A stretch of DNA of 26,460 nt, taken from positions 1-26,460 of the IMG/VR virus record IMGVR_UViG_3300046723_000111, one strand, 5' to 3'. The stretch comes from a virus. The notes under the pieces were generated by a model. That model searched no databases, had not been told where the DNA came from, and was given only the letters and a program-made list of their open reading frames with translations. The position numbers and the translations under genes are program-made. Below are positions 1-26,460 of the stretch, in pieces; within the stretch, counting starts at the first letter, position 1, and every line of letters starts with the position of its first letter.

Positions 1-1105
1 GGGCCTTATTGTAGACGCCGCCGACGCCGCTCTTGTGGCCGCCGACGTGGCCGAGGATCGTCTCCACGATATGGGGCGGCACGTCGAAGCGCTCGTGCAA
101 GGCGGTCGATATCGAGCGCCGGAAGTCATGCAGGCGCCAGGGCGCGACCGCGGGGCCGAGCTTGGCGTCGAGCTGTTTTTTGGGCGCGGTGAATTGGGAG
201 AACGGGCCGTCACCGTAGCCGAACACCAGATCCCGATCGGGCCGGTGCTGCAGCCGGGCCGCGAGGATGGCACGCGCCGGCGGCGAGAGCGGGATGACAT
301 GCTCGCGGCTGTTCTTGACGCGGGCGCCCGGCAGGGTAATCAACGCCGCCCCGATATCGATCTCGCCGCGTCGCAGGCTGGCGATCTCGTCGCGCCGGGC
401 GCCGGTGAGGATGAGAAGCCGGACGATGGCCGCATAGTCGTCGTCCACGTCCTCGCCGAGCGCGCGCCATATGGCGCCGAGCTCGGGATCGGTGACGACA
501 TGGTCGCGGACGAAGGGTTCGCACGGCAGATTCGTGAAGGCGACCGGGTTCGATTCAATGAGCCCTTCGCGGCAGGCCCACATAAAGAACGCGGACCAGG
601 AAGCGCGCGACCTGGTGGCCGTCGCCGGGCCGCTGGACGCGCTGACCTCGGTGAGGCGCCGGGCGATCATGGCGCGGGTCACGGCCGTAATCGCCTCGCG
701 GTGCAGCGGGAGCAAATGCTTGTTGAGGTGCCGGATCACCTGGCGCAGTGTCGCCGGCTTCAACCGCGGCGCTTTCCAGACGAGATACCGCGGCAGCAGG
801 GCGCCGATCGTGGTGGCCGCCTCGACCCGGGCGCGAGATCGGTCGGCCGCCGGATCGCCGCCGAGCCGCCGGGCCGCCAGCAAGTCCTTGGCCTTCGCGC
901 GCGCCGCCGCTGCGGGGACGATCGCCGGCGAGCCCAGCGATATCTTCCGGGCGCGGCCGTGGACCTCGTACATGACGGTCCAGGTCCGGGCGCCGCTGGC
1001 GCGGACGCGGAGCCCGAAGCCGGGCAGGTCCTCGTCCCAAAACGTCGTGTCGGTCTTGTCGGCTGGGCAGGCCAGGGTGCGGATCGTCTTGTCGGAGAGC
1101 TTCAT
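1..1105 (-). CDS. int: Tyrosine-family site-specific integrase, 3' end cut by window
   Basis: This gene runs off the left edge; 368 residues are visible. It would recombine the phage attP with the host attB. The N-terminus (about 1-90) resembles the DUF4102 arm-binding domain of P4-type integrases (DxxLPGFGLRV near 25-34). A core-binding SAM-like domain follows at about 98-190, and the catalytic domain from about 205. The catalytic set is visible: Arg237 in TGARRDE, Lys264, His326-x-x-Arg329 in HDFRR, His353 in LGHVGG, and the nucleophile Tyr365 in VYNKA just before the edge. Only a short C-terminal tail is missing. The ATG at 1105 is preceded by AAGAGG at a good distance. The upstream segment carries GGGTAGGG repeats. 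Family assignment rests on motifs; the attachment target is not visible. Confidence 0.97.
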   Translation of the reverse strand, partial: MKLSDKTIRTLACPADKTDTTFWDEDLPGFGLRVRASGARTWTVMYEVHGRARKISLGSPAIVPAAAARAKAKDLLAARRLGGDPAADRSRARVEAATTIGALLPRYLVWKAPRLKPATLRQVIRHLNKHLLPLHREAITAVTRAMIARRLTEVSASSGPATATRSRASWSAFFMWACREGLIESNPVAFTNLPCEPFVRDHVVTDPELGAIWRALGEDVDDDYAAIVRLLILTGARRDEIASLRRGEIDIGAALITLPGARVKNSREHVIPLSPPARAILAARLQHRPDRDLVFGYGDGPFSQFTAPKKQLDAKLGPAVAPWRLHDFRRSISTALHERFDVPPHIVETILGHVGGHKSGVGGVYNKA

Positions 1106-1130
1106 TCGGCGGAACCTCTTTTGTCAGTTT

Positions 1131-1170
1131 GGGGTAGGGTTGGGGTAGCGGGTAGGGCGCGGGGTAGGTG
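1131..1170 (+). repeat. GGGTAGGG repeat cluster A (four copies)
   Basis: Four direct copies of a GGGTAG(GG) motif lie in 40 bases directly upstream of the integrase start. The central TA steps fall at 1135, 1146, 1153 and 1165, so two of the three spacings are 11-12 bases. The same motif recurs in cluster B. Likely a protein-binding array (integrase arm sites or excisionase sites), which is inference. Confidence 0.8.
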
Positions 1171-1372
1171 ATCCAGGCTTCCACCCATTTCCATTGGTTG
1201 CTACGCTAGTGTGCGGTTAGTCATTGATACATCGATCTTTTCTGCATCAGGTTTCCAACCTTAGCAATTCCTCGCCATGCATTGCAAGCGTCAAAATTAC
1301 ACAATACATGTGCAGATTAGCGGCTGATGCGCGGTTAATACAGTCAATCTATCAATGGCTTATCATGTGACG

Positions 1373-1470
1373 CCTACCCAGGAAAAGCGCCGGGTAGGGC
1401 CTGGGTAGGGTTTTGCGCAAATCGACGCCGGGTAGGGCCTAAGTAGGGCCAGGGTAGGGGCCAAGGTAGG
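1373..1470 (+). repeat. GGGTAGGG repeat cluster B, 11-base phased
   Basis: Six direct copies of GGGTAGGG-like motifs have TA steps at 1395, 1406, 1433, 1444, 1455 and 1466. All spacings are 11 bases except one of 27. The period fits one DNA helical turn, so bound proteins would sit on one face. One inverted copy (CCTACCCA) lies at 1373-1380. Over 1430-1470 the unit is close to GGGTAGGGCCN in tandem. Confidence 0.85.
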
Positions 1471-1574
1471 AATGCTCCCGAGCCCCACAAGCGGCCACCC
1501 GTGCGCGTTCCGGACGCGCCCGCTACCCATGCCGCCCGGCCGGCAGGGGCGCGCTACGGGGCTTGGCTGCGGCG

Positions 1575-1754
1575 TCAGTCCTCGCCCTCGGCTAGGGCCG
1601 CCACCGCGAGCATGTCCGCGATGAGGCAGCGGCGAACGCGGGCCGCACATCGATAGCGGCATTCCCCGTCGCCGGCGTGCGGGCAGCGTAGGCGCAGACG
1701 CGGGGCGCCGTCGGCGGGCTCAGCCCTCGTCCCATTGTCGCGCTGGTTGCCCAT
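1575..1754 (-). CDS. Possible small Cys-rich protein
   Basis: A 59-residue frame starting MGNQRDNG, not recognised. It has a basic stretch followed by four cysteines (C-P-H, then C-R-Y-R-C, then R-R-C) and a helical, acidic C-terminus (AVAALAEGED). The cysteines could bind a metal ion in a small DNA-binding fold, which is a guess. Codons are rich in G or C at the third position. The chosen ATG at 1754 follows a GGGGGG run and overlaps the end of the XRE gene by 35 bases, consistent with translational coupling. A longer start at 1799 exists but adds a sequence with no RBS. It may be a chance frame in GC-rich DNA. Confidence 0.45.
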   Translation of the reverse strand: MGNQRDNGTRAEPADGAPRLRLRCPHAGDGECRYRCAARVRRCLIADMLAVAALAEGED

Positions 1755-2043
1755 TGTCCCCCCACGACTTCGGCCGGATGCGCGGCATGGGCGTCGCACG
1801 CACGAGCGGCGGCCCCGCCTCCGGGTCCATGCGCATGTCCTTCATTCTGCAGTGCAACGCGCGCGCCATATGCTCGAGCACCTCGACGGTGATCCGCCGG
1901 TGGCCCTGCTCGAAATGATAGATCGCGTGCTTGCTGACCCCGATCGCTTGGCCGAGCGCGGCCTGCGTCATGAGGCGGTGCTCGCGGATCCGCGCGATCC
2001 GCTTGCCAATGACCGCATCTCTTTTGCTGATAACCTGGTCCAT
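1720..2043 (-). CDS. XRE (Cro/CI-type) HTH regulator
   Basis: A 107-residue DNA-binding protein. The helix-turn-helix lies at about residues 16-62: IGKRIARIREHR, then QAALGQAIGVSKHAIYHFEQG, the usual xre pattern of QxxLA..xGVSxxxIxxxExG. The C-terminus is a short Pro/Arg-rich tail with no peptidase domain, so this is not a LexA-like CI. AAGAGGAG sits 8 bases before the ATG at 2043; a GTG directly upstream (2046) is less well spaced. It is divergent from the LuxR-type gene, so it probably binds in the 2044-2310 gap and acts as the prophage repressor or Cro analogue. The role is inference; the fold is clear. Confidence 0.9.
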   Translation of the reverse strand: MDQVISKRDAVIGKRIARIREHRLMTQAALGQAIGVSKHAIYHFEQGHRRITVEVLEHMARALHCRMKDMRMDPEAGPPLVRATPMPRIRPKSWGDNGQPARQWDEG

Positions 2044-2310
2044 CACCGGCGCTCCTCTTGAGTTAAGTTGCGTTGTGATTGATCCCCGGTATTTTTCTCC
2101 CGGCCGTCGTTACCGCCCCGATCCAATATGAAGTCAGGATGACACTCATTGCCACCAAAACGTGTAGCTATATGACCCCCATTTCCACTTATAGCCGCCG
2201 CCGATAGCGGCTCGCCCAGCGCCCGCCATCCACGGGTTGTGTCAATTATGATTCCGTTTCGCGATTTTCACGTTAAATTGACCCCTAATTTGTTAGGGGC
2301 GCCTATCCGG
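2044..2310. promoter_or_regulatory. Divergent control region between the XRE and LuxR-type genes
   Basis: This gap separates the two divergent regulators, so promoters and operators are expected here. Visible symmetric elements are AGCCGC/GCGGCT at 2193-2198 and 2207-2212, an imperfect palindrome CTTGAGTTAAG at 2057-2067 touching the XRE ribosome binding site, and a perfect 7-base inverted repeat at 2282-2299. A TTGACC at 2278-2283 could be a -35 element for the rightward gene, but no good -10 is seen. Confidence 0.45.
2282..2299 (+). promoter_or_regulatory. Hairpin or operator in the leader of the LuxR-type gene
   Basis: CCCCTAA, a 4-base loop TTTG, then TTAGGGG: a perfect 7-base inverted repeat ending 11 bases before the ATG at 2311. 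The 3' arm contains AGGGG, the only Shine-Dalgarno-like sequence for that start, so in RNA the stem would hide it. As DNA it could be a repressor operator. The two readings cannot be separated from sequence. Confidence 0.5.
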
Positions 2311-2583
2311 ATGAGCCAGCACTACCATGGGGTTGCAATGCCCCATAGACCAAAGCGCGCGCGCCCTCCGTCGATGACGCTGACCGAGCGCCAACGGCAC
2401 GTCTTGCGCCTCATCGCGGACGGCAAAACGGCCAAGACCATCGCTCGCGAGCTCGGCGTTGCCACGACCACGGTCCTCGATCACATCGAGCGCATCAAGA
2501 CCCATCTCGGCGCCACCAACCGCACTAACGCCGCCGTCATCGCCATGCAGAAGGGATTGCTGAACGACAAGCCGAAGAAATAA
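2311..2583 (+). CDS. Small LuxR/GerE-type HTH protein
   Basis: A 90-residue protein made almost only of a GerE-type HTH domain (about residues 23-82): LTERQRHVLRLIADGKTAKT, then IARELGVATTTVLDHIERI and KTHLGATNRTNAAVIA, the classic scanning and recognition helices. There is no receiver or ligand-binding domain, so it is not a quorum sensor in the usual sense; it probably regulates phage genes. It is the only plus-strand gene in the window. The start is uncertain: ATG 2311 (AGGGG upstream, inside a hairpin), ATG 2338 (GGGG 5 bases upstream), or a GTG at 2239. The domain is complete with any of them. Confidence 0.85.
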   Translation: MSQHYHGVAMPHRPKRARPPSMTLTERQRHVLRLIADGKTAKTIARELGVATTTVLDHIERIKTHLGATNRTNAAVIAMQKGLLNDKPKK

Positions 2584-2606
2584 AAAAAGCCCCGCAAGGC
2601 GGGGCC
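2582..2606 (-). terminator. Rho-independent terminator of the late operon
   Basis: Read on the minus strand: GCCCCGC (2605-2599), loop CTT, GCGGGGC (2595-2589), then a run of seven T (2588-2582). It lies 23 bases after the amidase stop codon. The plus-strand side has no T run, so it terminates the leftward late transcript only and shields the divergent regulators from it. Confidence 0.9.
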
Positions 2607-2628
2607 AAGTCATAGGGGGTAACAGTCC

Positions 2629-3579
2629 TTACCTTATCGCTAATTTCTCGTAAGGGAAAACGACTTCGACCTCGTCGTCCGTTTGAATGCCGAGCGACTC
2701 CATCAAGCCGGGACTGATGTCGGCGACGCGGCCGGTACTCTCGTGCGGCCCCCAATCCGCCGGGAAGGCGGTGAGCGACCGTCCGCTCGGCAGCGCGCGC
2801 ACAAGCGCGACTTGCTCGAGCAGCATTGCCCGCGGCGTCACATCGTAATCCCAGCGGCAGGCGATGTAATGCGCGTGCGGATCGAGCCGTCGCGCCAGCC
2901 CGGTCGTGCCTGGCGGTTGCATGGGGAGGAAAAGATGCGGCGCGTCCTCGACGTGGTCGATGAACGCAAGCCCTTCGTCCGGCTCAACGCCCTTGTCATT
3001 CGGCCCGCCAAACCACGAAACCTTGCCGCATAACGACGCTTCCGGCACCAGCGTTTCCGTGCCGCCGGCCAGGATGCCGGCGATGGCGCGACAGATATCA
3101 TCGAATTCCGCATTGTAGATCATCGCGTCGGTCTCGCTGTCGACGAAGCACGTCTCGATCAGGATCGCCGGCATGGCGGTGTTGTTGAGGAAATAAAGGT
3201 CGGGGCGCTTTTTGGGGCCACGATTAGTAAAGCCGCACGAGGCGATCGCCGCCGACACCTGGCCGGCGAGCGCGTTCTGCGTGACGTAGAGCACCTCGGT
3301 CCCCATCGGCTTCGACGTCTCGACATAGGCGTTGAAATGCACCGACACGTCGAGGTCGCGCTGCTGCGCGTTGTGCGCTTCGACGATGGTCTTGAGGTTT
3401 TCGTCCTGCGATTTGGACGTGTCGTCGTGGAATATTTTGACGTTCACGCCGCGGTCGCGTAGGCGGTCGGCGAGCCGGTTGACCACGTTGCGGGCTTCCT
3501 CGACCTCGTCGAGCAGCCCGCTCGCGCCGCGGACATACTTGCCGTGGCCGGATGAAATGACGATGCGTCCAAATGCCAT
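2629..3579 (-). CDS. Endolysin: N-acetylmuramoyl-L-alanine amidase with DPBB-like C-terminus
   Basis: A 316-residue cell-wall hydrolase cutting the bond between N-acetylmuramic acid and L-alanine. Amidase_3 domain, residues 4-172: zinc ligands His12 (SSGHG), Glu27 or Glu28 (EVEEARN) and His81 (SVHFNA), and catalytic Glu142 (ILIETCFVD). Residues 184-310 form a second domain with CGKVSWFGG near 184-192 and ADWGPHESTGRVADIS near 274-289. These resemble the start and the core strand of RlpA-type double-psi beta-barrels, so it may bind peptidoglycan. There is no signal peptide, so export would need the holin. The ATG at 3579 has AGAGGG 6-7 bases upstream; a TTG at 3594 is less likely. It is the last gene before the terminator. 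Confidence 0.95.
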   Translation of the reverse strand: MAFGRIVISSGHGKYVRGASGLLDEVEEARNVVNRLADRLRDRGVNVKIFHDDTSKSQDENLKTIVEAHNAQQRDLDVSVHFNAYVETSKPMGTEVLYVTQNALAGQVSAAIASCGFTNRGPKKRPDLYFLNNTAMPAILIETCFVDSETDAMIYNAEFDDICRAIAGILAGGTETLVPEASLCGKVSWFGGPNDKGVEPDEGLAFIDHVEDAPHLFLPMQPPGTTGLARRLDPHAHYIACRWDYDVTPRAMLLEQVALVRALPSGRSLTAFPADWGPHESTGRVADISPGLMESLGIQTDDEVEVVFPYEKLAIR

Positions 3580-3590
3580 AGGTGGCCCTC

Positions 3591-3866
3591 TCAAGGTTTC
3601 TTGCCGAGCTCGCGCGTCATGATATCGACGACCTTCTCCAGCCGATCCTTGTTCGCCTGCGTCTCTTTCTCGGTGACGGTTAAACGATTGTTGATCTCAG
3701 CGAGATGCGGAGAGCCACGCACCTCCAAAATGTTTACCCGCGCCTCCAGCTCGACCATGTAGGCAGTAATCGAGAGCACGGCCGCACCGATGGCAACGCC
3801 CTGCGCCACCAGGAAATAGACGAGCGCCTGGTTCTCGTTGAACCACGATCTAACACTGGTCATCAT
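3591..3866 (-). CDS. One-TM coiled-coil lysis protein (i-spanin or holin-like)
   Basis: A 91-residue protein with a short polar N-terminus, one membrane segment (about 15-38, ALVYFLVAQGVAIGAAVLSI), then a charged helical region (39-91) with a heptad-like pattern (VELEARVNILE, EINNRLTVTEKE, KDRLEKVVDIM). An N-terminal anchor followed by a periplasmic coiled coil is the layout of inner-membrane spanins; a holin or holin regulator is the alternative. The ATG at 3866 overlaps the stop of the 29-residue peptide as ATGA, with GAGGCG upstream. It lies directly before the amidase. No homology is named with confidence. Confidence 0.8.
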   Translation of the reverse strand: MMTSVRSWFNENQALVYFLVAQGVAIGAAVLSITAYMVELEARVNILEVRGSPHLAEINNRLTVTEKETQANKDRLEKVVDIMTRELGKKP

Positions 3867-3952
3867 GGATACATCGCCTCGAGCGTATGCACGACCCAGA
3901 TCCCGCCCGCGAGGATCAGAAGGAAGCCGATGGCGATGACCCAGCCGCGCAT
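3863..3952 (-). CDS. 29-residue single-TM peptide in the lysis cassette
   Basis: A very small gene: MRGWVIAIGFLLILAGGIWV followed by a nine-residue tail ending EAMYP. It is one membrane helix with a positive N-terminal Arg. A good GGGAGA Shine-Dalgarno sits 5-6 bases before the ATG at 3952. The start overlaps the stop of the two-TM gene (TGATG) and the stop overlaps the next start (ATGA). Both overlaps plus the RBS argue for real translation. It could be a holin partner, antiholin or pinholin-like peptide; the function is inference. Confidence 0.7.
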   Translation of the reverse strand: MRGWVIAIGFLLILAGGIWVVHTLEAMYP

Positions 3953-4188
3953 CAGTATCTCCCGTAGACGAGATGCGGCAGCCCCGGACCCATACCCAAT
4001 ACACCCGTAAGCCAGATCACGATCGCGATGAGGCACAGCAGGCCGACGATGACGCGGCCCCACTTCTCTATATTGGCGTCTATCGACCACCCCATGAAGC
4101 TGACGATCAGCCATCGAATCGCGAACGCCACGAAGATGACGATCGCGATGTAGAGCAGCAGATACAAAAAGCTGATGAGAATGCTCAT
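3952..4188 (-). CDS. Two-TM membrane protein, putative holin
   Basis: A 78-residue protein with two hydrophobic segments (about 4-30 and 46-64) separated by a short polar loop (GWSIDANIEKWGR), a class II holin-like layout. The C-terminal tail is short with one Arg (HLVYGRY). Its position at the head of the lysis genes, upstream of the amidase, supports holin, which would form lesions that release the endolysin. AAAGGG lies 7 bases before the ATG at 4188. No family match is claimed. Confidence 0.75.
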   Translation of the reverse strand: MSILISFLYLLLYIAIVIFVAFAIRWLIVSFMGWSIDANIEKWGRVIVGLLCLIAIVIWLTGVLGMGPGLPHLVYGRY

Positions 4189-4211
4189 GGCTCAACCCTT
4201 TCGAATATAAT

Positions 4212-4796
4212 TCATAGCGAAGTTGAATAATTAATACTTAGTGTGTCCCCGTTCACCACCGCCTTGTCGCCGGTGGAGAACGTGCCGGCCGACCAAAGCG
4301 TGCCGTTGGTGTCATCCTTGGTGGCGACCGCGCCGGTGCCGTAGCAGAGGAACGCGCCCTTGACGGTTCCGGTGCTGGTGATCGCAAACGACAGCGCCGC
4401 CGATAGAGCTTTCGACCCCGCCGTCGCTGCGGACCAGACCGCAGTCTTGCGATTGCCGGAATAGGTTGGCGCATTGGTGCCGCCGGCCTCGAGCCATCCT
4501 GTATGCGACGCCATCGTGTCGGTTGCGGCGACCGCTGTGTAGGACACCGACGAGATCAAGCCCATGTAAGGCCCGGTCACGGTGTAGGCCGCCCCGGCGA
4601 GGAACGAGTCCAGTGCGAGATTCTTGCCAACCGTGGCCACCACGTTGTCGATGATCTCGCGCCATTTAAGCTCACCGCCAGCCCCGCGGCATTCGATCTC
4701 ATAGCGGCCGTGCGCGTCGGCATGCTCGCCGAGACCGCTGCCGCGGATTACAGACGCATCACTGCATTCGCGCGCCTGTGCGCGTTCCTCGGTCAT
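4212..4796 (-). CDS. Virion-associated beta-rich protein at the end of the fibre genes
   Basis: A 194-residue soluble protein. Residues about 44-190 are Gly/Ala/Thr/Ser-rich with repeated short beta-strand patterns (YTVTGPYMGLISSVSYTAVA, then SHTGWLEAGGTNAPTY, then STGTVKGAFLCYGTG), as in small proteins encoded beside phage tail fibres. Residues 1-35 are charged. The role is probably a fibre or capsid accessory protein; the function is unknown. AAGGAG 7 bases before the ATG at 4796 is a strong RBS. It is the last structural gene before the lysis cassette. Confidence 0.8.
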   Translation of the reverse strand: MTEERAQARECSDASVIRGSGLGEHADAHGRYEIECRGAGGELKWREIIDNVVATVGKNLALDSFLAGAAYTVTGPYMGLISSVSYTAVAATDTMASHTGWLEAGGTNAPTYSGNRKTAVWSAATAGSKALSAALSFAITSTGTVKGAFLCYGTGAVATKDDTNGTLWSAGTFSTGDKAVVNGDTLSINYSTSL

Positions 4797-4830
4797 GGGC
4801 TTTCTCCTTTGGAGGATTGAATTGAGGTCA

Positions 4831-6648
4831 CTAACTCAATGTAATTTTAGGGTCTAAATACCATGTCGTGCTCGGCTTCGCGGCCCGCACCCGCGCGTGC
4901 AGATAGCCGGCCATGCCTGGCTGCGGAGAAGAGAGCGTGGCGGTGAGCTTGAAAGGCAGCCAACCAGCGCCGCTGCCGCCACCGTTCCAGGTCGACCCAT
5001 CCGAAGCCACCGCCGCATTTGCTGCCAGCAGATTGGCCTTGGTCGTGGTGACGATCGTGCCCAACGGGGTAGACGACGACCCCAGATACTCGACCTCCAG
5101 CCAGATGTCGTCGTTGTTCGGCAACGCACCCGCGTTGATGGTGCCATATACCGTCACGGTGACGTTGGCGCCCGTGGTCGGGTTCCATATCGCATAAGGC
5201 TCGGCCTTGAACGGCCGCAGCCATTGCGCGTTTGCGGTGGTGACGATCTTGCGCGACTGCGCCTGCCCGGTCGGGTCCGACGCGCCGCCGACACGAGTAA
5301 TCGATGTCTCGGTCGTCTCGGTGCCTTCGTAGGTGTAGCGCGCGGACTTGTAGCCGGTAGCACCGCTGTCGGATCGGACGGACTGAACGGTCAAACCAGA
5401 ACTGGACGGGGTACTGAGCGCCATTGTTGCGTTCAATTTGCAATCCTTGATGGAAAAATTCCCCATCGATGACAAGTTTCCAGGCACTACACTTCCGGCA
5501 ATCTGACTTAAATCAAGCGCTTCAAGCACAACATTGTTTGTCGGACCAACCACAGAAGCCTGACTAAATAATGTAGTAGGGACCGACGACCCGCTGGCAA
5601 GCACCTGTCCGGTGTTTTGCCAATACATCTGAGAGTAAGAAGGTTGAATAAACTGCGAAGTCGCCGCAAAGCTAACCGTCGTGTTGTTCAACACAATGAC
5701 AGCCGTATTGTTTGCAGCATTTGGTCCAAGCTGGATAGCCGCATTAGCACCTGTTGTCGCAACCTGCAGCGAGCAATTATCAAAGAAAATCCAACTCTGG
5801 TTGGCCAAATTATTTGTAAGTACAGAAACAAACGCAGCACCACCAGAACTGGAACCAACCCCACCCTTGAACGTAATGCCGTAAACATAAACCGATCCGG
5901 CAGAAGTAAACGTAAGCGAGAAGTTGCCGGAAACGGCGATGCTCGCACCGGCCATGATGTTGCCGGATGCTGGTGGGTATGGGCCTAAATGATTATGGCA
6001 AATGATCTTGCTGATAAGACCGGCACTGCCGGCAACAGATATGGTATTCGACGACGCCTGCGACTCGGCGTGGTTGTCGCCGACGTAGATCGAATTCCCG
6101 GCCGCGAACCAGTTTGTGGTGGCGGCGTTGGGGAGGCGGGCGTGCGGAGCTTGACCGCCAGTGAAGTTACCAACCACACCCAGGCAGGTCCATGTGACCG
6201 TGCCGTCCGCCTGCGTCGTCCCGGCGGTGTTGTTCGACCAGGCCGGCTCGCTCGCGCCCATGGTGCCGGCTGTCGAGCATATCCAGTAGCTCGCGCCGTT
6301 GTTGCGCTGGATGATCGCACCAAGCGTGACGGCAGAGTTTATTGCTTTAGCCGCCGCCCAGGTCGGTGTGTTGGTCAGATCGCCATTGACCGCGCTCGCA
6401 CCCGTGCATTCTTGCCACGTGACGGTGTTGTCGGTGGTCTTCGCGCCCCTGGTGATGACCCACGTCGGCTCGGTCGTTGCGTGCGTCGTGCCGCCAACGA
6501 TGGCAATAAACACCCGCTCGCTGTTCACCGCCGGCGCTGCATTCTGGCGACGCAAGGCACCGGCGGCAATCGTCGCTCCGGTCGCCCACGCTGTTACAGC
6601 AGTGTAGCCAACACTGTTGGCGTACCAGGCAAGATCGTAGAAGGCCAT
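4831..6648 (-). CDS. Tail fibre/spike-like protein, mosaic, beta-helix centre
   Basis: A 605-residue protein. The N-terminal third has two copies of an EPTW...DNTVTWQE motif (about residues 59-83 and 134-157), known from phage fibre N-termini. The centre (about 180-410) is Asn/Ser/Val-rich with short hydrophobic strands and Gly turns, suggesting a right-handed beta-helix that would contact a host sugar or surface protein. The C-terminus (about 440-605) has a TYEGTETTETSITRVGG stretch and a beta-sandwich-like domain. The DNA of the centre (about 5420-5990) is AT-richer than both ends, so the centre may have been exchanged. No catalytic motif is seen. The start at 6648 has only a weak AAGG upstream. 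Confidence 0.85.
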   Translation of the reverse strand: MAFYDLAWYANSVGYTAVTAWATGATIAAGALRRQNAAPAVNSERVFIAIVGGTTHATTEPTWVITRGAKTTDNTVTWQECTGASAVNGDLTNTPTWAAAKAINSAVTLGAIIQRNNGASYWICSTAGTMGASEPAWSNNTAGTTQADGTVTWTCLGVVGNFTGGQAPHARLPNAATTNWFAAGNSIYVGDNHAESQASSNTISVAGSAGLISKIICHNHLGPYPPASGNIMAGASIAVSGNFSLTFTSAGSVYVYGITFKGGVGSSSGGAAFVSVLTNNLANQSWIFFDNCSLQVATTGANAAIQLGPNAANNTAVIVLNNTTVSFAATSQFIQPSYSQMYWQNTGQVLASGSSVPTTLFSQASVVGPTNNVVLEALDLSQIAGSVVPGNLSSMGNFSIKDCKLNATMALSTPSSSGLTVQSVRSDSGATGYKSARYTYEGTETTETSITRVGGASDPTGQAQSRKIVTTANAQWLRPFKAEPYAIWNPTTGANVTVTVYGTINAGALPNNDDIWLEVEYLGSSSTPLGTIVTTTKANLLAANAAVASDGSTWNGGGSGAGWLPFKLTATLSSPQPGMAGYLHARVRAAKPSTTWYLDPKITLS

Positions 6649-6654
6649 GGAGGC

Positions 6655-7086
6655 TTAACCTTCGATATAGATCACGGTCGGTTGCGGGATTGCGGGCATG
6701 ATCGGACCGTCGATGGCGAGCACGCTTTCAAAGCGCACGCCACCAATCACAGAAGCGTCGGGCACATCGGCCGCACCAGCCACCTCCACTACCGCCGCGC
6801 TCAAGGCACCGGCACCGGCCGAGGTCGCGTCGGCTGCGCTCGCCGCCTCGACAATGGTTACCCTGTAGACGAGCCCGGCATTGACGGTGACGGCAGCGCT
6901 CGCCGCCTCGATCATGATCTGGCCGAGAAAGGCGTCGACGTGCTCGCCCACCGAGGCCGGGTCGTCGACAAGCGTAGCGAACACCACGTTGCCGGTGCCC
7001 GGCGCATCCAGCGCAGTTGCAGCCTCAACGATGCCGGCTGCGATGCCTGCGCGCCGCGCCAACTGGCTGACGTTACAGACCAGCAT
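6655..7086 (-). CDS. Repeat-rich virion protein
   Basis: A 143-residue protein of low complexity rich in Ala, Val and Gly. An imperfect unit recurs: GIVEAATALDA, MIEAASAAVTV, TIVEAASAADA, VVEVAGAADV. Such units occur in small virion proteins of rhizobial phages and resemble the GTLAAIEA units of the 306-residue protein at 17870-18790. The function is unknown; it is likely a fibre-associated or decoration protein. The gap to each neighbour is 6 bases, and no strong RBS is seen, so translation probably depends on coupling. Confidence 0.75.
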   Translation of the reverse strand: MLVCNVSQLARRAGIAAGIVEAATALDAPGTGNVVFATLVDDPASVGEHVDAFLGQIMIEAASAAVTVNAGLVYRVTIVEAASAADATSAGAGALSAAVVEVAGAADVPDASVIGGVRFESVLAIDGPIMPAIPQPTVIYIEG

Positions 7087-7092
7087 GTGCGA

Positions 7093-8577
7093 TCATCCGG
7101 CGATGCTCGGATCTGGTGTGTACTTTTTGATCTTGCCTACCGGTTGGAACTGACCCGATGGTATTTGCGTTTCCTCCCCGGTCGCGGGATCGACAATCAC
7201 ACCCATCGAACCGGTGTTGGCACCCGCTATCCAATTCTCGCTCGTGTGCAACAGAATTTCGGGCTTTTTGCCCAGCAACTGTTCCGCCGGTGGTATTGGG
7301 CCTTTTGTCGGATCGACGGGCTTCAACGCACCCTTCCCATCATCACCATAATCAATGAAGGCACGACGACTGCCCTCATCTTTGGTATCCACCGTGACAT
7401 CCGTGAAAATCTGCAGTTCGGCCATTTCCACTTGGTAAATGGAATCAACATAATTGGAAGCTGCGGGAACGCCCAGCGCGGCCCCCCTAGTTGGTAATTG
7501 AGGATCGTCAAACTGGTAGCTCGGTTGAGGCAGCTCCTGATTACAAAATGTGACATTGTTGCTGCCTTTATACGCAGTATCCCAACCTGTTACTGTCAGA
7601 ATACCGTTCGGATCGCCAGACGCTTCGGTAGAAATAGTGCCGTCATTCTGTGGCACGGGAGTGTCAACCGCATATGGCCCAAAGTGATGTTGCGGACGAC
7701 CAGTATCGCCCACTTCTTCTGAAACCCCTCGATAGTCAACGTCATCAAGCGCGTACCACATCGTGGCGTAGCTGGAGGTGCCCTCAGCGACATTTTTCCA
7801 AATCTGTTGTCCGCCAGCGACATCTACCGGCGGACCCTGAGTACTGATCGGCTGGAGATCAAACGACAACAGCATATGATGCCAGCGATCCGGTTTGATC
7901 TGGGCCACCGTCTCGACGCTGAAACGTTGCGGCTTGGCCTCCAGGAAGGCGCCGCTGAGATCGTTAATGGCGCCACCGATCACAAAATTGCTAACAGAAA
8001 ACACAGGATCGCCAGGATCAACAGGAAAGGGCGGGATAGTCCATTGTTGGAAAATAACACCGGAGCCAGGAGTGTGTGCCTTGTCCATCAGCTCGGCGAC
8101 TTCCGCTGGAGTTTCCGGACTGGGAACACTAGCCGATGCATCCGTACAGGCGCCGACCCCAGTGCCGATAGCAATACCGTTGGTTTGAAGCTGTATTTGT
8201 AGAACAGCATAACCTTTGCTCTGGTAATGGGTGCAATCAACCGCAATATAACATGAGCCCAGATCGATTGTTCCTGCTGGCGTATATTTTATGATAGCAG
8301 GGCAAAACGGATCACCTAACTTAACACCACCAAGAAGATCAACCGCAACCTCTTCCAACAGCGTTTCTTGCTGTGGTTCGCCAAACGACAACAACATAAC
8401 ATTGTCACCTGTCTCCATTGTTTTCGACGGCACGCGAAACCAGAGCGAAATGACCGCCTTGGAGAAATCCCGGAGGCCCTTCGACAGAATCAATCCCCCA
8501 TCATCGAACTCCACAGCGAGGTTGCCGCCCCAGTGCACATTATAGATGCTGGTTAATACATCTTGAGTGTACGGCAT
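7093..8577 (-). CDS. LamG/concanavalin-like tail protein
   Basis: A 494-residue protein. The segment RWHHMLLSFDL (about 232-242) is the hallmark strand of LamG and concanavalin A-like lectin folds. An earlier strand FSKAVISLWFRVP (about 38-50) also fits that fold, in which the central insert is large. It may bind host surface glycans. Cys residues are scattered (PFCPAIIK, SCYIAVDC, GACTDA). The C-terminal 60 residues are Pro/Gly-rich and extended (DPTKGPIPP, GKIKKYTPDP). The DNA looks AT-richer than the tail genes upstream. A weak AAGAG lies before the ATG at 8577. The family call rests on the WHH motif; the rest is unknown. Confidence 0.8.
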   Translation of the reverse strand: MPYTQDVLTSIYNVHWGGNLAVEFDDGGLILSKGLRDFSKAVISLWFRVPSKTMETGDNVMLLSFGEPQQETLLEEVAVDLLGGVKLGDPFCPAIIKYTPAGTIDLGSCYIAVDCTHYQSKGYAVLQIQLQTNGIAIGTGVGACTDASASVPSPETPAEVAELMDKAHTPGSGVIFQQWTIPPFPVDPGDPVFSVSNFVIGGAINDLSGAFLEAKPQRFSVETVAQIKPDRWHHMLLSFDLQPISTQGPPVDVAGGQQIWKNVAEGTSSYATMWYALDDVDYRGVSEEVGDTGRPQHHFGPYAVDTPVPQNDGTISTEASGDPNGILTVTGWDTAYKGSNNVTFCNQELPQPSYQFDDPQLPTRGAALGVPAASNYVDSIYQVEMAELQIFTDVTVDTKDEGSRRAFIDYGDDGKGALKPVDPTKGPIPPAEQLLGKKPEILLHTSENWIAGANTGSMGVIVDPATGEETQIPSGQFQPVGKIKKYTPDPSIAG

Positions 8578-8598
8578 GATGTTGCTCTTACAGTCATC

Positions 8599-9399
8599 TC
8601 AGATGTCCGTGCGCAAGAACGGCAACGTTACCGACAGCCCCGATGGCGCGGCATTGTCGGATTGCGTGACCCGGATCGCGTAGGTGTCGCCTTCTGCAAA
8701 ATCGGCGAAAGTCGGAATATTGAATGTGCCCGGCTGCCCACCACCGCTGTCGAGCGCGCCGCCGGCGGCAAACGTGATGATCCCAATCTCGATCCGGTTA
8801 TGTTGGATCGACAGAATGATATCGGTCGCTCCTGTTCCGCCATTCCCGATATCCAGATAGGCGTAGGAGTGGGCATTGCCGCTCGCTAGGCGCATCGTCC
8901 GGTTGGCAACACCTTGAAACAGCACCTCGTCGGCTGCACGCTGGATGCTGCCTGGCACGAAGATCGCGGCATCGTAGTTCACATCGTAGAGCGGCATCCA
9001 GAACGAATAAAGCGGATTGCCGCCGCCGTCCGTCGCGGCCGGATCAAAGACCGCCGGCAGTGCCGGCGTAGTATGGTTCACGAGCACCTGGTACATGCCG
9101 CGCCCACGCACCGAGACCATTACACCGCGCGCATATGGCGTGCTGTTCGTCCACGGTCCAACGTAGGTGATGGTAGCGATCGGCAGCGGAATGACCTGCG
9201 TCGTTCCATCGGTGAAATGGAACGTCATGCTGGTTTCGGTATAAGTGACGCTGTCGATGCGCTTGCCTTCGGCCAGGTCCGCATTCAATGCGACGATGCG
9301 CTGGTCGACATCGAAAAAATTGCCATCGACCTGCGCCGCGCTGTTCGGTGTGCCGGTGCCGGTGCCCCAGGCACCGGTTGTGACGAAGAATATCGTCAT
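8599..9399 (-). CDS. Tail fibre protein with CBM-like module
   Basis: A 266-residue protein. The N-terminus (TGAWGTGTGTPNSAAQVDGN, then FFDVDQRIVALNADLA) is of the type that anchors fibre proteins. A segment GPWTNSTPYARGVMV at about 80-94, followed by a short strand and a W/Y-rich stretch, matches the pattern of small carbohydrate-binding modules. The C-terminal half (from 150) is a jelly-roll-like beta domain. The ATG at 9399 overlaps the preceding gene as ATGA. It probably forms part of the tail tip or a host-binding fibre. Confidence 0.8.
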   Translation of the reverse strand: MTIFFVTTGAWGTGTGTPNSAAQVDGNFFDVDQRIVALNADLAEGKRIDSVTYTETSMTFHFTDGTTQVIPLPIATITYVGPWTNSTPYARGVMVSVRGRGMYQVLVNHTTPALPAVFDPAATDGGGNPLYSFWMPLYDVNYDAAIFVPGSIQRAADEVLFQGVANRTMRLASGNAHSYAYLDIGNGGTGATDIILSIQHNRIEIGIITFAAGGALDSGGGQPGTFNIPTFADFAEGDTYAIRVTQSDNAAPSGLSVTLPFLRTDI

Positions 9400-9788
9400 C
9401 TAACCGCATCCCTAACCACATCCGCCTCGGTTGTTTCGACATTTTCGGCTACCGGCGGGTCGTCATAAATTATTTTTACCGGACCGGCATCTGTTTCGAT
9501 CCTAACCTTTTTCAAGCGTTCGATCTCGATAAAGTTTGACCGGTCGATATTGCCGTGTTCGTCCGTCTGGTAGACCTTCTGTTTATCGAACTGCCGCCTA
9601 GTCTCTTGCTGCGGCCCTGATTTTGAAAAACTGGCGCTCCAACTTAATGAGACACCGACGAACTTGCCGCCGCCGCCAGTGAGAACGGCAACCCCTTGCG
9701 TTGGATCGTCGGCCGGCACGAGCACGCGCGGCGACGCCGGCCGGATGTTGGGAAAGACGGCTGGGCGAACGACAACTTCAAAACCCAT
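9396..9788 (-). CDS. Tail-tip associated protein of unknown function
   Basis: A 130-residue protein, not recognised. The N-terminus is a short beta segment (GFEVVVRPAVFPNIRP). The middle has a Gly-rich loop (VLTGGGGKFVGVSLSW) and the C-terminus is charged (RSNFIEIERLKKVRIETDAG). It sits between the tip protein at 9788-11737 and a fibre gene, linked by a TGATG overlap upstream and ATGA downstream. A fibre adaptor is possible, which is inference. Confidence 0.75.
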   Translation of the reverse strand: MGFEVVVRPAVFPNIRPASPRVLVPADDPTQGVAVLTGGGGKFVGVSLSWSASFSKSGPQQETRRQFDKQKVYQTDEHGNIDRSNFIEIERLKKVRIETDAGPVKIIYDDPPVAENVETTEADVVRDAVR

Positions 9789-11737
9789 CAGATTGCCTCC
9801 AGGTCGTAGCCGGTCGGGATCTTGAGGTCGCTCATCTGCAATTCATAGCTGCTGGAAAATTGCCGGGTCATGCTCTTGAGCTTGAACGTTGCGCGGGTTG
9901 AAACCTCATTCAGCGCGTCCGCAACCTGTTCGTGCTGCAGAAATGCCACGCGACCCGCCTGTACCGACGGCGGGTTTTCAACCACGAGCGGGATCGCGAT
10001 TACGTCATCGGCGCGCAGCGTCGACAGAAAATTGATCCCGTCGTCGTTCGGATCTGCGTTCGGCGGCTGATAGGCGACCGAGGTATCGAACATGCCTACC
10101 GTGCGGCCGGTGAATTGCTGATAATCCGCCCCGGCATAGTCGACGGTGCAATAGGTCGGCGTGCCGCCGGATGCCACCGCCGATCCGCCGTAACCAATGG
10201 CGCAACCGATTCGGACTTGGCAATTGATCCGGCCATCCGAGCCGGCGAGCGCCAGCGAATAACCGATGATCTTGCCGAGCGCCTCGCCGACCCGCGGCTC
10301 GATCAGGAAACCATTCTTGCGCAACGTGATTTCCGGCATGCGCGCCAGTTTCGGCGCGAACGCAATCTCCACCACGCGCGACCGCTGCAATAGGTGGGCG
10401 CGCGCCAACGCTATCAGGTGCTCAAGGCTGCGGTTACCGCGCTCGGTCGCGATGTAGGACCGCCGGCGCAGATCACCGATCGGAATGGTCCCGTCGCCGA
10501 TCGGTTCGCTCAAGTTGACCGACTTGATGTTGCTGATCGTCAACGCCTCGCCATCATCAGGATCGGTAAGCACCGGCTGCACATCGGCAAACAGCGAAAA
10601 TGATACCTGCTCGGTGCATTGCCTATTAGCCGTGTAGCCCGCTACCAGGGTCGGCATCGTGTAATTGAGCACAAGCACATTCTTGTTCTGCGAAAAGCTG
10701 TTGCTGGATGATGCAACATGACTGGATATGCCGAAATCGCTTGGCCCATCGTCTACTGACGTCCATGAAGCCGACTGCTTGGCAGGGTCGGCATAAGTCA
10801 ACGAACCCGCCGGCTCGTTGAATGATGTTTCGGTTTGCGTAAACGTGGTGGTCATGGTCGAGGGTCCGAACCATGACGTGTCGGGGAACACGACCTTTAG
10901 CGTGCCGCCAGACGTAAAGCTGCGGACCGTGTAATCAAATGGCGTTACGGCAGTTGCCTCGGCGACCACCCAGCCGTCGCCGATCGCCGCCCCGGCCTTT
11001 GGCCAATTATCGGCGGAAAACGTGTAGGATGAGATGTATGGCCCGAAGTGTTCCGGCCAGTTCGATATCAGGTAATTGGTCAGATCGACGGTGCCCTGCG
11101 CCTGTTGCGTCCAGGTATATTCGGCGCTTACATCGACCCGCGCGAGCGGCCCGCTGGTCAGCGTGAGGCCGAGCCCGTCGTACAGGACTTTGCCGCCTTC
11201 GCTGGCGCCGTCGAATTCGACCAGGCCGTCCTCGCCGGTGATCTCGTCCGACACGGTGAGGATGTGCGTCTCGCGGTCGTAGTGCCAGATCTTGCTGTAG
11301 CCCTCGAGCACGAGCTCCGGGTCACTGCGCTGCGTCGGATCGATCACAACCTCGTCGTAGTACGGCAGCACCCGCAGCGTCTCGGCAAGAGCTGCCTTCT
11401 GCGCCACGAGATCGATCGGCCGTGCCACGAATTCAAGCGTCACCAGTTCCTCGAATATGCTGGTCGGGACACCGACGAGCCGGCCGCGGAATCTGACCAG
11501 ATCCGGCCCACAGTCGAGCGCGAACCACGCCCATATCTTGCGCCCTGGGCCGAGCAACCCGATCGCATTGCCGGCGCTGTTGCGCGGCCGGCGCACGACC
11601 AGCGTCAGGCTCGCCGGATCGCCCTCGTCCTGCTTAAGCGTGAACGAGAACACATCCTCGTCCCAGCGCAGATGCTCGGCGCCGAAGACCGTCTCGCCGG
11701 GATCGATCCAGGCAAAATAGGGCGTCCCGGCCGGCAT
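9788..11737 (-). CDS. Large tail-tip/hub protein
   Basis: A 649-residue protein in the place where siphophages encode the baseplate hub or tip complex, two genes after the tape measure. No signature domain is recognised. It starts with a beta-rich domain (YFAWIDPGETVFGAEHLRW, about 7-25), then a region like the first strands of hub proteins (FSFTLKQDEGDPASLTLVV, about 29-47). Middle Ser/Thr-rich strands follow (about 210-400), then a domain from about 410 with helix LEHLIALARAHLLQRSRVVE. The last 70 residues are helical and polar. The start at 11737 overlaps the previous stop (TGATG); a longer start at 11785 is less likely. DNA delivery or receptor triggering is inference. Confidence 0.8.
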   Translation of the reverse strand: MPAGTPYFAWIDPGETVFGAEHLRWDEDVFSFTLKQDEGDPASLTLVVRRPRNSAGNAIGLLGPGRKIWAWFALDCGPDLVRFRGRLVGVPTSIFEELVTLEFVARPIDLVAQKAALAETLRVLPYYDEVVIDPTQRSDPELVLEGYSKIWHYDRETHILTVSDEITGEDGLVEFDGASEGGKVLYDGLGLTLTSGPLARVDVSAEYTWTQQAQGTVDLTNYLISNWPEHFGPYISSYTFSADNWPKAGAAIGDGWVVAEATAVTPFDYTVRSFTSGGTLKVVFPDTSWFGPSTMTTTFTQTETSFNEPAGSLTYADPAKQSASWTSVDDGPSDFGISSHVASSSNSFSQNKNVLVLNYTMPTLVAGYTANRQCTEQVSFSLFADVQPVLTDPDDGEALTISNIKSVNLSEPIGDGTIPIGDLRRRSYIATERGNRSLEHLIALARAHLLQRSRVVEIAFAPKLARMPEITLRKNGFLIEPRVGEALGKIIGYSLALAGSDGRINCQVRIGCAIGYGGSAVASGGTPTYCTVDYAGADYQQFTGRTVGMFDTSVAYQPPNADPNDDGINFLSTLRADDVIAIPLVVENPPSVQAGRVAFLQHEQVADALNEVSTRATFKLKSMTRQFSSSYELQMSDLKIPTGYDLEAI

Positions 11738-12114
11738 CAGGCTCGTTGCTCCGCTTCGAGCTGCCACGCCACCTCGGCCGCCCACTCATCGCGCGAGGTG
11801 TTCCAGGATGTGACTTTGGCAAGGATCGTCAGCACATCGCCGGTCGTATTGGCGGCGCCGAGACCGGGAATGCAGGTGATGGTGATGTCCGTGCCGGGCC
11901 AAACATCAGTGAGCGCCGGCACCTCGTGATCCGTGCAGGTGATCGTCACCTTGTACTGCCGGAATTGTGCGAGCGAGATATCCGCCAGGGCACCACGGCA
12001 ATCGCGTGCCACGTTTTTTGCCTGGTCGATCGGCGCGAGCGTCATGGTGATCCCGCGCACCGCGTACTGGCTGAAATCGATGCCGTCGATCGCCAGCAGG
12101 GTATAAGCGGGCAT
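11737..12114 (-). CDS. Small tail protein after the tape measure gene
   Basis: A 125-residue beta-rich protein (YTLLAIDGIDFSQYAVRGIT, then VTITCTDHEVPALTDVWPG, then TTGDVLTILAKVTSW). Location and size fit a distal tail or minor tail protein, but no family signature is certain. It is translationally coupled on both sides through TGATG overlaps (12114 and 11737). The pattern of alternating hydrophobic residues and the late Trp-rich strand suggest a tail-tube-like fold, which is inference. Confidence 0.75.
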   Translation of the reverse strand: MPAYTLLAIDGIDFSQYAVRGITMTLAPIDQAKNVARDCRGALADISLAQFRQYKVTITCTDHEVPALTDVWPGTDITITCIPGLGAANTTGDVLTILAKVTSWNTSRDEWAAEVAWQLEAEQRA

Positions 12115-13901
12115 CAGGAAAACCGGCTCGGCTTGCGGCCACCCGAGCGCACTTGCGCCATGGCCGCGGCCCTGTGCAATTCATCGACCACGCCCGACGA
12201 GGCGCGCAGGCCGGCGATCTCGGGTAGGCCCGGAAATGCGATGGTGACGTGGTTCATGCCGCCGCCGGCAAATGACGGCAGGCCGAGCGGCCCGCGCACC
12301 ATGCCGCCGAGCGCAAAATGGCCCATGCCGAGCCGCAGTGCTTCGAGGAACGCCAGCACCCCCGGCTGCGCCACTGCCCGCGCTGGCATGATATACTCGC
12401 CGCGCGAGACCCAGGCGAGATTTGAGTCCGAGGTTCCGCTGCCACGCCCGCCGAGCAGGCCGCCCGCCGCAAAGCCGCCGCCGCCGCTCGACGATGACGA
12501 ACCGCCGCCGAACCCCAATTTAGCTGCGAGATTTTGAAGCGCCTCGTTTATAGAGTTCGTTACTGAATTCACAAGAGCCATCCCGAGTGCTTCCCCTAGC
12601 ACGGTCCCTATTGAGATTATGATCGGCATTAAAATGCTGCCGATCGCGGCGAAAGCCGGGGCGAGCCGTTGGCCGATATTGCCGATTGCTTGTTCGAGCG
12701 GTAGGTTCTGAAAATCAGAAACAATCTGCTGCATCACCTGGGTGAAACCGCCCAACATCCGGCCGAAGGCCGGCGCCGCCAACGCGCCTATCTTTTGAAA
12801 GAATGCGGACAACAGGCTAGAGAACTGATTCCACTGCTGCGCCATTTGCTGCAGTGCCACCTGGTTGCTGCTCGTAAGCGTCAAGCCAAGTTGTTCGGCC
12901 TGCGTCTGCAATTGACCGAGCACCCGGCTGCCTTGGCTCAACGTCGCTATCGTTTCTGGCGATAGACCGAGCGCCTTGCCGAGCTGCGCTCGGTCCAGTT
13001 CGCTACGGAGATTCATGAAGATGTCGGCAAGCCTTGACCATTGATCCGCTGGAGGCACCTTGGAAAGCGTCTCCAGCAGTGCCTTGACCTTGGTGTCCAA
13101 GGTGGTCAGCGGCGAAAATGTTTCGCGAGTGCCATCGGCAAGATGCTGAAATTTATACCTTACTTGATCGATCTGATTGGCCCAGTCCGCCATCTCCTTG
13201 CCGGCATCGCGCATGGCCTTCTGTTGTCCAGCCGCCGCGATCTTCTCCGATAGATTGCCAAATTCCTCCGCAAATTTGGCTACCGATGTTCCACCGCCTT
13301 CAAACACTTGTTGCAAAGACGATAGGTTTTGAAACGATACGCCACTAACCTTCTGTAATTGAGTGAGCGATTTTTCGGTCGCGCTTGCTTCTGTAGCAAA
13401 CTTGATCAAAGCGGCAGCCCCGCCCACAATGGCGGCGGCGAACAAAGTAATGCCTATTGCTAACGGGCCAAAAGCACCGCCGACGCGGCTCACCAGGGCA
13501 AGGTCCCTGCCTAGAACGCCCAGGTCGACTGCGCGCAGAGCCTTGCTCAGGGCACCAACCTCGCCCCTGGTCAGGCCTAATGCACCCGTCGCCGACCTTG
13601 CCGCAATGGTGGTGTTCTTGAAGCCTCTCTCCAAATTTGCAACGCCGAGGACGGTGGCTTCCAAAGTTGCAGAGGATTGCAGGGCTGCTTTGATCTTGGC
13701 CATTTCAGCCGGCACGACGACGCCGAGCTGCTTGAATTTTTGCTCGATCACCGCCGGATCGAGCTTGGCAAAGCCGCCGGCCTGCTCGGCCGCCTTGCTG
13801 ATATCGGCAAAGCACTGCTGGCCGGCCTTGCTGATCCCAGCAAGTTGCTGCTCTATTTCCTTCGCGCCGTCGAGTTGAATTTCCACCGACAGTTTAGGCA
13901 T
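12114..13901 (-). CDS. Tail tape measure protein
   Basis: A 595-residue protein that sets tail length and helps DNA entry. It has a long helical N-terminus (1-130) rich in Ala, Gln and Lys, a hydrophobic segment at about 146-166 (PLAIGITLFAAAIVGGAAAL) and a second at about 415-440 (PIIISIGTVLGEALGMAL). The Gly/Ser linker (GGGSSSSSGGGG) precedes the typical C-terminal block with GGLLGGRGSG, then SRGEYIMPARAV and GVLAFLEALR. At about 0.15 nm per residue it predicts a tail near 90 nm. Like lambda H it follows the chaperone genes, with one gene between. AGGAC lies just before the ATG at 13901. Confidence 0.93.
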   Translation of the reverse strand: MPKLSVEIQLDGAKEIEQQLAGISKAGQQCFADISKAAEQAGGFAKLDPAVIEQKFKQLGVVVPAEMAKIKAALQSSATLEATVLGVANLERGFKNTTIAARSATGALGLTRGEVGALSKALRAVDLGVLGRDLALVSRVGGAFGPLAIGITLFAAAIVGGAAALIKFATEASATEKSLTQLQKVSGVSFQNLSSLQQVFEGGGTSVAKFAEEFGNLSEKIAAAGQQKAMRDAGKEMADWANQIDQVRYKFQHLADGTRETFSPLTTLDTKVKALLETLSKVPPADQWSRLADIFMNLRSELDRAQLGKALGLSPETIATLSQGSRVLGQLQTQAEQLGLTLTSSNQVALQQMAQQWNQFSSLLSAFFQKIGALAAPAFGRMLGGFTQVMQQIVSDFQNLPLEQAIGNIGQRLAPAFAAIGSILMPIIISIGTVLGEALGMALVNSVTNSINEALQNLAAKLGFGGGSSSSSGGGGFAAGGLLGGRGSGTSDSNLAWVSRGEYIMPARAVAQPGVLAFLEALRLGMGHFALGGMVRGPLGLPSFAGGGMNHVTIAFPGLPEIAGLRASSGVVDELHRAAAMAQVRSGGRKPSRFS

Positions 13902-13907
13902 GGCGTC

Positions 13908-14471
13908 CTAGATGTTGTCCTTGAAGTTCTTAATAAACGCCTGCTCGATTTGCGCGGCGTGTTGCTTGACAATTTCGATAACGTGAAATTTCTTCGGGAT
14001 GGTGACCGAATGAACCCCTATGTAGAGTGGCTTGCGATGAGGGTCGTGGTCACTGGCATCGAACAACATCGGCTTGCCGCCAACGGTGGCCGACACCAGT
14101 TTTTTCCCTGACTTGCTGGGCGCCGGAGCACCTTGCTTGGTCGGTATCCACAGCAGCGGCTTGCCGTGGATGGTCGCGCCAAACTCAAACACGCCGGCGA
14201 TGCCGTAGCGATGCGAAATAGTGGCCTTGGCGTCCAGCGATGGCTCGCCGCCCTTGGTCGCCCCCAGCATCCGAAAGCGCAAACCCGAGACCCATTGGGC
14301 ATGTCTAAATCCCGGTCCCGCTGCTGCGATGTCTTTGCGTCCATCGTCAACCGCCTCGGAGGCGGTCTCGCGCAATGCAGCAACCGCAGCCGTGGCCACC
14401 GGCCGTTCCTTTTCGCGGATCATCTTGATCCAGGCGGGCGAGGCCACCTTGACCTTGAATTTAGCTGGCAT
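13908..14471 (-). CDS. Minor tail protein, DUF6441-like
   Basis: A 187-residue protein. N-terminal helix (PAWIKMIREKERPVATAAVAA, about 11-31), then a DGRKDI segment and a beta-rich middle with VFEFGATIHGKPLLWIPTK (about 93-111). From memory this resembles the DUF6441 family of tail-associated proteins, where a helical start is followed by a strand with IPT; this is tentative. It lies between the tail chaperone GT and the tape measure gene. GGGTGA precedes the ATG at 14471. Residues 120-187 include a KHAAQIEQAFIKNF-like C-terminal helix. Confidence 0.75.
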   Translation of the reverse strand: MPAKFKVKVASPAWIKMIREKERPVATAAVAALRETASEAVDDGRKDIAAAGPGFRHAQWVSGLRFRMLGATKGGEPSLDAKATISHRYGIAGVFEFGATIHGKPLLWIPTKQGAPAPSKSGKKLVSATVGGKPMLFDASDHDPHRKPLYIGVHSVTIPKKFHVIEIVKQHAAQIEQAFIKNFKDNI

Positions 14472-14477
14472 TTTCAG

Positions 14478-15094
14478 TCACCCGCCCCATTCCTTGATCG
14501 TCTTCTTGATATCATTGCCCTCGCCCTGCGCGCCAAGCGCGGCGATCGTCAGCGCGTCGGCGTGCTCGATGCGATTTAACTGGTCACTGAATTCGAGATA
14601 GGCCGCGATCTGCCGCGGCGTCAGCGTCATTGCAAAGGCGGGCGGGAAGCCGCGCCGGATAAGGGCTGTGATGGCGATGGCGATTTCCGTAAGCGGACCT
14701 TGACTGTCTTTGCCGCCTCGTCCGTTGCGCCGATGACGCTCGTCAGCGCCTCGACGAAGGCGGCTATTCCGTTTGGGAATGTCAACCCGATAATAGCTTT
14801 CAATAATTTCAACTGATATTCCACCAGCAGCGTGGCGGCGTGCTGCTCGTATTTTTCCTCGCCGGGATGCCCGCAGCCGGCCGCGATGATTGGGCCGATG
14901 GCATTGCCGAACCGCTCGATCAGCCGCGCCCCGATATCACTACCCATGCCGCCGAGCAGTGTGGCGAGTTCGGGAAAGCGCGCCACGATCGCCGCGATGG
15001 CATCACCATGCAGGCCGCGCACGATGATCCTGTTGCCGTCGATCCTGACCACCTCGACCGCGGTCGACGGTGCGATGTCCAGTAAATCTGCCAT
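14478..15094 (-). CDS. Tail assembly chaperone GT, -1 frameshift product
   Basis: Ribosomes that slip -1 at 14714-14708 would make a 205-residue fusion of G residues 1-129 and a 76-residue T part that ends at 14478. The T part reads DSQGPLTEIAIAITALIRRG, then FPPAFAMTLTPRQIAAYLEF and on to KTIKEWGG. The 26 codons before the ATG at 14630 contain no stop and read as a real protein, while the zero frame there is Pro/Ser/Arg-rich like a shadow. The LTPRQIAAYLE part resembles tail chaperone families. It would help the tape measure during tail assembly. A separate start at ATG 14630 (50 residues, ATGA overlap) is the alternative. Confidence 0.75.
14627..15094 (-). CDS. Tail assembly chaperone G
   Basis: A 155-residue zero-frame product between the major tail protein and the tape measure region, where lambda-like phages encode G. 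It starts MADLLDIAPSTAVEVVRIDG. It continues with helical segments (ELATLLGGMG, IGARLIERFG, LVEYQLKLLKAIIGL) and TSVIGATDEAAK, then ends with TVKVRLRKSPSPSQPLSG and a short Pro-rich tail after the slip site. GAGGGA lies 7 bases before the ATG at 15094; a further upstream start at 15109 is poorer. Function is assigned by position, helical content and the frameshift layout. Confidence 0.8.
   Translation of the reverse strand: MADLLDIAPSTAVEVVRIDGNRIIVRGLHGDAIAAIVARFPELATLLGGMGSDIGARLIERFGNAIGPIIAAGCGHPGEEKYEQHAATLLVEYQLKLLKAIIGLTFPNGIAAFVEALTSVIGATDEAAKTVKVRLRKSPSPSQPLSGAASRPPLQ
14708..14714 (-). other. Candidate -1 slippery site GGCAAAG
   Basis: On the minus strand G GCA AAG lies in the zero frame of G (codons 128-129). 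Lambda uses GGGAAAG at the same stage; this differs at one base. The AAG codon can re-pair on AAA, whereas GCA to GGC is poor, so slipping would rest mainly on the A-site tRNA. No clear downstream stem is seen. Confidence 0.55.
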
Positions 15095-15105
15095 GCCGAT
15101 ATCCC

Positions 15106-15639
15106 TCACGGTCCCGCAGGCGGTACGCCGTCGCGGATGGTCCAGACGCCGAAGTCGCCGGCCGCGCCCTTCATCACCTCGGCCTCGAGTTCGATCACCG
15201 TGAAGTCGTCGGCGTCGGTGATAAAGCTGAAATCTCCGGACGGGATGAACGAGACCGTGGCGTCGAAGTCGACCTGCTGGCCGATGTCGTTGGTGCCAAC
15301 CACCTTGATGTCGCCGATGAACTCGGCCTTCGACAGGCCCGACAAGGTGATCACGTCCGGCGTCGTGGCGTCCATCGTAGCGAGCGCGAACATGGCGAGG
15401 TTGTCCCCGGTGATCTCGTCGAGCGTAACTTTTATCGTCGCGCCGATCTGCGTGATGGCGGTAAAATCTTTCGTTTTGATGCCTTCACGCGACGAGAAGT
15501 GTTCCTTTTTGGTGACCGCCGGAGTGTAGATGAATTTAGGCGCGTTGCCGAGGTCAACATAGTCGACGCCGCCGGTTTCCTTGAAACTGACGATGCCTTT
15601 GCCAATGTGATAGTTCTGAACGTCCGGTGCCGTTGGCAT
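15106..15639 (-). CDS. Major tail (tube) protein
   Basis: A 177-residue protein upstream of the tail chaperone, the usual place for the tube subunit. The fold looks beta-rich with the tail-tube pattern: YHIGKGIVSFKETGGVDYVD at the start, then a strand (FIYTPAVTKKEHFSS), an amphipathic section with TLDEITGDNLAMFALATM, and strands near the end (FSFITDADDFTVIELEAEVM). It is acidic overall. Many copies would stack into the tube. GAGGAT is 8-11 bases before the ATG at 15639. The assignment is by position, size and pattern. Confidence 0.88.
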   Translation of the reverse strand: MPTAPDVQNYHIGKGIVSFKETGGVDYVDLGNAPKFIYTPAVTKKEHFSSREGIKTKDFTAITQIGATIKVTLDEITGDNLAMFALATMDATTPDVITLSGLSKAEFIGDIKVVGTNDIGQQVDFDATVSFIPSGDFSFITDADDFTVIELEAEVMKGAAGDFGVWTIRDGVPPAGP

Positions 15640-15642
15640 GGC

Positions 15643-16098
15643 TCATAGATCCTCTATTTTGAGTGCGTACTTGAACATGAACTGAGCGAGCAGCGCCCCC
15701 TGCAGCGAGCGGCCCAAGCCGAGGTCGGTCTGGCAGCCGAGATAGCGGATTGCGCCGTTGCCATTCCGTCCGGTCTTGACGATCTGCTCGTTGAGCATGG
15801 TGTCGGTCATCACCCGCCTGATCAGCTCCCGCCGCAAGGTGGTCAGATCGGAACCAACCTCGTCGGCCTGCTGTGCGATGATGATTTCCGGGTGCATGCG
15901 AACCATGGTCGGCCGGTTGGCGGGCCGCATCGACAAGTCGGACGCGTCGTTGGTTTCCTCATCGCCGTCGAACACCAGCGCCGCCGGCAATTGGTCTTCC
16001 GGGATCTCAATATTGTTGCGCTGGGCAAATTTAATATTCGGAATACTCGCCACCACCACGAGCAGCCGGGCCAGGATGTCCTCGCGAACGTCAACCAA
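15643..16098 (-). CDS. Tail terminator-like protein
   Basis: A 151-residue protein between the head-tail protein and the major tail protein, where tail completion or terminator proteins lie. Helix DILARLLVVVASIP near the start is followed by a strand with LPAALVFDGDEE. A pattern of PEIIIAQQADEVGSDLTTLR and an acidic/Arg C-terminal region match the gpU/terminator style, capping the tube. The start is a TTG at 16098, overlapping the previous gene by 8 bases with only a weak RBS, so the N-terminus is tentative. Confidence 0.75.
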   Translation of the reverse strand: MVDVREDILARLLVVVASIPNIKFAQRNNIEIPEDQLPAALVFDGDEETNDASDLSMRPANRPTMVRMHPEIIIAQQADEVGSDLTTLRRELIRRVMTDTMLNEQIVKTGRNGNGAIRYLGCQTDLGLGRSLQGALLAQFMFKYALKIEDL

Positions 16099-16462
16099 CG
16101 GAGTTGGCTTTCAATGCGAATCTAACCTCGCCCATGTCCTCGCCATTCGGGCTGCCACGCAGTTCCCACGAACGAACGATCCAGGTCCGGCCGTTGAAGG
16201 CCAGCACCGCATCGGCATAGTTGGTGCGCGCTATGCCCTTTTCGGCGAGCTCGGGAATGCGGGCAAAGGCGCCAGGGCCGACGCTGCGCACCTCCGCCGG
16301 CGTCCCGCCCCCGGCTGCGATCGGCAGCACGTTGGGCCGCGTGTCGTCGATCACGGTGATCGCTACCTCGGCGCCACCGCTCCCTGCCACGCTCAGCACC
16401 GCCGGCACGCCGATCACCGCATAGACCGGGTCGTAGAGCAGCTCGCTGCAGTCGATGGTCAT
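16091..16462 (-). CDS. Head-tail joining protein
   Basis: A 123-residue protein between the gp6-like connector and the tail terminator, so a neck or head-closure role is likely. Patterns include LLYDPVYAVIGVPAVLSVAG and ITVIDDTRPNVLPIA, then a region with GAFARIPELAEKG and FNGRTWIVRSWELRGSP, which resembles small beta-barrel head-tail adaptors. AGAGG precedes the ATG at 16462 by 9 bases, across a 32-base gap from the connector gene. Confidence 0.75.
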   Translation of the reverse strand: MTIDCSELLYDPVYAVIGVPAVLSVAGSGGAEVAITVIDDTRPNVLPIAAGGGTPAEVRSVGPGAFARIPELAEKGIARTNYADAVLAFNGRTWIVRSWELRGSPNGEDMGEVRFALKANSVG

Positions 16463-16494
16463 GACACCACGCCTCTTTCATCCAGGCACGACGA

Positions 16495-17142
16495 TCATAC
16501 ATCAAAGCGCATGTAGGCACTAAGCAAGCCGGTAACGGAATCGGTTGCCGCCTGCAATGGCGCAGTGGGTGCGGCCTTACCGAGCACCTGCAGCGGATCG
16601 AAATATTGCACCATCGTGTCGCCATGCCGGACCATTCGGACGCCGCCGGTGGCGTTCAAGCGCTGCTGCAGCCGCGCCGCCTGGATCAATAGTATGGTCG
16701 CCGCCTTGAGTGCCGGCGGCGCGGCGTCGGGCAGCAGATAACCGCCGCTATAGGTCACGGTGACCGGATCGGTCCAGGCGCCGTCGATGCGCATCTTGCC
16801 GGATTGCGGCTCGACCTCGTAAACCGATGGATCGAGGATATTCCCCCGCGGCGACTCCACCGAGACGATATCGGCATCGACGACCGGATAGTGTGTCAGA
16901 AACAAACGTGGACTATCGAACGGCGTCCCGTCGCCGCGCCAGGTTTCGGCGACCTGCTCGTAGGCGAACACGCGCTGGCACATCGTCGCGATGACATCGC
17001 TGTACTGGTCGATCCACATCTGCAGTTGCGTGTCTTCGCTGGTATTGGTCGGCGGCAGGCCAAGGATGCTCTTGACCTCATCCAGCGTGACGAGCGCATA
17101 GCTGTCGGCCGGTGTCAGCACCTTGACCCAGATATCGGCCAT
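16495..17142 (-). CDS. gp6-like head-tail connector
   Basis: A 215-residue protein of the HK97 gp6 type that links the portal to the tail. The N-terminal helix region (LVTLDEVKSILGL, about 18-30) is followed by a helix with QLQMWIDQYSDVIATMCQR and a beta hairpin (VTVTYSGGYLLPDAAPPALK), hallmarks of this family. The C-terminus is a longer Ala/Thr tail (about 170-215). The start ATG at 17142 shares its last base with the stop of the collagen-like gene (TGATG). It is unusual that this gene follows fibre-like genes rather than the portal directly. Confidence 0.9.
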   Translation of the reverse strand: MADIWVKVLTPADSYALVTLDEVKSILGLPPTNTSEDTQLQMWIDQYSDVIATMCQRVFAYEQVAETWRGDGTPFDSPRLFLTHYPVVDADIVSVESPRGNILDPSVYEVEPQSGKMRIDGAWTDPVTVTYSGGYLLPDAAPPALKAATILLIQAARLQQRLNATGGVRMVRHGDTMVQYFDPLQVLGKAAPTAPLQAATDSVTGLLSAYMRFDV

Positions 17143-17873
17143 CAGCGCGCCTCGTGGAACTGTTCGAATAGCGCGCGCAACTCCAGCATCGGCGCCTTGC
17201 TGTTATCGGACATCACCGGCTGCGCGGTGTAGGCCTCACGGTCGATGCGCCATCCGACGATGGTTGGCCCGGTGGAACCACGTTCGCCACGCGCGCCGTC
17301 ATCGCCCTTGGGGCCGGGCTTACCGGGCTTGCCGGCCGAGGCGATGAGCTGCCAGCCCTCGCCGGGACAGACGCCTGGCCCATCGCGGCGCGCGATAAAG
17401 CTTGAGCCGCCGAGCGCCACGATGTCGAGCGCCGCATAGGTTTCGCCCTCGGCGAAAGTGCCTCGCACCGTTGGCATCGCGGCATCGCGGCCGGGCCGCG
17501 CCAGGCAGATCCAATCCGCATGCCCGGGTGCTTGTCCGGTGTCGCGGGTAGCCTGGAAGCTGGCGCCGGCATGGGCGACGACGGTGCCCGCGTAGTGGAC
17601 GATGCCGGGCGTCCAATCGCGCGCCACCGGCAGCGCCCCGGGCTTGCCCTGTGGGCCAGGCTCACCGGCCTTGCCGTCGATGCCGGCACGTCCCGCCGGC
17701 CCTGCTGGTCCAGCTTTGCCGGCTTCCCCGCGCTCGCCGGTAGGCCCGCGCTTGCCTTCCGGCCCAGGAGCCCGTGCGAGCGCCCGCACCTCGAGGAGCG
17801 CCCGCTGTGCCACGGCGAGACAGGTACTCAGCCCGTCGAGCAGCGAATATCCCCCTGGGCCAGGAGTGCTCAT
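17142..17873 (-). CDS. Collagen-like virion protein with carbohydrate-binding-like modules
   Basis: A 243-residue protein. Gly-X-Y triplets fill residues 37-81 (15 triplets: GPEGKRGPTGERGEAGKAG and more) and 181-203 (GKPGKPGPKGDDGARGERG). Between them are two short beta modules with W/Y patterns (YAGTVVAHAGASFQATRDTG and TFAEGETYAALDIVALGGSS), similar to CBM5/12-type folds. The protein could trimerise by a collagen-like triple helix and display sugar-binding modules. No signal peptide. The ATG at 17873 overlaps the previous stop (ATGA); an ATG at 17888 is also possible. It is the last of the accessory genes before the connector. Confidence 0.88.
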   Translation of the reverse strand: MSTPGPGGYSLLDGLSTCLAVAQRALLEVRALARAPGPEGKRGPTGERGEAGKAGPAGPAGRAGIDGKAGEPGPQGKPGALPVARDWTPGIVHYAGTVVAHAGASFQATRDTGQAPGHADWICLARPGRDAAMPTVRGTFAEGETYAALDIVALGGSSFIARRDGPGVCPGEGWQLIASAGKPGKPGPKGDDGARGERGSTGPTIVGWRIDREAYTAQPVMSDNSKAPMLELRALFEQFHEAR

Positions 17874-18790
17874 GCTGCCAACATCCATGCAACGGCGGCG
17901 GCTTCGTCGTCGTCATGTTGCCCGGAACCAGTGCCCATGAGATTAGCGACCATGCCTGAACCTCTGCCGTGCGTACCGACGACTCCCGAGCCCACGGCGC
18001 CGGCTCGGAGCATCACAATCCCGGAGCCGATCCGGCCATGATTACCGGCCGCCACCGCCTTGATTGACAGCCGCGCCGCACCAATGCCGGCCGATGCGGG
18101 GCAAGGCTCGATCCGAACCGGCGTTGCGACGCGGACGCCAACCACGACGCCATGCGCTTCGCCCTCGAGCCGCGGCAGGATGCCGTAGCCGGAGCCCTCA
18201 ACCGGGAGCGGCCGCTCGAGCGGATGATAGCCGCCGCCGCCAACCACAACGACCACCGGGACCGGCACGACACCAGCGAATGCCGCGGTGTCGGCGCCTT
18301 CGTCGGCCTCGAGCGAACCGATGATCTCGCCGGCCGATGCAACGATGCCGGTTGCCGCAAATACATCCGCCCGTTCCGTTGCGGCGAGCGTGCCGAGCGT
18401 TACGGCCGTCGCGGCAAACGATGCGATATCTGCCGCCTCGATCGCAGCCAGCGTGCCGGTCCAGGCCGTAGCACCGACCGCACCAACAAACGATGCAACG
18501 TCACCTTCGTTAAGTGCGTCGACGGTCGGCGTACTGGCATCGACAGTCGGTGCAGTAGCGTCAACGGTCGGTGCAAAAATCGATGCTTCGAACGCCGCTA
18601 GCGTGCCGATGGATACCGCACCGACCACTCCAACGATTGCCGCGGTATCGCCCGCCTCGATCGCCGCCAGCGTGCCGACGATCTCTTGCAACGTTCCGAC
18701 AATCGGATGGCCGTTATTGGTATGGACCTTGCCACTGGATGTTTCAGTCGTATGAACGACGTTTTCGTCGCCGATGAGATGGGCGGTCAT
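17870..18790 (-). CDS. Repeat-rich virion protein with GTLAAIEA units
   Basis: A 306-residue protein, Ala/Val/Gly-rich. A degenerate unit GTLAA(I/F/T)EA-x-D-x-A recurs about five times between residues 35 and 170, with PTVDA heptads in the middle (APTVDAT, APTVDAS, TPTVDAL) from a 21-base tandem repeat. The C-terminal half has a GGGGYHPLERPLPVEGSGYG linker, then a short strand set. It probably forms an extended fibrous or decorated part of the virion; the function is unknown. The start overlaps the previous stop (ATGA). Confidence 0.8.
   Translation of the reverse strand: MTAHLIGDENVVHTTETSSGKVHTNNGHPIVGTLQEIVGTLAAIEAGDTAAIVGVVGAVSIGTLAAFEASIFAPTVDATAPTVDASTPTVDALNEGDVASFVGAVGATAWTGTLAAIEAADIASFAATAVTLGTLAATERADVFAATGIVASAGEIIGSLEADEGADTAAFAGVVPVPVVVVVGGGGYHPLERPLPVEGSGYGILPRLEGEAHGVVVGVRVATPVRIEPCPASAGIGAARLSIKAVAAGNHGRIGSGIVMLRAGAVGSGVVGTHGRGSGMVANLMGTGSGQHDDDEAAAVAWMLAA
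18516..18578 (-). repeat. 21-base tandem repeat, three copies
   Basis: Three imperfect 21-base units begin at 18516, 18537 and 18558. In the minus-strand gene they encode three PTVDA-containing heptads in frame. Slipped pairing would change the number of heptads without breaking the frame. Confidence 0.8.
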
Positions 18791-19095
18791 GTCGCGTGCG
18801 TAATCGTCGACGCAATAAATTCCTTGAGCGTCAGCGGCGGCGCGCCCTCCTGCGCGCGTATTCGGTTCTCGTGGTCGTACAGGATTGTTTGCTCGTTGGT
18901 CGGCTCTGGCGCCACCGGCTCAGGCGGCACATACGGATCGGGCACGCCGCCGGCAGCCAGCCATTGCACGTAGCCGGGCTGTATCGCATTGCCGTTATAG
19001 TCCCGGTTGGCTATGTCTGGAGGCACGCAAGCTCCATCACTTAAACGAATTACCGCGCAAGGTTCGGTAGCGGCGGTCAATTGATACTCAGACAT
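18787..19095 (-). CDS. Small virion-accessory protein, intact paralogue
   Basis: A 102-residue acidic protein starting [12 protein letters not shown]. It has a short N-terminal strand, a [19 protein letters not shown] pattern at about 32-50, then a Pro-rich run ([15 protein letters not shown]) and a C-terminal helix. Short proteins of this layout (YxLTATxxxVIRxxDGAxIPxDxxNxDYxxYxxWLAAG) lie next to tail fibre genes in rhizobial phages and may be fibre accessory factors. A truncated gene with a similar N-terminus lies at 19674-19745, with an HNH gene in between. It overlaps the HNH stop by 8 bases. Confidence 0.8.
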
Positions 19096-19684
19096 GACGT
19101 GTCCATCCCTTGTGATGCGACCGCGTGCCTTTCATGACTTCAGTCATTTTTGGCTGCAACAGATTGTGCGTTTCGCAGAATTTTGTCAGCCAGTTACCGC
19201 GAACTGCTTCCCCTGTTGGAGATACAAAAGCAAAATCGATGCGCTTCAGCTCATGCCTACCGCGACCTTTTGCCTGCCTGTCCGCTGCGTTGTCTTTGGC
19301 GGTGCCGACAAACAAATGCTTGGGATTGACACAGGACGGGTTATCGCAGGTATGGCAAACTTCCATCCCCGCTGGAACAGTGCCGTTGGCACGCTCATAT
19401 GAAAGACGATGGGCTTTGTATGCTTTGCCCTTTTGTATGCGTCCATATCCTTGCTGGTCTTTTGACCCCGGCCATATCAAACACCCGTCTTCGCTCGGTG
19501 TTGCCAGAGAAAACAAATGAGAAAACGCATCGTGGATATTTGCCGAACTAAGGCTCATACGAAGGCTTGGTTCTGCCGTGCCTGTTCTCATCAAACGGTC
19601 GTAATGCAGACGACAATATCCGCGGCCAGCATGGGGCCTTGAACAGCCGGAGTACGAGCACCCATCATACATTTTAGCTGGCAT
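19088..19684 (-). CDS. HNH homing endonuclease, free-standing
   Basis: A 198-residue nuclease. N-terminal zinc cluster: C9-x4-C14 then C24-x2-H27 ([20 protein letters not shown]). Central HNH motif at about residues 92-132 ([41 protein letters not shown]). The C-terminus ([29 protein letters not shown]) is like the helix-turn-helix tails of phage homing enzymes and would read target DNA. It cuts DNA lacking the gene and thereby spreads. A strong AGGAG is 6 bases before the ATG at 19684. The gene lies between a truncated small gene and its intact paralogue, and has visibly more A/T in its codons than the head genes. Confidence 0.92.
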
Positions 19685-19745
19685 AATGCGCTCCTGCGGT
19701 GCGGATCACGGATGCGTCGGTTGCGGTTAGTTGATAGTCTGCCAT
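19674..19745 (-). pseudogene. Truncated paralogue of the 102-residue small gene
   Basis: A 23-residue frame [18 protein letters not shown] followed by AHYAS and a stop. The first 18 residues align with [22 protein letters not shown] of the intact gene at 18787-19095. The ATG at 19745 overlaps the fibre gene stop (TGATG), as a real gene would. The frame ends within the HNH start region: the HNH RBS lies inside it. It looks like a gene cut by the HNH insertion, or a remnant left when the homing gene replaced the rest. Confidence 0.7.
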
Positions 19746-20884
19746 CACAGCCTCGCATCAAACTGGACTCTATTTGTGCTCGAATTGTTTGCAAAAATGA
19801 GAGCGCCAGCGACCAGTCCACTAAAGTTGCCAAATACATAAAGACCAGCTTCAGACGTATTCGCAGAAATTGCTGCATTGGGCGACGACTGCGTGAAGGT
19901 CGATGCTAAACTTGTTACCACCAATGCGTCGAGAGCCTTGATGGAAGGAGCGGACCGCATCCCTGAATGGCGAACAGTATAGTATACAGATGACCCGCTC
20001 GGAATACCTGCGCCTTCTGGCGTCAAAATACGAAACTGACGCTGGCATATCACCAGCTCCTGATCGAACGACCGCATGATGAACGGCGAGCGTGCGGCGG
20101 TCGGCACCTCGAGGCCGGGAAGGACGACGAGGCCGGTGATCTGAAATACGTCGCCGATTGCAGCAACCCCGTTGGTGGTGCCGGTTATGCCGTTATAAGC
20201 TGCCGACGCCCAGGCATTGGCGGGACCGACAATTGTCGCTCCGCCGGCCATGCAAAAAATTATATAAAGGCCGACACCGTTGGTGTTACCGACCCATGTT
20301 CCGATAACATCTCCCGGGATTGTGACGGTCTTGTATTCCCAGGTATCTGCCACATTCTGCGTGAACGAGAACGGATAGGAACGATTGTTGGCGGAGTTTC
20401 GTATAGCTCCAGAATATATTCCTGTCCTGTGTATCTTGGTCCAGAACCCAATAGAAATCGGCTGTGCATTCGCTGTGCCAAAGGCAAGGCGCGAGATACG
20501 ATATCCTTCAATAGGCATATATATTTGAGTACTGTCATTAGCGCCTAGTACCGCTTGGGCCGTCGTAACGGTGAGTTTGATAGAATTGGTTAATCCGGGA
20601 GGTGCATCACCCACTTGCGCGGCTGAAACAACCATTGTTCCGGCCAGAAAAAAAGCTGCGCCATCGACAACATTTCCACTAGTGGACCGTGACGTCGTTC
20701 CGTTCTCCTGGCTCACCTCCATCGATCCGTTGATCTGCATCCCGCTGTACGCCATAGCGTCGAGCGGCGCGGCGTAGGCATATAATTCGGTGAAATTGGC
20801 ATTTGTCTTGACAAACGATGTCCGCAGCGGATCGCCGGTGCCGTCATTAGCGGCAGAACCGATATTGATGGTTTGCTGTGTCAT
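19745..20884 (-). CDS. Tail fibre-like protein in the head region
   Basis: A 379-residue protein. The N-terminus INIGSAANDGTGDPLRTSFV KTNANFTELY has the anchor pattern of phage fibre and spike proteins. Residues 45-240 form a beta-rich domain (IGFWTKIHRTGIYSG, YEYKTVTIPGDVIGTW) like carbohydrate-binding jelly rolls seen in fibre tails. Then comes GLVVLPGLEVP and a long C-terminal domain. It probably contacts the host surface. It is encoded between the portal and connector genes, not with the tail fibres at 4831-9399. The DNA is AT-richer than the head genes. Three bases separate it from the upstream gene. Confidence 0.85.
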   Translation of the reverse strand: MTQQTINIGSAANDGTGDPLRTSFVKTNANFTELYAYAAPLDAMAYSGMQINGSMEVSQENGTTSRSTSGNVVDGAAFFLAGTMVVSAAQVGDAPPGLTNSIKLTVTTAQAVLGANDSTQIYMPIEGYRISRLAFGTANAQPISIGFWTKIHRTGIYSGAIRNSANNRSYPFSFTQNVADTWEYKTVTIPGDVIGTWVGNTNGVGLYIIFCMAGGATIVGPANAWASAAYNGITGTTNGVAAIGDVFQITGLVVLPGLEVPTAARSPFIMRSFDQELVICQRQFRILTPEGAGIPSGSSVYYTVRHSGMRSAPSIKALDALVVTSLASTFTQSSPNAAISANTSEAGLYVFGNFSGLVAGALIFANNSSTNRVQFDARL

Positions 20885-20887
20885 CTG

Positions 20888-21265
20888 TCAGGGTGAGTGG
20901 GTAATACTACCTGCCGTAATGGTCACGGTCTGGCCTATGCTGATCGTCGTGCTGTTGAGATTGATATCGGCACCACTCGTGCCGCATGTAAGGTTATTCA
21001 CTTTGGTAGTGCCGCCGCCGTCCTTGATGCGCGCCACCGCCGCAGTACCGGCACCGGCCGCAACGCCGGATTTTGGCGCCCCGGCCATGGTGATCACGCC
21101 ACCCGATTCCGTGAAACTCGGATCGGACAACGTGATGGTTACGAGCGTGGCGGCAAACGACGCCGTGCATATCTCGATGTAAGCAGGCGAAGCATTGGCG
21201 TCGATCTGCAATATCGTGGCAGCCATGCGCGCCGTTTTTGTGGCAGTATCGTAGGAAACACTCAC
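20888..21265 (-). CDS. Small beta-rich virion protein
   Basis: A 125-residue protein starting MSVSYDTATKTARMAATI. It is rich in Thr, Ser, Ala and Gly with strands (YIEICTASFAATLVTITLSD, NLTCGTSGADINL) and resembles the 120-residue neighbour in style. Perhaps a capsid decoration or fibre-base protein; the function is unknown. The start is GTG at 21265 with AGAGGAAG 6-7 bases upstream. Confidence 0.78.
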   Translation of the reverse strand: MSVSYDTATKTARMAATILQIDANASPAYIEICTASFAATLVTITLSDPSFTESGGVITMAGAPKSGVAAGAGTAAVARIKDGGGTTKVNNLTCGTSGADINLNSTTISIGQTVTITAGSITHSP

Positions 21266-21276
21266 TTGAGCTTCCT

Positions 21277-21639
21277 CTATGCCATCCCCAGACGGAAGGA
21301 TGTGATCCGCACCGGGCCGTTCCTATAGATTCTGGTGGTGTTGAGCCGGATTGTTGCATTGGAGTTTTCGTCGCCGACATCGCAAGAAAACACCTCGCTG
21401 CCGTTAGCGGCGAGGATGCGCGCGGTCGCGGCATTGCCTTGCGCAAGTGCAGCGTCTTCCTCGGCGATCTTGTTGAACACCAGGTTGCCGTCCTCGGCAG
21501 TGGCCGCTGGATTGGATAGTCTGAGCACCGCGAGTGTTACACCGTTATCCGACGACAGCTCGATGGTGCCGCCGTCCATCATGCCGCCAAGTGTGTCGAG
21601 CATCTCATTGGCCGCAGCTTCTGAAAGATTGACGGTCAC
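21277..21639 (-). CDS. Small beta-rich virion protein
   Basis: A 120-residue protein starting MTVNLSEAAANEMLDTLGG. It has a short helix, then strands (TIELSSDNGVTLAVLRLS, ATARILAANGSEVFSCDVGD, TTRIYRNGPVRITSFRLG). Size and layout match its neighbour at 20888-21265, so the pair may be duplicated or partner subunits. The start is GTG at 21639, overlapping the previous stop as GTGA. Confidence 0.78.
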   Translation of the reverse strand: MTVNLSEAAANEMLDTLGGMMDGGTIELSSDNGVTLAVLRLSNPAATAEDGNLVFNKIAEEDAALAQGNAATARILAANGSEVFSCDVGDENSNATIRLNTTRIYRNGPVRITSFRLGMA

Positions 21640-22034
21640 GGCTGCGGCTCTTCATAGATCGGCACGAGCGCGCCATTCTCGTCCCGCTCGATGCGCAAGA
21701 CCTTTGATGGGCGTTCGCTCGCGATCGGCTCGTGCAATTGGCGCGCCGCACTTGCGACTTGCCCGGCCAGCTCGGGCGGTAGCAACATAGCGCCGTTCAG
21801 CCCATCCGCGACCATCTGCCGGACCTCGCCGCGCAACTCGGCAACGACTGCCCGCAACTCGGCGATGGTCGCTGCGGCCTGCGCCTCGATCAGCTCGCGC
21901 TGGCGCTGCCATTGCCGGCGCTCGGTATCGAGCGCCTCGGCGAGCGCCTCGCGCCAGGCGTCAAGAAGCAACGCGTCGTCGTCCGATCCGATCGGCGTTG
22001 GCAAATAGGCTTCTGACTTCTCGTGCAATGTCAT
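21636..22034 (-). CDS. Coiled-coil protein following the portal
   Basis: A 132-residue protein. Residues 25-80 form a long charged helix with heptad character (DAWREALAEALDTERRQWQR, then QRELIEAQAAATIAELRAVV). It ends acidic and Pro-rich. It may be a scaffold, neck or ejection-associated protein; the function is unknown. The ATG at 22034 gives a 74-base overlap with the portal gene; a TTG at 21971 would shorten this. AAAAGG lies about 10 bases before the ATG. Confidence 0.7.
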   Translation of the reverse strand: MTLHEKSEAYLPTPIGSDDDALLLDAWREALAEALDTERRQWQRQRELIEAQAAATIAELRAVVAELRGEVRQMVADGLNGAMLLPPELAGQVASAARQLHEPIASERPSKVLRIERDENGALVPIYEEPQP

Positions 22035-23373
22035 CGCGGTTGGCCTTTTGCGGCGGCTTTGCGGGAGCCGGCGGCGCTGCGGGAGGCGGCGGCGCCGCCG
22101 GCGCGGCCGGGATCTTCCCGACCTGGCTCAAGGGAACCACCTGCTGCTGAACGCGCGGCTCGTCGCCATACTCGACGCGGTCGAGCCCTTCGAGGTTGCG
22201 CGCTTCGTTCGGCGCGAAAATCCCGCCTTGCACGCCCTGCGCCAGCGCTTCGACGCGATCCTTCATCGCCGAGCGTAGCAGCGCGTCGGTGTCGAATTCC
22301 ACGTATTCGTCGGGCTGGCCTTTGAGATCGAACAGCAGGCCGATCGATTCCTCGATGTGATTGAGCGCGAAGCCGAGACCCGATGATTTCCAGCTTTGCA
22401 TCAGGAGTTCGGTCGACGAGAAGGTCGAGCCGCCGAGGCCGAGGATCTGTAACGGAATCCGAAACGCGAGCGCAATATGCTCGTTCGAAAGTTTCATCAT
22501 CTCGGCGGTAGAGGCATCCCTGCCGCTCACCGCCCACGGCTGGACTTTCAATCCAGCGGTGAGGATTGGCGTGCCGCCCTGGTGCAGACCCTTGGCCTGC
22601 TCGTTCCAGCGGTCGCGCAGCGCTTGGAGCTGGTCTTTGTCGAGCGTGAGATCGGTCGAGAGCACCGCCGACGGCCGCGCCTCGTTGAGGTAATATCCAA
22701 GTTGCTGTCTCGCGATTGCGCTGTTGACACCGATATCGCTATAAGCCGCAACGATCGGACTCTCGCCGATCAACGGCACCGGCCAGCGATGCCGCACCGT
22801 GTGTAGCCGGATGTGCAGGACGTCGCGTTGCGGCACGATCAGCGGCTCGCCTCCGAGCCGTTTATCGATCACCTGGTTGCCGTGCAACTGGTAGAAAATC
22901 TCGCCATTGTCGGCGAGCCGCGGATGCGACATCAGCGGGTCCATCAGATGCAGTTCGTCGATCTCGAATCGCGAATTGCGCAGCCCGAGCGCATAGGCGT
23001 TGCCCTCGAGGTAGAGCGAGCGCGTCGCGTTGAGCAGAAAGTCGGAGATCGATTGATAGTCATTCGGATGGCGCAGCAAACGCGAGAGCGCCGATGACTT
23101 GACGCGCTCGCGTCCGCCTTTGCCGTTGAGCCGCCAATGATCGCCGGGACACATGGCGACGGTCTGGGCGTAGGCCGAGACGCAAGCCTCGACCATGGCC
23201 GATTGGGTACCAAGGCTGGTCGGCGTGTAGCCCTGCTGCCACCAGTTATCGGCAACGCCGGCGGGCAACCACCCGCCGGTGACCGGCAGATAATACGGGC
23301 CTGGCCGGTAATCGCCTTCACCCTTGCCGATGAGCTGGCCCGCGATGCGGGCCAGAAACCCGCGAACGTTCAT
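21961..23373 (-). CDS. HK97-type portal protein
   Basis: A 470-residue portal monomer that forms the ring for DNA entry and exit at a capsid vertex. Family features: RLLRHPNDYQSISDFLLNAT (about 98-117), GNAYALGLRN, VLHIRLHT (about 185-192), the ARPSAVLST region, and the helix-rich clip section with EHIALAFRIPLQILGLGG (about 300-317). The last 70 residues are Pro/Ala-rich (PAAPAAPPPPAAPPAPAKPP), an exposed tail. The ATG at 23373 overlaps the previous stop (ATGA). In most HK97-like phages the portal comes before the protease and capsid; here it follows. Confidence 0.95.
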   Translation of the reverse strand: MNVRGFLARIAGQLIGKGEGDYRPGPYYLPVTGGWLPAGVADNWWQQGYTPTSLGTQSAMVEACVSAYAQTVAMCPGDHWRLNGKGGRERVKSSALSRLLRHPNDYQSISDFLLNATRSLYLEGNAYALGLRNSRFEIDELHLMDPLMSHPRLADNGEIFYQLHGNQVIDKRLGGEPLIVPQRDVLHIRLHTVRHRWPVPLIGESPIVAAYSDIGVNSAIARQQLGYYLNEARPSAVLSTDLTLDKDQLQALRDRWNEQAKGLHQGGTPILTAGLKVQPWAVSGRDASTAEMMKLSNEHIALAFRIPLQILGLGGSTFSSTELLMQSWKSSGLGFALNHIEESIGLLFDLKGQPDEYVEFDTDALLRSAMKDRVEALAQGVQGGIFAPNEARNLEGLDRVEYGDEPRVQQQVVPLSQVGKIPAAPAAPPPPAAPPAPAKPPQKANRDDIAREVRSLFANADRIGRRRVAS

Positions 23374-23639
23374 GTCGATGGTGACGCAGTCCTTGTTTGA
23401 TAATTGCCGCGTTTGCCGGCCTCGGCCTGCTTGGTCTGCGCCTCATTCGGGTCCGGGCTGCCATCGGGCTCGTGCTCGAGCACGTGGACGCCCATGGCCG
23501 CGAGATCATTCTCGGCCTGAGTGGGCGTCGGCTTTGTTGCACCCTGCGCTTCGCGCTGCTCAGCTTGGGCTTTCTCGCGCGCCTGTTTCTCGTCTGCGAG
23601 CTTCTTTTTCGCGGCCGCCGTCTGTTCGGTATCGGTCAC
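23370..23639 (-). CDS. Small charged protein between capsid and portal
   Basis: An 89-residue hydrophilic protein with a Lys/Glu/Gln/Ala-rich helix (AAAKKKLADEKQAREKAQAE) at the start and a Pro/Asp/Lys C-terminus. There are no Cys or Trp. A helical, highly charged product between the capsid and portal genes could be a head assembly factor, but no family is recognised. The start is GTG at 23639 with a nearly perfect AAAGGAGGT 5-6 bases upstream, so translation should be strong. Confidence 0.78.
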   Translation of the reverse strand: MTDTEQTAAAKKKLADEKQAREKAQAEQREAQGATKPTPTQAENDLAAMGVHVLEHEPDGSPDPNEAQTKQAEAGKRGNYQTRTASPST

Positions 23640-23673
23640 GGTGGACCTCCTTTATGTTGTTGGAAAGTTCAGA

Positions 23674-25791
23674 CTACCAAGTGACGCCGGTTAGCCAAGC
23701 GATCGTGCCGGTTCGCCGGATTGCCCAGGTGAGCGGCAGGATCAGGCGCAAGGCCAGCATATCGGTTTGGAACATGCTTTTGACCGGAGCAGCGACCACG
23801 TTCGGCGAGCCCGACGTGCTGATATCGAGCGGTGTCGTGTCTTCGAAATGCAACGTGGCCTGGTCGCTGATCTCGAACCGCGGCCCGTCGCCAGTGACGC
23901 TAACGAAGTCGGCGGCGTCAATGACAATGACCGTGCCCGCGGGCACCGTGCCGGACTGGATGAACGGCCAGCCGCCGAGGCGGCCTTGGCCGATCTCGTC
24001 GCGGTACGGGAACACGCCTGCACCGGTAGCGATGGCGAACGATGCGCTGTTGACCTGTTGCGGGTTAAGCAACCAAACCGGCTTGCGCACGTTGCCGAGC
24101 GTCCCGGTCAGCAGCGCTCCCGACAGTTGCTTGATATCGCCGGTCAGCGCGGTGAAGCCGCCGCCAGCGGTCGGCGTCAATCCGGCGACGCCGTTAAGGA
24201 TGCCGGCCGGCCGAACAGTCGTCGCCGGGTTGGCGTCGAGCAGGACGGCGTCGGTCGCGACCGAGGTATCGTAGACGATGGCATCGCGCAACAGCCCCTC
24301 GATCGCCGGGATCGAATGGTCGTTCAACTCCCGGGTCCAGGTGGTGATGACCGCCATTTTCATCGGCGTCAGGGAGATCGAGGTGAATGCGCCCTGGCGA
24401 ACCGGAATCGGCAACCCTTCGCCGACGAACGATCCGGCTATCGTTGGCGTCCGCGACCGCGTGGGGATGATCAATTTTGCATTGCGGCCGAAACTCAACG
24501 ACATACCCATTCCCGACAAAGGCCCGAATACCGAGGCCGCCATCAGGATCTCCATGAAGTCGACGTTGACCTGAACCGCCAGCTCCTTTGCCCATCCGGT
24601 AACGGTGGTCATGGCCGCGGCTGAGGCCGCCTTGGTCTGCCAGTCGACCACGGCCTTGAGCGGTTCGTCGTCGCCGAAGATGGCGCGGGTAACCTCCTGC
24701 ACCGGCTTTCGTTCGTGATGGGCCAGCAGGCTCAAGGCACCGGCACGGCAAAATAGGCCGATCGGATCGAGCTTTTTCCGTTCGAGGCCGAACGGTCTCG
24801 CTGGCAGTTGCGCTGCGCTATAGCCGTTGCCATTGCCCTTGCTCGTCACCGCCGATCGGCCGCCGTCGTCGCTGGTCACGGCGAGATTGCGCTCGCTATC
24901 ACGCAGCGTCGCCAGGATTTCCTTGTCGTGTGCAATCTCGGCGTTTGCCTTTTGCACCGTCTCGAGCAGATCGTTGGGATAATCGCCATCGCCGACGGCA
25001 TCGTGCAGCGCATCGAGCTTGCCGGTTTTTTCGAGAATCAGATTTTCTCTCTCTTTGATCTTCTGAGCGAGCGACATGGTCGCGCCCTTTCTTGACTGTG
25101 ATGACGTAACGGCTTGCCCGCCGGTGAGCCCGCGCCGTGCGATCCCGCGTCCTTTGCCTTTCCCGGCGAAAACGAGATCGATGGTCGTGGGCGAAATCTT
25201 GAGCGACTTGGCGATGGCCAGCGCATTCGGGTTTGCCGGCACCGAGACCAGGCTGGTCTCGACCAATTCAGCCTTAGTGAAGAACACGCCGTATTCGGAT
25301 TCCGGCCGCGGCTTGGATTCCTTGGGGCGGAAGCCGACGCTGACGGCGCGTAGAATGCCGGCGTCGATCAGCTTGCGGATTTCATCGATGCGGTCGCTGG
25401 TGCCGGCCGGCGCGAGCTCGAGATGGCCGCGCAACTGCTTGTCGACGACGCGCGTGCGCGTCCATTTGCCGATCGGCGCGTTGCTGTTGTGATTGAACAG
25501 AGCAATCGGGTTCTTCTGGAACGATGCCAGATCCCAGGCGTCCGACATGATGACATCGTCCATGCGGTCGGGCGTTTCGTCCGACAGCACGAACTCCAGC
25601 CCGTTGACCTGGCCAGCGTGGGTCTTGAAGCAGATGTCCTTGGCCGCGCCCTTGTCCTCGTCCCAGGCATCCTCCCAGATCAATTGGCAGACATCCTGGT
25701 CGCCGAGCTCGTCGCCGCAGCGGCTCATGAAATCGACGTAGGATTCATCGAGCGCGGGATAGAGATCGCCTTGGCGCTGGCGCATACCCAT
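23674..25791 (-). CDS. Fused prohead protease-major capsid protein
   Basis: A 705-residue protein joining two head functions. Residues 60-195 are a U35/S78 prohead protease: His101 in ALFNHNS, Ser151 in AVSVGFRP, Glu178 in ELVETSLVSVP. Residues 239-350 are a charged helical delta/scaffold region (MSLAQKIKERENLILEKTGK). From about 370 it is an HK97-fold capsid protein (FGRNAKLIIPTRSRTP, FVGEGLPIPV, RELNDHSIPAIEGLLRDA, PRFEISDQATLHF). An internal ATG at 25077 (Met239) has AAAGGG 7-8 bases upstream and would give capsid alone. AGGAGG lies 6 bases before the ATG at 25791, so this start is preferred over 25806. Confidence 0.93.
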   Translation of the reverse strand: MGMRQRQGDLYPALDESYVDFMSRCGDELGDQDVCQLIWEDAWDEDKGAAKDICFKTHAGQVNGLEFVLSDETPDRMDDVIMSDAWDLASFQKNPIALFNHNSNAPIGKWTRTRVVDKQLRGHLELAPAGTSDRIDEIRKLIDAGILRAVSVGFRPKESKPRPESEYGVFFTKAELVETSLVSVPANPNALAIAKSLKISPTTIDLVFAGKGKGRGIARRGLTGGQAVTSSQSRKGATMSLAQKIKERENLILEKTGKLDALHDAVGDGDYPNDLLETVQKANAEIAHDKEILATLRDSERNLAVTSDDGGRSAVTSKGNGNGYSAAQLPARPFGLERKKLDPIGLFCRAGALSLLAHHERKPVQEVTRAIFGDDEPLKAVVDWQTKAASAAAMTTVTGWAKELAVQVNVDFMEILMAASVFGPLSGMGMSLSFGRNAKLIIPTRSRTPTIAGSFVGEGLPIPVRQGAFTSISLTPMKMAVITTWTRELNDHSIPAIEGLLRDAIVYDTSVATDAVLLDANPATTVRPAGILNGVAGLTPTAGGGFTALTGDIKQLSGALLTGTLGNVRKPVWLLNPQQVNSASFAIATGAGVFPYRDEIGQGRLGGWPFIQSGTVPAGTVIVIDAADFVSVTGDGPRFEISDQATLHFEDTTPLDISTSGSPNVVAAPVKSMFQTDMLALRLILPLTWAIRRTGTIAWLTGVTW

Positions 25792-25812
25792 GGCAGTCCT
25801 CCTCATTTCCAG

Positions 25813-26163
25813 CTAGGCCGCTGGAATGGTCTCGACAGCAATCGCGAATTTGCAGTCAACGGCTTGCGCGACCGGATGGCTGCGCGATCCCGAGCGGAAT
25901 TTCACGAAGCCGATCGACTTCGTCCACCGCTCCAAAATCACGATGCCGGTGTTCGGCTTCGCCACAAGCGTGACCTCGGTGCCGTCCGGCCCGAATAGAT
26001 CGTTGTACAGGTTGCCGTCGCTCGACACCTGGAACGTCAGGTTTGCCGGTGTAAACTCCTGCGGCACCGTGACCCGCACGATGGTTCCGCCCGAGCAGTC
26101 GGCACCGTCCGAAAGCGACTCGCCGGCCTTGATGGTCGGCCCATCCACGATTGCAAGCCCCAT
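25813..26163 (-). CDS. Small head protein, decoration-like
   Basis: A 116-residue beta-rich protein starting MGLAIVDGPTIKAGESLSDG. It continues TIVRVTVPQEFTPANLTFQV, then VAKPNTGIVILERWTKSIGFVKF and a hydrophobic end (FAIAVETIPAA). It lies just before the protease-capsid gene, a common place for a capsid decoration protein, but no family is recognised. AGGAG precedes the ATG at 26163 by 8 bases. Confidence 0.8.
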   Translation of the reverse strand: MGLAIVDGPTIKAGESLSDGADCSGGTIVRVTVPQEFTPANLTFQVSSDGNLYNDLFGPDGTEVTLVAKPNTGIVILERWTKSIGFVKFRSGSRSHPVAQAVDCKFAIAVETIPAA

Positions 26164-26166
26164 GGC

Positions 26167-26460
26167 TCAACTCCTGTTTGCCGGGTGATTAGGATCTATC
26201 GGCCAGCCGTCGTCGCCGACCTCGATGCTGTGGCCGCGGGTTTCGATGAAGCGTTTGCAGCGGTCGTGACAGCTCGCGCAGAGTGATTGCAACTCGCCGA
26301 GACAGAATTTATTCCAATCGCCACGGTGCGGCTTGACGTGATCGACCACGGTTGCGCGAGTGACCGCGCCGCGGTCAGTGCAGAATTTACAGAGCGGATG
26401 CGCGGTCAACTGCAACTGCCGCCGGCGGAGCCAATAGCGGGTGGTGTAGAAGTGATGCCA
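26167..26460 (-). CDS. HNH endonuclease, packaging type, 5' end cut by window
   Basis: The frame is open to the right edge: 97 visible residues, beginning WHHFYTTRYWLRRRQLQLTA. It has a Cys pair C-x2-C (LCKFC), then a VDHVKPHRGDWNKFC section with Asp-His, and the second Cys pair in LCASCHDRCK. This is the small HNH protein often encoded next to terminase in HK97-like cos phages, which assists cutting of packaged DNA. The Asn usually found in N-L-Q-S-L-C is Glu here (GELQSLC). It ends just before the small head gene. Terminase would be expected upstream, past the edge. Confidence 0.9.
   Translation of the reverse strand, partial: WHHFYTTRYWLRRRQLQLTAHPLCKFCTDRGAVTRATVVDHVKPHRGDWNKFCLGELQSLCASCHDRCKRFIETRGHSIEVGDDGWPIDPNHPANRS

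Follow-up and report, generated by a model that had tools for sequence, protein, structure and literature searches.

The window, the whole 26,460-nucleotide stretch analysed here (IMG/VR record IMGVR_UViG_3300046723_000111), carries at positions 1132–1470 what is very probably the lambda-type phage attachment site (attP) of a temperate soil phage, in which the CTACCC/GGGTAGGG words serve as arm-type sites for the tyrosine integrase that the phage encodes. As such, the site is of an ordinary kind, and its motif had not been described before. The assignment as arm-type sites is based on the occurrence of the motif in positions flanking a core at fixed distances, the three-domain architecture of the integrase, and a parallel arrangement across the integrase family. 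The features of the region are as follows.

2–1105, minus strand: tyrosine integrase gene (int), truncated by the contig end (Pfam Arm-DNA-bind_3, Phage_int_M and Phage_integrase; PHROG 1, integrase)
1132–1169, plus strand: candidate arm-type sites on the proximal (P′) side, with GGGTAG at 1132, 1143, 1150 and 1162, read as CTACCC in the strand of int; proximal pair kept in 20 of 20 loci
1217–1229, minus strand: possible, weak IHF site on the P′ side, TATCAATGACTAA, with one mismatch to WATCAANNNNTTR; read from the sequence and partly conserved in relatives
1271–1288, minus strand: candidate core of attP, where crossover would occur: CTTGCAATGCATGGCGAG, containing an imperfect inverted repeat CTTGC/GCGAG around AATGCATG
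1350–1362, plus strand: predicted IHF site of the P arm, TATCAATGGCTTA; no other stretch of the window matches the consensus exactly, and 0.33 matches would be expected over the full 26 kb
1373–1380, minus strand: candidate inverted arm-type site, near −100 (about −101) from the core centre in 20 of 20 loci
1392–1410, plus strand: candidate inner distal (P) arm-type pair at 1392 and 1403, 11 bp apart; kept in 20 of 20 loci
1430–1470, plus strand: outer distal repeats at 1430, 1441, 1452 and 1465, varying in number among relatives (missing in locus L012, altered in others)
1720–2046, minus strand: XRE-type HTH regulator gene (Pfam HTH_31/HTH_3) beyond the P arm, co-directional with int; related genes lie upstream of attP in loci L007 and L010

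The window contains 14 copies of the word GGGTAG where 4.87 would be expected; none of 100 shuffles reached 14, and nine of the copies fall within 1132–1457, where by proportion approximately 0.06 would be expected per 340 bp. The repeats that an earlier note on this DNA had reported beside the integrase gene are real, and its coordinates were exact to the base with one exception, the last TA step of the distal cluster (cluster B), which is located at 1467 and not at 1466; all the other TA steps of that cluster were as described. Of the ten direct copies it had counted, eight are exact (1132, 1143, 1150, 1162, 1392, 1403, 1430, and 1452) and two are degenerate (AAGTAGGG at 1441–1448 and AAGGTAGG at 1463–1470). 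The inverted copy reported at 1373–1380 is present, with the exact word at 1374–1379, and a second inverted word lies at 1523–1528. Helical phasing held mostly in cluster B (spacings of 11, 27, 11, 11, and 12 bp) and was less good in the proximal cluster A of the window, where spacings of 11, 7, and 12 bp are poorer than the clean 11 bp of its relatives. The imperfect phasing of the outer distal sites and of cluster A counts against the attP reading. The AT-rich stretch described between the clusters was also recovered, with positions 1201–1350 having approximately 44% G + C compared with 65–75% in both flanks.

Intact relatives of the truncated integrase comprise 412–413 amino acids, and full-length genes are present in L007 and L010. 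Its arm-binding, core-binding, and catalytic domains (PF13356, PF22022, and PF00589) all scored above the cut-off, and the catalytic residues R237, K264, H326, R329, H353, and Y365, assigned by motif and not by structure, were invariant in the clade alignment. In the window and its relatives, int is transcribed away from att, with the arm sites positioned between att and the start of int. The lambda attP sits at the 3′ end of int. No sigma-70-like promoter was found by scan. A small conserved Cys-rich frame (window 1575–1799, minus strand; also L007:1821–1997), with the pattern CPH..DGECRYRCAARV.RCLIAD, is located between the XRE-type gene and attP; the window copy had no PHROG match.

The window was compared with 19 IMG/VR loci encoding close relatives of the integrase, 16 of which cover the whole integrase query at 86–97% identity and three of which end early. 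Both repeat clusters, whose absence upstream of close integrase relatives would have spoken against the earlier note's proposal, are kept in all 19. Anchored on CTTGCAATGCATGGCGAG (window 1271–1288), the 20 sequences align without gaps over 247 bp, and this 18-mer is the longest invariant run, the next longest being 8 and 6 bases. The distal pair lies approximately −131/−120 from the core centre in all 20 loci, with the window deviating by no more than 2 bp, and the proximal pair lies at +121/+132 in 18 loci; L003 and the window carry four words on this side, at +112 to +142. Additional distal and proximal copies differ in number, often by steps of 11 or 12 bp. The conserved positions, set against the variable extra copies in the 20 loci, indicate that five sites are constant and the others expendable. 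Upstream of the distal pair, L083/L012 carry approximately six 9-bp repeats, TCCAAATTG, in place of the outer distal array.

An alternative reading takes the repeats as operators or recombination directionality factor (RDF; excisionase) sites for the int promoter and places attP elsewhere. It accords with the nearby XRE regulator gene, with the position of the proximal cluster adjoining int, and with phage 186, in which the Apl RDF sites are likewise direct repeats one helical turn apart (PMC7498355). In L007 and L015–L017, however, approximately 180 bp are inserted between the arm sites and the int ATG, so that relative to this codon the sites stand at −203 to −236 but relative to the core still at +121. 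The sites thus keep their place with respect to the core and lose it with respect to int, which speaks more for arm-type sites than for an operator linked to int. With sites that flank a conserved core at fixed distances and stay there in the insert loci, we consider the operator or RDF reading unlikely. Of the two proposals in the earlier note, an attP region and an int promoter bound by an RDF, the first, read with arm-type sites, is supported by the clusters in all 19 relatives, the fixed core distances, and the one-turn repeats of more distant relatives; the second gained no specific support. The insert contains a small open frame, MEMLWIRTPEHDRRFAWGDDYAGDGW..., at L007:2816–3004 and at the same place in L015–L017, which ends at the int start codon and possibly encodes a small partner protein of the integrase.

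Under the attP reading, the N-terminal arm-binding domain of the integrase would bind the CTACCC/GGGTAGGG words, with the P arm comprising two distal sites and one inverted site, the P′ arm comprising the proximal pair, both approximately 100–132 bp from the core, and strand exchange occurring within the 18-bp core. The spacing of one helical turn would place neighbouring integrase protomers on the same face of the DNA, and the AT-rich spacer, into which IHF probably introduces a bend, would allow each heterobivalent protomer to contact the core and an arm site at once. The IHF-like site in the P′ arm is poor, which counts against this reading. Extra repeat copies would be gained and lost, often in steps of approximately 11 bp. 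An AT-rich inverted repeat, GAGATATTGTCTATATTAGACATATCTC, between the inverted arm site and the core is present in many of L003–L021 and degenerate in the window; it is possibly an operator or RDF site.

The arrangement resembles that of lambda attP and Int in its integrase with separate domains for arm binding, core binding, and catalysis, in the candidate arm sites flanking a core, in the predicted use of IHF, and in its scale of approximately 240 bp (PMC4880445; PDB 1z1g, 5j0n), although the arm-domain family and the motif differ and lambda Int is a weak sequence match to the window integrase. It also resembles the IntS–attL module of KplE1/HK620, in which int is transcribed away from att with the arm sites between them. 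In KplE1, IntS represses the promoter of its gene, which overlaps attL (PMC2951348), and the likeness predicts negative autoregulation in the window phage. Because the P′ sites lie directly upstream of int, integrase bound to them probably represses its own gene and so limits its own synthesis. KplE1 targets argW (PMC2951348).

More distant relatives were collected by a profile search of 398 genomes, which yielded related integrases in bacterial chromosomes, and by a search with a broader alignment, which yielded more viral loci, mostly 26–47% identical. Most of the chromosomal relatives lie, by reading, downstream of a reversed tRNA 3′ half cut at the anticodon loop. We scanned 50 non-redundant loci for exact repeats of at least 7 bases within 120 bp upstream of int. 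Repeats at a lag of 11 bp were found in 23 of the 50 loci (0.27 expected; 200 shuffles gave at most 3), and all other lags stayed at 4 or below. The words differ between loci (CTTCCCA, GTTACC, GCTTACC, CTACCC, TGATTGCT, and GACTAGAA). No lag-11 peak was found further upstream of int in these loci. The pattern YTWCC fits most of the words on the int strand, and 21 of 51 loci had pairs of it spaced by 11 bp, compared with 0–3 for other lags. In the tRNA-integrated relatives, the distance from the crossover to the first 11-bp repeat was 106–137 bp, with the anticodon position estimated via the T-loop, and the core-to-arm distance in the window clade was 112–121 bp. This agreement independently places the crossover at the 18-mer, and agreement with mapped tRNA crossovers is a further point against operators or RDF sites.

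The comparison was extended to 73 non-redundant PF13356 integrases from 70 genomes, with 38 XerC/D-type genes (PF02899) as a control. Lag 12 was found in 35 of the 73 loci, lag 10 in 12, and lag 11 in 7 (approximately 0.7 expected per lag), compared with two of 38 controls each for lags 11 and 12; the repeats thus accompany arm-domain integrases and not XerC/D-type enzymes, which again does not fit an operator or RDF function. The words spaced by 12 bp are TGTTGGTAT and similar, in the opposite orientation relative to int from the motif of the window, and KGGKA pairs at lag 12 occurred in 15 of 80 loci and in none of the controls. Formation of G-quadruplexes regulating int or replication is very improbable: the GGGTAGGG pairs match the quadruplex pattern G3+N1-7 (read from the sequence), but related integrases keep the 11-bp phasing with CTTCCCA, GTTACC, TGATTGCT, or GACTAGAA, words incapable of forming them. 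Equally improbable is a functionless, neutrally expanded short repeat, for which the variable number of outer distal copies among relatives would speak, as all 20 loci retain five sites at conserved distances and the architecture recurs across the family with unrelated motifs.

In this integrase family, few elements have known arm-type sites; the authors describing at least one integrative element could not recognise arm-type sites by sequence (PMC5991714). The attP of ICEMlSymR7A from Mesorhizobium japonicum comprises 283 bp with five arm motifs TGKTGGTATC, all required for efficient integration (PMC11963761). As proposed for the window, att lies directly upstream of the integrase gene (intS) and there are several arm motifs. 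Its motif TGKTGGTATC agrees with the words TGTTGGTAT that recur at 12-bp spacing in front of other Arm-DNA-bind_3 integrase genes. By contrast, the CTACCC of the window has the opposite orientation, a spacing of 11 bp, and up to approximately 10 copies, and belongs to another element with presumably another target. The nearest solved relatives of the N-terminal domain are the arm domains of the HPI and CP4-like integrases (PDB 3jtz, 3rmp, 3ju0), which share the domain alone with the window and differ in their DNA sites.

As a tentative generalisation, Arm-DNA-bind_3 integrases may use at least two arm-site dialects (YTWCC at 11 bp and, in the opposite orientation, KGGKA at 12 bp), located at a near-constant distance of 106–137 bp from the crossover so that attP cores could be predicted from sequence across a very large family, and the window clade may have expanded its array and left tRNA targets. 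The spacing rule itself seems to hold across a large integrase family. The subfamily of the window would use the second dialect, with its 11-bp spacing and opposite orientation relative to int; no description of this was found in the literature searched, mostly outside subscription journals. The two-dialect rule is a more interesting product than the attP itself. One-turn spacing and a near-fixed crossover distance provide a simple rule by which sequence alone would suffice to locate attP, arm sites, and probable crossovers of islands and prophages; in the window phage, an exact 18 bp is named as the candidate crossover. Repeats spaced by 10 bp in the 12 lag-10 loci (L177, L182, L188, L194, L199, L211, L216, and others) include several of AGTCCA type and often lie farther from int than the arm repeats; they are candidate RDF (excisionase) sites.

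The bacterial attachment site (attB) was not identified by an exact search for the 18-mer in approximately 85,000 genomes, the sole match lying within a mutS-like gene with no integrase or tRNA nearby. No integrated copy of the window clade was found, every core-spanning copy being an unbroken attP, and no recombined att halves were found in IMG/VR, where further P-side matches comprised three unrelated sequences and one ending at the core. Genome contigs searched by peptide pattern yielded no integrase relatives, and phage records yielded no DNA match. ARAGORN and Rfam found no tRNA in the attP region, and by reading there was no TTCGA T-loop from the core to the distal arm. A tRNA as attB was rejected because no tRNA part is recognisable in attP, unlike in the nearest tRNA-targeting relatives; lacking a tRNA 3′ half, the phage probably does not target a tRNA that it restores. 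These negative results on attB, integrated copies, and a tRNA part weigh against the attP reading. The 3′ end of a protein gene (frame LAMHCKR..., stop after 12 codons) was also rejected, as the codon pattern was at chance (3 versus 4 in the reversed control; 385 genomes), the changes in relatives were mostly nonsynonymous by eye, and the stop was lost in L004/L005.

A search of other viral contigs for three GGGTAGGG-like units gave no match outside the window clade that had this integrase. A different recurrent block, GGGTAGGGGTGGGTAGGGGTGAGGGTAGGGG, was observed in viral contigs L022, L029, L036, L044, L054, L058, and L069, which had no integrase match. The 42.7-kb viral contig L301 (IMGVR_UViG_3300046788_000246) stops two bases before the core, and the identical sequence continues in L019, from another sample; this end is suggestive of what may be alternative junctions at the core.
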